Assembly (NCBI GenBank): GCA_017552985.1
Contig: JAFZNO010000019.1
Location: forward strand, 1-43,729
Reading direction: 5' to 3'
Length of the DNA: 43,729 bases
Source of the DNA: Lachnospiraceae bacterium
GTDB taxonomy: Bacteria; Bacillota; Clostridia; Lachnospirales; Lachnospiraceae
The notes under the pieces are model-generated. The model did no database searches. It was not told where the DNA came from and saw nothing but the letters and a program-made list of their open reading frames with translations. The stretch's first letter is position 1, and each line of letters begins with the position of its first letter. The translations under genes were made by a program, and so were the position numbers. Positions 1-43,729 of this stretch are shown one piece after another.

Positions 1-3000
1 ATAATTCTGTGCCGCGTCGCCGTAGAGCAGGATGTCCACCAGAAGCCTTCTTAGCTTCGCGTACGCCGCGGTCTGGTAATCCTCCTTGTTCAGCATGTTG
101 TAGCAGTACTCCGCAACGGAATAGGTGAATTCCGCTCCCGTCACGTCCCGTCCGTCCACGTTCAGCGCGTGCGGCACTGCCGTCACCGCGTCGCCCATCT
201 GGTGAGGCGCAACCCGGTAGCTAAAGATCAGGAGACCGCCGTCTTCCCTGTACTCGGTAAGCTTTGTCTCAGTGCCGTTCTGCGTCACCATAAGATAAGG
301 ATTGTGGTAATCAGCCAATGCCTCAGCAGGCACCTTAAAATCAATCGTAATTGTGTCAAAGAGTGTCAGGGACTTCTTGGCTACCGCCAAGTTCTCGTCC
401 ACAAAGATAAACTCGTCTTGGTATTGCGCCACCAGCGTTACGTCACGGACAAATTCCATGTTCTCCCCGGGCTGATGAAGCGCATCGTCGCCGTCAATCT
501 TCCAGCCGGTGAACGTCATGCCTGCAAAGGTAAACCCGCATTCAGGCAAAGTATAGGCCGTGCCATACGGTATTGTCTGCGCTGTCATGGTGCCTTCGCC
601 GCCGTTGGCATCAAAGAAGATCCTCACCGCCGCCTTTTCCGTGAACGTGGGAGTCAGGATGCGGTCTCCCTGTACGGCAAAGGTGTAGTTGGGCAGGCTG
701 TAGATGCCTTTTCCGTCCTCTTCCCATTGTTTAAATTCATACCCTGCAAAAGGAATGGCCTTCAGCGTCACAATGCTGCCATACTCATAGAAAAATGCCG
801 TCTTTACGGTTCCGTCAAATTCAACCTCTCCCTTTTGCTCTGACGTTGTGCCCAGATCCACCATGATCAGGCAGACAGAGTTTCTCCACTGCGCATGGAG
901 CGTTACGTTCCCCGCAACGGTAATGCTGCTGCCAGGCTCATAAACTTCCGTTCCGTCATTCACGGTCCAGCCGATAAAGTCATGTCCCTCCCATGTAAAC
1001 TTACATGCAGGCAACAGATATTTTTCAAACGGATTCACCCGTTTATTTCCCATGGTTCCCTCTCCGCCATTCGCGTCAAAGGAAACTACGCACATAATGG
1101 GCTTGTCCCTAAACACGGCCGTGAGATTGATTACGCAGGAAACCATGCATTTATCCGAATTGCAAGCAGCTTTTACCGCCGCCTGATCGTTTGCGCTTAG
1201 CTTCGTCGGATCGATCTCGCTAAAGAAGGTTTCATATAGCGTATCGTCATAGGAATACGTTGCACTGCTTGGGTTTCCTTGCGCCAGGATCGGCAGAACG
1301 ACGAATTGTACCGTAACGTCCCAGTGATCCAGCTCCTGATCCGAACTGGGGATGCTTGGCCTTAGGAGGACATACTTTCCGGGTCTCCAATCCGTGACCG
1401 TGGCGGAATACGTCGCATTTAAGGCAGGCCTCTCCAACGGATCATTCACGGTAAGGCCCATTCCGTTAGTAATCTTTACGCCATATCTGCTAAAGCTCCA
1501 GTCCTTCGCCGCCGGAACAAGATACGAAAACTCAAACACCGCATGCGTCGCCGTGCAAAGCTCTCCAACCCGCGTCGCCGTCAGATCGGATCCACCTACC
1601 TTCTTTACCGTGCAGGAGGCGTCATTTGCGAATTCATAGCCGTCCGCCAGGTCCACGCCAATCCGCAGGGTCATGAGCTCGTCCTCTTCCAGCTTCCCCT
1701 CGAAAAGCGTTCCATCCGACGTATACCACTGAGCGGATCCCGATTGATAGCTTGCCCCGCATCCATTGAAATCCCACAGTTTTACGCTGGTAAAGGCATT
1801 GGCGCTTCTTCCCGCCACGGCCTTGTTCAGGTTTGCGATTTCCGCGGAAACGTCCTTCACCTTTTTGGCTACGTGAATCTCGGCGCTGTCACTCGTAATG
1901 GTATATCCGCCGCCCTTGATCTTGCAGTATACCTTCATGCCGTCAAGGTCAGCCGTCACGTTGGAAAATACAATCTTGTGCGTATTTCCGCTTTTCTTAA
2001 AGGCCACGTCCGCCCAGCCCTGTTCCATGATATAGTCACTGGTATATCGATTATTCTCTTCATCCACCACGTACCAGGTGCCGCCTTCCGCATTGTCTAC
2101 GGTAATGCTAAAAGCATGCTCCGCGCCAAGGTAAGGGAAGGTGTAAGACTCAAGATTCTGCGTGATCCTCGGCTTATTCGGGTCGGTGATCGTAATGGAT
2201 CCCGTAAGTTCTCTCGTAAGATAAAGTTGAGAAGCAGTATATTCTTTTCCATTTGCAACAATCGTTGAATCTGGATTAATGTATGGTTTCAAGTAGCCAT
2301 TATGTGTAAATAATCTACCATTAATAGTACAGTCATAGATATGTTGCTCAGAATCCTTTTCTATTCCGCCGAACCGTATTGATTTAAACGTACCGCCATA
2401 GACGGAAATGTTTGTAGGAACCCCTGATTCTGATCCGGAATAAGATATATTATCAATCGGGCTCAGAAATGTTCCGCCATTTATCGTAATGTTTGCATTT
2501 GATCCGCCGCAACTAATGCAATTTCCGTTTCCCGCAGAAAACTCGCCGGCATTAATGATCAGATCGACTACCACCCCGCTTTCATCATAGTATGTATTAA
2601 GAAATTTATAGTCTAAATAAAACAAATCTGCCCATCCATTTCCAGTCATATTACAGGAAATACCGCCACCACCAACACTGTCATCAATCTCCAGTACCCC
2701 TTGATACAAATAAAACATGCCACGGTCAACCGTCGTGGCTCTTCTAGAAAGCATATGACCAGCTAAATCTAAATGCATAAACGAAGGATAGGTATTATAA
2801 TATCTTCCTCCAATACGAATCTCAAAGTCTTCATTTATGCTGTCCTTCGATTCTATGTCCTGCCCCAGTTTATAATACACGAGCATTCCGTGCATTCCCA
2901 AGCCTTCATTTTCACGGGTTAGGTTAACAAATTCCTCATAGGTATACACAACGTACGGATCCTCTTCCGTACCCGTGCCCGTATACGCATATGCCTTTGC

Positions 3001-3066
3001 ATTCATCACCAGGAATACAAATGCCATGCACGCGATTGTTAGTACTGTTTTGAACTTCTTTAACAT
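1..3066 (-). CDS. Large secreted surface protein with beta-helix and InlB-type repeats (3' end beyond window)
   Basis: Reading frame open for 1022 codons from ATG at 3066 to the window edge, so the C-terminus is missing. GGGAGGAG lies just upstream of the ATG. Residues 1-27 are a signal peptide (lysines, hydrophobic stretch, AKAYA cleavage region). Residues about 60-230 carry NAGEF, NGGTF and YGGTF motifs typical of right-handed parallel beta-helices. Residues about 270-390 look Ig-like. Two Listeria/Bacteroides (Flg_new, InlB B-type) repeats start with FDANGGEGTM near residues 662 and 816 and end in LHAQW and LVAQY, with a divergent repeat between them. Residues 890-1022 resemble a domain found at the C-terminus of other Lachnospiraceae surface proteins. 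Probable role: cell-surface adhesion or matrix binding; this is inference. Whether it ends in a sortase signal or other anchor cannot be seen. Confidence 0.85.
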   Translation of the reverse strand, partial: MLKKFKTVLTIACMAFVFLVMNAKAYAYTGTGTEEDPYVVYTYEEFVNLTRENEGLGMHGMLVYYKLGQDIESKDSINEDFEIRIGGRYYNTYPSFMHLDLAGHMLSRRATTVDRGMFYLYQGVLEIDDSVGGGGISCNMTGNGWADLFYLDYKFLNTYYDESGVVVDLIINAGEFSAGNGNCISCGGSNANITINGGTFLSPIDNISYSGSESGVPTNISVYGGTFKSIRFGGIEKDSEQHIYDCTINGRLFTHNGYLKPYINPDSTIVANGKEYTASQLYLTRELTGSITITDPNKPRITQNLESYTFPYLGAEHAFSITVDNAEGGTWYVVDEENNRYTSDYIMEQGWADVAFKKSGNTHKIVFSNVTADLDGMKVYCKIKGGGYTITSDSAEIHVAKKVKDVSAEIANLNKAVAGRSANAFTSVKLWDFNGCGASYQSGSAQWYTSDGTLFEGKLEEDELMTLRIGVDLADGYEFANDASCTVKKVGGSDLTATRVGELCTATHAVFEFSYLVPAAKDWSFSRYGVKITNGMGLTVNDPLERPALNATYSATVTDWRPGKYVLLRPSIPSSDQELDHWDVTVQFVVLPILAQGNPSSATYSYDDTLYETFFSEIDPTKLSANDQAAVKAACNSDKCMVSCVINLTAVFRDKPIMCVVSFDANGGEGTMGNKRVNPFEKYLLPACKFTWEGHDFIGWTVNDGTEVYEPGSSITVAGNVTLHAQWRNSVCLIMVDLGTTSEQKGEVEFDGTVKTAFFYEYGSIVTLKAIPFAGYEFKQWEEDGKGIYSLPNYTFAVQGDRILTPTFTEKAAVRIFFDANGGEGTMTAQTIPYGTAYTLPECGFTFAGMTFTGWKIDGDDALHQPGENMEFVRDVTLVAQYQDEFIFVDENLAVAKKSLTLFDTITIDFKVPAEALADYHNPYLMVTQNGTETKLTEYREDGGLLIFSYRVAPHQMGDAVTAVPHALNVDGRDVTGAEFTYSVAEYCYNMLNKEDYQTAAYAKLRRLLVDILLYGDAAQNY

Positions 3067-3155
3067 GTTTTCTCCTCCCGCTGCCATTTTTGAAATATCT
3101 AATTCTTGCACAAAAAACACTTTCTCGCATACTATTGTATCACACCGCGCGCAAC

Positions 3156-3183
3156 AAAAAAATGTGCCAATCGGCACATTTTT
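3156..3183 (-). terminator. Rho-independent terminator after the DUF3021 gene
   Basis: Perfect 11-base arms (AAAAATGTGCC / GGCACATTTTT) with a 4-base loop. Read on the minus strand the stem is followed by a run of seven T. It lies 40 bases past the DUF3021 stop and ends the LytTR-DUF3021 transcript before the surface-protein gene. A-runs on both sides mean it could also work on the plus strand. Confidence 0.8.
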
Positions 3184-3223
3184 CCGCAAAAATCCGAAGC
3201 ATTCACAAACGCCCCGCTTCTCA

Positions 3224-3661
3224 TTATGCATTGTTTTTATTCCGGATGGCCTGATTCATTTTCTCGGCAAGATCCTTGTTATACTTCATGAATCCGAGCC
3301 AGATTAGAAGAGTGAATACAATTACGCCGATCACCGTACATACGCATGCCGTCGTGCCTGCCTCCACGGGAATCCAGCCGACCTTCAGCGCCGCGAAAAA
3401 ATATACGGCAAGGCCAATCCCCAGATGAATTATGGCCGCCAATGCCTTCGGTACGTTCTCCATGCGATAGAGAACGCTCGGGACGCCAAAGCCAAGGCCC
3501 GTTGCCACGCAGGCCAACGCCATTTTCGTAAACTGATAATTGCTTGTCACAAAGCTTCCCTTTCCAATCTGATCAAAGATCACTCCCGCGATCAAAAAGA
3601 TCGTCGCGCTTAACGCGATGGAAATCACCGTCGATGATACCATATCCTTTAAAGTCTTCAT
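3224..3661 (-). CDS. DUF3021 family four-helix membrane protein
   Basis: 145 residues with four hydrophobic segments at about 10-30, 41-63, 72-92 and 101-124 and a short charged cytoplasmic tail, the usual size and shape of DUF3021 proteins. It lies 57 bases downstream of a LytTR-domain regulator; this pairing is widespread in Firmicutes, where the membrane protein is thought to modulate the regulator. AAAGGAGG precedes the ATG by 6-7 bases. No enzymatic motif is visible. The membrane-inhibitor role is inferred from the genomic pairing, not from the sequence. Confidence 0.85.
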   Translation of the reverse strand: MKTLKDMVSSTVISIALSATIFLIAGVIFDQIGKGSFVTSNYQFTKMALACVATGLGFGVPSVLYRMENVPKALAAIIHLGIGLAVYFFAALKVGWIPVEAGTTACVCTVIGVIVFTLLIWLGFMKYNKDLAEKMNQAIRNKNNA

Positions 3662-3718
3662 AGTTTTTCCTCCTTTTGGGAATTCATTCCAGATTCTTAT
3701 ATGCTTTTTGAAACGTTT

Positions 3719-4162
3719 CTAGATTCCCAGATACTTTCTTAGTTTCGGAACATATTTCCTGGAAATATATTCCTTTTCGCCATTTTTTAAGTGCAAAAGC
3801 ATCACCCCGTTGAAGGAAGGCTCCACGCTTTCCAGAAACTTTAAGTTGATGGCCGCGGACTTAGACACCTGCATGAAATTCTTTCCAAGGAGTTCCAACA
3901 GTTCATACATCCGCTTTCCGACGCGATACGTCTCCTTCCCGGCAACCACGTACAGCTTCTCGTTTTCCACGCGAAGCAGTACGATTTCTTCCGGTTTCAG
4001 TATCACCATGCGGTCCTCGCGGTTGCCGATCAACATCCCCTGGGAATGCTGGAACTGCGAAATCTCCTGCGCCAGCTCCGAGATTTCCGGCGTCAGTTCT
4101 CCCGCGTGGATCACCGCGTAAGGCTCCTTAATGCTTTCAGAGATATTCAACTCCACTCTCAC
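3719..4162 (-). CDS. LytTR DNA-binding domain transcriptional regulator
   Basis: 147 residues. The C-terminal 100 residues (about 45-147) form a LytTR DNA-binding domain, with the KPEEIVLLRVENEKLYVV beginning, a FMQVSKSAAINL core and the terminal YISRKYVPKLRKYL helix. The N-terminal 40 residues are short and are not a response-regulator receiver, so this is a stand-alone LytTR protein of the kind paired with DUF3021 proteins. Start is GTG with GGGAGG seven bases upstream. It is transcribed from a promoter at 4256-4284 with the DUF3021 gene downstream. Targets are unknown; autoregulation is likely for this class. Confidence 0.88.
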   Translation of the reverse strand: MRVELNISESIKEPYAVIHAGELTPEISELAQEISQFQHSQGMLIGNREDRMVILKPEEIVLLRVENEKLYVVAGKETYRVGKRMYELLELLGKNFMQVSKSAAINLKFLESVEPSFNGVMLLHLKNGEKEYISRKYVPKLRKYLGI

Positions 4163-4255
4163 GTCAAAACCTCCCGTCCCAGGCTGCAGATCTGACAGCC
4201 TGTTTTCATAAAACCCTTTCTTGTTGTAATGCCACGTATCGGTTCCGATGATTGC

Positions 4256-4284
4256 ATGTTAGCATGGCAAACGACATTTGTCAT
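4256..4284 (-). promoter_or_regulatory. Sigma-A promoter for the LytTR-DUF3021 operon
   Basis: On the minus strand: -35 ATGACA at 4279-4284, 17-base spacer, -10 TAACAT at 4256-4261. It sits between the terminator of the upstream gene and the LytTR start and would give a leader of about 85 bases. Confidence 0.6.
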
Positions 4285-4304
4285 TATGATATCGGTAAGT
4301 GGCA

Positions 4305-4344
4305 GAAAAAAAGAGGCAAGATGCGACTTTCGTCACTTCTTGCC
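4305..4344 (-). terminator. Terminator after the zinc-ribbon membrane protein gene
   Basis: Arms GGCAAGA / TCTTGCC with a partly paired interior, followed on the minus strand by CTC and seven T. It lies 25 bases after the stop at 4369. Confidence 0.75.
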
Positions 4345-4368
4345 CCGGTTTCTTCTCACGTACCCCGG

Positions 4369-4881
4369 TTACGATTCCTGCATTTCGTCACTGGAATTCC
4401 CGATTCCCACAAGATACTCTGAAGGGATCACGTAGCCATACGCCTGCAGCTTTCTAATATACTCCACGTCCCGGAGACGGCGTTTTGACTCCTCGAGATA
4501 CTTTGCATTTGACTTGGCCGCAAATCCCAGCCCGATCCAAATGGAGAGTCCAAGACAGGCAACCGCACCGATGGCACCAATGATCACGACCGTCACGACC
4601 AGCGTGCTGTAATAATTCTTATAATGCGTCGTGTAATAGAGCCATCCTCCGCTGATGACCGTCACGGCCACAAGGAATAAGAACGCCTTCAGATAATAGC
4701 CCGGGCTCGTACTCTTCGGATCAAAACCGTCAATCGCCACTTCGCGCCATCTTTTGTCCAAATATTCCTGCTTGCATCTCGGGCAGAACCGGATCGGGCT
4801 GCCGTACGCCCAAGTATTGCTCTGTTCCCTTGTTTTCTCGCCGCACTTAGGGCAAGTTCCCTCCAAATAGGAAAGTCCCAT
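4369..4881 (-). CDS. Zinc-ribbon membrane protein of unknown function
   Basis: 170 residues from the chosen ATG at 4881, which has GGGAGG nine bases upstream; a longer frame reaching 4983 would overlap the peroxiredoxin gene and has no ribosome-binding site. An ATG at 4887 is possible but too close to the GGAGG. Residues 9-12 (CPKC) and about 34-37 (CPRC) form a treble-clef or zinc-ribbon pair before two membrane helices (about 65-87 and 95-120), then a charged, probably helical tail. No enzyme family is recognised. It follows the peroxiredoxin gene in the same direction and is closed by a terminator. Confidence 0.7.
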   Translation of the reverse strand: MGLSYLEGTCPKCGEKTREQSNTWAYGSPIRFCPRCKQEYLDKRWREVAIDGFDPKSTSPGYYLKAFLFLVAVTVISGGWLYYTTHYKNYYSTLVVTVVIIGAIGAVACLGLSIWIGLGFAAKSNAKYLEESKRRLRDVEYIRKLQAYGYVIPSEYLVGIGNSSDEMQES

Positions 4882-4952
4882 GATCATCTTCCTCCCGTCT
4901 TTTTCCCGCTTCTGGCTTTCTCCTCTGCCTTTCGCCTGCTTCCAGCGTTTTC

Positions 4953-5624
4953 CTACTTCATCTTCTTCATGGCCAGATACCACTCCAGGTTGCGGAGCTC
5001 TTCATTCTCTGCCCTGTTTTCCGCCTCCTCCAGCGTCAGCGGCGCGCCAAGCACCACGTCATCCCCCGGCTGCCAGTTGGCGGGGGTGCTGACGTTCTCC
5101 GCGTCATGCAACTGCAAGGATTCCACGATTCTCTTGATCTCCGGCAGATTTCTTCCCGTGCTCATGGGATAATAGAGAATGGCACGGATGATCCCCTCAG
5201 GATCAATGATGAATACGGCGCGCACCGTCTGTGTCTTTGCCACGGTCTGCAGCATGCCGTAATTTTTTGCCACGCTCATGCTAATGTCCGCAATGATGGG
5301 GAATGCAAGCTTTACCGCGCCGCTTCCGTCCAGATCGATCCCCTCGATGCTCTTGGCCCAGGCCAGATGGGAGTGCAAGGAATCGATGGATAGCCCGATC
5401 AGCTTTGTATTCAGCGCCGCGAACTCGCCTGCCATCTTTGTAAAACCGATAAACTCCGTCGTGCAGACCGGCGTAAAATCGGCGGGATGTGAAAACAGCA
5501 CCACCCAGCTCCCCTTATAATCCTCAGGGAAATTCACCTTTCCCATGGTCGTCATTGCCCTAAACGCAGGCGCCGGATCCCCGATCATCGGCATCCTGCT
5601 CATTTCTTCCATTTCTTCCGCCAT
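4953..5624 (-). CDS. 1-Cys peroxiredoxin, Prx6 type
   Basis: 223 residues. Thiol peroxidase reducing H2O2 or organic peroxides in the cytoplasm. The active-site motif PxxxTxxC is at residues 47-54 (HPADFTPVCT), with peroxidatic Cys54. It is the only cysteine in the protein, so there is no resolving Cys, as in Prx6/1-Cys enzymes, which need an external thiol reductant. The length and C-terminal arm (PANWQPGDDV) match the Prx6 group rather than the shorter AhpC group. AAGGAG precedes the ATG. It lies between an esterase gene and a zinc-ribbon gene on the same strand. Confidence 0.93.
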   Translation of the reverse strand: MAEEMEEMSRMPMIGDPAPAFRAMTTMGKVNFPEDYKGSWVVLFSHPADFTPVCTTEFIGFTKMAGEFAALNTKLIGLSIDSLHSHLAWAKSIEGIDLDGSGAVKLAFPIIADISMSVAKNYGMLQTVAKTQTVRAVFIIDPEGIIRAILYYPMSTGRNLPEIKRIVESLQLHDAENVSTPANWQPGDDVVLGAPLTLEEAENRAENEELRNLEWYLAMKKMK

Positions 5625-5671
5625 TTCCTTTTCTCCTTCCCATGCCTTTATGCGTTGCCGTCAAGTCCAAG

Positions 5672-6457
5672 TTATCCAAACATGACGGGCACGAATTTCT
5701 CCACGCACTTGGTCCAGAACACCAGGTCATGGATGCCGGCGTCCTCCCAGTACGTATGCCCCACGCCCTGCTCCTCCAGGAAGCGGTGCATTGCGCGGTT
5801 CGGCTCGATCAGGAAATCCTCCGTGCCGCAGGCCATAAAGATCTCCGGAAGCTTTCTTCCTTCAGCCTTTAATTTCTTCACAAGCGCCTCCGGATTGTTA
5901 TCACTCTCAAGTACCTTTGAGGGCTCACCAAAGCATTCCCTGTAATATTCATAGTTGCACATGCCATTTTCATATCCGGGGGTCATCCTTGCCACCTCAT
6001 GCTGGATCAGCGCCGAGGACCATGCCGCCGCCTTGCCAAAGGTTTCCGGACTGTGCAGCGCCGCGTGAAGCGCACCAAAGCCGCCCATGGAAAAGCCCAT
6101 GACGTAAGTATCCTCCGGCCCCTTCGCGAGCCCAAAGGTCTTTCTTACGTACTCTACCAGTTCCTTCTCCAGGAAGGTTCCGTACTGATGTCCCGTGGAC
6201 AATCCGTCGATCCAGAAGCCATTCTCTCCGGAGGGCACAACGATCGCAAAATTATACTTTGACGCCAGTTCTTCCGAAACCCAATTCCATGCGTCACCCG
6301 TATAGCCATGGAGCAGGAACAGGGTCTTCATGCCCCTCTTCGCATACTTTTCCTCCATCGGAGGCGCGTCATATCTGGGATCATTGGGTAAAAACATTTG
6401 AAAACTCACGTATCTCCTGAGACAATTTGAAAAAATCCTGATGGTAAGACTTGCCAC
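5672..6457 (-). CDS. Alpha/beta-hydrolase, esterase D / acetyl esterase-like
   Basis: 261 residues, GTG start with GGGAGG seven bases upstream. Serine hydrolase with a full triad: Ser123 in GFSMGG, Asp214 in GTEDF, His243 in GIHD. HGYTG at 50-54 supplies the oxyanion region. The fold and motifs match the putative-esterase family (tributyrin esterase EstA, S-formylglutathione hydrolase, feruloyl/acetylxylan esterase). No signal peptide is visible, so it acts in the cytoplasm, probably on short acyl esters such as deacetylation of imported sugars. Substrate is not decided by sequence. Confidence 0.88.
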   Translation of the reverse strand: MASLTIRIFSNCLRRYVSFQMFLPNDPRYDAPPMEEKYAKRGMKTLFLLHGYTGDAWNWVSEELASKYNFAIVVPSGENGFWIDGLSTGHQYGTFLEKELVEYVRKTFGLAKGPEDTYVMGFSMGGFGALHAALHSPETFGKAAAWSSALIQHEVARMTPGYENGMCNYEYYRECFGEPSKVLESDNNPEALVKKLKAEGRKLPEIFMACGTEDFLIEPNRAMHRFLEEQGVGHTYWEDAGIHDLVFWTKCVEKFVPVMFG

Positions 6458-6506
6458 GTTATTTTCCTCCCGTCACGTTTATTTTCCCGCTTCGCCTAAG
6501 CGATTG

Positions 6507-6550
6507 CGGCACGTTAATTTGCCTTGGCAATGACGGCACGTTAATTCGCC
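6507..6550 (-). repeat. Two-copy 17-bp direct repeat between esterase and diguanylate cyclase genes
   Basis: CGGCACGTTAATTTGCC (6507-6523) and CGGCACGTTAATTCGCC (6534-6550) are 27 bases apart with one difference. The second copy ends against the GGDEF-gene stop region. No clear function. Confidence 0.6.
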
Positions 6551-7981
6551 CTATCGATAGCTGCCGTACTTCGCCTTGAATTTCTCTTTATTTTCATACA
6601 TGGCCTGATCCGCGCGCTTTACGACCTGGTCCACGCTGCTGTCGTTCTCCGTAAACTCCGCCATGCCAACGGACGCGGAATACCGCTCCCAGGGATCCTT
6701 GTCCAGCTTTCCGTAAGCCCCCATAAAGGCCTCCGTGATCTGGGTCATGCGAAGGAGCCGGCTCATGTAATCCTCGTTCCTAAGTACCACCACAAATTCA
6801 TCACCGCCCACGCGGAACACGGGCGATCTCTTGTAGATATTACAAATGATGTTGCAACATCCTTTGATGTATCCGTCACCATATTTATGTCCGTATTTGT
6901 CATTCACGTATTTCAGATTGTTCAGATCCACCATGACGATGGCAAACTTTGCCGTCTGATCGGCGATCTCCTGGGTCAGCACGTCGATCAGTTTATTGTA
7001 CGCCGCCTGATTGCCAACCCTCGTAAGCGCATCCTTGTAGGCAGTCTCGCTGATCTGGTCGAGCTTTTCCTCCTGCTCCTGGATGTTGCTCTTGGCACGG
7101 CTAAGATTTGTCATGTAATAAAGGCTTTCCTTCATCACCGACATGAATTCATAATACAATTCCTCGATCTCGCTGGCCGTATGAAGATTCAGTTCCTCCA
7201 TCTTCTGCACGTTCTGGAAACGGTCGCTCTCCGTCACGTAGGTAAAGTCATGGGCGCAATCCGACATTTTTTGGAGCGGCTCCGTCACGCCCTTTCGCAC
7301 GATCCAGGCGTCGATCATCAAGACGCCTGCGACGACAAGCCCAAAAAACGCCAGCATTGCCGCAAGGAACGTTATGTTATTCTCATATACTTTATCCATG
7401 GAAAAAGTAACGCAGACGTGACACTGACAGCGTCCCTGATCGTCCAAGACTGGCCGGAAATACGTCAAAAGGCGTCCTTCTTCCGTCTTTCCCGTCGAAA
7501 CGGAAAGTTCTTCCCCCTGGATCAGGTTTTTAAGATATTTTAGATAGGGCGGTTGCAGTTCGATTACCATGCCCGGCGCTCCGACCGCCTTTGCACCGGC
7601 GTCCTGCATGTTGAAGATCACGCGCCCTCCCGCCTCTTCAAAGCGCAGAACGTAAGCATAAAGTACGTCCGGATAGCTTTCCTTCAATTCCTGAAAGCCT
7701 CTCCTAAGGACGTCATATTCCTCCAGTTCCCGGTTCTTTTCCAGATACTCCGTCACCTTATTCCCGTCAAGCTGCCGCGCGATCAGGCTCGTCATTCCCT
7801 GGGCAATGCGGGTATAATCGTTGATCATCTGTTTCCGGAACCAGAAATAAGAGATGGGGATCACCATGAGCACGATCAATAAACCACTGATCATGTACGT
7901 CAGTGGCAACCGAAAAGACAAGGATTGGCTTTTCTTTTTGATCCTGCTAAGTCGTTCCCCCATTCCAAAAAGCTCCTGCAT
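6551..7981 (-). CDS. Membrane diguanylate cyclase (GGDEF) with extracytoplasmic sensor
   Basis: 476 residues. Transmembrane helix 1 at about 27-48, an extracytoplasmic domain of roughly 150 residues, helix 2 at about 200-228, a HAMP-like/coiled stretch, then a GGDEF domain with intact GGDEF at 392-396 and the typical DLNNLKYVNDKYGH metal-binding part. It should make cyclic di-GMP from GTP in response to an external signal. An RxxD inhibitory site is not evident at the usual position. The ribosome-binding site sits in a hairpin (see 7982-8037). An alternative ATG six codons in also has AGGAG upstream. Confidence 0.92.
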   Translation of the reverse strand: MQELFGMGERLSRIKKKSQSLSFRLPLTYMISGLLIVLMVIPISYFWFRKQMINDYTRIAQGMTSLIARQLDGNKVTEYLEKNRELEEYDVLRRGFQELKESYPDVLYAYVLRFEEAGGRVIFNMQDAGAKAVGAPGMVIELQPPYLKYLKNLIQGEELSVSTGKTEEGRLLTYFRPVLDDQGRCQCHVCVTFSMDKVYENNITFLAAMLAFFGLVVAGVLMIDAWIVRKGVTEPLQKMSDCAHDFTYVTESDRFQNVQKMEELNLHTASEIEELYYEFMSVMKESLYYMTNLSRAKSNIQEQEEKLDQISETAYKDALTRVGNQAAYNKLIDVLTQEIADQTAKFAIVMVDLNNLKYVNDKYGHKYGDGYIKGCCNIICNIYKRSPVFRVGGDEFVVVLRNEDYMSRLLRMTQITEAFMGAYGKLDKDPWERYSASVGMAEFTENDSSVDQVVKRADQAMYENKEKFKAKYGSYR

Positions 7982-8037
7982 TCTCCCTCCTCCCCAAAGG
8001 AGGGTAGTGAAAGAAAGGAGGGATGCTCCCTCCTTTC
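7982..8037 (-). promoter_or_regulatory. Paired hairpins covering the GGDEF-gene ribosome-binding site; first may be the rpe terminator
   Basis: Minus strand reads a perfect 10-bp hairpin AAAGGAGGGA-GCA-TCCCTCCTTT (8014-8036) with a T-rich tail, then a second inverted repeat CCCTCC...GGAGGG whose 3' arm is the GGDEF-gene Shine-Dalgarno. The two CCCTCCTTT arms are identical, so the arms can exchange partners. The first hairpin could simply terminate the rpe transcript. Confidence 0.55.
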
Positions 8038-8087
8038 CTTATGTTCTCCATACCGTCCGCATCAGGCCTTCGCCATGACGCCGCTCA

Positions 8088-8747
8088 TTATTCTACGTGC
8101 ATTTTTTCTACAAATAATCTCGTGCGTTCTTCCGGATTACTGCCAAACACGGCTGATCCGGCCACGATCACGTTGGCTCCGGCCTCAAGGATCATCTCCA
8201 GATTGCTCTCTTTGACGCCGCCGTCAACTTCAATGTCAAGTTCCAGTCCCAGTTCGTTTACGCGTTTCCTAAGCTCTCGCACCTTGTCCACGCAATCCGG
8301 CATTAGGGACTGTCCGCCAAAGCCTGGCTCCACGGTCATGATCAGCACCATGTCCACCAGATTTAAGAAGGGTTCCAGCGCCGATACCGGCGTCGCGGGC
8401 TTGATGGTGATGCCCACCTTCTTTCCAAGACTGCGGATCTTTTGGATCACCTCAAACGGTTTCTCCGTTGCCTCCAAATGAAAATTGATCAAATCCGCGC
8501 CCATGCTCGCCATGGTTTCAATATAGCGTTCTGGTTCCACGATCATCAGATGCACGTCCAAAAGGAGCGTGGTTTTTCTCTTTAATGCCTCTAATATGGG
8601 CATTCCAAAGGAAATGGAGGGCACGAAAACTCCGTCCATCACGTCCACGTGAAGGTAGGAAGCGCCTCCCCGTTCCACAGCCCGGACCTGTTCTCCCAAA
8701 TTCCAAAAGTCCGCTGCAAGAATCGATGGCGATAAATAGTTTTTCAT
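8088..8747 (-). CDS. rpe: Ribulose-phosphate 3-epimerase
   Basis: 219 residues, normal full length. Interconverts D-ribulose 5-phosphate and D-xylulose 5-phosphate in the pentose phosphate pathway. TIM-barrel landmarks are SPSILAAD at 6-13, the metal ligands His33, Asp35 and His66, the VEPGFGGQ phosphate loop at 139-146 and catalytic Asp175 in EVDGGV. GAGGGG lies nine bases before the ATG. It is the last gene of the minus-strand pentose cluster, 125 bases behind the transketolase C-subunit; no terminator with a T-run is visible in that gap, so co-transcription is plausible. Confidence 0.96.
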   Translation of the reverse strand: MKNYLSPSILAADFWNLGEQVRAVERGGASYLHVDVMDGVFVPSISFGMPILEALKRKTTLLLDVHLMIVEPERYIETMASMGADLINFHLEATEKPFEVIQKIRSLGKKVGITIKPATPVSALEPFLNLVDMVLIMTVEPGFGGQSLMPDCVDKVRELRKRVNELGLELDIEVDGGVKESNLEMILEAGANVIVAGSAVFGSNPEERTRLFVEKMHVE

Positions 8748-8872
8748 CTCATGAAACCCCTCATCACTCAGCCCGGCTGACAGCTGCCGCGCTCCCTCCG
8801 TTTGCCGGACGTCGCGAAGAAGCTGCTGCCGCCAGCGAATGATTCAAGCTGAATGATTTCGTCTTATTCTTA

Positions 8873-9811
8873 CTAGATAAATGCCTTAACGGAAGCGTAA
8901 ACGCCGTCAGCGTCCAAGCCATACTTTGCAACCAGTGCGCCTGCGGATCCGGACTCGCCGAATACGTCCTGCATGCCGATCTTCTTAACGGGAGTCGGCA
9001 GCTTCTCGGAGAGGCAATCACATACTGCGCTGCCAAGACCGCCGATCACGGAATGCTCCTCAACGGTAACAACCTTGCCGGTCTTCTTTGCGCTGTTAAT
9101 GATGATCTCCTCGTCCAGGGGCTTGATGGTGCAGATGTTGATAACTTCAGCGTCAATGCCGTCTGCAGCCAGCTTCTCAGCTGCGCCAAGGGCGGAATCC
9201 ACGCAGATGCCGGTAGCAACGATGGTCACGTCCTTACCGGGACGAACCACGGTACCCTTACCGATCTCAAACTTGTAATCCGGCTTGTCATTGATCACGG
9301 GAACTGCCGCACGGCCAAATCTGATGTAAACGGGACCTTCGTACTCAAGAGCGGCACGAACGGCTGCCTTAGCTTCAATATCATCAGAAGGAACCATAAC
9401 CACCATGCCGGGGATGGTTCTCATCAGGGCGATGTCCTCGTTACACTGATGGGTTGCGCCGTCCTCACCAACGGTGATGCCCGCATGGGTTGCACCGATC
9501 TTTACGTTCAGGTGAGGATAACCTACGGAGTTACGAACCTGCTCGTAAGCACGTCCTGCCGCGAACATTGCGAAGGAGCTTACGAAGGGGATCTTTCCAA
9601 CCAGGGAAAGACCTGCTGCAACGCCGATCATGTTACACTCAGCGATACCGCAATCGATGTGACGGTCGGGATATGCCTTTCTAAAAATACCAGTCTTGGT
9701 AGCCTCTGCAAGGTCTGCATCCAGAACTACCAGATTGGGGAATTCTTCTGCCAAATCTTTCAACGCGTTACCGTAGCTTTCACGGGTAGCGATCTTCTTA
9801 ACGTCTGCCAT
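8873..9811 (-). CDS. Transketolase, C-terminal subunit
   Basis: 312 residues covering the pyrimidine-binding and C-terminal domains of transketolase as a separate polypeptide. The conserved glutamate that activates thiamine diphosphate is Glu58 in GIAECN; THAGITVGEDGATHQ at about 108-121 is the substrate/cofactor loop; VEEHSVIGGLGSAV opens the C-terminal domain. Works with the N-subunit encoded 23 bases upstream to move two-carbon units between pentose and other sugar phosphates. Split transketolases are common in Clostridia and Archaea. 1-deoxy-xylulose-5-phosphate synthase is excluded by the short length and by the context. Confidence 0.93.
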   Translation of the reverse strand: MADVKKIATRESYGNALKDLAEEFPNLVVLDADLAEATKTGIFRKAYPDRHIDCGIAECNMIGVAAGLSLVGKIPFVSSFAMFAAGRAYEQVRNSVGYPHLNVKIGATHAGITVGEDGATHQCNEDIALMRTIPGMVVMVPSDDIEAKAAVRAALEYEGPVYIRFGRAAVPVINDKPDYKFEIGKGTVVRPGKDVTIVATGICVDSALGAAEKLAADGIDAEVINICTIKPLDEEIIINSAKKTGKVVTVEEHSVIGGLGSAVCDCLSEKLPTPVKKIGMQDVFGESGSAGALVAKYGLDADGVYASVKAFI

Positions 9812-9834
9812 TTTTTTCTACCTACCTTTCCACG

Positions 9835-10662
9835 TTAGTTAAGGCTAGCGCCGATCTTCTCCAGATCAGCCATAGCAATTGCATATTCCTCATCGTTAGG
9901 AGCCTTGCCGTGCCAGCCGCACTGATTCTCCATGAAGGAAACGCCCTTACCCTTCGTGCTGTGTACTACGATGGCGGTAGGCATGCCCTTGGTCTCCCTT
10001 GCCTCCTTGAAGGCTGCGCGGAGCTGGTCAAAGTCATGTGCGTCGCAATTGATTACGTGGAAATTGAATGCCTTAAACTTCTCGTCGATGGGATAAGGCG
10101 AGCAAACCTTGTCGATGGGTCCGTCGATCTGCAGGCCGTTGTTGTCAACGATCACCACAAGATTGTCAAGCTTTCTGAAGCCAGCGAACATAGCTGCCTC
10201 CCAAACCTGACCTTCCTGGATCTCGCCGTCGCCAAGCAGGGTGTAAACACGGAAATCCTTGTTTCCAAGCTTTGCGCCCAGTGCCATGCCGACAGCAGCA
10301 GAGATGCCCTGTCCAAGGGAACCGGAGGACATGTCTACGCCGGGAATGTGAATGCAGGGATGGCCCTGCAGGTAAGAACCTAATTTTCTAAGAGTGGTAA
10401 GGTCCTCAACCGGGAAATACCCTCTGTTTGCCAATGCGGAATACAAACCAGGAGCGGTGTGGCCCTTGGAAAGTACGAAACGATCCCTGTCCTCCTTGTC
10501 CGGATTCTTTGGATCAATGTTCATCTCCTCAAAATAAAGATAGGTGAACACGTCTGCTGCGGACAGAGATCCGCCGGGGTGACCCGCCTTTGCGCTGTGA
10601 ACTGCGGTCACGATTCCCTTACGAACTTCGTTCGCTGTCTTTTGCAGCTCTAAATTGTTCAT
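9835..10662 (-). CDS. Transketolase, N-terminal (thiamine diphosphate-binding) subunit
   Basis: 275 residues from the ATG at 10662, chosen because GGAGG lies five bases upstream; a frame from 10674 would place the Shine-Dalgarno inside the gene. Thiamine diphosphate domain: KAGHPGGSLS with His28, KGHTAPG with His68, GSLGQGISAAVGMA, and the metal/diphosphate motif GDGEIQEG at 144-151 followed by NN at 174-175. Forms the active enzyme with the C-subunit downstream. It is separated from araD by a 339-base spacer that holds a 36-bp repeat array. Confidence 0.93.
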   Translation of the reverse strand: MNNLELQKTANEVRKGIVTAVHSAKAGHPGGSLSAADVFTYLYFEEMNIDPKNPDKEDRDRFVLSKGHTAPGLYSALANRGYFPVEDLTTLRKLGSYLQGHPCIHIPGVDMSSGSLGQGISAAVGMALGAKLGNKDFRVYTLLGDGEIQEGQVWEAAMFAGFRKLDNLVVIVDNNGLQIDGPIDKVCSPYPIDEKFKAFNFHVINCDAHDFDQLRAAFKEARETKGMPTAIVVHSTKGKGVSFMENQCGWHGKAPNDEEYAIAMADLEKIGASLN

Positions 10663-10800
10663 GGTTTCCTCCATTCTGCCGCTTTTCGGCGGCCTTTTAT
10701 TATAGTATTGCGTAACCTTTTATCCGTTGGCTACTAATTTACCCAACTTTTAGAATAACGTAAACCGCGCGAAGTGTCTACACCATTCTTGCCCGACGCT
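10663..10800 (-). promoter_or_regulatory. Possible internal promoter and leader hairpin of the transketolase genes
   Basis: Minus strand has TATAAT at 10699-10704, but the base 17 upstream gives only ACGGAT as -35, so this is weak. Just downstream of it GCCGC and GCGGC (about 10679-10694) form a short hairpin before the ribosome-binding site. Nothing else recognisable in this part of the spacer. Confidence 0.35.
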
Positions 10801-10997
10801 TCCGCATCCTTGCGGAATTCCGGCACGTGCTCTTCTGCCGCATCCTGCGGACTTCCGGCACGTACTCTTTTGCCGCATCCTTGCGGACTTCCGGCACGTA
10901 CTCTTTTACCGCATCCTTGCGGACTTCCGGCACGTACTCTTTGGCCACGTCCTTGCGGACTTCCGGCACGTACTCCTTTGCCGCATCCTTGCGGACT
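10801..10997 (-). repeat. 36-bp tandem repeat array, five units, downstream of araD
   Basis: The anchor TCCGGCACGT recurs at 10819, 10854, 10890, 10926 and 10962: spacings 35, 36, 36, 36. The array starts 5 bases past the araD stop. Each unit contains CCGCA-TCCT-TGCGG, a small hairpin, and on the minus strand an open 12-residue frame reading KDAAKEYVPEVR. The outermost unit has lost one base, breaking that frame. No start codon with a ribosome-binding site precedes the frame, so I treat the array as non-coding. Confidence 0.9.
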
Positions 10998-11001
10998 TTA
11001 C

Positions 11002-11703
11002 TTACTGCTCCTTCTGTCCGTAATAAGCGTTGGCGCCGTGCTTGCGGTAATAATGCTTGTCCTGAAGCTCCTGAGGTGCAGGCTGGATGCGGGGATTGAT
11101 TGTCTCCGCGCGATATGCCATCTTGGCAACCTCCTCGAGAACCACTGCATTGTGAACGGCTTCCTTTGCATCCTTACCCCAGGCAAAAGGCCCGTGATTC
11201 TTACACAGAACCGCCGGAACCGCCATGGGATCCTTGCCCATGCGCTGGAACTCGCTTACGATCAAAAGACCCGTGTTGGTCTCGTACGCATCCTCGATCT
11301 CCTCCTTGGTCAGGCACCTAACGCAAGGCACCTCGCCGTAAATGTAATCCGCATGCGTCGTACCGTAGCAGGGAATGCTTCTTCCCGCCTGTGCCCAGCT
11401 CGTGGCATAGGATGAATGGGTGTGTACCACGCCGCCGATCTCCGGAAATGCCTTGTACAGCTCCTGATGGGTGGGTGTGTCGGAAGAAGGATTGTATCTT
11501 CCCTCGATCTTATTGCCGTTCAGGTCCATCACGACCATGTCTTCCGGTTTCAGCTTCTCATAGGGCACGCCGCTGGGCTTGATCACAAAATAGCCCGTTG
11601 CCCTGTCGATGGCGCTCACGTTACCCCACGTAAACGTCACAAGCCCATACTTAGGCAAATCCATGTTCGCCTCATACACCAACTGCTTCAATTCCTCTAA
11701 CAT
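11002..11703 (-). CDS. araD: L-ribulose-5-phosphate 4-epimerase
   Basis: 233 residues from ATG at 11703. Zinc-dependent class II aldolase-fold epimerase making D-xylulose 5-phosphate from L-ribulose 5-phosphate. Visible motifs are GNVS at 27-30, SSDTPTH with Asp75, zinc ligands His94 and His96 in HTHSS and His170 in NHGPFAWG, and the C-terminal AYYGQ. The AraD/UlaF/SgbE paralogues share these; arabinose or ascorbate use is not decided by sequence, but the kinase and transketolase neighbours favour the pentose route. The ribosome-binding site AAAGGAAAAAAG comes directly from the end of the 62-bp repeat array upstream, which is unusual. A frame extension to 11757 runs into that array and is rejected. 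Confidence 0.93.
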
Positions 11704-12374
11704 CTTTTTTCCTTTCTTGTTGCCCTTTTCTCCCGTCTCGGCCATTTGGGGCAACAATTTTTTCTTCAGCTTTTGTTGCCCTTTTCTTTCCTGCCGGCCA
11801 TTCCGGGCAACAATTTCTTCCTTTTCTTCGGCTTTTGTTGCCCTTTTCTTTCCTGCCGGCCATTCCGGGCAACAATTTCTTCCTTTTCTTCAGCTTTTGT
11901 TGCCCTTTTCTTTCCTGCCAGCCATTTGGGGCAACAATTTCGCCTTTTTCTGCAGCTTTTGTTGCCCTTTTCTCCCGTCTCGGCCATTCCGGGCAACAAT
12001 TTCTTCTTTTTCTTCAGCTTTTGTTGCCCTTTTCTTTCCTGCCGGCCATTTGGGGCAACAATTTCTTCCTTTTCTTCCGCTTTTGTTGCCCTTTTCTTTC
12101 CTGCCGGCCATTCTGGGCAACAATTTCTTCCTTTTCTTCGTCTTTTGTTGCCCTTTTCTTTCCTGCCGGCTATTTGGGGCAACAATTTCGCCTTTTTCTG
12201 CAGCTTTTGTTGCCTTTTTCTTTCCTGCCGGCCATTCCGGGCAACAATTTCTTCCTTTTCTTCAGCTTTTGTTGCCCTTTTCCTCCGCCTCGGCCATTTG
12301 AGGCAACGATTTCGCCTTTTTCTTCAGCTTTTGTTGTCCTTTTCCTCCGTCTCGGCCATTCCGGACGGCGATTT
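11704..12374 (-). repeat. 62-bp hairpin-bearing tandem repeat array, about 11 units
   Basis: The anchor GCAACAATTT recurs at 11751, 11807, 11869, 11931, 11993, 12055, 12117, 12179, 12241 and (as GCAACGATTT) 12303, then a decayed unit. Spacing is 62 bases throughout except 56 for the unit nearest araD, and a partial unit abuts the araD start. Each junction has arms TTGTTGCCC and GGGCAACAA about 23 bases apart. Two forms alternate inside units (loop CTTTCCTGCCGGCC or CTCCCGTCTCGGCC; linker TTCTTCCTTTTCTTC or TCGCCTTTTTCTGC). Because 62 is not a multiple of 3 and all frames stay open, long frames here are artefacts; the array is non-coding and, on the operon strand, strongly purine-rich. Confidence 0.95.
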
Positions 12375-12578
12375 CTTTCATTTTCCCGGTTTTCTCCGTT
12401 TTTCCGAGCGGAAATTCGTTTTCCCAACTAACAACCATATTCCGAGAAAACACATGCTTCTAAGAATTCATTTGCTTCACGAAAAATGCTTGTCTCTGAA
12501 AAAACGCTTGCTTCACGGAGAACGCACTCCTGAAAAGCACGTTCTTCCGGGAAGCATCATTTTCAGGTTTCAGCCATT
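12375..12578 (-). other. Spacer between FGGY kinase stop and the 62-bp array
   Basis: 204 bases with no convincing frame. It contains a decayed remnant of the array and loosely repeated GCTTCACG/TGCTT(G/C) words (about 12470-12525). No terminator with a T-run was seen on the minus strand, which fits read-through from the kinase into araD. Confidence 0.5.
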
Positions 12579-14177
12579 TTACTTGAATCCTTCCACTGCA
12601 GCCTTCTGCGCGGGGATGGTGTTTACGTACTTCTCGAGGAAGGCGTCGAATCCGGCCACGTCCTCCGCATCGGGAGCGATCGTCGTTCCGGTCTGGCCTG
12701 CGAAGATCTTCTTCTCGAGGTAATCAGCAAGGCCTTCGCCCTCTTCCTTCTCCATCATGTAGCATGCAAGGATCGCCATGCCCCAAGGACCGCCCTCGCT
12801 CGCCGTATCCATAACGGTAACGGGCGCGTTCAATGCTGCTGCCAGCATCTTCTGTCCAACCACGGGAGTCTTGAAGAGTCCGCCGTGACCCATCAAGCTG
12901 TCCACGGTGATCTGCTCCTGCTTCAGCAGAATGTCATTACCAACCTTCAATGCCGCAAGTGCGCTGTACAGATGGCTTCTCATGAAGTTTGCCAGAGAGA
13001 ACTTTGCGTCGGGGGTGCGAAGGAACATGGGACGTCCGCCGTCATTCAGTCCCGTCACGGGTTCACCCGAGAAGTAGTTGTATGCCATCAGGCCGCCGCA
13101 ATCCTTGTCAGCCTCCAGTGCCTTGCGATACAGGGTTCCGTAGAGGTCATTCATATCGATCTTCATGCCGAACTGTTCGGAGAACTCCTTGAAGAGGTTC
13201 ACCCATGCGTTCAGGTCGGAAGTACAGTTATTGCAGTGAACCATTGCCACGGGATAACCGTCGGGCGTGGTCACCATGTCGATCTCCTCATAATACTTGG
13301 AAAGTGCCTTCTCCAATACCACCATGGAAAAGATGGAGGTACCTGCGGATACGTTACCGGTGCGAACCTTAACGGCGTTGGTGGCAACCATGCCAGTGCC
13401 GGCGTCGCCCTCGGGAGGACACATCGGGCAACCGGGCTCCAACGCTCCGGTGGGATCCAGGAACTTAGCGCCTTCTGCGGTCAGCGTTCCTGCATTCTCG
13501 CCTGCAAGAAGAACCTTGGGCAGGATCTCGCGGATCTTCCACTGATAACCCCAATCCTTTACAAGCGCGTCAAACTGATCCAGCATTCTCTGGTCGTAAT
13601 CCATGATCTCGGAATCGATGGGGAACATGCCGGATGCCTCACCGATGCCCATCACCTTCTGGCCCGTGAGCTTCCAGTGAATAAAGCCTGCCAGCGTCGT
13701 AAAGAAAGCGATGTCCTTTACGTGCTTTTCCTGGTTTAAGATTGCCTGATAGAGGTGGGCAATGCTCCATCTCTGCGGCACGTTGAATGCAAACAGGGGG
13801 GAGAGCTCCTTTACTGCCTGTCCCGTCATGGTATTTCTCCAGGTACGGAAGGAAACCAGAAGATTTCCGTCCTTGTCAAAAGGCATGTAACCGTGCATCA
13901 TGCCGGAGAAGCCAATGGCTCCCAGCTTCGTCAGGGCTACGCCGTACTTATCCTTTACGTCCTTTACAAGGGATGCATAGCAATCCTGAAGACCCGTCGT
14001 TATGTCATCCATGCTATAGGTCCAAATCTCGTCCTCGAAACGGTTTTCCCAATCATGAACGCCCATGGCGATGGGCTGATGGGTTTCATCAACGAGCACT
14101 GCCTTGATTCTGGTAGAACCAAATTCGATCCCGAGGATCGCTTTTCCTGAAAGAATCGCATTCTTTGCAGTTTCCAT
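12579..14177 (-). CDS. FGGY-family carbohydrate kinase, probable ribulokinase/xylulokinase type
   Basis: 532 residues from ATG at 14177, which has GAGG nine bases upstream; the open frame extends to 14336 but only through low-complexity leader. The FGGY/actin-like ATPase fold shows the phosphate-1 motif [10 protein letters not shown] at 16-25, GFSGMMHG, the EGDAGTGM region and the [10 protein letters not shown] adenosine-binding end. Lying directly upstream of araD and transketolase, the expected reaction is ATP-dependent phosphorylation of L-ribulose (giving the AraD substrate) or D-xylulose. The sequence resembles the non-classical ribulokinase group of Clostridia/Bacteroides (AraK-like) as I recall it. 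No araA isomerase is in the window. First gene of the cluster, under a strong promoter. Confidence 0.82.
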
Positions 14178-14340
14178 ACCTGTCTTCCTCTCATTTCTGC
14201 CTCTCGGCCATTTTCTAAGTTTCTTTTTGCAGTTCTTTTTTGTAGTTCTTTTTGCAGTTCTGTTTGCAGTTCCTCTTTCAATTTTTCTCAGTTTCTTTTT
14301 CAGCTTCCGCAGATTGTTCCCGTCAGCTAAAAACACCTAT
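14178..14340 (-). other. Purine-rich, low-complexity leader of the pentose operon
   Basis: About 160 bases between the predicted start site and the kinase ATG. On the minus strand it is made of irregular repeats of GAACTGCAAAAA (about 14219-14275), and near the start codon it carries AAATGGCCGAGA, the same word found in the type-2 units of the 62-bp array. No ORF with a ribosome-binding site. Confidence 0.7.
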
Positions 14341-14346
14341 GTTTCC

Positions 14347-14375
14347 AGTATAAACGAGGCGTTTTCAAGTGTCAA
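14347..14375 (-). promoter_or_regulatory. Strong sigma-A promoter of the pentose operon
   Basis: Minus strand: -35 TTGACA at 14370-14375, 17-base spacer, -10 TATACT at 14347-14352. Start site expected near 14340. Confidence 0.88.
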
Positions 14376-14386
14376 TATTTTCGCTC

Positions 14387-14400
14387 GTAAAACCTTTTAC
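14387..14400. promoter_or_regulatory. Palindromic candidate operator upstream of the pentose promoter
   Basis: GTAAAA-N2-TTTTAC, perfect 6-base arms, centred about 20 bases upstream of the -35. Position suits an activator or an upstream repressor half. Not a catabolite-response element. Confidence 0.4.
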
Positions 14401-14604
14401 TAATTTTCCAAATCCAACGCAGCGTCGGGCAAGGCACCACGTGCTGACGGTGCACGTTGAAGCCTTATGATACGGCACAAGGATATGGCACAAGGATACG
14501 GCACAAGGATACGAAACAGAGGCACGTCTCCTCGCTGACGCAGACACGTTGAAGCACCTCGCCGCATAGAATGGTTCTAAGCTTTCGTTCACGAAAGGCG
14601 TCCC
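14401..14604. other. Divergent spacer with a 13-bp tandem repeat
   Basis: Between the pentose promoter and the DUF885 gene. Holds four 13-bp units of GATACGGCACAAG (14469-14520, last one degenerate), flanked by two imperfect copies of GCTGACG-N5-6-ACGTTGAAGC. The DUF885 gene promoter was not identified with confidence. Confidence 0.6.
14469..14520. repeat. 13-bp tandem repeat, four units
   Basis: Units start at 14469, 14482, 14495 and 14508; units 1 and 3 identical, unit 2 has one change, unit 4 is degenerate. Confidence 0.8.
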
Positions 14605-16503
14605 ATGAAAAACCTCTCCCCCAAAAACCGGACCCGGCTTTCCCTCCCGCAGCTGTTGCTCTCCTGCGTGCTCCTGCTGGCCGTCACCTTCGTTCTCTGC
14701 CTGACCTTTGCCCGCCACGCAGAGGAAGATTCCTTTTCCCGCCATGCGGAGGGAGATTCCTTTTCCCACCGCACGGGGGAAGATCCCTTTGCCGCGTTCT
14801 GCGCTGAGCTGTACCGGCAGGAAATGACGGCGAACACCCTGAATCTCCATTACGGCCTTGCGCATCCGGAGCTCTTCGGCATCACGGAATATCCGGTGAC
14901 CCTGCCAATCTATGAGGCTGGCAGTGCGGAAAAAGCGTCGGCGCGGCTCTCCAAAGTGCTGGAGGATTTCCATGCCCTTCCCCGCGAAGCCTTATCACCC
15001 GAAGATCAATACGCCAGCAACTGTCTTGAGCGGATGCTGAGGCTCTCGAAGGAATTGGCAGCCTATCCCCACTATGCCAATCCCCTCTCCCCTACCCAGG
15101 GCGTACAGGGCGAACTCCCCATTCTCCTTAGCGAATACACTTTCCGGAGCAAAAAGGACGTGGAGGAATACTTAATGCTTCTTGGCCAGGTCGATGACTA
15201 TTTTTCCTCTCTGCTCATTTACGAGACGGAAAAGGTCGCGGCGGGTCTTTCCCCTTCCGCCGAGAGTCTGTCCCAGTCCGCAGCGCAATGTGACGCTATT
15301 GTCACTTTTGAGGAATTGTCCCAGGGAACCCACTTCCTGCAAACGAGCTTTGCAGAGCGCCTTGAAGACCTTCATCGCACCGGAGTCCTGAGCAGCCCGG
15401 AAAAAGAAGACTACCTTGTCAGAAACAACGCCTTGCTGACAGACACCTTTCTTCCAGCCTGCCAAAAATTAAAGGACGGCCTCTTAGAACTTGCCGCCAT
15501 GGCCCCCGCCGGTCCACGTCCGCTGGCCTCCTACCCCCGGGGCAAGGATTATTATCGTCTGTTGCTCGCCAGCGTCACGGGTTCCGGAAAAACGCCGGAG
15601 GAGGTGCGTTCGCTGTTCATGCAGACCATGAAGCAGGAACTCTCCGCCATCCGGCAGTTGATGGAAAAGTATCCCGGCTGCCTATCCGCCCTAAAAAGTC
15701 ATTCCTACGAGGATCTTGGAATTTATGACGCAAGCGTCATTCTTTCCGACCTGCGCCTCCAAATGCAAGGAATCTACCCAGAGCTTTCGGCAGAGTGCCA
15801 ATGCGTTGTAAAGTCCATTTCCCCCAATCTCCAGGCATATAGCGCTCCCGCCTTCTACCTGACGGCCCCCGTCGACGACGCTTCCCACAACGTTATCTAC
15901 GTGAATCCCGCCGCCCAAGCCGGCAGTCTCGAGCTCTACGTAACCCTGGCTCACGAAGGTTATCCCGGCCACCTTTATCAAAACGCCTACTGCTCGTCTT
16001 GCATTTTATCCTTAGAAAACAATCTTCTCCGTCAACTCCTTGGGTGCGGCGGCTATCTGGAAGGTTGGGCGTTCTACGTCGAGCAAAACGCGTATGACTA
16101 TGCCTCAAAACGCCTGATCAATAGTAACCGCCCGGCGGATGCGGTCTGCGTCCAAATCGCCAAACATGAGAGAAGCCTGCGCCTTTGTCTGTGCGCCCTT
16201 GCCGACCTTATGATCCATTATGACGGCGCCACGCCCGGGGACTTGACGGACCTTTGTTCCTCCCTAGGCATTCAGGGGTTTGAGAGCGCCGATGCCCTCT
16301 GCCAATACGTTTGCGATTCCCCCTGCAACTATCCCAAATACTATTTAGGTTATCTGGAAATCCTGGAATTGCGCAAGTCGGCGCAAAGACTCTGGGGAAC
16401 CTCTTTTGACGACCTTAGTTTCCACGAGTTCTGTCTCTCCCACGGGCCGGCAGATTTTGAAAACCTAAGGAAATCGTTGGAAACAACAAGAAATGTCAAA
16501 TGA
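14605..16503 (+). CDS. DUF885 family membrane-anchored metallopeptidase-like protein
   Basis: 632 residues. N-terminal membrane anchor at about 15-36, then a linker made of three 9-residue repeats (residues 37-63), then the DUF885 domain. HEGYPGH near residue 450 is the zinc-binding HExxH-like signature of this gluzincin-related family, with a downstream YLEGWAFYVEQ (about 485-495) that supplies the third ligand. Expected to be an extracytoplasmic peptidase or aminopeptidase-like enzyme; substrate unknown. The ribosome-binding site is weak (AAGG eight bases upstream). It is divergent from the pentose operon and 183 bases upstream of an AraC-type regulator. Confidence 0.85.
   Translation: MKNLSPKNRTRLSLPQLLLSCVLLLAVTFVLCLTFARHAEEDSFSRHAEGDSFSHRTGEDPFAAFCAELYRQEMTANTLNLHYGLAHPELFGITEYPVTLPIYEAGSAEKASARLSKVLEDFHALPREALSPEDQYASNCLERMLRLSKELAAYPHYANPLSPTQGVQGELPILLSEYTFRSKKDVEEYLMLLGQVDDYFSSLLIYETEKVAAGLSPSAESLSQSAAQCDAIVTFEELSQGTHFLQTSFAERLEDLHRTGVLSSPEKEDYLVRNNALLTDTFLPACQKLKDGLLELAAMAPAGPRPLASYPRGKDYYRLLLASVTGSGKTPEEVRSLFMQTMKQELSAIRQLMEKYPGCLSALKSHSYEDLGIYDASVILSDLRLQMQGIYPELSAECQCVVKSISPNLQAYSAPAFYLTAPVDDASHNVIYVNPAAQAGSLELYVTLAHEGYPGHLYQNAYCSSCILSLENNLLRQLLGCGGYLEGWAFYVEQNAYDYASKRLINSNRPADAVCVQIAKHERSLRLCLCALADLMIHYDGATPGDLTDLCSSLGIQGFESADALCQYVCDSPCNYPKYYLGYLEILELRKSAQRLWGTSFDDLSFHEFCLSHGPADFENLRKSLETTRNVK
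14713..14793 (+). repeat. In-frame 27-bp repeat (three units) inside the DUF885 gene
   Basis: Units at 14713-14739, 14740-14766 and 14767-14793 encode RHAEEDSFS, RHAEGDSFS and the diverged HRTGEDPFA, in the linker just after the membrane helix. Confidence 0.85.
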
Positions 16504-16588
16504 TGAACAATCGCCACAGTTTCGTGCAAATATTGCGTTTTGGAAATGTGATTTTTTTGTGAAAATCGCAATTATTCGTCAGAAATCC

Positions 16589-16617
16589 TTGCATTATTAC
16601 GCACATTGTGCTACGAT
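16589..16617 (+). promoter_or_regulatory. Candidate sigma-A promoter for the AraC-family gene
   Basis: -35 TTGCAT at 16589-16594, 17-base spacer, -10 TACGAT at 16612-16617, giving a leader of about 65 bases to the GTG start. Confidence 0.5.
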
Positions 16618-16686
16618 GAAGCCGAAAAGCAATAATTGCAAAGCAGATATTGCCATTTTGATCCTCTGGCAAGGAAAGGAGTACGC

Positions 16687-17658
16687 GTGAATCCCTCTGA
16701 ATACTATACTATTTCGCCGGAACTCAAGCAGAAATACTTAGTTCAGCCCGACATGATCCCCAACGGGGACCGGATCCTGGAAGGAACCCATGAGCACGTT
16801 CAATTAATCAAAAGTTCCTCCATGCGTTTCTGGTATAACATACAGTCCGCAAATTTCGCGAGTCACTGGCACACGGCCGTCGAGATCATCATGCCCCTGG
16901 AAGGGAATTACGTGGCCAACATCCTCTCCGAGAAGTACGTACTTGAGCCGGGAGACATTTTTATCATCCCTGCAGGCACGATCCACTCTCTGGAGGCACC
17001 GCCCCACGGATCCCGGCTGATATACATCTTTGAATTAAACCTGTTGTCACAGCTTCCAGGCTACAACTATGTGCAGTCTTTGCTCTCCTCGCCCGTGCGC
17101 ATTACGTATGACGATGACCCGGAATTCTACGAGGCAGAGTCAAAACTGATCCTGCAGCTCGCGGAGCACTACTGGGGCCAGAGCGTGACCAAGGAGATGA
17201 ACCTCTACGCCTGCCTCTTAAGCTTCTTTGCTAAGCTTGGTGAGAAGAACACGGGAGCCCTTCAGGCGCACGTCGGCACGACCATCAAAAACAGTTCCGT
17301 CGTCAGCCAGCTGACCATGGTACTGGATTACGTGGACGAGCATTATTCCGAGAACGTAACGCTTGAGCAAGCGGCGCAGATCGCAGGCTTTTCCAAGTTC
17401 TACTTCACAAGACTCTTTAAGGAATACACGAACCACACGTTTTACGAGTACCTGACGGAGAAACGCATCCGCGCCGCGGAACAGATGCTTCTCATACCGA
17501 AATTCCCCGTGACGGACGTATCGATCCAGGCAGGTTTCTCGAGCCTGTCCTCCTTCAATCGCACGTTCAAGAGGAACAAAGGCTGTTCCCCCACGGAATA
17601 CCGAAATCTCTACACTCAGGGCGGCCAGCAGAACGTGTACCTTCGTCCCAACAAGTAA
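16687..17658 (+). CDS. AraC-family transcriptional regulator with cupin sensor domain
   Basis: 323 residues from GTG at 16687, selected because AAAGGAG stands six bases upstream; the frame extends to an ATG at 16636 without a ribosome-binding site. N-terminal cupin/AraC-ligand domain at about 40-120, with HWHTAVEIIMPLEG at 60-73 and PGDIFIIPAGTIH at 88-100. C-terminal double HTH of about 100 residues: first helix pair around VTLEQAAQIAGFSKFYFTRLF, second around VTDVSIQAGFSSLSSFNRTF, ending in the family signature KRNKGCSPTEYR. Probably senses a sugar or related small molecule; its target could be the adjacent DUF885 gene or the pentose operon, which is a guess from proximity. Confidence 0.93.
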   Translation: MNPSEYYTISPELKQKYLVQPDMIPNGDRILEGTHEHVQLIKSSSMRFWYNIQSANFASHWHTAVEIIMPLEGNYVANILSEKYVLEPGDIFIIPAGTIHSLEAPPHGSRLIYIFELNLLSQLPGYNYVQSLLSSPVRITYDDDPEFYEAESKLILQLAEHYWGQSVTKEMNLYACLLSFFAKLGEKNTGALQAHVGTTIKNSSVVSQLTMVLDYVDEHYSENVTLEQAAQIAGFSKFYFTRLFKEYTNHTFYEYLTEKRIRAAEQMLLIPKFPVTDVSIQAGFSSLSSFNRTFKRNKGCSPTEYRNLYTQGGQQNVYLRPNK

Positions 17659-17732
17659 CCCGGCCGCAGGCTAAAGTATGCACAGCCTTACGCCATGCAT
17701 GCAAATACCAGCCCCTTGCGCATGCGTAAATC

Positions 17733-18251
17733 CTATGTCATGCCCGCGGCAAGAAATATCCCGGCAATCGTACCCGCTGCCGTTGACAGGAGTGCTCCCG
17801 TCAGCGCGTAGCGGGTTTTTGTTACCTTTGCGGCGAGGAAATACACGCTTAGGGTGTAAAACACCGTCTCCGTGCAGCTCATGACGATGCTGGTGATCAA
17901 GCCGGGATAGGAATCCGGACCATACGTGCCAAAGACGTCAAGCACAAGCCCCGTGGCCGCCGAGGAGGAAAAGAGCTTCACCCCGAGCAGCGTAAGGATC
18001 TGCGCGGGAAAGCCGAAAAGCACGGCCACCGGCGACAACGCCCTCTCCAAAAGCGCAAAGAATCCCGAGGCCCGCAGGATTCCCACGCCCATCATGAGCC
18101 CGATCAGTGTCGGCACAATCTCCCAGACAATCTTCAGCCCGTCTGCCGCCCCCTTTAAGAAGCATTCATAGATCTTTACGTGATTTAATACCCCGAACGC
18201 CACCACCAAAAACACGATGGCCGGTATGATAAAATTCGACACTTGTGTCAT
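17733..18251 (-). CDS. spmB: Spore maturation protein B
   Basis: 172 residues, the usual length. Integral membrane protein of the nucleoside-recognition (Gate) domain group, with the conserved core GVGILRASGFF and KLFSSSAATGLVLDVF and about four membrane helices. SpmA and SpmB are needed for full dehydration of the spore core in Bacillus. It overlaps the upstream spmA by 4 bases (ATGA), so translation is probably coupled. Converges with the AraC gene; no clear terminator between them. Confidence 0.93.
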   Translation of the reverse strand: MTQVSNFIIPAIVFLVVAFGVLNHVKIYECFLKGAADGLKIVWEIVPTLIGLMMGVGILRASGFFALLERALSPVAVLFGFPAQILTLLGVKLFSSSAATGLVLDVFGTYGPDSYPGLITSIVMSCTETVFYTLSVYFLAAKVTKTRYALTGALLSTAAGTIAGIFLAAGMT

Positions 18252-18844
18252 ATTCTTGCAACCCTCCGATCCATGATCTTACAAAACACAATGGCCACGG
18301 CCGTACTGATCAGGGTTGCAAGCAGTGCCGGCAGGATGATCCCTGCAGGATTTGCGCTGCCGTACTGGCTCCTGTACGCGATCATGTTGATCGGAACCAG
18401 TTGGAGGGACGAGACGTTGAGGATCAGAAAGCTGCACATCTCTGGGGATGCGACGTGCGCCGGATTTCCCCTCTCCCTTTCTAAGTCAGCCAGGGATTCC
18501 ATCGCCTTCAAGCCCGCGGGCGTGCATGCCCAGCCAAGTCCCAGCACGTTGGCGATCACGTTGGTACTGATATGCCCCAGAGCCGGATGCCCTTTGGGGA
18601 TCCTCGGGAACAAAAAGGTCAAAAAAGGAGCGATGCCCCTCGTCATTCGCTCCACAAGGCCCGCCTCCTTTGCGATCTCCATCAGTCCCGTCCACAGTGC
18701 CACGATGCCCGCCATGGTGATGCAGAGCGTCACGGCGTCGCCCGCACTCTCCAAGGTTGCATTTGAAACCGCCTCCGCATTCCCCGTCAGCGCGCCGCAC
18801 AGGATCCCGCCAAGTATCATAAAAGCCCAAAGATAATTTAACAT
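18248..18844 (-). CDS. spmA: Spore maturation protein A
   Basis: 198 residues, full length, with the nucleoside-recognition domain (WTGLMEIAKEAGL, NVIANVLGLGWACTPAGLKAM). Pairs with SpmB in the spore membrane. There is no normal AGGAGG before the ATG; the only Shine-Dalgarno-like bases (GGCGG) lie inside the 3' arm of a hairpin directly ahead of the start (see 18845-18936). acpP lies upstream on the same strand. Confidence 0.93.
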   Translation of the reverse strand: MLNYLWAFMILGGILCGALTGNAEAVSNATLESAGDAVTLCITMAGIVALWTGLMEIAKEAGLVERMTRGIAPFLTFLFPRIPKGHPALGHISTNVIANVLGLGWACTPAGLKAMESLADLERERGNPAHVASPEMCSFLILNVSSLQLVPINMIAYRSQYGSANPAGIILPALLATLISTAVAIVFCKIMDRRVARI

Positions 18845-18936
18845 AAAAACCGCCAGCTTGCGTCCTTTTCAAGATCATTCTATTCCCATTCCCGGGAAAC
18901 CATGACCTCAAATGGCAATCTGGCGGTTTTCTTTTG
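18845..18936 (-). promoter_or_regulatory. Structured spmA leader: long-loop hairpin that ends at the start codon
   Basis: Perfect 11-bp arms AAAACCGCCAG (18920-18930, minus sense) and CTGGCGGTTTT (18846-18856) enclose about 63 bases. The 3' arm includes the only ribosome-binding-like bases and is followed by T then ATG. It could be the acpP terminator overlapping the spmA start, or a regulatory leader. On the plus strand the 3' arm is followed by TTTTCTTTT. Confidence 0.5.
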
Positions 18937-18991
18937 ATGCCTGAAGGCGTTTCGCCCTGCAGGCTGCGATTTTTCAATTGTCTTCAGCGGC

Positions 18992-19225
18992 TTATGCGTC
19001 TACGCCCATCTTCTTCATCAGATCCATAATGTCCTTTACGGTCGCAATGTTCTCGAGTTCTTCGGTGGGAAGCTCGATGTCATACTCCGACTCAAATGCC
19101 ATGATCAGCTCTACCACGTCAAGGGAATCCGCGCCAAGGTCATCCTGAAGGTTGGTATCCTCCGTGATCTCATCCTCGTTCACGTCCAGCTGCTCTGCAA
19201 TCACCTGCTTGATCTTCTCTAACAT
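18992..19225 (-). CDS. acpP: Acyl carrier protein
   Basis: 77 residues, standard size. Carries growing acyl chains in type II fatty-acid synthesis. The phosphopantetheine attachment site is Ser34 in GADSLDVVE. Acidic throughout, as expected. TTAGGAGG precedes the ATG by about seven bases. It has its own strong promoter and is not beside other fab genes here, so it may be either the house-keeping ACP or a second copy. Confidence 0.97.
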   Translation of the reverse strand: MLEKIKQVIAEQLDVNEDEITEDTNLQDDLGADSLDVVELIMAFESEYDIELPTEELENIATVKDIMDLMKKMGVDA

Positions 19226-19303
19226 GTTGTAACCTCCTAAATCCGTCTTTCTTTACTTTTATTGTCTGAAATCTCGTTCGTTCCTACGTTATCAATCACT
19301 CAA

Positions 19304-19332
19304 AGTATATGGGGGAACAAAGCGTTTGTCAA
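19304..19332 (-). promoter_or_regulatory. Consensus sigma-A promoter for acpP
   Basis: Minus strand: -35 TTGACA at 19327-19332, 17-base spacer, -10 TATACT at 19304-19309. The -35 overlaps the stop codon of the upstream phosphoesterase gene. Confidence 0.88.
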
Positions 19333-19958
19333 GAGTGATTTCGCATACTTTCTTTTCTCTTTTGGTCCAGTTCGATCCACTCATCCAAAGAAAGCGGAAC
19401 GTAATCCGAAAATTTGCAAAAACAGTTGATCATATGGCAGGGAATCTCCTGTTCCTCCCCGGCTGCATTCACGGTCTTCGTGGCACGGGTGATGGCCTCA
19501 AATTGTTCCACCAGCCTTTGATCCATGGTGTCGTGCACGTGCCCGTGAAGCATGTAAGCATGCGGTTTCCCCGACTTATCCAGGCGATACTGACCATTAT
19601 AGCAGACGATCGGATAATGGCAGAGCACCACCTTCCGGTTGTTGTCCGAGAGCTCCGCGTAACGCTTCACCCACTGGAATCTCGATAGATCCATCTTCTT
19701 GTTCTCCATCACGCGGTCATGATTCCCAAGGATCAGGAACAGCTTTCCCTGGAGTCTTTCCAGAAGGGTCTTCGTCTCCTCCACGCCCCCCAAGGAAAAA
19801 TCACCAAGGATCACCACCTCATCCTTCTTTTTCACCCTCGAATTCCACTTTTCGATCATGTATTCATTCATCTCTTCCTCACTGCCAAAGCCCCGGCAAT
19901 CCATTTTGTTGTTCAGGGCTCCGTGAAAGAAATGATTGTCCGCGATATAATACCTCAA
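19329..19958 (-). CDS. Calcineurin-like metallophosphoesterase
   Basis: 209 residues, TTG start with GAGAGG six bases upstream. Contains the five metal-binding blocks of the superfamily in order: ADNHF (Asp7, His9), GDFSLGG, LGNHDR, CHYPI and LHGHVHD. Cytoplasmic, dinuclear metal hydrolase; this small subgroup has no firmly known substrate. It follows the transglutaminase gene by 22 bases and is probably the last gene of the MoxR-DUF58-transglutaminase operon. Confidence 0.88.
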   Translation of the reverse strand: MRYYIADNHFFHGALNNKMDCRGFGSEEEMNEYMIEKWNSRVKKKDEVVILGDFSLGGVEETKTLLERLQGKLFLILGNHDRVMENKKMDLSRFQWVKRYAELSDNNRKVVLCHYPIVCYNGQYRLDKSGKPHAYMLHGHVHDTMDQRLVEQFEAITRATKTVNAAGEEQEIPCHMINCFCKFSDYVPLSLDEWIELDQKRKESMRNHS

Positions 19959-19980
19959 TCCGATCCTCTCCCATCCATGC

Positions 19981-22230
19981 TTAGTTCAGCTTCTTTCCCG
20001 TCTCCATGCGGAAGATCCGGTAACGGTACAAGAAGTACCACCTTCCCTTCTCCTCCTTGAGAAGCTCCATCAGTTCACTAAGGTCCTCCTCCGCGCGTTC
20101 GCGCATCTCGGCCGTTGGAAGCTTTCCGGCATAAGCCACAAGCTCCTGATCCCCAAGGAACGTAAGGCTGTCCTCTGAGATCTCCTGCCCGGCCCTGGCC
20201 GCAAATTCCTCCAGTGTCTCTCCTTCGTTCGCGGAGAAGCCAAGATATGCCAGCACCCTCCAGTTCTTCTTGCAGGCCAGCTTAAACCTTTGAACGTCTG
20301 AAAGTTTCCGGCGCCAGGCAAGTACCAGGAGACAGTCGATCAAAAGGAAGGCAAACAGGAATATGAGCACAAGTCCAAGCGGAATCAAGATCACCTTCCA
20401 CTGGATGACCACGCCCTCTTCCTCTTCCTCCGGGTCAAGCAGAAGATCCGGATCCGCCAACTCCTCGCCAACGTGCCAGTCATTGCCTCCCGAACCCGAG
20501 AGTATCTCCTCCGGCTTCTTCGCAAAGGTCCAAGTCTCCATGGAGGCCTTTTCAGGCGTAGGTTCAAACGGGAGCCATCCAATGCCTTCCAGATAAACCT
20601 CAGGCCAGGTATGCGCCATGGAGGATTTCACGGTAATGGTTTCCTGTCCGTCCTTCGGCACGTAAAAGCCCTGCACGAATCTCGCCGGGATCCCTTGGCT
20701 TCTGGCGATGAGCACGAATGCCGTAGCGAAGTGACTGCAGTATCCCTTTTGGGTCTTCAACAAGAAATAATCCAGGAAATCCTCCGGAGACTGCACCTCA
20801 TCTGGGAGCTTTCCGGGCGCTAGGTCATACTGGAAGGAAGACAAAAGGACCTCCAGCCTTCTGAGCTTTTCCAGATCCGAATCCGCGCCGCTAAAGAGCT
20901 TGCCCAGGAACTCTTCCGTCGCTTCCGAAACAGGCGTATCCGGCAAGTAGGTTGCCTTCATGCGCTTCCTGTATTCCAGGTAGTCTGCATAGGTCGTTCC
21001 GTCCCTTGCGCTTCCGTCCCCGTTTCTGGCCTCATATTGGTATCTAAGGCCATCCCAGGTCTCTTCGTCAGGCTCCTCAGCCTCCTCAAGGAACGTCCAA
21101 AAGCCCTCGTGACGCATGTTGAGACGCAGGAACGTCACCGTATATTCCGTACCATAGCCTAGATTCTCCTTCGAGATCACGTCCCCGCCGCGCGTTACGT
21201 AAGTCTCTCCCCCGAGCTGCTCGGCACTGAGGATCGTCTTGGAGGGCATAAAGTAGTATTTCGTGTTGAATTCCTTAAACTTCAGTTTCAGATCCACGCG
21301 CCACACGTAGTTTCTTACATACTCCGGATCATATTTCATCACGGCGCTTGCCGTCTCCAACGCGTCCAGCATGCGGTCCCTGTTTGACGCCTCATACTGG
21401 GCAGTCCACTTTCTGCCGTCAAACGTGTCCATGATCTTTCCCGTCAGATACACTATCCTGCCCGCGTCCTTACCGCTCTTTAGTTCAAGCACTTCCTTGT
21501 CGCTTTTCGAAAGATTGCCCCGGAACCTGCCATCCTCCGAAAAGCCGAGTTCACCGTAATCCTCATCATTACTGTGGATCCAGCGCACCGTCAGCTTGAC
21601 GTATTCCGTCGCGCGATTCCAAAGTCTGACGGCAAAGCCCCAGTCATAAGGCTCAGTAGACGCCGGGATCAAAAACACCAAAAAGCACAGCCCGGCAATG
21701 AAGGGCGCTATGGAAACCAAATGTCCCTTCCCGTCCACGTAACCGCTCTTTTCCCAGGTCCGCTGCATTTCGTCCGCAACCACCAGGGCGATCACCATAA
21801 AGGAAGCGGCAACCACCATCTTCTCCGGCCAATAATAGAAAAACAGGAGAAGCAACAGCGCGATCAACAGTCCTGCTGCCGTCACGCGCCGAAGGATCCG
21901 GATCCTGGCCACCAGGCAGCCTGCCACGTAGCAGCCTATCGCGGCCAGCGCCGTCCAAAGGATCCACTGACTTGCGTATAGGAATTCTCCCCGCTTCTCA
22001 GGCCCCTGGATCAAGATGACGCCTGCGCCCAGCGCTATGATCACGCCGGGAATTCCATATTTCAAACGGTTTTCCCAATGTCTTATGGCCGTGCAGATTC
22101 CAAGCGCCGCCAAAGTAACAAAATAAATGGGCAGATTCTTTTCCGGGCTGACAAAATAGGGCTTCCCCGTGATCACCGCGATCAAACTTAAGGGAATGGC
22201 ATAAAGAAGATCATACAGAATGGCCGTCAT
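19981..22230 (-). CDS. Membrane transglutaminase-like protein (TgpA type)
   Basis: 749 residues. Several N-terminal membrane helices (to about residue 190), an extracytoplasmic transglutaminase-like cysteine-protease domain, one further helix at about 620-645 and a cytoplasmic DUF4129-like tail. Catalytic Cys near residue 498 (KGYCSHFATAF) and His near 539 (SMAHTWPEVY) are present, followed by GWLPFEPTP. This architecture, together with DUF58 and MoxR genes, is a widely conserved set thought to act on the envelope or to assemble a surface complex. The start overlaps the DUF58 stop by 4 bases. Confidence 0.9.
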   Translation of the reverse strand: MTAILYDLLYAIPLSLIAVITGKPYFVSPEKNLPIYFVTLAALGICTAIRHWENRLKYGIPGVIIALGAGVILIQGPEKRGEFLYASQWILWTALAAIGCYVAGCLVARIRILRRVTAAGLLIALLLLLFFYYWPEKMVVAASFMVIALVVADEMQRTWEKSGYVDGKGHLVSIAPFIAGLCFLVFLIPASTEPYDWGFAVRLWNRATEYVKLTVRWIHSNDEDYGELGFSEDGRFRGNLSKSDKEVLELKSGKDAGRIVYLTGKIMDTFDGRKWTAQYEASNRDRMLDALETASAVMKYDPEYVRNYVWRVDLKLKFKEFNTKYYFMPSKTILSAEQLGGETYVTRGGDVISKENLGYGTEYTVTFLRLNMRHEGFWTFLEEAEEPDEETWDGLRYQYEARNGDGSARDGTTYADYLEYRKRMKATYLPDTPVSEATEEFLGKLFSGADSDLEKLRRLEVLLSSFQYDLAPGKLPDEVQSPEDFLDYFLLKTQKGYCSHFATAFVLIARSQGIPARFVQGFYVPKDGQETITVKSSMAHTWPEVYLEGIGWLPFEPTPEKASMETWTFAKKPEEILSGSGGNDWHVGEELADPDLLLDPEEEEEGVVIQWKVILIPLGLVLIFLFAFLLIDCLLVLAWRRKLSDVQRFKLACKKNWRVLAYLGFSANEGETLEEFAARAGQEISEDSLTFLGDQELVAYAGKLPTAEMRERAEEDLSELMELLKEEKGRWYFLYRYRIFRMETGKKLN

Positions 22231-23393
22231 AGCGTCACCTCCGTCAGATCCTCATCCGTGCCGATCCGCAGGATCGATACGCCGGGCATTTTTCCGTCGG
22301 GGACGTCCTTGGGATCGTCATCCCGCACCAGACAGGCGATGGCAAACACGTTGTTCTCCCGAAGGAGCCGGAGCATCTCCAAAGCCGCTCCCGTCCACTC
22401 GTGTAACACCAAAAACGCCGTCTTGCACTGAAAGATCTCCTGTCTTCCCGCAGTCTGCGCCAAGAAATCCGTCTCCGACGCGTCCTCACGGAATTCGATG
22501 GCACAAAGGCTTTCATAAAACGCATCAAACTGGCTCACGGCGGACACGTTCTTTTCCACAAGTTCCCCCGCGCCATAATATACGTGTGTCAAAATATTCT
22601 TTCTTGCAAAGAAATATGCCAGGGCCAAGGCCGTCTCCAGCATCTTGTTCTCTACCGGAAGATACTCCTTTTGTTCCTTGCTGCAGCGGTTCGTTCCCAG
22701 AAGAATGGCAACGCCCTCGCGTTCTTCTCCCGTCCGCTTCCGGATCAGGAGCTGGCCGCTTCGCGCGCTCGCCTTCCAGTTCATCTGCCGCACGTCGTCT
22801 CCCGGCTCATAATTTCTCACAAGCACGTCAGGCTCCGTCTGGTTCTGCATGCTTTCCCGCGCCATCGTCTGAGAAAGGTCGATGCTCTTTAAGTTACTCA
22901 ATTCCACGAGATTCGGTTTCACGATCACCCGGAGGGTCTCCCTGTTATGATAGGATAACCTGATCAGGCGAAAATAATCCTGGATCTCCACGCTCTTGAT
23001 GCCCACCTCGTATTCACCGCGGTATTTGCAGACAAGACTGGTCCGCTTGGTGACGCCCGTTTTCGGGAGCAATTCATACTCCGTGCCGTCATCCAGACCG
23101 CTGATGGTGGAAAAAGAGGAGAAGAACCTGACGCGGATCCCCGCAAAGCCAAACCAATATTCATTCATCAAAGTGAAAAAGAACGGAACCGTGTGGTTTG
23201 CAACCAGCTGCTTACCGTCCAGCTCCTGATAGATACGGAAAAAGGCAAATACGCAGACAAGGTAGATCAGCGAAACGATCGGCGTAAGCGTGAGCACGAC
23301 AAAAAAGCCATAGCTGACGGGACCGCCAAAAAAGCTGATCCCCACTAGGGACAGAATCCACAATATGAGAAATATCCTGCGGTTTCGTTTCAT
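22227..23393 (-). CDS. DUF58 domain-containing membrane protein
   Basis: 388 residues. Two N-terminal membrane helices at about 8-27 and 30-52, then a von Willebrand-like domain with the DUF58 signature YEPGDDVRQMNWKASARSG at about 193-212. It usually partners a MoxR ATPase and a transglutaminase protein, as here. The start lies 4 bases after the MoxR stop and its Shine-Dalgarno GGAG is within the end of moxR. Confidence 0.9.
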   Translation of the reverse strand: MKRNRRIFLILWILSLVGISFFGGPVSYGFFVVLTLTPIVSLIYLVCVFAFFRIYQELDGKQLVANHTVPFFFTLMNEYWFGFAGIRVRFFSSFSTISGLDDGTEYELLPKTGVTKRTSLVCKYRGEYEVGIKSVEIQDYFRLIRLSYHNRETLRVIVKPNLVELSNLKSIDLSQTMARESMQNQTEPDVLVRNYEPGDDVRQMNWKASARSGQLLIRKRTGEEREGVAILLGTNRCSKEQKEYLPVENKMLETALALAYFFARKNILTHVYYGAGELVEKNVSAVSQFDAFYESLCAIEFREDASETDFLAQTAGRQEIFQCKTAFLVLHEWTGAALEMLRLLRENNVFAIACLVRDDDPKDVPDGKMPGVSILRIGTDEDLTEVTL

Positions 23394-23397
23394 GCGA

Positions 23398-24336
23398 CTA
23401 CTCCATGGGAACTTTGGTCTTGAGGATGAGTTCCTTGAGGATGCGGTCCACGTCCTCCTTGCGGATCTTGGCCTCCGGCGTCAGGCTGAGCCTGTGATGA
23501 AGCACGTTCACCGCAACGGCCTTTACGTCGTCCGGCTTTACGAAGTCGCGTCCCAAAAGGAACGCCTTCGCCTGTGACGCCCGGATCAGCGCAAGCATTG
23601 CGCGGGGGCTCGCTCCAAGCACAAAGCTTTTCTCTGAGCGCGTCAGGCCAACCATCTCCTGCACGTATTTGATTAGGCCGTCGCTAAGGCGTACCTTCTC
23701 CACTTCCTTTTTCCACGCAAGGACTTCCTCCGCCGTGCAGACGCCCTGAATCTCAGCCACCGTCTTTCCTTCGAGGAAATTCTTTGCCAGGCGCCTTTCC
23801 TCCTCGCCATCCGGATAGCCCAGGGAAAGCCGCATCATAAAGCGGTCCATCTGCGCCTCCGGCAGGGGATACGTGCCCAAAAATTCAACGGGGTTCTGGG
23901 TAGCAATGACCATAAACGGCTCCGGCAGGGCATAGGGCTTGCCGTCCACCGTGACCTGTCCCTCCGCCATGGCCTCCAAGAGGCTGGACTGGGTCTTGGG
24001 CGAGGTGCGGTTGATCTCGTCCGCAAGGACGATCTGGTGCATCACGGCGCCCTCACGATAGAGAAATTCCCCGGTATTCGGCCGGTAGACCGTCGTTCCG
24101 ATCACGTCCCCCGGCAGTGTGTCCGGCGTAAACTGTATACGTCCAAAATCACATTCCATGGATTTGGCGAGCGTTCTTGCAAGCGTCGTCTTTCCGACGC
24201 CGGGCACGTCCTCCAAAAGAACGTGTCCCCCCGCGAGAAGACAAATGAGCACGTCCTCCGCAACGCTCTCCTTTCCAACAAAATATTCCATCATCTGCGA
24301 CTTAAATGCCTCAAGTTTTTCTTTCATCTTTGCCAT
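23398..24336 (-). CDS. MoxR-family AAA+ ATPase
   Basis: 312 residues from ATG at 24336 (AAGGGG upstream). Walker A is GVGKTT at 46-51, Walker B is LADEINR at 104-110, and sensor/arginine residues follow in TQNPVEFLGTYPLPEAQMDRF. Probable chaperone-like ATPase that activates metal- or vWA-domain partners. First gene of the MoxR-DUF58-transglutaminase-phosphoesterase operon; divergent from hflK with a palindrome between them. Confidence 0.94.
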   Translation of the reverse strand: MAKMKEKLEAFKSQMMEYFVGKESVAEDVLICLLAGGHVLLEDVPGVGKTTLARTLAKSMECDFGRIQFTPDTLPGDVIGTTVYRPNTGEFLYREGAVMHQIVLADEINRTSPKTQSSLLEAMAEGQVTVDGKPYALPEPFMVIATQNPVEFLGTYPLPEAQMDRFMMRLSLGYPDGEEERRLAKNFLEGKTVAEIQGVCTAEEVLAWKKEVEKVRLSDGLIKYVQEMVGLTRSEKSFVLGASPRAMLALIRASQAKAFLLGRDFVKPDDVKAVAVNVLHHRLSLTPEAKIRKEDVDRILKELILKTKVPME

Positions 24337-24403
24337 CGTCCCCTTTCCGATCCAAAACAACTACCAATAATTTTACCATTTTCTTATGAAAGAAACAATC
24401 CCC

Positions 24404-24427
24404 GCACGATAAGTTTCGTTATCGTGC
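24404..24427. promoter_or_regulatory. Perfect palindrome in the moxR-hflK divergent region
   Basis: GCACGATAA and TTATCGTGC, 9-base arms with a 6-base centre. No T-run follows on either strand, so an operator is more likely than a terminator. It lies just upstream of the hflK -35 and 68 bases from the moxR start. Confidence 0.5.
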
Positions 24428-24438
24428 AAAGAATTTCC

Positions 24439-24467
24439 TTGCGTTTCCGCCCTCCATTCGCTAAGAT
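24439..24467 (+). promoter_or_regulatory. Candidate sigma-A promoter for hflKC
   Basis: -35 TTGCGT at 24439-24444, 17-base spacer, -10 TAAGAT at 24462-24467. The leader then forms a small hairpin TAAGACG-CATA-CGTCTTA (24480-24497) immediately before AAAGGAG. Confidence 0.6.
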
Positions 24468-24511
24468 GATTCTAAGTCATAAGACGCATACGTCTTAGAA
24501 AGGAGCATGGA

Positions 24512-25567
24512 ATGAGTGATTCCAAGAGAAACCGCGCCAATGGTTTTGAGACCTTAGGCGGCGGCAAGACAAATTTCAACTTTAACAATCCCTTTAACAA
24601 CAGGCCGCAATCCTCCGGAGGATCCTTAAACGGCGGAAGCCTAAAAATCTTAGGCGTGATCGTGCTGGTGATCCTTCTCCTGGTGGTGGCGTTTAATTCC
24701 GCCTACAAGATCGGTGAGCAGGAACAGGGCGTTCTCGTCACCTTCGGTAAGGCGCAGCCCATCACGGATCCCGGCCTGCACTTCAAGATTCCCTTTGTGC
24801 AGCAGATCCGGAAGGTCAACACCACCATCCAGGGCTTTTCCATCGGTTATGACGCAAATACCAACGTCACCAATGAGACGGAGTCCCTGATGATCACCTC
24901 CGACTACAACTTTGTCAACGTGGATTTCTTCGTTGAATACCGCTACAGCGATCCCGTAAAGGCCTTGTACGCTTCCAAGAATCCCACGGAAATCTTAAAG
25001 AACGTCAGCAAGAGCTGCATCCGTACCGTAATCAGCGGCTACCCCGTGGACTCCGTGCTGACCACCGGCAAGGGCGAGATCCAGGCATCCATCAAGGAGC
25101 GCATCATTGCAGACCTTGAGAAACAAGACATCGGCGTGCAGCTGGTGAACATTACCATTCAGGATTCCGAGCCCCCTACCGCCACCATCATGGAGGCCTT
25201 CAAGGCCGTTGAAACTGCAAAGCAGGGCAAGGAAACCTCACTGAACAATGCCAACAAGTACCGCAATGAGCAGATTCCTTCCGCCCAGGCCCGCGCCGAC
25301 GGAATCAAGAAGACTGCGGAAGCCCAGAAGACAGAGCGCATTAATGAGGCAAAGGCGCAGGTGGCAAGATTTAACGCCATGTATGAAGAGTACGTAAAGA
25401 ATCCCACGATGACCAAGCAGCGTATGTTCTATGAGACTATGGAGGACGTTCTTCCCTCCCTGAAAGTGATCATCGAAAGCGGTGACGGCAAGACCCAGAC
25501 GATCCTGCCCCTGGAATCCTTTACCGGAAACACGTCGGTTAACACGACAGAAAGCGTGACACAATGA
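24512..25567 (+). CDS. hflK: FtsH protease modulator HflK (SPFH/band 7)
   Basis: 351 residues. Gly/Asn-rich cytoplasmic N-terminus (1-42), one membrane helix at about 44-63, then the SPFH/PHB domain with GEQEQGVLVTFGKAQ and DPGLHFKIPF, and a long alanine/glutamate-rich coiled coil (about 250-320). With HflC it forms the membrane complex that surrounds FtsH and regulates its proteolysis. The 3' end overlaps hflC by 4 bases. The C-terminal tail is short and Thr/Ser-rich. Confidence 0.93.
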   Translation: MSDSKRNRANGFETLGGGKTNFNFNNPFNNRPQSSGGSLNGGSLKILGVIVLVILLLVVAFNSAYKIGEQEQGVLVTFGKAQPITDPGLHFKIPFVQQIRKVNTTIQGFSIGYDANTNVTNETESLMITSDYNFVNVDFFVEYRYSDPVKALYASKNPTEILKNVSKSCIRTVISGYPVDSVLTTGKGEIQASIKERIIADLEKQDIGVQLVNITIQDSEPPTATIMEAFKAVETAKQGKETSLNNANKYRNEQIPSAQARADGIKKTAEAQKTERINEAKAQVARFNAMYEEYVKNPTMTKQRMFYETMEDVLPSLKVIIESGDGKTQTILPLESFTGNTSVNTTESVTQ

Positions 25568-26433
25568 AAAAAGGTATCTACGTAATCCTCGCCGTTTTGG
25601 CGATCATCCTATTCGCAATCGGTTCGTCCTGCTTCGTCATCACGAACGAGAACCAATATAGCCTGGTAAGACAATTCGGAAAGATCGATCACGTTGTGAA
25701 GGAGGCCGGCATTTCCTATCGCATCCCCTTCATCCAGACCGTGGACACCCTTCCGAAGCAGACGCTTCTGTACGACCTGTCCCCTTCCGACGTCATCACC
25801 AGCGACAAGAAGACCATGATCTGCGACAGCTACGTGCTTTGGGAGATCGTTGATCCCCTGAAATTCGCCCAGACCCTAAACTGCTCCATCAGCAACGCTG
25901 AGAGCCGTCTGGACATCACCGTATATAACTCCACGAAAAACGTGATCTCCGCAACGAGCCAGGATGAAGTGATCTCCGGCCGTGACGGCACCCTGTCCGC
26001 GGCGATCGTTTCGAACATCGGGAATTCCCTGGATCAATACGGCATCCGCCTCTTGGACTTCCAGATCAAGCAGCTCGACCTACCCGATGACAACAAGGCA
26101 GCCGTTTACGAGCGCATGATCTCCGAGAGAAACAACATCGCGGCGCAGTATACTGCAGAAGGCAGCTCCGAAGCGCAGAAGATCATGAACTCCACGGACA
26201 AGGAAGTAAAAGTAATGCTCTCCGAGGCAGAGAAGGACGCGGAGATCCTGATCGCCGAGGGCGAGGCTGAGTACATGAAGATTCTCTCCGAGGCATATGC
26301 GGACGAGGGACGCCAGGAATTCTACACCTTCGTGAGAAGCCTGGACGCTCTAAAACTTTCCATGAAGGGTAATAACAAAACTGTGATCCTTTCCAGCGAC
26401 AGCCCCATTGCACAGATTTTTTACGGAAACTAA
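25564..26433 (+). CDS. hflC: FtsH protease modulator HflC (SPFH/band 7)
   Basis: 289 residues. Membrane helix at about 4-25, SPFH domain with NENQYSLVRQFGKID and GISYRIPFIQTV, then a coiled coil with the conserved family end QEFYTFVRSLDALK. Partner of HflK encoded immediately upstream (4-base ATGA overlap, coupled translation). Confidence 0.94.
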   Translation: MKKGIYVILAVLAIILFAIGSSCFVITNENQYSLVRQFGKIDHVVKEAGISYRIPFIQTVDTLPKQTLLYDLSPSDVITSDKKTMICDSYVLWEIVDPLKFAQTLNCSISNAESRLDITVYNSTKNVISATSQDEVISGRDGTLSAAIVSNIGNSLDQYGIRLLDFQIKQLDLPDDNKAAVYERMISERNNIAAQYTAEGSSEAQKIMNSTDKEVKVMLSEAEKDAEILIAEGEAEYMKILSEAYADEGRQEFYTFVRSLDALKLSMKGNNKTVILSSDSPIAQIFYGN

Positions 26434-26448
26434 TTAGTTTCCAATGAG

Positions 26449-26488
26449 TACCCTGATGGCTAAGAGTCATCAGGGTATTTTCTTTTTT
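26449..26488 (+). terminator. Rho-independent terminator of hflKC
   Basis: TACCCTGATG / CATCAGGGTA, 10-bp perfect stem, 9-base loop, followed by TTTTCTTTTTT. Confidence 0.93.
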
Positions 26489-26545
26489 CAGTTTTCACAA
26501 GTACTTCTATTTCGCTTTATTTTCTGACAAATTCAGCTGTTTTGC

Positions 26546-26574
26546 TTGTATTTTCAGCCAAATTATTGTATAAT
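26546..26574 (+). promoter_or_regulatory. Candidate promoter of the EAL protein gene
   Basis: Perfect -10 TATAAT at 26569-26574 with a weak -35 TTGTAT at 26546-26551, 17 bases apart. Confidence 0.55.
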
Positions 26575-26612
26575 TAGCGTGAAATTATATACCATTGTGA
26601 CAGGAGGCCTGC

Positions 26613-28889
26613 ATGAGGACAACGTTCGCAATCATCTTCATGATACTCATCGTCGCGTTGGGAGTTTGCGTTTATCTTTCAAAGCGCTCTCGCAAGGCGA
26701 TTGGTACCTCCGTTGCCCTTTTGATGGGTTCTCTGATCATGCCGGTGATCGGCAATCTGATCATCATCGCCTCCGGCTCTGAATTATTCCCCACGATCGG
26801 TTATTATATTCACTTCCTGGGAATGGATTTTGTGGTATTCGCGTTGCTCCGCTTCACGTTTGACTACTGTTTTCTTAAATGGCCCAGCAAGAAGCTAAAG
26901 AAGCTCATTTACGGGCTTTTATGTCTCGACGTGATCCAGTATGCCTTTAATCCCTTCTTCGGACACGCCTTTACCACGGAGCCGCTCCTTGTGGACGGCT
27001 TCCCCTATTATCGCCTGGTTCCCTACTGGGGGCAGGCCTTCCACTGGGTCCTGGATTACGGCATTCTCGCCGCATCCATTTTAATCTTTGGCATTAAGAC
27101 GTTCCGCTCCTCCCGCGTTAATTCCGAGCGCTACTCCGTTATCTTCACCTCGTTGATACTCCTGACGATCTGGCAGACCTTCTTCATCTTCTCCAGAACG
27201 CCCATTGACCGCTCCATGACGGGATTCGGCGTGATTGGCATCGTGGTCTTCTATTTTGCCATTTATTACAGGCCCATGCGGCTCTTGGACCAGATGCTGG
27301 CAGGCATCGCTTCTGACATGTCAGAGGCCTTGTATTTCTTTGATGCCTCCGGGCAATGCATCTGGGCGAACGCCCCTGCCCTGAAGCTGACCGGGCTGGA
27401 TGAAAAGACTCTGGAACAGGCGGACGCGAAGCTCACGGAACTCTTTGGCAATTATGATCAAGGCGGCATCGAATGGACTTCGCGCAAGGTCATCGGAGCA
27501 GGCGAGGATGCCCATTATTACTACATGGAAAAACGCGGCGTGAACGATGCCAACGGCAAGATGGCGGGCTCATTCCTCAGCATCCGCGACAATACCGAAG
27601 AACAAAAGCAATTCCAACAGGAGCTCTACAACTCCACCCACGATCCCCTGACGGGGCTTTATACCAAGGAACACCTTTATCAAAAGATCCGCGAGCTTCT
27701 CCTGATGCACCCTGACAAGCAGCACGTGGTGGTCTTTGTGGACGTGAAAAACTTCAAGATCGTAAACGACGTCTTCGGCAACGCCTTCGGCGACCACGCC
27801 CTGCAATGCATTGCCGAGTGGATCCAGCGCGGGCTGACCGAAAACTGTGTCTGCGGACGGTTGGCGGGAGATACCTTTGGCGTCTGCCTGCCCATCGATG
27901 AATTTGACCCGCATCGCATTGAGCATTCCCTCACGAACTTTGAAGTGACTAAGGGAAATCTTTCCCATCACGTTTTGATCCATCTTGGCGTCTATGTCGT
28001 CACGGAAAAGAATCTGGACGTGTCCGTCATGTTTGACCGCGCGCACCTGGCGCTGACTTCCATCAAGGATGATTATCAAAAGCACATCGCATATTACGAT
28101 GACACCATGCGCAACAAGGTTCTCTGGGACCAGAAGATCTCGTCCCAGCTTCGCGACGCCATCGCCACAAAGCAGCTCCAGCCCTTCCTGCAGCCCATCG
28201 TGGATCCCGACGGCGAGATTGTCGGCGCGGAGGCGCTGGCCAGATGGATCCATCCCGATTACGGTTTTCTTGCTCCCGCTTCCTTCATTCCGGTCTTTGA
28301 GAAAAATGGCATGATCAGCGAGATCGACAAATACATGTGGCGCTGTGCCTGCGAACTGCTGGCCCGCTGGAAGGATTATCCCCTGTTCCTCTCCGTCAAC
28401 ATTTCGCCCCGTGACTTTTACTTTATGGACGTTCCCAACGAGCTCAAGTCCCTGGTGGCTGAATTTGGCATTGATCCCGCGAGACTCCGCATTGAGATCA
28501 CCGAGACCGTCATGATGACGGACGTGGAAAAGAGAATGGAAATCTTCCACGACCTGAAACGCGCCGGTTTCATCGTGGAAATGGATGATTTTGGAAGCGG
28601 TTATTCCTCCCTGAACATGCTGAAGGACATGCCCGTTGACATCCTGAAGATCGACATGAATTTCCTGAGTAAGTCCCAGAACGAATACAAGGCCAAGACC
28701 ATCATCCAGAACGTCATTCACCTGTCGGAGGCCCTCGGCATCGAATCCCTCACGGAGGGCGTTGAGACGCCGTCGCAGTACCACGCCCTGTCCGACATGG
28801 GCTGCAAGCTTTTCCAAGGGTATTACTTTGCAAAACCCATGCCCGTGGAAGAATTCGAGAAATATGCACTCAAAAAACAAAGGGCATAA
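26613..28889 (+). CDS. Membrane cyclic di-GMP phosphodiesterase: 7TM, PAS, degenerate GGDEF, intact EAL
   Basis: 758 residues. Seven N-terminal helices (about 1-225; histidine-kinase-N type), a PAS-like domain at about 235-335, a GGDEF domain and an EAL domain. The GGDEF signature reads AGDTF near residue 419, so cyclase activity is unlikely and the domain may bind GTP as a regulator. The EAL domain keeps EALARW (near 540), NISPRDF, EITET, DDFGSGYSS, KIDMNF, EGVET and FQGYYFAKP, so hydrolysis of c-di-GMP is expected. It opposes the diguanylate cyclase at 6551-7981. AGGAGG precedes the ATG by five bases. Confidence 0.93.
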   Translation: MRTTFAIIFMILIVALGVCVYLSKRSRKAIGTSVALLMGSLIMPVIGNLIIIASGSELFPTIGYYIHFLGMDFVVFALLRFTFDYCFLKWPSKKLKKLIYGLLCLDVIQYAFNPFFGHAFTTEPLLVDGFPYYRLVPYWGQAFHWVLDYGILAASILIFGIKTFRSSRVNSERYSVIFTSLILLTIWQTFFIFSRTPIDRSMTGFGVIGIVVFYFAIYYRPMRLLDQMLAGIASDMSEALYFFDASGQCIWANAPALKLTGLDEKTLEQADAKLTELFGNYDQGGIEWTSRKVIGAGEDAHYYYMEKRGVNDANGKMAGSFLSIRDNTEEQKQFQQELYNSTHDPLTGLYTKEHLYQKIRELLLMHPDKQHVVVFVDVKNFKIVNDVFGNAFGDHALQCIAEWIQRGLTENCVCGRLAGDTFGVCLPIDEFDPHRIEHSLTNFEVTKGNLSHHVLIHLGVYVVTEKNLDVSVMFDRAHLALTSIKDDYQKHIAYYDDTMRNKVLWDQKISSQLRDAIATKQLQPFLQPIVDPDGEIVGAEALARWIHPDYGFLAPASFIPVFEKNGMISEIDKYMWRCACELLARWKDYPLFLSVNISPRDFYFMDVPNELKSLVAEFGIDPARLRIEITETVMMTDVEKRMEIFHDLKRAGFIVEMDDFGSGYSSLNMLKDMPVDILKIDMNFLSKSQNEYKAKTIIQNVIHLSEALGIESLTEGVETPSQYHALSDMGCKLFQGYYFAKPMPVEEFEKYALKKQRA

Positions 28890-28925
28890 AATCCGGGCAT
28901 CGATAAACGACTTACGTAAACAGCG

Positions 28926-28963
28926 AGCGCAGGCTAATGGAAGAAGCCTGCGCTTATTTATTT
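28926..28963 (+). terminator. Rho-independent terminator of the EAL gene
   Basis: AGCGCAGGCT / AGCCTGCGCT stem of 10 bp with a 9-base loop and a TTATTTATTT tail. Confidence 0.88.
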
Positions 28964-29102
28964 GCCAAAGCCATCTTCCGCACGGAATTCACCCTAAACG
29001 CCGCTGCTTGTATTTCTCCAATCTTCATGGTATGGTACAGATAGATAAGTTACCATGACCCGTGACGGGAATTATGAAAAAATATTAAAGTAGGTAATGC
29101 TT

Positions 29103-30398
29103 ATGCATAAGACTAAGATTTATATTGTGATAATTGCAGTCCTGCTTTGCATGGCAGGTTGTAATTCATCAAAGCCAAACTTTGACAATCCAGGCAGCAC
29201 GTCCACGACCGCCGACAAGGCTGAGCAACGTGATACCGTTGAGACTACTGACCCTGCTGACCCAGACGGCACTTCTGAGGGCACCGCCCCTGCTGACACA
29301 GATGATGCTTCAAGCGCGAATGACTCTGCCAGCTCAGAGGAGCTTCCCCCGCAAGCGGCGGAGCATGAAATCACCCTTTTGATGGTAGGAGACATTTTAT
29401 TACATACGCCGGTGGAAAAGAGTGCGAAGCGCGAAGACGGGAGCTACAGCTACGATGCGATTTTTGAGAATACGAAGGATCTGATCGGAGCGGCGGACCT
29501 GGCACTGGTAAACCAAGAGGTGATCCTCGGCGGGGCGGAGCTTGGCATCAGCGGCTATCCAAGGTTCAACGCGCCCTATGAGATCGGCACGGATCTCGTG
29601 GAGGCTGGCTTTGACGTCATCTGCCACGCGACAAACCACGCCATGGACCAGGGCAAGGACGGCGTCACGAACTGTCTTTCGTTCTGGGAGAACAATTATC
29701 CGGAAATCCAGGTTCTTGGCCTCCACGACAATCCGGACGATCCCCTCTATATTTACGAAAAGGATGGCATGAAAATTGCCTTTTTGAATTACACTTACGG
29801 CACGAACGGCATCGCACTTCCGTCAGACATGCCCTACGCCGTGGATCTGCTGAGCAATAAGAATAAAGTGATCGCAGACATTCAGTACGCCGAATCCGTG
29901 GCGGACTTTACGGTTGTCTGCCCCCACTGGGGCACGGAATACCGCCTGACGGCGGACGCTTCCCAGGAGAAATGGACAAAGCTCTTTTTTGAGAACGGCG
30001 TGGATCTCGTCCTCGGCACCCATCCCCACGTGATCGAGCCCATCGAGCTCCTCACGGATGAGGAGACCGGTCATTCCATGTTGGTCTATTATTCCCTTGG
30101 GAATTTTGTCAACTGGACATCCTCCTCCGGCAGCGGCATCGCCAACCGCATGGTCGGCGGCATGGCGCAGATCACCCTCACCCGAACGGAAGACGGGGAA
30201 GTTGCCATCGCAGACTATGGCGTCACGGCCCTCGTCTGCCATCTCACGCCAGGACAGGACGGCGTCACCACCTATCCCCTCTCCGCCTATAACGAAGAAC
30301 TGGCCGCGGAAAACAAAATCCGCAGCCAGGACTCTAATTTCTCTTATTCGTATTGTGTCGACCTGTGCAATGAAGTCTGGGGAGAGCTGTGGAGATAG
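29103..30398 (+). CDS. CapA-family (poly-gamma-glutamate synthesis-like) lipoprotein
   Basis: 431 residues from the ATG at 29103, nine bases after GTAGG; an ATG two codons earlier is too close. Lipobox LCMAGC places a lipidated Cys at residue 20. Residues about 25-85 are a Thr/Asp/Ser-rich spacer. The rest is the CapA (PGA_cap) metallophosphatase-like domain: MVGDILLHTPVE near residue 94, NQEV, NHAMDQG, HWGTEY and GTHPHVIEP. Surface lipoprotein; in poly-glutamate producers the family cuts or anchors the polymer, but no capB/C genes are nearby, so its substrate is open. Confidence 0.9.
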   Translation: MHKTKIYIVIIAVLLCMAGCNSSKPNFDNPGSTSTTADKAEQRDTVETTDPADPDGTSEGTAPADTDDASSANDSASSEELPPQAAEHEITLLMVGDILLHTPVEKSAKREDGSYSYDAIFENTKDLIGAADLALVNQEVILGGAELGISGYPRFNAPYEIGTDLVEAGFDVICHATNHAMDQGKDGVTNCLSFWENNYPEIQVLGLHDNPDDPLYIYEKDGMKIAFLNYTYGTNGIALPSDMPYAVDLLSNKNKVIADIQYAESVADFTVVCPHWGTEYRLTADASQEKWTKLFFENGVDLVLGTHPHVIEPIELLTDEETGHSMLVYYSLGNFVNWTSSSGSGIANRMVGGMAQITLTRTEDGEVAIADYGVTALVCHLTPGQDGVTTYPLSAYNEELAAENKIRSQDSNFSYSYCVDLCNEVWGELWR

Positions 30399-30429
30399 CC
30401 TCCCCGCTGGGTAACCTTTTTTTATGCAT

Positions 30430-31818
30430 TTACCGTTCGTCCAAATAGAGCTGCACGCGGCGGTCGATCGTCTCAGCCGTAGCCTCCACGCTTTTATTCC
30501 CCGCAAGGTACTCTTCAATCTCAGGCCATATGACGTCATCAAAGACTTTGGCATTATCCTGATCAAACGGGACGATGGATTCCATAAAGGAATGATATTC
30601 CTCACGCATTTCATCGAGCGTGTCCGCTCCGTGAATATACATAAAATCTTTCTTTACGGCCCATGCGCCATATGCCCATACGTACCGGTACTCCAGCCCC
30701 GGCGAAATAGGCGACTTCTTGAATTCCTCTGGTTTTAACGCGTGAAGTGCATGATCTAAGACGTCCGACCTGACACTCAAAAAATACGTGTTCGTGACTT
30801 GGGTCGCCGCAGATAATGCAAATTCCAGGAAATCACTAATTTCTTTTACGTGTTCTGAGTTGCGATTAATAACCAAAAAACCATCCGTTTGGAAAAAGTT
30901 TTTTCCACCGTCCGGCGTCGGAAATCCTACGATGCCGCCAGATTCGCCAAACTTATCATACAAATCCGTAAATATGGCAAAAGGCCCGCTTATGAGCGTA
31001 AACTCTGCCAGTATTTCTCCTGAAGTCAAATAATCTTCCCCGCCAACCTTTACGTCATTTTCTTGTTTTAAGAGTTCCAATACGTCCCGAAAAGCTTTTT
31101 CGTTAAAAAGGCTTTTCCCACGCTCAGCGTCCACGAATTGTGAATGCATCCAATCCTGTCCAAAAAGACTATAGGTCTCGAAAAACAGATCCATGTCATC
31201 AAACAAATACGTGTAAATCCGCTTAACGTCTTTCTTTGTCCTCTTCAATTCCATCAATCGGTCTAACGTGTGTTCCTCTGCAGTTAACACGTCCTTCCTT
31301 GCGATGAACGTCCTGACGGTCGTAACGTACGGAATCACTCCCACAAGCTCCCCGTCAATGATTCCCTCTCCCAATATATTGGGATAAAAGGCATTCCTTG
31401 TCTCTTCCGAAATGCACTCGCTGACGGGACGTAAGGCACCATAAGAAAACAATTGCTCCATGTCTGCCTTAGAGACCAGCAACACGTCCGGTCCGCTTCC
31501 GTTCATCAAATCTGCCATGACACGCATTTTTGCCGCCTCGTCCGTTGCCTCCACAAGACTTACCTTAATGCCTGCATTTTGAAAACCGTAATTGCTTGCA
31601 AAAGTGCGGAGAGGCCCATAACAAATTTCCGTCAACGCAAGCTCCAGCTGAATGGGCTCGAATTTATCTGCAGAACTTTCCGTCTCCGCTCCGTCACCGA
31701 TCGTTACGTCCGACGCAACGTCAGAGGAATCCTTTTCCTTCGTTTCGCACGCTGACGCCAAACTCCCCAACGTCACGATCATCGCCAGCAGTATCAGCAT
31801 TCTTTTCATTCGTATCAC
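30430..31818 (-). CDS. Lipoprotein extracellular solute-binding protein (family 1)
   Basis: 462 residues, GTG start. Lipobox LASAC with Cys24, acidic spacer, then a family 1 solute-binding domain (GSGPDVLLVSKADMEQL, GELVGVIPYV, GIVGFPTPDGG). The C-terminal motif DRRVQLYLDE is shared with the neighbouring lipoprotein. These proteins normally feed sugars or oligosaccharides to ABC permeases, but no permease or ATPase gene adjoins it. It ends 31 bases from the oncoming capA-like gene. Confidence 0.85.
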   Translation of the reverse strand: MIRMKRMLILLAMIVTLGSLASACETKEKDSSDVASDVTIGDGAETESSADKFEPIQLELALTEICYGPLRTFASNYGFQNAGIKVSLVEATDEAAKMRVMADLMNGSGPDVLLVSKADMEQLFSYGALRPVSECISEETRNAFYPNILGEGIIDGELVGVIPYVTTVRTFIARKDVLTAEEHTLDRLMELKRTKKDVKRIYTYLFDDMDLFFETYSLFGQDWMHSQFVDAERGKSLFNEKAFRDVLELLKQENDVKVGGEDYLTSGEILAEFTLISGPFAIFTDLYDKFGESGGIVGFPTPDGGKNFFQTDGFLVINRNSEHVKEISDFLEFALSAATQVTNTYFLSVRSDVLDHALHALKPEEFKKSPISPGLEYRYVWAYGAWAVKKDFMYIHGADTLDEMREEYHSFMESIVPFDQDNAKVFDDVIWPEIEEYLAGNKSVEATAETIDRRVQLYLDER

Positions 31819-31849
31819 CGCCTTTTTGAAAACAAGCTACTTTGTCCCG

Positions 31850-34129
31850 TCATTTTTGTTCTTCCAGATACAGCCAGACCCTGCTCTTTAAGTGGGAATC
31901 CAGGGCCTTTCCATCGATCCTGCCTCCCAAATAGTCACTGAATTCTTCGTCAAACACGGCCTGTAATGAGGCTGGGAATACCTTTTTCGGTATGCTGTTG
32001 TGGATCAGGTCTTCAAAAAATTTAATATCCTTGTCCCAGTCAAGCTCCGGTGACATGATTGGATCATAATACCCATACTCTTTTGCCATGTTATTCGATT
32101 CCTCATACTGCTTCAGGCGCTCCTCCAGGACGTCCTTCCTGACCGGAAGATAGCGGCCATCCTCCATCATGGCATCCTTTGACAAAAATACCTTCATGAA
32201 AGTATAAGCAATCTCCTTCTCCTCATCCGTAGCCGTGGAACGCATGGCCAAGGGATATACCGCTTCCATAAAATGTTTTGCCCCGTTTTTCGTTGGATAC
32301 CCGATGGCTCTTTCCCCTTCCGCTTCCAGTCTTCTTCGAAGCTGAAATATTTGATTCAGCGTTATGACGTTAAACAATTCAAATAAAGCTTTCCCTTTTT
32401 TTATGGCCTTTCCTTCGTCGTAAGGGGGACACTTTTTTGCTTTCTCGGAAACCTTTAAGAGACGCTCAAATGACGGAGTTCCAAAGATCAATTTCCCCGT
32501 CTCCGGATTCAAAAAATAATTATCCTCCAATCCATTTTGGAAAAAAGTGAAAAATCTTTCCCTCCAATCAACTGCCGATTGGATGAACTGATACGTAAAC
32601 GCCGCTCCGTCGTACTTTTCCAACGCCTCCACGAATCCTTCATAATCCCAATCCTTTGGCCCTTCCTCTGCCACGAGAAGCGTGGATATCCGAAAGCAAT
32701 TCACGATACCATAGGTCACGCCTCCGATTTTCCCGAGTTCAAGGGCTTCCGGGATAAACTCCTTGGCAAGTCCGGAGGCTTCCAAGAATCCATCCAGCGG
32801 TTGCCACAGTTTTTCCAAGTCTTCAAACCCCGTCAGTTCCGTGTCTATGAGTACCGGTCCATCTCCTGCGCCAAGTTGCGTCAAAAGACTCGTCTTATCA
32901 TAATCATCTTTAACGATCACGATGTACTGTGGATACTTATTGATAAAATAAGCCGCTGCACTTAAATAAGCATTTTTGTTGTAGGGGGATACGGCGATCG
33001 TGATCGACTTTAATTCCTCCTTACGTTCCGTGGGTCTTAGTGCAACAAAATTTCGTCCGCCGGCGTCGTGATACAGGATCTCAATCGTACCGTCAGCCGT
33101 GACCAGCACGTTCTCAATCCTTTGCGGAATGATCCCGTGATTTGACCACTTGTAGAGAAGTTTCTTTTCCTTCTCCTGAGAATAACACGTAAACACGCCT
33201 TCCTTGGTACACCATATGCATCCATTTTCATCAAGGGGTACCATGCAAAAAACATAATCCGTCAAACCCATGCCTCGCTTAAAATTTTTCTCCGACGAAA
33301 CAGGCAATTCCCGGAGGTTACCCGCCTTTAAGTCAGCCTCATACATCCGGCATTCGGCGCAGGTAATATCCGTGCACGCGGCGACGCGTCCGCCCCCATA
33401 AGCGCAGAGCGTCATTGGGAAATCCAAAACTTCGTCAAAGATCAGTTTCCCCTCTGGAGAATAAATGAAGTATTCCGTCTTTGAGGGCGGCGTCAGATGC
33501 GTCAGATGAAAGTTGCCCTCGGCATCTCCCATGAACTCGCTAATTTCCTTTTGCATGAGTTCTTCCGTCTTCACCTTGCGGACAATCTGGAAGCTTTCAT
33601 CCAGCTCGTAAAACCAAGTCTCCGTGACGGCATTTCCCTCTCCCCAAACGATTTTGAAAGCCGCATATCCTTTTTCCCCGGATAAATTTCCAATTTTAAA
33701 ATATCCGTATTCGTCATCCGCCTTTAGGTTAAAACTTGCCTTAAATTCCTCTCCCTCTGGCAAATAACCATTGACTCCATACCAGTTGTCTTTTGAAAGA
33801 GGAAACAAATGCTGTCTATGAAAAATGCATCCCAGCTCGCTTAAAAAAACGCCTCCCACGCCTCCGCTGATCGTTCCCTTCACCGTCTCTGCCGCAACCC
33901 TCAAATTAATGACGGCGGTATAATCATCCACGGCATTATCCTTCCAAACCGTTCCTTCCTCTCCCGCTTCCTCTTCTTCCGTCAGGAACGAGTACTCCGT
34001 GGATACAGGTAATGCTACGCTCCCCGAATCCGTTGCTTCCCGCTCCGGCGTTTCCGCTTCCTTCCCTGCGCATCCCGCAAGCATCATCACCATGATCAGC
34101 ACTATAAAAAAACGCATCCTTTTCCCCAC
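31850..34129 (-). CDS. Large lipoprotein: N-terminal propeller-like domain fused to a solute-binding domain
   Basis: 759 residues, GTG start with GAGGAGG seven bases upstream. Lipobox MLAGC, Cys20. Residues about 45-375 show regularly spaced YxxxxxG/GxxxF-type strands with repeated phrases such as DENGCIWCTKEGVF, suggesting a beta-propeller-like fold. From about residue 385 (KSITIAVSPYN) it is a family 1 solute-binding domain ending in KSRVWLYLEE, paralogous to the downstream gene. The stop lies 31 bases before the start of that gene, so the two form an operon. The N-terminal domain is not identified; a sensing or carbohydrate-binding role is a guess. Confidence 0.8.
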   Translation of the reverse strand: MGKRMRFFIVLIMVMMLAGCAGKEAETPEREATDSGSVALPVSTEYSFLTEEEEAGEEGTVWKDNAVDDYTAVINLRVAAETVKGTISGGVGGVFLSELGCIFHRQHLFPLSKDNWYGVNGYLPEGEEFKASFNLKADDEYGYFKIGNLSGEKGYAAFKIVWGEGNAVTETWFYELDESFQIVRKVKTEELMQKEISEFMGDAEGNFHLTHLTPPSKTEYFIYSPEGKLIFDEVLDFPMTLCAYGGGRVAACTDITCAECRMYEADLKAGNLRELPVSSEKNFKRGMGLTDYVFCMVPLDENGCIWCTKEGVFTCYSQEKEKKLLYKWSNHGIIPQRIENVLVTADGTIEILYHDAGGRNFVALRPTERKEELKSITIAVSPYNKNAYLSAAAYFINKYPQYIVIVKDDYDKTSLLTQLGAGDGPVLIDTELTGFEDLEKLWQPLDGFLEASGLAKEFIPEALELGKIGGVTYGIVNCFRISTLLVAEEGPKDWDYEGFVEALEKYDGAAFTYQFIQSAVDWRERFFTFFQNGLEDNYFLNPETGKLIFGTPSFERLLKVSEKAKKCPPYDEGKAIKKGKALFELFNVITLNQIFQLRRRLEAEGERAIGYPTKNGAKHFMEAVYPLAMRSTATDEEKEIAYTFMKVFLSKDAMMEDGRYLPVRKDVLEERLKQYEESNNMAKEYGYYDPIMSPELDWDKDIKFFEDLIHNSIPKKVFPASLQAVFDEEFSDYLGGRIDGKALDSHLKSRVWLYLEEQK

Positions 34130-34149
34130 GTCGTCACCTCCTCAAGAAC

Positions 34150-34178
34150 ATTATACCCCGCAAAGTACGTGAGGTAAA
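34150..34178 (-). promoter_or_regulatory. Promoter for the two solute-binding lipoprotein genes
   Basis: Minus strand: perfect -10 TATAAT at 34150-34155, 17-base spacer, -35 TTTACC at 34173-34178. The start site would lie very near the ribosome-binding site, giving a leader of about 15 bases. Confidence 0.65.
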
Positions 34179-34251
34179 TCGCCTTAAACAATTCTTAAAC
34201 TACGTTAATCCATTCTTTAACTTTCCCCTCCTTTATTTCTGCTTCGTTTTA

Positions 34252-34280
34252 TTGACGTAACCCGCAAATTATCTTACAAT
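34252..34280 (+). promoter_or_regulatory. Promoter of the 34347 membrane-protein gene
   Basis: -35 TTGACG at 34252-34257, 17-base spacer, -10 TACAAT at 34275-34280. Confidence 0.78.
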
Positions 34281-34346
34281 CTTGGTAGTTGACTAGACTG
34301 AAATCGCAAGTCGTGCCCCGCGCACGCAAGAGGGAAACAAGCAAAC

Positions 34347-35720
34347 ATGAAAAAACTGTGGAATGCCTTTCGCAATTACTTTAAAGAGAATGCAAAGGAT
34401 CCGTCCCTGATCCGATATGAATCCAACACTTCCTCAGCCCATGGCGCAGGCCTTGCCTGCGGCGGACTGGCGATGCTCGTTTTTGTGGTATATTATAAGG
34501 TGGCCTACGCCTTCTGCACCGTGGAGGGTCTGCAGGACATGAAGGCCCATGCAATCTTTGCGCAGAATTTTTATTTGAACCCGGAGGAATTCTTTAAGGC
34601 CTGGCTCAGGGTACCTCACATGCTCTGGCACCTGGTCACGAAGACCTTTGAATCACGCCTTGGCGTGCCCCTCTGGGATGCAGCATCACTGTCCTTCGCC
34701 TTATTTGGGCTCTTTGCCTTTGGCGTCATGACGTGGTTCCTGTATGGCTTCCTAAAATGTCATACGGGTCAAAAGCGGCTTGCCTTCGCGGCGCTTGGCG
34801 GCGCGGCCCTGTCCTTTGCCGGCCCCCTGATCATGGCGTGGTTTTCCGATCCGTACACCGGATCCTTCTCGCCAAATCCCCTTCACAATCCTACGCACAT
34901 AGCGTCAAAGGGCTTTGGCATGATCGCCATGATGGCCGGCATTGACGTAATCCGCAGATACCGCAACGAGCGTCCTGCCTTCTTTCAGGGAAAGCTCGTC
35001 TACCTATGGTTTAGCATTGCGTCCCTCCTTTCCGTATTGGCAAAGCCGACCTTTATGTACATGCTTCTGCCCGCCGGCGTTCTGGTGATCCTGCTGGATC
35101 TGATCGCTGCAGTAAAAAAGCAACTATTAGAAAATGCCGACCAAAAAGAACGGCACGGAAAAAAGAAATCCGGAAAGTCCGGAAACGCTTCCCAACTCAA
35201 GGCCATTTGGGGAGCCGCCTGGCGGCTCGCGCTCGCCACGCTGCCCACTTGCGCTTATCTGATTGCCGAATATATCGCCGTATTTAACTACGGAAGAGAC
35301 AAAGGTTCTTCCGTTGTGATCACGGAGCCATTTTACGTTTGGCACTTCTTCACCTGTGACGTTCCGATTTCCGTTTTGCTTGGCATGTTCTTCCCAATTT
35401 GGATTCTGGTGACCAACCTTGGTTACTTCTGCAAGTCTGCGGAAGGGAGGCTTAGCATCCTTGGCTATGCCTTCGGCGTACTGGAGTTTTCCTTCCTTGC
35501 GGAATCCGGTTCCCGCATGGACGCCGCAAACTTCGCCTGGTGCATGATGGCAGGCATGACGGTCTTCTACGCCGTCGCCCTCTATCGCCTTATGCTGACA
35601 AGCCTGCAGGAAAAACAAGGCAAGGGCCATACCGCCTACCTGATCATCAGCTGGTTCCTTCTCTTCCTGCACGTTTACTCCGGCCTTTCGATCTATGACG
35701 TCTTCGCCGGAATCTTGTGA
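34347..35720 (+). CDS. Polytopic membrane protein of unknown function
   Basis: 457 residues with about ten hydrophobic helices. The first is preceded by a charged N-terminus, and a Lys/Glu-rich cytoplasmic loop lies at about 255-285 (KKQLLENADQKERHGKKKSG). A large outside loop holds AHAIFAQNFYLNPEEFFKAW and the segment FSDPYTGSFSPNPLHNPTH. The pattern of helices with an early soluble loop recalls GT-C glycosyltransferases, but I see no decisive motif. It is a single-gene unit between a strong promoter and a double terminator. Confidence 0.7.
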   Translation: MKKLWNAFRNYFKENAKDPSLIRYESNTSSAHGAGLACGGLAMLVFVVYYKVAYAFCTVEGLQDMKAHAIFAQNFYLNPEEFFKAWLRVPHMLWHLVTKTFESRLGVPLWDAASLSFALFGLFAFGVMTWFLYGFLKCHTGQKRLAFAALGGAALSFAGPLIMAWFSDPYTGSFSPNPLHNPTHIASKGFGMIAMMAGIDVIRRYRNERPAFFQGKLVYLWFSIASLLSVLAKPTFMYMLLPAGVLVILLDLIAAVKKQLLENADQKERHGKKKSGKSGNASQLKAIWGAAWRLALATLPTCAYLIAEYIAVFNYGRDKGSSVVITEPFYVWHFFTCDVPISVLLGMFFPIWILVTNLGYFCKSAEGRLSILGYAFGVLEFSFLAESGSRMDAANFAWCMMAGMTVFYAVALYRLMLTSLQEKQGKGHTAYLIISWFLLFLHVYSGLSIYDVFAGIL

Positions 35721-35752
35721 TCATAGGGTAATTTCATACGGATTTTCTTCCC

Positions 35753-35787
35753 ATACCCACGGTTTCTCCAACCGTGGGTATTTTCTC
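35753..35787 (+). terminator. Terminator 1 of the 34347 gene
   Basis: ATACCCACGGTT / AACCGTGGGTAT, 12-bp stem, 5-base loop, TTTCTC tail. Confidence 0.88.
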
Positions 35788-35803
35788 ATCTTCCTTGCTC
35801 TTT

Positions 35804-35838
35804 TACCCACTTTCCTCGCAGTTTCGTGGGTATTTTTT
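35804..35838 (+). terminator. Terminator 2 of the 34347 gene
   Basis: TACCCAC / GTGGGTA with a 15-base loop and six T. The arms repeat those of terminator 1, so the pair probably arose by duplication. Confidence 0.75.
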
Positions 35839-35869
35839 GAATCTTAAGAAATATTTAGAATTTCTCTTA

Positions 35870-35898
35870 TTGACAATTTTTATGTCCGGCTGTATTAT
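35870..35898 (+). promoter_or_regulatory. Consensus sigma-A promoter of the TraX-YtrA-ABC-VanZ operon
   Basis: -35 TTGACA at 35870-35875, 17-base spacer, -10 TATTAT at 35893-35898. The expected start site falls inside the operator that follows directly. Confidence 0.9.
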
Positions 35899-35925
35899 GA
35901 GTGTACTAAGCTGCTTAATACACTC
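35899..35925. promoter_or_regulatory. YtrA-type operator, AGTGTA-N13-TACACT
   Basis: A 27-bp inverted repeat with 13-base arms (one mismatch) around a single central base. Its outer hexamers, AGTGTA (35900-35905) and TACACT (35919-35924), are 13 bases apart, matching the B. subtilis YtrA site as I recall it from the literature. It starts one base after the -10, where a repressor would block initiation. The GntR/YtrA gene lies one gene downstream. Confidence 0.8.
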
Positions 35926-35945
35926 ATTCAAAAATGGAGACGGAA

Positions 35946-36737
35946 ATGAAAAAAGGTCTTAATTCCTATCAATTAAAGTTGATCGCCTTATGCTTTATGA
36001 TATTGGACCACTTATACTCCTACTTAAACTGGCCGATGCATGAGTACCTGAATTGGCCGCTCTGGCCACAGTGGATTCCAGTGATCACGCGATTTGTTTC
36101 GCCGCTGTTTCTGTATTTGATGATCGACGGCTTCTATCATACCAGGAGTCGTCAAAAATTCCTGGCAAGGCTTTCTGCGGTGGCGCTCATCATGCTAGGC
36201 GGAAACGTAATTTTGAATTACGTATTCCATAATGTTGATCAGGCTACGGGAAAATATACTTTCCGTTCGTTGATCAACGGACATAACATTTTTCTTACGC
36301 TCGCAGTTCTGTTCGCCTTTGTCTGGTGCTTGGAAAACGTGAAGCAGCGGAAAAAAGTGATTTTGAACGTCGTCCTCGCATTCCTCACCGGAGCCTTCAG
36401 CCTTTTCTTAGAAGGCGGGTTTGAACTGTTGCCGGTAACGTTGGTCGTATGGTTCTTCCATGAAAGAAAGGCTCTGCAGTGCGTCGGGATCTGCGTTTGG
36501 AGCGGTTTGTTGTTAGGCAAGGCACTGCTTTCGTATTACACCGGATCCATGGTCACCTCACTATATACGGATTTGTGCTTTGATAATGAATGGGCCATGT
36601 TCGTGGTCATCTTCTTCATCCTTTTGTATAACGGGGAGCGGGGAAAGAACACCAAATTCACAAAGTATATGTTCTACGTTATTTATCCCCTTCATTTATG
36701 GATCCTTGAGATCGTACGTAACTTGATCATTCCGTGA
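35946..36737 (+). CDS. TraX-family membrane protein (acyltransferase-like)
   Basis: 263 residues from the ATG at 35946; the upstream in-frame ATG at 35934 forms part of the Shine-Dalgarno GGAGACGG. About eight helices. TraX-family landmarks are LKLIALCFMILDHLYSYL at the N-terminus, RFVSPLFLYLMIDGFYHTRS and the C-terminal YVIYPLHLWILE. The F-plasmid founder N-acetylates pilin; chromosomal Firmicute members are related to membrane acyltransferases and have no proven role. There are no conjugation genes here. Its place under the YtrA-type operator suggests modification of the cell envelope. Confidence 0.85.
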   Translation: MKKGLNSYQLKLIALCFMILDHLYSYLNWPMHEYLNWPLWPQWIPVITRFVSPLFLYLMIDGFYHTRSRQKFLARLSAVALIMLGGNVILNYVFHNVDQATGKYTFRSLINGHNIFLTLAVLFAFVWCLENVKQRKKVILNVVLAFLTGAFSLFLEGGFELLPVTLVVWFFHERKALQCVGICVWSGLLLGKALLSYYTGSMVTSLYTDLCFDNEWAMFVVIFFILLYNGERGKNTKFTKYMFYVIYPLHLWILEIVRNLIIP

Positions 36738-36844
36738 AGTAGAATTAGACCTAAGTTTCATGCCAAAGAGATGGAACCTTATTGGGATTGTTTCATGAAA
36801 TAGAAATTTGAACTTGCCGCAACGGCGGCAGATTGAGAGGCATT
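36738..36844 (+). other. Spacer between traX-like and GntR genes
   Basis: 107 bases with two TTTCATG words and a small hairpin TGCCG-CAACGG-CGGCA ahead of GAGAGG. No terminator with a T-run and no good promoter, which favours one transcript through both genes. Confidence 0.45.
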
Positions 36845-37357
36845 ATGATTGTTATTGATTATCGGGACAAACGACCTCTGTACGAGCAGGTAGCAGAAAA
36901 GCTTTCACAACTGATCATTTGCGGCGCATTGGAATCCAATGCAAAGCTTCCCTCCGTGCGTTCACTCGCGTTGGATCTTTCCATCAATCCCAACACCATT
37001 CAACGCGCTTACATGCAGCTTGAGCAGGACGGTTACATTTACACCATCGTGGGACGCGGGAATTACGTGACGGACCGGACCGAATGGCAAAAGGGCTATC
37101 AAGTTGCGGCGCGGCAAGAACTCAGCGAGTCCCTTGCGAAGGCAAAGTCTTCCGGGCTGACGCTGGAGGACGTCCTTTCCATGGCAAGGCAATGTTACGC
37201 CGGCGAAGCAGGCACGCCGCCCGGGGATGGCGCGGCGGCAAGCGGCTACGCGGGAGCTGGGAACGGCATTGCGGCGGCAAGCGGCAACGCGGCGATACAA
37301 GGCAACGTGCCTATGGAAAATGCTTCAACGACGTCTAAGGAGGAACCAACGGAATGA
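36845..37357 (+). CDS. GntR-family repressor, YtrA subfamily
   Basis: 170 residues from the ATG at 36845 (GAGAGG four bases upstream; an in-frame TTG at 36833 is rejected). Residues 1-75 are the GntR winged helix: RPLYEQVAEKLSQLII, KLPSVRSLALDLSINPNTIQRAYMQLEQDGYI, GRGNYVT. The short C-terminal dimerisation region (to about 120) is typical of YtrA proteins, which lack a ligand-binding domain. It ends in an unusual Gly/Ala-rich tail (about 127-155) before the stop. It overlaps the ABC gene by 4 bases. Expected to repress its own operon through the site at 35899. Confidence 0.92.
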   Translation: MIVIDYRDKRPLYEQVAEKLSQLIICGALESNAKLPSVRSLALDLSINPNTIQRAYMQLEQDGYIYTIVGRGNYVTDRTEWQKGYQVAARQELSESLAKAKSSGLTLEDVLSMARQCYAGEAGTPPGDGAAASGYAGAGNGIAAASGNAAIQGNVPMENASTTSKEEPTE

Positions 37358-38256
37358 TTGAGATAAAAGAAATCACAAAAAAATTTGACGAGCTGACCGC
37401 GCTGAGCAAGGTCTCCGCGACGATTGACGACGGTCAGGTCTTCGGTCTGATCGGAACCAATGGCTCCGGAAAGAGTACGCTCCTTCGCACCATCTGCGGC
37501 ATATACCGTCCCGAGGAGGGCGAAGTTCTGGTGGATGGAGAACCTGTTTACGAAAATCCCAGTGCGAAGGCAAAGATCTTCTACATCTCCGATGATCAGT
37601 ATTTCTTTGCAGGCGGTACTCCCATGGACATGCTCCACTACTGCCAGACCTTCTATCAAAACTTTAATAAAGACCGCTTCCTTGCGCTAATGGAAGCTCT
37701 AAAGCTTGATCCCAAGCGTAAGATCAATACCTTTTCCAAGGGCATGAAGAAGCAGCTTTCCGTTATGCTTGGCGTTAGTGCCGGAACAAAGTACTTGCTC
37801 TGCGACGAGACCTTTGACGGCCTCGATCCCGTGATCCGCCAAGCCATCAAGAGCCTGTTCATCAAGGAGATGGCAGAGCGCGGCATGGTTCCCGTCATCG
37901 CTTCCCACAACCTGAGGGAGCTGGAGGACGTCTGCGATCACGTAGGCCTTTTGCATGAGGGCGGCATTCTTCTTTCGAAGGATCTGGATTCCATGAAGCT
38001 TGGTATCTTTAAGCTGCAGTGCGTGCTCCGCTCACCCGATCACTTGGATCGCATCGCAGAAAGCTTCCCGATCCTGAAAAAGAACCAGATCGGCACGCTG
38101 ACGACGCTGACCCTTCGCGGAAAGAGCTCTGACATCTCGAAATTACAAATGGAGCTTCAGCCTATCTTCTGGGAGCTGCTGCCCCTGACTTTGGAGGAAA
38201 TCTTCATCAGTGAAATGGAGGTAAAAGGATATGACTTCTCAAAAATCTACGAATAA
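37354..38256 (+). CDS. ABC transporter ATP-binding protein, YtrB-like
   Basis: 300 residues. Walker A GTNGSGKST at 34-42, signature FSKGMKKQ (variant of LSGGQ) in the middle, Walker B LLCDETFDGLDP, H-loop ASHNLRELED. The C-terminal 80 residues form the accessory region seen in YtrB and bacitracin-type exporters. Directly follows its GntR repressor with a 4-base overlap; AAGGAGG precedes. Energises the permease encoded next. Confidence 0.93.
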   Translation: MIEIKEITKKFDELTALSKVSATIDDGQVFGLIGTNGSGKSTLLRTICGIYRPEEGEVLVDGEPVYENPSAKAKIFYISDDQYFFAGGTPMDMLHYCQTFYQNFNKDRFLALMEALKLDPKRKINTFSKGMKKQLSVMLGVSAGTKYLLCDETFDGLDPVIRQAIKSLFIKEMAERGMVPVIASHNLRELEDVCDHVGLLHEGGILLSKDLDSMKLGIFKLQCVLRSPDHLDRIAESFPILKKNQIGTLTTLTLRGKSSDISKLQMELQPIFWELLPLTLEEIFISEMEVKGYDFSKIYE

Positions 38257-40507
38257 AAAATCCATCTGCCTTACAAGCATCATGCGGGAAGATTTTCGTC
38301 ACAAGACCTGGATGCTTGCCCTCTCCATTTTGGGCAATTTTCTGGCAGGCCCCGTGGCCGCACTTTATTACGTGGGGCGCATGAACGTTTCCTACGAGCG
38401 TTACGTCGTAAAGGACAACGGCGTTTATAATCACTACCTGGACTACGTCATGTCCGTCACGGATCTGTCACGTCTGAAATATGAAGATTGCCAGCTCTAC
38501 CTGTCGCGCGTTTTCGTATGGCTTATGCTCTTTATCGCCGTTGGTGGCGCGCTGATCGTGGGCTTGCAGGGCTTCCGCTTTTTGTTTCAAAAGCGTTGCG
38601 TTGACCTCTTCCACAGCGTTCCCGTTTCACGCAGAAAGCTTTTCACCGCCATCTGGCTGAATGGCTTTCTTCTGTGGCTGGTTCCCGCGGCAGTTGGAAG
38701 CGTTTTGGTCTTTGCCTTCTTGGCATTCTTTATGAAGGGGGCGTTCTGTGCCAATCTGCTTGGGCAGATTTTGCTCTATCTGCTTGGATTGTCACTATGT
38801 TTTTTGATCGTATACCACGTTTGTCTCGTTGGAGTGATGCTTTCCGGAAATACCATCAACGCCATCATCGTAAGCTTGATCTTGGGACTGATCGTTGCCG
38901 CAGGTTCGACTGCCGTTTACGCTCTTCATTATTGTTTTTACGATCACTACTACATTCCTGATTACCTTTATTACGCGAACCCGCTCTATGTCCTTTCGCC
39001 AATGATGACGCCTTTTATTCTGGCGGTCCGCTGGTCGGTTGACAGCGTTATCATTCCTACGTATTACTGGCATTTATGTGCAGGCGCCTTGCTGATGATC
39101 ATCAATCTGTTCCTGGCATGCCATCTTTACGTAAAGAGACGCAGCGAACTTGCTGAGAGAGGTCTTGAGGCAAAGCCCGTGCGGATCCTTTCCAGGGCAA
39201 TCATTTCCATACTGAGCGGATTTACCTTTGCCATCATTCTTCGGGAACTGGACAATTCCCGGTCCGGCTGGATGATTTTTGGCCTCCTGCTTGGAACGTT
39301 CCTCGCCTTTTGCGTCCTGAACGTGATTTTCCACGCCTCCTTTAAGGCTGCCTTTTCTCACAAGATCCAGTATGTCATTACTCTGGCAATATGTTGCATC
39401 GCGTTCTTTGGGACCATGTTTGACGTAACGGGCTATGCCAAAAGGCTTCCTGGCAAGAACAGCATCACGGGGATCACGCTGTATTCCAACACGCTGTCTT
39501 CCAATTACGATCTATACTTTATGGAAGACGGGATCCTTCGCCGCAAGAACACCCGCGACGAATTGAGCGGTCCCGTCCAATGCACCGATCCCGATCAAAT
39601 TTATGCCCTCCTCTCCGCCTGCGTTTCCGAGAAGGAAGAGGATTATTACGTCACGAGCATCATTGTAAAGGTTCAGACGAAACTGGGTTCTTACTATCGA
39701 AACTATCGAGTAAGCCAAGATGACGTCATGTTCTTGGAGCCCATCATTGAAAAAAAGGAATATCTCGAGGAGCATTATCCCTTACAATCTCTTTGCTTCG
39801 GGTACCCTGACATGATCGAGATCTCCAGTTCCGTGATGAATGAAAGAAGGGTAATCGATCAGTCTCAGATCACGCAGCTTATGAATGCACTGCACCAGGA
39901 TTTTGAGAATCACCATGGCATAAAAGACCTACTCCGGACCAGCAGGGCATTTTCCCTAAGCCTGCACTATCCCAGAGAGAACAATAGCTATTGGAATCTT
40001 TACGTCGACGTACCCTATTGGTATGAAAATACCATCCAATTGGTGAAGGAATGGTATCCCAAAAAGAATTGGGATCCTGCCCTAGACGAGCTTGCTTCCA
40101 TGGACGTCAGCTGCGGTTTGGAACTGCGTAGAAATGACGAATTCCTTGGCAAACTCTTCCACATGTATGGATTTGACGCAGAGGGAAATCCTCTTCCCGA
40201 GGCACCGGTTGAAGAATATAAAACCGATTGGGATGAGGAATATCACAATGTCTATTGGAGATTTACCTTAACAGACCTGGAATTCCTGAAAGAACTGGAA
40301 CCTTACTTGATCTGGGGTTACTATAATGATCCCCTGACCATGGAATATGCATACTTGGGTACTGCGCATCTGGAGGATGGCGGCACCGCGGAATGTTACG
40401 TGCGCTACGGCAAGCTGCCCATGGAGATCATGAAGAAAATCTTGGAAAACGTTCACGAAGAATATCTTTATCCCGCCGTCGCTGAAGAGAAGATTTATTA
40501 TGATTAA
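38231..40507 (+). CDS. Large ABC permease with C-terminal extracytoplasmic domain
   Basis: 758 residues. About eleven helices in residues 28-395 form an ABC-2-like permease (FQKRCVDLFHSVPVSRRKLFTAIWLNG is the coupling-helix region), then a soluble domain of about 350 residues (DUF6449-like) with DPDQIYALL and repeated YW(R/N)-type strands. GGAGG stands nine bases before the ATG, and the gene overlaps the ATPase by 26 bases. Likely exporter or detoxifier for cell-wall-active compounds, by analogy with YtrBCDEF. Confidence 0.86.
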   Translation: MTSQKSTNKKSICLTSIMREDFRHKTWMLALSILGNFLAGPVAALYYVGRMNVSYERYVVKDNGVYNHYLDYVMSVTDLSRLKYEDCQLYLSRVFVWLMLFIAVGGALIVGLQGFRFLFQKRCVDLFHSVPVSRRKLFTAIWLNGFLLWLVPAAVGSVLVFAFLAFFMKGAFCANLLGQILLYLLGLSLCFLIVYHVCLVGVMLSGNTINAIIVSLILGLIVAAGSTAVYALHYCFYDHYYIPDYLYYANPLYVLSPMMTPFILAVRWSVDSVIIPTYYWHLCAGALLMIINLFLACHLYVKRRSELAERGLEAKPVRILSRAIISILSGFTFAIILRELDNSRSGWMIFGLLLGTFLAFCVLNVIFHASFKAAFSHKIQYVITLAICCIAFFGTMFDVTGYAKRLPGKNSITGITLYSNTLSSNYDLYFMEDGILRRKNTRDELSGPVQCTDPDQIYALLSACVSEKEEDYYVTSIIVKVQTKLGSYYRNYRVSQDDVMFLEPIIEKKEYLEEHYPLQSLCFGYPDMIEISSSVMNERRVIDQSQITQLMNALHQDFENHHGIKDLLRTSRAFSLSLHYPRENNSYWNLYVDVPYWYENTIQLVKEWYPKKNWDPALDELASMDVSCGLELRRNDEFLGKLFHMYGFDAEGNPLPEAPVEEYKTDWDEEYHNVYWRFTLTDLEFLKELEPYLIWGYYNDPLTMEYAYLGTAHLEDGGTAECYVRYGKLPMEIMKKILENVHEEYLYPAVAEEKIYYD

Positions 40508-40522
40508 CGGGAGGTGACCTTT

Positions 40523-41134
40523 ATGAATTTATCAACCGTGCTCTCGCTGGCGTTTAGTTTCGCCAGCGTAGGCATTCTCATAGTTATGACGCTATTGTCG
40601 CTTTTTCTGTTCGGATATTTTGTGATCTACCGGAAATGGATGAAGGGCCAAAAGAAGCTTTCCGGGCGCCGCGTCGCATGGTGGTGCGTCTTTTTCTGCT
40701 ACTGCTTCATCGTCCTGAGCGCAACCCTTTTCATGAGATATCCCAAGGCGAAAAATGATCAGGTCTATCCCCTGTTCTATTCCTATTACGAGTCCCTGAT
40801 CCTTGGCGACATGGGCTCCTGGCGCAACATCCTGTATAATTATGCCATGTTCATGCCGCTGGGATTCCTTCTCCCCCTGGGCTGGAAGAAAATGCAAAGT
40901 TCACGTTGGATCCTGTTTACCGGATTTTTCTGTTCGCTTTTGATCGAATGCACGCAGCTCCTAACGCGCCGCGGCATGTTTGAAGCGGACGACCTTCTTG
41001 GGAACACGCTTGGCGCGCTGCTTGGCTTTGGACTGTTCCTGCTCCTTCGAAAGCTTATAAAAAGCGTACAAAAAAAGTCCTCCCCAGTGGGGAAGACTTC
41101 CCGTTCAAAAACAAAGATCATAGCGTTCCCTTAA
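40523..41134 (+). CDS. VanZ-family membrane protein
   Basis: 203 residues from the ATG at 40523 (GGGAGGTGA upstream; an in-frame GTG at 40514 lies inside the Shine-Dalgarno). Four to five helices with the VanZ core NILYNYAMFMPLGFLLPLGW, LLIECTQLL and ADDLLGNTLGALLG. VanZ relatives give low-level teicoplanin or lipoglycopeptide resistance. It is 15 bases after the permease, so in the same operon. The 3' 30 bases overlap the converging gene and encode that gene's terminator. Confidence 0.92.
   Translation: MNLSTVLSLAFSFASVGILIVMTLLSLFLFGYFVIYRKWMKGQKKLSGRRVAWWCVFFCYCFIVLSATLFMRYPKAKNDQVYPLFYSYYESLILGDMGSWRNILYNYAMFMPLGFLLPLGWKKMQSSRWILFTGFFCSLLIECTQLLTRRGMFEADDLLGNTLGALLGFGLFLLLRKLIKSVQKKSSPVGKTSRSKTKIIAFP
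41070..41096 (-). terminator. Terminator of the phospholipase C-like gene, inside the VanZ coding region
   Basis: Minus strand: GTCTTCCCC / GGGGAGGAC, 8-9 bp stem with 2-4 base loop, followed by seven T. The bases also encode VanZ residues 183-191. Confidence 0.8.
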
Positions 41135-41878
41135 GATTTTCGGCAATTCTCGTACGCAAAGCTCAATAAAATCAAGGTTTTGCTCCATAGTCATGACCTT
41201 GAGTTCCTTTGATACCTGACTGGTAACGTCAGGGAAATAAAAACTTTTAATTTCATCCTCAGAACAGGACGCATCCGGGGCGTTCTGTTCTTTTTTTATT
41301 TCAGCGCCAGCCTTGTCAAAATTCATGTTGATGATAAATTCCTTGCTGTCCAGGAGCTCCTGGGAAGCGACCAGCCCGGGGATCTCATATGATTCCTTGA
41401 TCCGCAAGGTCTCCGGCATGGGGTAATGAAAGGGATAGATGCGCACCAGTTCCAGATCCACCAGGTACACGTCCTTTGTATACGCCCGGAAAAACTCTTC
41501 GTCCGTTGGCTCCTTTCCTTCCGCCACGAGCTTGTCCACAAAACCGTCACGGAAGTGTAATACGTATAATTCGTCGACCAGCATGTGCGTCAGATATCCG
41601 AAATAAATCTCATGATGCGGATCTGGCACTGCCACAAGCCTTTGATAAAACGCATTTAGTCTCTCTAAGTATATCTTGAAATTCTCGGGGATGCGAAGCT
41701 CGTGCAACCGGATCCCGTCCTTGAAATGCGTGTGCCTTTTCATCTCCCTCTCGTAATTCTTCCTGTTCATGATCGCGTCCGGTGCAAGATTCCCGCAGTA
41801 AAAATATCCCGGATTCTCAATCCCCAGCTGCTCCAGCAGCCGGTCCGCGATCACCAAATGCATGATGGTTCCAGCCAT
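41105..41878 (-). CDS. Zinc-dependent phospholipase C-like protein
   Basis: 257 residues. Matches the Zn-dependent phospholipase C/D-like family (PF00882 type): an N-terminal MHLVIADRLLEQLG, GNLAPDAIMNR, the histidines of KRHTHF, and GYLTHMLVDELY. No signal peptide, so it is cytoplasmic, unlike secreted alpha-toxins; the true substrate is unknown. The 3' end overlaps the VanZ gene by 30 bases tail-to-tail. Confidence 0.85.
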   Translation of the reverse strand: MAGTIMHLVIADRLLEQLGIENPGYFYCGNLAPDAIMNRKNYEREMKRHTHFKDGIRLHELRIPENFKIYLERLNAFYQRLVAVPDPHHEIYFGYLTHMLVDELYVLHFRDGFVDKLVAEGKEPTDEEFFRAYTKDVYLVDLELVRIYPFHYPMPETLRIKESYEIPGLVASQELLDSKEFIINMNFDKAGAEIKKEQNAPDASCSEDEIKSFYFPDVTSQVSKELKVMTMEQNLDFIELCVRELPKILRERYDLCF

Positions 41879-41933
41879 TTCAAATCTCCCTCAGGTCATA
41901 TTATTTCTAGATTCATCCCTACCGTAAGACGAA

Positions 41934-42851
41934 TCAGATGAAGTGCATGGTAAGCATTACAAGGTCTTGTAATACTTGCTCTTGACAATCCGTCTTATGC
42001 CAATCCAAATTTTTCCAATCCGTCATTTGAAAGCCAAGCTTCTGCAACAGTTTCCGCGAAGCTTCGTTTCCTGGCTCCGCAAATGCGATCACTTCTGGAA
42101 TGCCTTGCTCCCTTGCATAATCCAATATGGCACAGCAAATCTCATATGCCAAGCCTTGTCCCTGCCAAGGTTTTCCGATGACAAAACCCAATTCCGGCGC
42201 GTCATATCCTTCCCGAACGGTAAGCCCTGCACGACCAATGACCGCCAGGCTCTCATCCAAAGTCTCCTGCTTCAAACACACGGTCCAGATGCCATAGCCG
42301 AGAAATTCATATACGCTTTTTGCATAATCCTGGAGCCAGGCCGTAAAGGCGTCCCGGTCCTTTGGCAAATCCTCCACGTGCTTCGTGACGGAAGGATCCG
42401 CATAGATTTCATAAAAAGCATCCGCGTCCCCGGCGATCGTCTCCCGAAGCAGGCACCTTTCCGTCTCCAACACGTCCCACGGGATTCCCGCCTGCCTGCG
42501 ATAGACCTTTTCCAAATACTGCGGCTCCACGTCGACAAGGTCACTTACAAGATAAGAGACGCCGTCAAAGCCCTGTCCGGCGTTATCCTCCGTAAGGACG
42601 CCAAGAACCGGCCTGCCGCACCTTACGCATTCTTTTGCAAAGCTCTCGTCGTCCGTGATCCAAAGGGAAGCCTCACCCTGACCGGCCCCCTCAGCAGATA
42701 TCACTTGGATTCCCTCTGCCAGAAGCGATGAAATCCACGTGTTCCACGGATTCTCCCGTGAAGCACCAGCTTCTAAAATGCCTAAGCCATTTTGGTTTTT
42801 ATGCGCTCTCTCCTGCGCCATCCGCAAGACAACGTACCGCAAATAATACAT
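41934..42851 (-). CDS. GNAT acetyltransferase with an extra N-terminal domain
   Basis: 305 residues from ATG at 42851 (AAGG and AAGGG upstream); the frame runs on to 42959 without a ribosome-binding site. Residues 1-135 form a small alpha/beta domain (ASLWITDDESFAKECVRCGRPVLGVL) resembling a HAD-like fragment. Residues about 136-305 are a RimJ/RimL-type GNAT domain (TERCLLRE, IGRAGLTVREG, PELGFVIGKPWQGQGLAYE, FAEPGNEASRKLLQKLGF), with the acetyl-CoA loop Q/GxGLA. Substrate unknown. The two-domain layout occurs elsewhere in Lachnospiraceae as I recall it. Confidence 0.85.
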   Translation of the reverse strand: MYYLRYVVLRMAQERAHKNQNGLGILEAGASRENPWNTWISSLLAEGIQVISAEGAGQGEASLWITDDESFAKECVRCGRPVLGVLTEDNAGQGFDGVSYLVSDLVDVEPQYLEKVYRRQAGIPWDVLETERCLLRETIAGDADAFYEIYADPSVTKHVEDLPKDRDAFTAWLQDYAKSVYEFLGYGIWTVCLKQETLDESLAVIGRAGLTVREGYDAPELGFVIGKPWQGQGLAYEICCAILDYAREQGIPEVIAFAEPGNEASRKLLQKLGFQMTDWKNLDWHKTDCQEQVLQDLVMLTMHFI

Positions 42852-42899
42852 TTCCCTTGTCCTTTCCTCTTTACGGAAATCAAGTTTTAGGCTAGAATA

Positions 42900-42927
42900 A
42901 GTATAACTGTTTTGCGACGCAAAGCAA
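42900..42927 (-). promoter_or_regulatory. Promoter of the GNAT gene with a palindrome in the spacer
   Basis: Minus strand: -35 TTGCTT at 42922-42927, 16-base spacer, -10 TATACT at 42900-42905. The spacer and the edge of the -35 contain TTTGCG-N-CGCAAA (42911-42923), a candidate operator. Confidence 0.6.
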
Positions 42928-42986
42928 ATAAAAATTTCGAAAAATAAAAAGAATTCCAAATGGAATTCAAGAAAGCGAGGAATCTT

Positions 42987-43514
42987 ATGTCAAATCCCAT
43001 CGTAACCTTTACCATGAAGGACGGCTCCGTATTCAAGGCTGAGCTCTATCCGGAGATCGCGCCGAACACCGTAAATAACTTCATTAGCTTGGTAAGCAAG
43101 GGCTTTTATAATGGTCTGATCTTCCACCGCGTGATCCGCGGCTTCATGATCCAGGGCGGATGCCCTGACGGCACTGGCATGGGCGGCCCTGGCTACAGCA
43201 TCAAGGGTGAGTTCTCCGACAATGGTTTCAAGAATGACCTGAAGCACACCCCCGGCGTTCTTTCCATGGCTCGTTCCATGATGCCGAACTCCGCAGGCAG
43301 CCAGTTCTTTGTAATGCATGAGACCAGTCCTCACCTGGATGGTCAGTACGCTGCATTCGGCAAGGTGATCGAGGGCATGGACGTCGTAAATAAGATCGCT
43401 GAGACCGCTACCGACTTCCGTGATCGTCCCTTAGAGGATCAGGTGATGGAGAGCGTAACCGTAGATACCTTCGGCGTTACCTATCCCGAACCCGAAAAAG
43501 CAGGCAGACGCTAA
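42987..43514 (+). CDS. Cyclophilin-type peptidyl-prolyl cis-trans isomerase
   Basis: 175 residues from the ATG at 42987 with GCGAGG upstream; the frame extends to 42960 without one. Cytoplasmic (no signal). Catalytic and binding residues are present: FHRVI with Arg48, FMIQGG with Phe53 and Gln55, the SQFF motif near 105-108, [12 protein letters not shown]. Speeds proline isomerisation in protein folding. No terminator was found in the 215 bases that follow to the edge. Confidence 0.96.
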
Positions 43515-43544
43515 TATATAACCATATCTTAAAACTGGGTCACG

Positions 43545-43729
43545 GGGACGTATCTACTGACACACTAACAAACTCTGCTTACAACATACTCGAGGGGATG
43601 GCTTGAATAGTATCCCTCAGGCATATTTGCCAAGCGTCGGTACTTAGGTGGCGCATACCGAAGGAGGGGCCCACGAAGTGGGAAGATTCCTTCGGTTTTA
43701 TTGCGGCACCTTAGTACCGATACGCTGCA
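43545..43729. other. Structured element of unknown class at the right edge (possible ncRNA or mobile-element end)
   Basis: No open frame. Successive hairpins: GTCA...TGAC (about 43549-43562), GAGGGGAT/ATCCCTC (43592-43618), GGCA-TATT-TGCC (43620-43631), and a 94-base irregular hairpin (43633-43726). The last has a 17-bp outer stem with one mismatch and a 2-base bulge, a 4-bp CGCA/TGCG step, an 8-bp CCGAAGGA/TCCTTCGG stem and an apical CCCAC-GAA-GTGGG. It may continue past the window. Not recognised as tmRNA, RNase P, SRP or 6S RNA. Confidence 0.5.

Follow-up and report, generated by a model that had tools for sequence, protein, structure and literature searches.

A tandem hairpin array between a kinase gene and araD

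What does a long ladder of hairpins do between two genes of what looks like a single operon, and how did it come to be there? The ladder lies in a 43,729-base window that makes up the whole of contig C47 of the genome analysed (G000; 3.86 Mb in 137 contigs), directly ahead of a gene whose closest named relatives are Lachnospiraceae and Acetatifactor records, MAGs nearly throughout and many of them from gut or rumen. Our analysis indicates that the array is probably a recent, species-level gain of a non-coding hairpin repeat, dispersed and amplified in tandem within this genome of the Acetatifactor group and, on other stems, within the nearest sister species.

The kinase and araD genes are codirectional and likely form a polycistronic unit, with the minus strand as the operon mRNA. 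We take araD to be the name of the 11002..11703 gene, for which the Pfam assignment is Aldolase_II. In mRNA order, the features of the locus are as follows:

14347..14375, minus strand: promoter-like TTGACA-17-TATACT upstream of the kinase gene (consensus scan only)
12579..14240, minus strand: FGGY-family carbohydrate kinase gene, start codon uncertain, open reading frame extending to 14336
12372..12578, minus strand: stretch between the kinase stop and the array, the array-free portion of the spacer (from the sequence)
11717..12371, minus strand: 62-bp tandem hairpin array with 11 inverted 9-nt arm pairs (TTGTTGCCC / GGGCAACAA), from TRF, unit listing and folds
12290..12371, minus strand: degenerate distal units with arms TCGCCGTCC / GGACAACAA / TCGTTGCCT, the edge of the array (unit listing)
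11726..11781, minus strand: unit shortened to 56 bp by the loss of 6 nt from its 21-nt loop (unit listing)
11704..11716, minus strand: purine-rich linker with the araD Shine-Dalgarno (SD) sequence GAAAGGA, directly after the last arm (from the sequence)
11703-11701, minus strand: araD ATG (from the sequence)
11002..11703, minus strand: araD-type class II aldolase/epimerase gene (Aldolase_II, E 6e-55)
10802..10998, minus strand: 36-bp array of 5.5 copies with the GGA-loop hairpin CCGCAAGGATGCGG, immediately past the stop of araD
9835-10674, minus strand: transketolase N half, downstream of araD
8873-9811, minus strand: transketolase C half, downstream of araD
8088-8747, minus strand: ribulose-phosphate 3-epimerase gene, downstream of araD (these last three genes span 8088..10674)

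The original prediction described about 11 units of 62 bp with one of 56 bp. This description is confirmed by TRF (11760-12364, period 62, 9.8 copies, 86% matches, score 886) and by a unit-by-unit listing with nine spacings of 62 bp and one of 56 bp, although the copy number rests on one fragmented assembly of one genome of the species and may be off. Along the mRNA, GGGCAACAA-type arms alternate with TTGTTGCCC-type arms, with 11 arms of each type, 9 of them canonical, and the purine-rich loops alternate between a 21-nt form (AAGCTGAAGAAAAGGAAGAAA-like) and a 23-nt form (GGAATGGCCGGCAGGAAAGAAAA-like). The arms had been called nearly invariant and the loops variable, which holds true across the eight intact 62-nt units, where variation affects a single arm column out of 18 and 15 loop columns out of 44 (Fisher p = 0.025). 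The array had also been thought to fill the spacer. It does not: the spacer measures 875 nt, and its first 207 nt on the mRNA separate the kinase stop from the array.

Coding potential, folding and the araD Shine-Dalgarno sequence

Protein coding by the array can be rejected, because 62 is not a multiple of three and stops occur in all three mRNA-strand frames; the array is thus non-coding, as anticipated. The accompanying claim that every frame is open applies nearly only to the antisense strand (0, 1 and 0 stops) and fails on the mRNA strand (2, 2 and 3 stops). Similarly, the changed distal arms were said to retain pairing through G-U, which they do on the plus-strand (antisense) RNA, whereas in the mRNA the same positions are A-C mismatches.

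Compared with 20 shuffles per strand, both strands are much more stably folded, with z = -7.2 for the minus strand and z = -15.4 for the plus strand. Because the arms alternate, every arm is able to pair with either neighbour, and the predicted minus-strand fold mixes both pairing registers. The antisense strand of the array is pyrimidine-rich. It carries three terminator-like sites within the array and one just beyond, compared to none on the sense strand there, in a consensus scan whose total for the region was 12 sites, against 6.4 in shuffled sequence.

At its downstream end the array runs into GAAAGGAAAAAAG-ATG directly after the final arm, and the SD adjoins the stem and lies outside the stem itself. 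The predicted position of the array's end, at the ribosome-binding site of araD, is therefore borne out, and the SD may derive from either the repeat unit or the ancestral spacer. The araD frame is open back to a stop at 11892 and has an in-frame ATG at 11745; the units carry stops on this strand, and we saw no separate unit ORF ending at the araD start in the kinase-araD array.

Two further features lie downstream of araD. The araD-transketolase spacer contains a promoter-like TAGACA-17-TATTCT on the minus strand (10752-10780, 9 of 12 consensus positions) and a TAGACA-like element is visible by eye in several relatives; the transketolase genes may thus be transcribed from a promoter of their own. 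The hairpin of the 36-bp array, CCGCAAGGATGCGG, occurs once at the same place after araD in the closest relative (G011, L022) and in 5.5 copies here, and the array thus looks like a product of tandem growth in situ. An Rfam search of positions 10600-15000 at E up to 1 returned only RsmY (E 0.65, 10787-10858), which falls off the 62-bp array and on the 36-bp array beside it. A CsrA/RsmY-like sponge, as the GGA loops and this weak match might suggest, is unlikely because none of four genomes examined (0/4) has a CsrA match.

The array is absent from the same spacer in the relatives measured

We found araD in 47 of the 61 genus genomes, that of the window included (E up to 1e-60), and the kinase gene lies upstream of araD in 28 of 29 relatives' loci. 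Spacers in these relatives range from 3 to 302 nt, as opposed to 875 nt here, and according to TRF the 62-bp array is absent from the kinase-araD spacer of all 28; the sole TRF repeat among them has an 18-bp period and 2.1 copies (L031). The closest relative, G011, which shares 93% DNA identity over araD and 94% over the kinase gene, has a spacer of 24 nt. A set of 80 named loci, which overlaps the 29 relatives, gave 66 measurable spacers, and when periods of 20 bp or more are counted a spacer array is present only in L120 (39 bp). A short repeat in L039 lies outside the kinase-araD spacer. These short, array-free spacers suggest that the array probably post-dates the divergence from G011.

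The close relatives L090, L091 and L094 have spacers of 12-15 nt in which the SD nearly touches the kinase stop, a spacing that can be compatible with translational coupling. Coupling efficiency varies by species, however, and a review (PMC12548453) gives a drop of about 10-fold at +12 nt for B. subtilis; coupling at the 12-24-nt spacing of the relatives may therefore already be weak, a point against the explanation we favour. Another relative, G018 (L092), has an array built from GGTAGCTTT arms (63 bp, 9.7 copies) upstream of this kinase gene, at the 3' side of which the G000 array lies.

Related arrays in other operon spacers

DNA and pattern searches revealed more 62-63-bp arrays elsewhere in G000, some of them at contig ends. 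We built a unit model (R1) from 23 units of G000 only (8 pairs) and scored 80 or 32 candidates per genome. Among the candidates scored, R1 matches numbered 34 at 12 places in G000, 10 in G018, 8 in G046 and 4 in G011, and each of the other 57 genus genomes had at most one weak match (E up to 0.01). The degenerate distal stretch of the araD array (12290-12349) itself matches more weakly (E 2.8e-8). Across 149 other genomes drawn from the family, five, from other genera, had a single match among the candidates scored (E up to 1e-4); none of the five is in a 62-bp array, and that in L469 is in a 52-bp array. Restriction of the unit to four species may partly reflect the G000-built model and the candidates scored.

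Flanking genes were called crudely as longest ORFs, and 8 of the 29 flanking proteins scanned have no Pfam match. The unit is found in the pta-ackA spacer (G000:C30), upstream of a PALP enzyme gene (C78), between KDPG aldolase and PfkB kinase genes (G018:C8), between UDPGP and esterase genes (G018:C18), between O-methyltransferase and U32 peptidase genes (G046:C9), and either just upstream (G018:C37) or about 0.8 kb upstream (G011:C12) of a GNAT acetyltransferase gene. Domains are from Pfam and the gene names, pta-ackA included, are our assumption: we take the aldolase-kinase pair to be kdgA-kdgK, the PALP enzyme gene to be trpB and the gene preceding it to be trpF.

Among seven measured genomes the pta-ackA unit is found only in G000 (spacer 345 nt), the spacers elsewhere being 101 nt in G018, 105 nt in G011, 272 nt in G046, 77 nt in G004, 71 nt in G021 and 15 nt in G048 (G051 gave no match). 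Among six measured genomes the kdgA-kdgK unit is found only in G018 (spacer 291 nt), compared to 15 nt in G000, 54 nt in G011, 24 nt in G048 and 55 nt in G021 (G004 gave no match and the G051 locus is cut by the contig). The kdgA-kdgK spacer of G046 (L462) is 582 nt long and holds other long inverted repeats, so the spacers of this clade take different insertions. Absence from relatives at araD and the presence of similar arrays between other genes thus point to a fast-changing operon repeat family rather than a switch for one gene.

We defined stem-bearing arrays as TRF arrays of 40-80 bp whose consensus stem beats shuffles at p up to 0.02. There are five in 748 kb of G000, window included (L282 would be a sixth, at p 0.08), three in 527 kb of G018 (four with L306, whose stem is hidden in the consensus), two in 160 kb of G011 (one of which has a loop of 38 nt), none in 40 kb of G046 and none in 400 kb of the more distant G006; these are counts, not densities, as several G000 and G018 contigs were chosen for holding matches. 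Most of the 23 G000 arrays of 40-80 bp are stemless. Because non-hairpin arrays are also common in G000, part of the pattern reflects general tandem-repeat richness. In viral contigs, a loose unit pattern occurs in at least 120 stretches; the 80 listed each contain one match, which is probably due to chance. The REP-head pattern described below has no match in viral contigs.

The original prediction cast the array as a slippage-prone tuner. In an adaptive version of this idea, slippage-driven copy number would set araD translation or mRNA stability and provide phase-variation-like control of pentose use. The array does terminate at the araD SD, arrays also extend to the next gene's SD in G018:C63 and G046:C8, and arms are less variable than loops. 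Passages of a study of M. tuberculosis further report that the length of the rnc-fpg1 array correlates with fpg1 mRNA (PMC2734929), a precedent that lends the idea some plausibility. However, the same class of repeat is present in unrelated operons, the orthologous spacer is without this repeat in every measured relative, and the consensus scan reported no promoter-like site inside the kinase-araD array. With the unit missing at this spot in close relatives and dispersed elsewhere in the genome, a tuner specific to araD is not supported, and we consider an adaptive tuner unlikely.

Stems differ between arrays and pairing is kept

Most arrays share a unit geometry of a 9-nt arm, a 21-nt loop, a second 9-nt arm and a 23-24-nt linker, adding up to 62-63 bp. 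Exceptions in pitch are G018:C18b (61 bp) and G046:C9 (72 bp), and G018:C63 yielded no 9-bp stem at loop 21. The arms differ by array (GGGCAACAA, AAGGGACAA, ACGGCGAAA, AAGCATCGA, AGGCAATAA, AAGCAACAT, AAGCTACCC and GGTAGCTTT) and keep their pairing. In an alignment of 18 hairpins from 16 arrays, all nine of the nine pairs show changes on both sides and 92.6% of cells are paired, a value that is an upper view because the rows were picked partly for pairing; two GGTAGCTTT arrays (L208 and L298) that the aligner had shifted were dropped from the initial 20 rows. None of 500 shuffles reached any of five measures of covariation, and slid partners pair in 27-54% of cells (maximum 53.7%). The A-rich loop start is conserved among units. 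In the DNA sampled, the geometry leaves only a modest spike: long-loop inverted repeats with a 21-nt loop number 12 in G000 and 16 in G018, versus 1 and 2 in shuffled sequence, and G018 has 21 at loop 19.

Selection on the mRNA strand is not supported by wobble bias, as the sense strand holds 17 G-U and 13 A-C wobbles in all candidate units (some off-register candidates included). The stems may be kept at the DNA level or by mutation bias rather than by RNA-level selection.

Where the genes on either side run the same way, 11 of 12 loci have the unit in gene direction (C47, C30, C78, C66, G011:C12, G018:C18:92080, C37, C8 and C63 of G018, G046:C8 and G046:C9), the lone antisense locus being the weak G018:C18:43320 (E 7.8e-4). 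This count covers 12 of the 22 R1 loci in four species; the ten left out lie at contig ends (C3, C81, C108, C93, C26 and G011:C48), have convergent or unclear neighbours (C114, C76 and C62) or are weak (G046:C8:45348). The original prediction had set a generic repeat scattered at random against itself. The repeat is dispersed and intergenic, but its distribution appears non-random: at loci with readable flanks it occupies gene-to-gene spacers, mostly in gene direction.

The constant geometry could also mean that the arrays are a class of ladders with a selected architecture (9-bp stem, 21-nt loop, 62-63-bp pitch), in which each operon array has its own stems, acts as a sense-strand insulator that uncouples neighbouring genes, and is repeatedly gained and lost among sister species. 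Stems of their own would lead the hairpins to pair within one mRNA and not with other transcripts. We regard such selected insulators as improbable.

It is also doubtful that the 9-bp stem and 21-nt loop constitute a functional RNA, recognised by a protein or RNase that stabilises or cuts operon transcripts. In favour of such recognition are a geometry that stays fixed as the stems change, the strong covariation, the gene-direction orientation and the conserved loop start; the sense strand is nevertheless without G-U bias, and presence and absence of the unit shift quickly between sister species. A known Rfam RNA can be rejected, given that nothing matches on the array at E up to 1 and nothing matches at gathering score in five other sources.

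Other hairpin repeats in these genomes

Several further repeat families are present in G000 and its relatives. A REP-like hairpin, GGGGACGGGG...CCCCGTCCCC, is found in G000 at C76, C114, C108, C26, C62, C90 and C44 (L273 and L283), either solo or heading composites with 62-bp units and a GAATTTGACAAATTC tail. The REP-like heads, which are distinct from the units, contain GACGGGG/CCCCGTC. An inverted-arm repeat with TTTTGTGCCC arms (L191 102-250, L285 10833-10981 and L084/C90) adjoins a REP-like head at C90. Another REP-like family consists of GGGGACGTGTC hairpins with GTGACCC-like feet (L193 14950, L195 10176, L280 6680 and L199 11335), and G018 has a MITE-like family of ~54-bp palindromes with 17-21-bp stems (AGGTTTGGATTGTCTTT-like; L206, L208, L294, L296, L304 and L310). 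Arrays of a 53-bp CCCGTAG/CTACGGG hairpin form a second pitch class (G000:C60, L194 1-234; L288 1932-2207; G011:C1, L212 74-573), and the C60 array is upstream of a MutS-domain gene. A CRISPR-like array in G046:C1 (L221 8021-11376) has a 66-69-bp period and the repeat GTCTCCCTCCGCATGGGGGGAGTGGATTGAAAT. Finally, a hairpin ACCGAAGGAGGGG...CCTTCGGT lies near two contig ends (43657-43696 in the window and L197 43-82), and this repeat possibly broke the assembly.

Composites of this kind raise a further explanation: a mobile element with a REP head would carry the 62-bp units as inner modules of variable copy number, and the array at araD would be a copy whose head has been lost. C76, C114, C108 and C26 share a REP-like head (GGGGACGGGGTTAGTGG...) followed by 1-3 GCAACAA units; ACGGCGA-type units come next at C76, C114 and C108, and a tail is common to C76 and C114. 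We consider this origin very unlikely for the araD array, as no such head or tail is present at araD, at pta-ackA or upstream of trpB, G000 is without a Y1_Tnp transposase match, and target duplication was not seen. Most improbable of all is an artefact of short-read assembly in copy number or insertion, which the 137 contigs and the five other arrays that hit contig ends (C93, C81, C3, C108 and C26) might suggest, because the units are individually distinct and in an order not expected from a collapsed array, and the sequence on either side comes from a single syntenic gene pair.

Probable gain, spread and consequences of the repeat

If the array is a recent gain of a dispersed hairpin repeat, as we favour, units would have spread at a low level in the clade as a non-autonomous repeat; we found neither a transposase nor a target duplication for the unit. 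Slippage or unequal exchange could then have expanded the units locally within the spacer, and expansion combined with template switching between the inverted arms would keep the arms matched. Units would be tolerated in spacers where transcription is not stopped. The sense orientation would presumably be favoured because sense hairpins are followed by A-rich sequence and antisense hairpins by U-rich sequence, which could terminate operon transcription; terminator-like sites on the antisense strand only offer a possible reason for the other orientation to be harmful in an operon. At araD, the tight stop-to-start spacing of relatives would have been lost and araD would be translated from its own SD. 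The hairpin ladder in the mRNA would keep this SD accessible and may affect how stable the transcript is or how it is processed, and we expect that a long untranslated ladder of this type would alter the araD level.

Operon spacers are usually short. In this small group of gut Lachnospiraceae, hairpin arrays of roughly 0.1-0.7 kb have been gained and have expanded between core metabolic genes (kinase-araD, pta-ackA and kdgA-kdgK), for the most part in a single orientation and with stems that differ yet pair. Such arrays are suited to testing the effects of hairpin ladders on translational coupling and mRNA fate, and to testing whether arm pairing is kept by selection or by template-switch mutation. 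They may also break short-read assemblies, as several coincide with contig ends.

Comparison with known repeat systems

Searches of a collection of open papers turned up no account of arrays like these from Lachnospiraceae or Acetatifactor, a result that applies to that collection. To our knowledge, ERIC and Correia elements do not form 62-bp tandem arrays, and the likeness drawn here is by description only. Passages of PMC3049150 present them as hairpin insertions in transcribed spacers that may alter mRNA cleavage, an effect that for ERIC is orientation-dependent.

The array works like MIRU, BOX and BIME repeats, without the demonstrated defining features of each. It shares with MIRUs and the rnc-fpg1 array a build of 40-100-bp tandem units in operon spacers and a lineage-specific distribution. 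As described in passages of PMC2734929, the rnc-fpg1 array is absent from the other mycobacteria compared, in which the spacer is 6-54 bp, and extends to the start codon of the following gene. MIRUs are portrayed in parts of PMC12548453 as carrying an ORF coupled to the next gene, whereas the present array, compared by description, has mRNA-strand stops in all frames and an inverted-arm hairpin, and comes from another phylum.

BOX elements of Streptococcus, in the account given in sections of PMC3049150, consist of modules in variable number, form stem-loops and can be transcribed with operons, and are bounded by boxA and boxC modules that bear terminal inverted repeats, with duplication of the target. 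End modules of the BOX type were not seen at the araD array, and no duplication was apparent by eye in comparison with relatives' spacers. The REP-headed composite copies in G000 are, by that account, BOX-like in build.

REP and BIME elements carry a GTAG/CGTC tag at the foot of a 20-40 bp element, and by eye the units have no such foot. A RAYT-driven REP is not supported, as Y1_Tnp (PF01797) has no match in G000, which is 98.5% complete, so that a missed gene is possible; a PF01797 match is present in 20 of the 61 genus genomes. According to Table 1 of PMC3733652, REP loops are 4-5 nt for CGTC and 2-20 nt for GTAG types, in contrast to loops of 21-23 nt here, with arms that differ among arrays. 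What the array shares with REP and BIME sequences, as these are characterised in passages of PMC2817692 and PMC3733652, is a composition of short palindromes in alternating orientation, regular spacing and an extragenic location.
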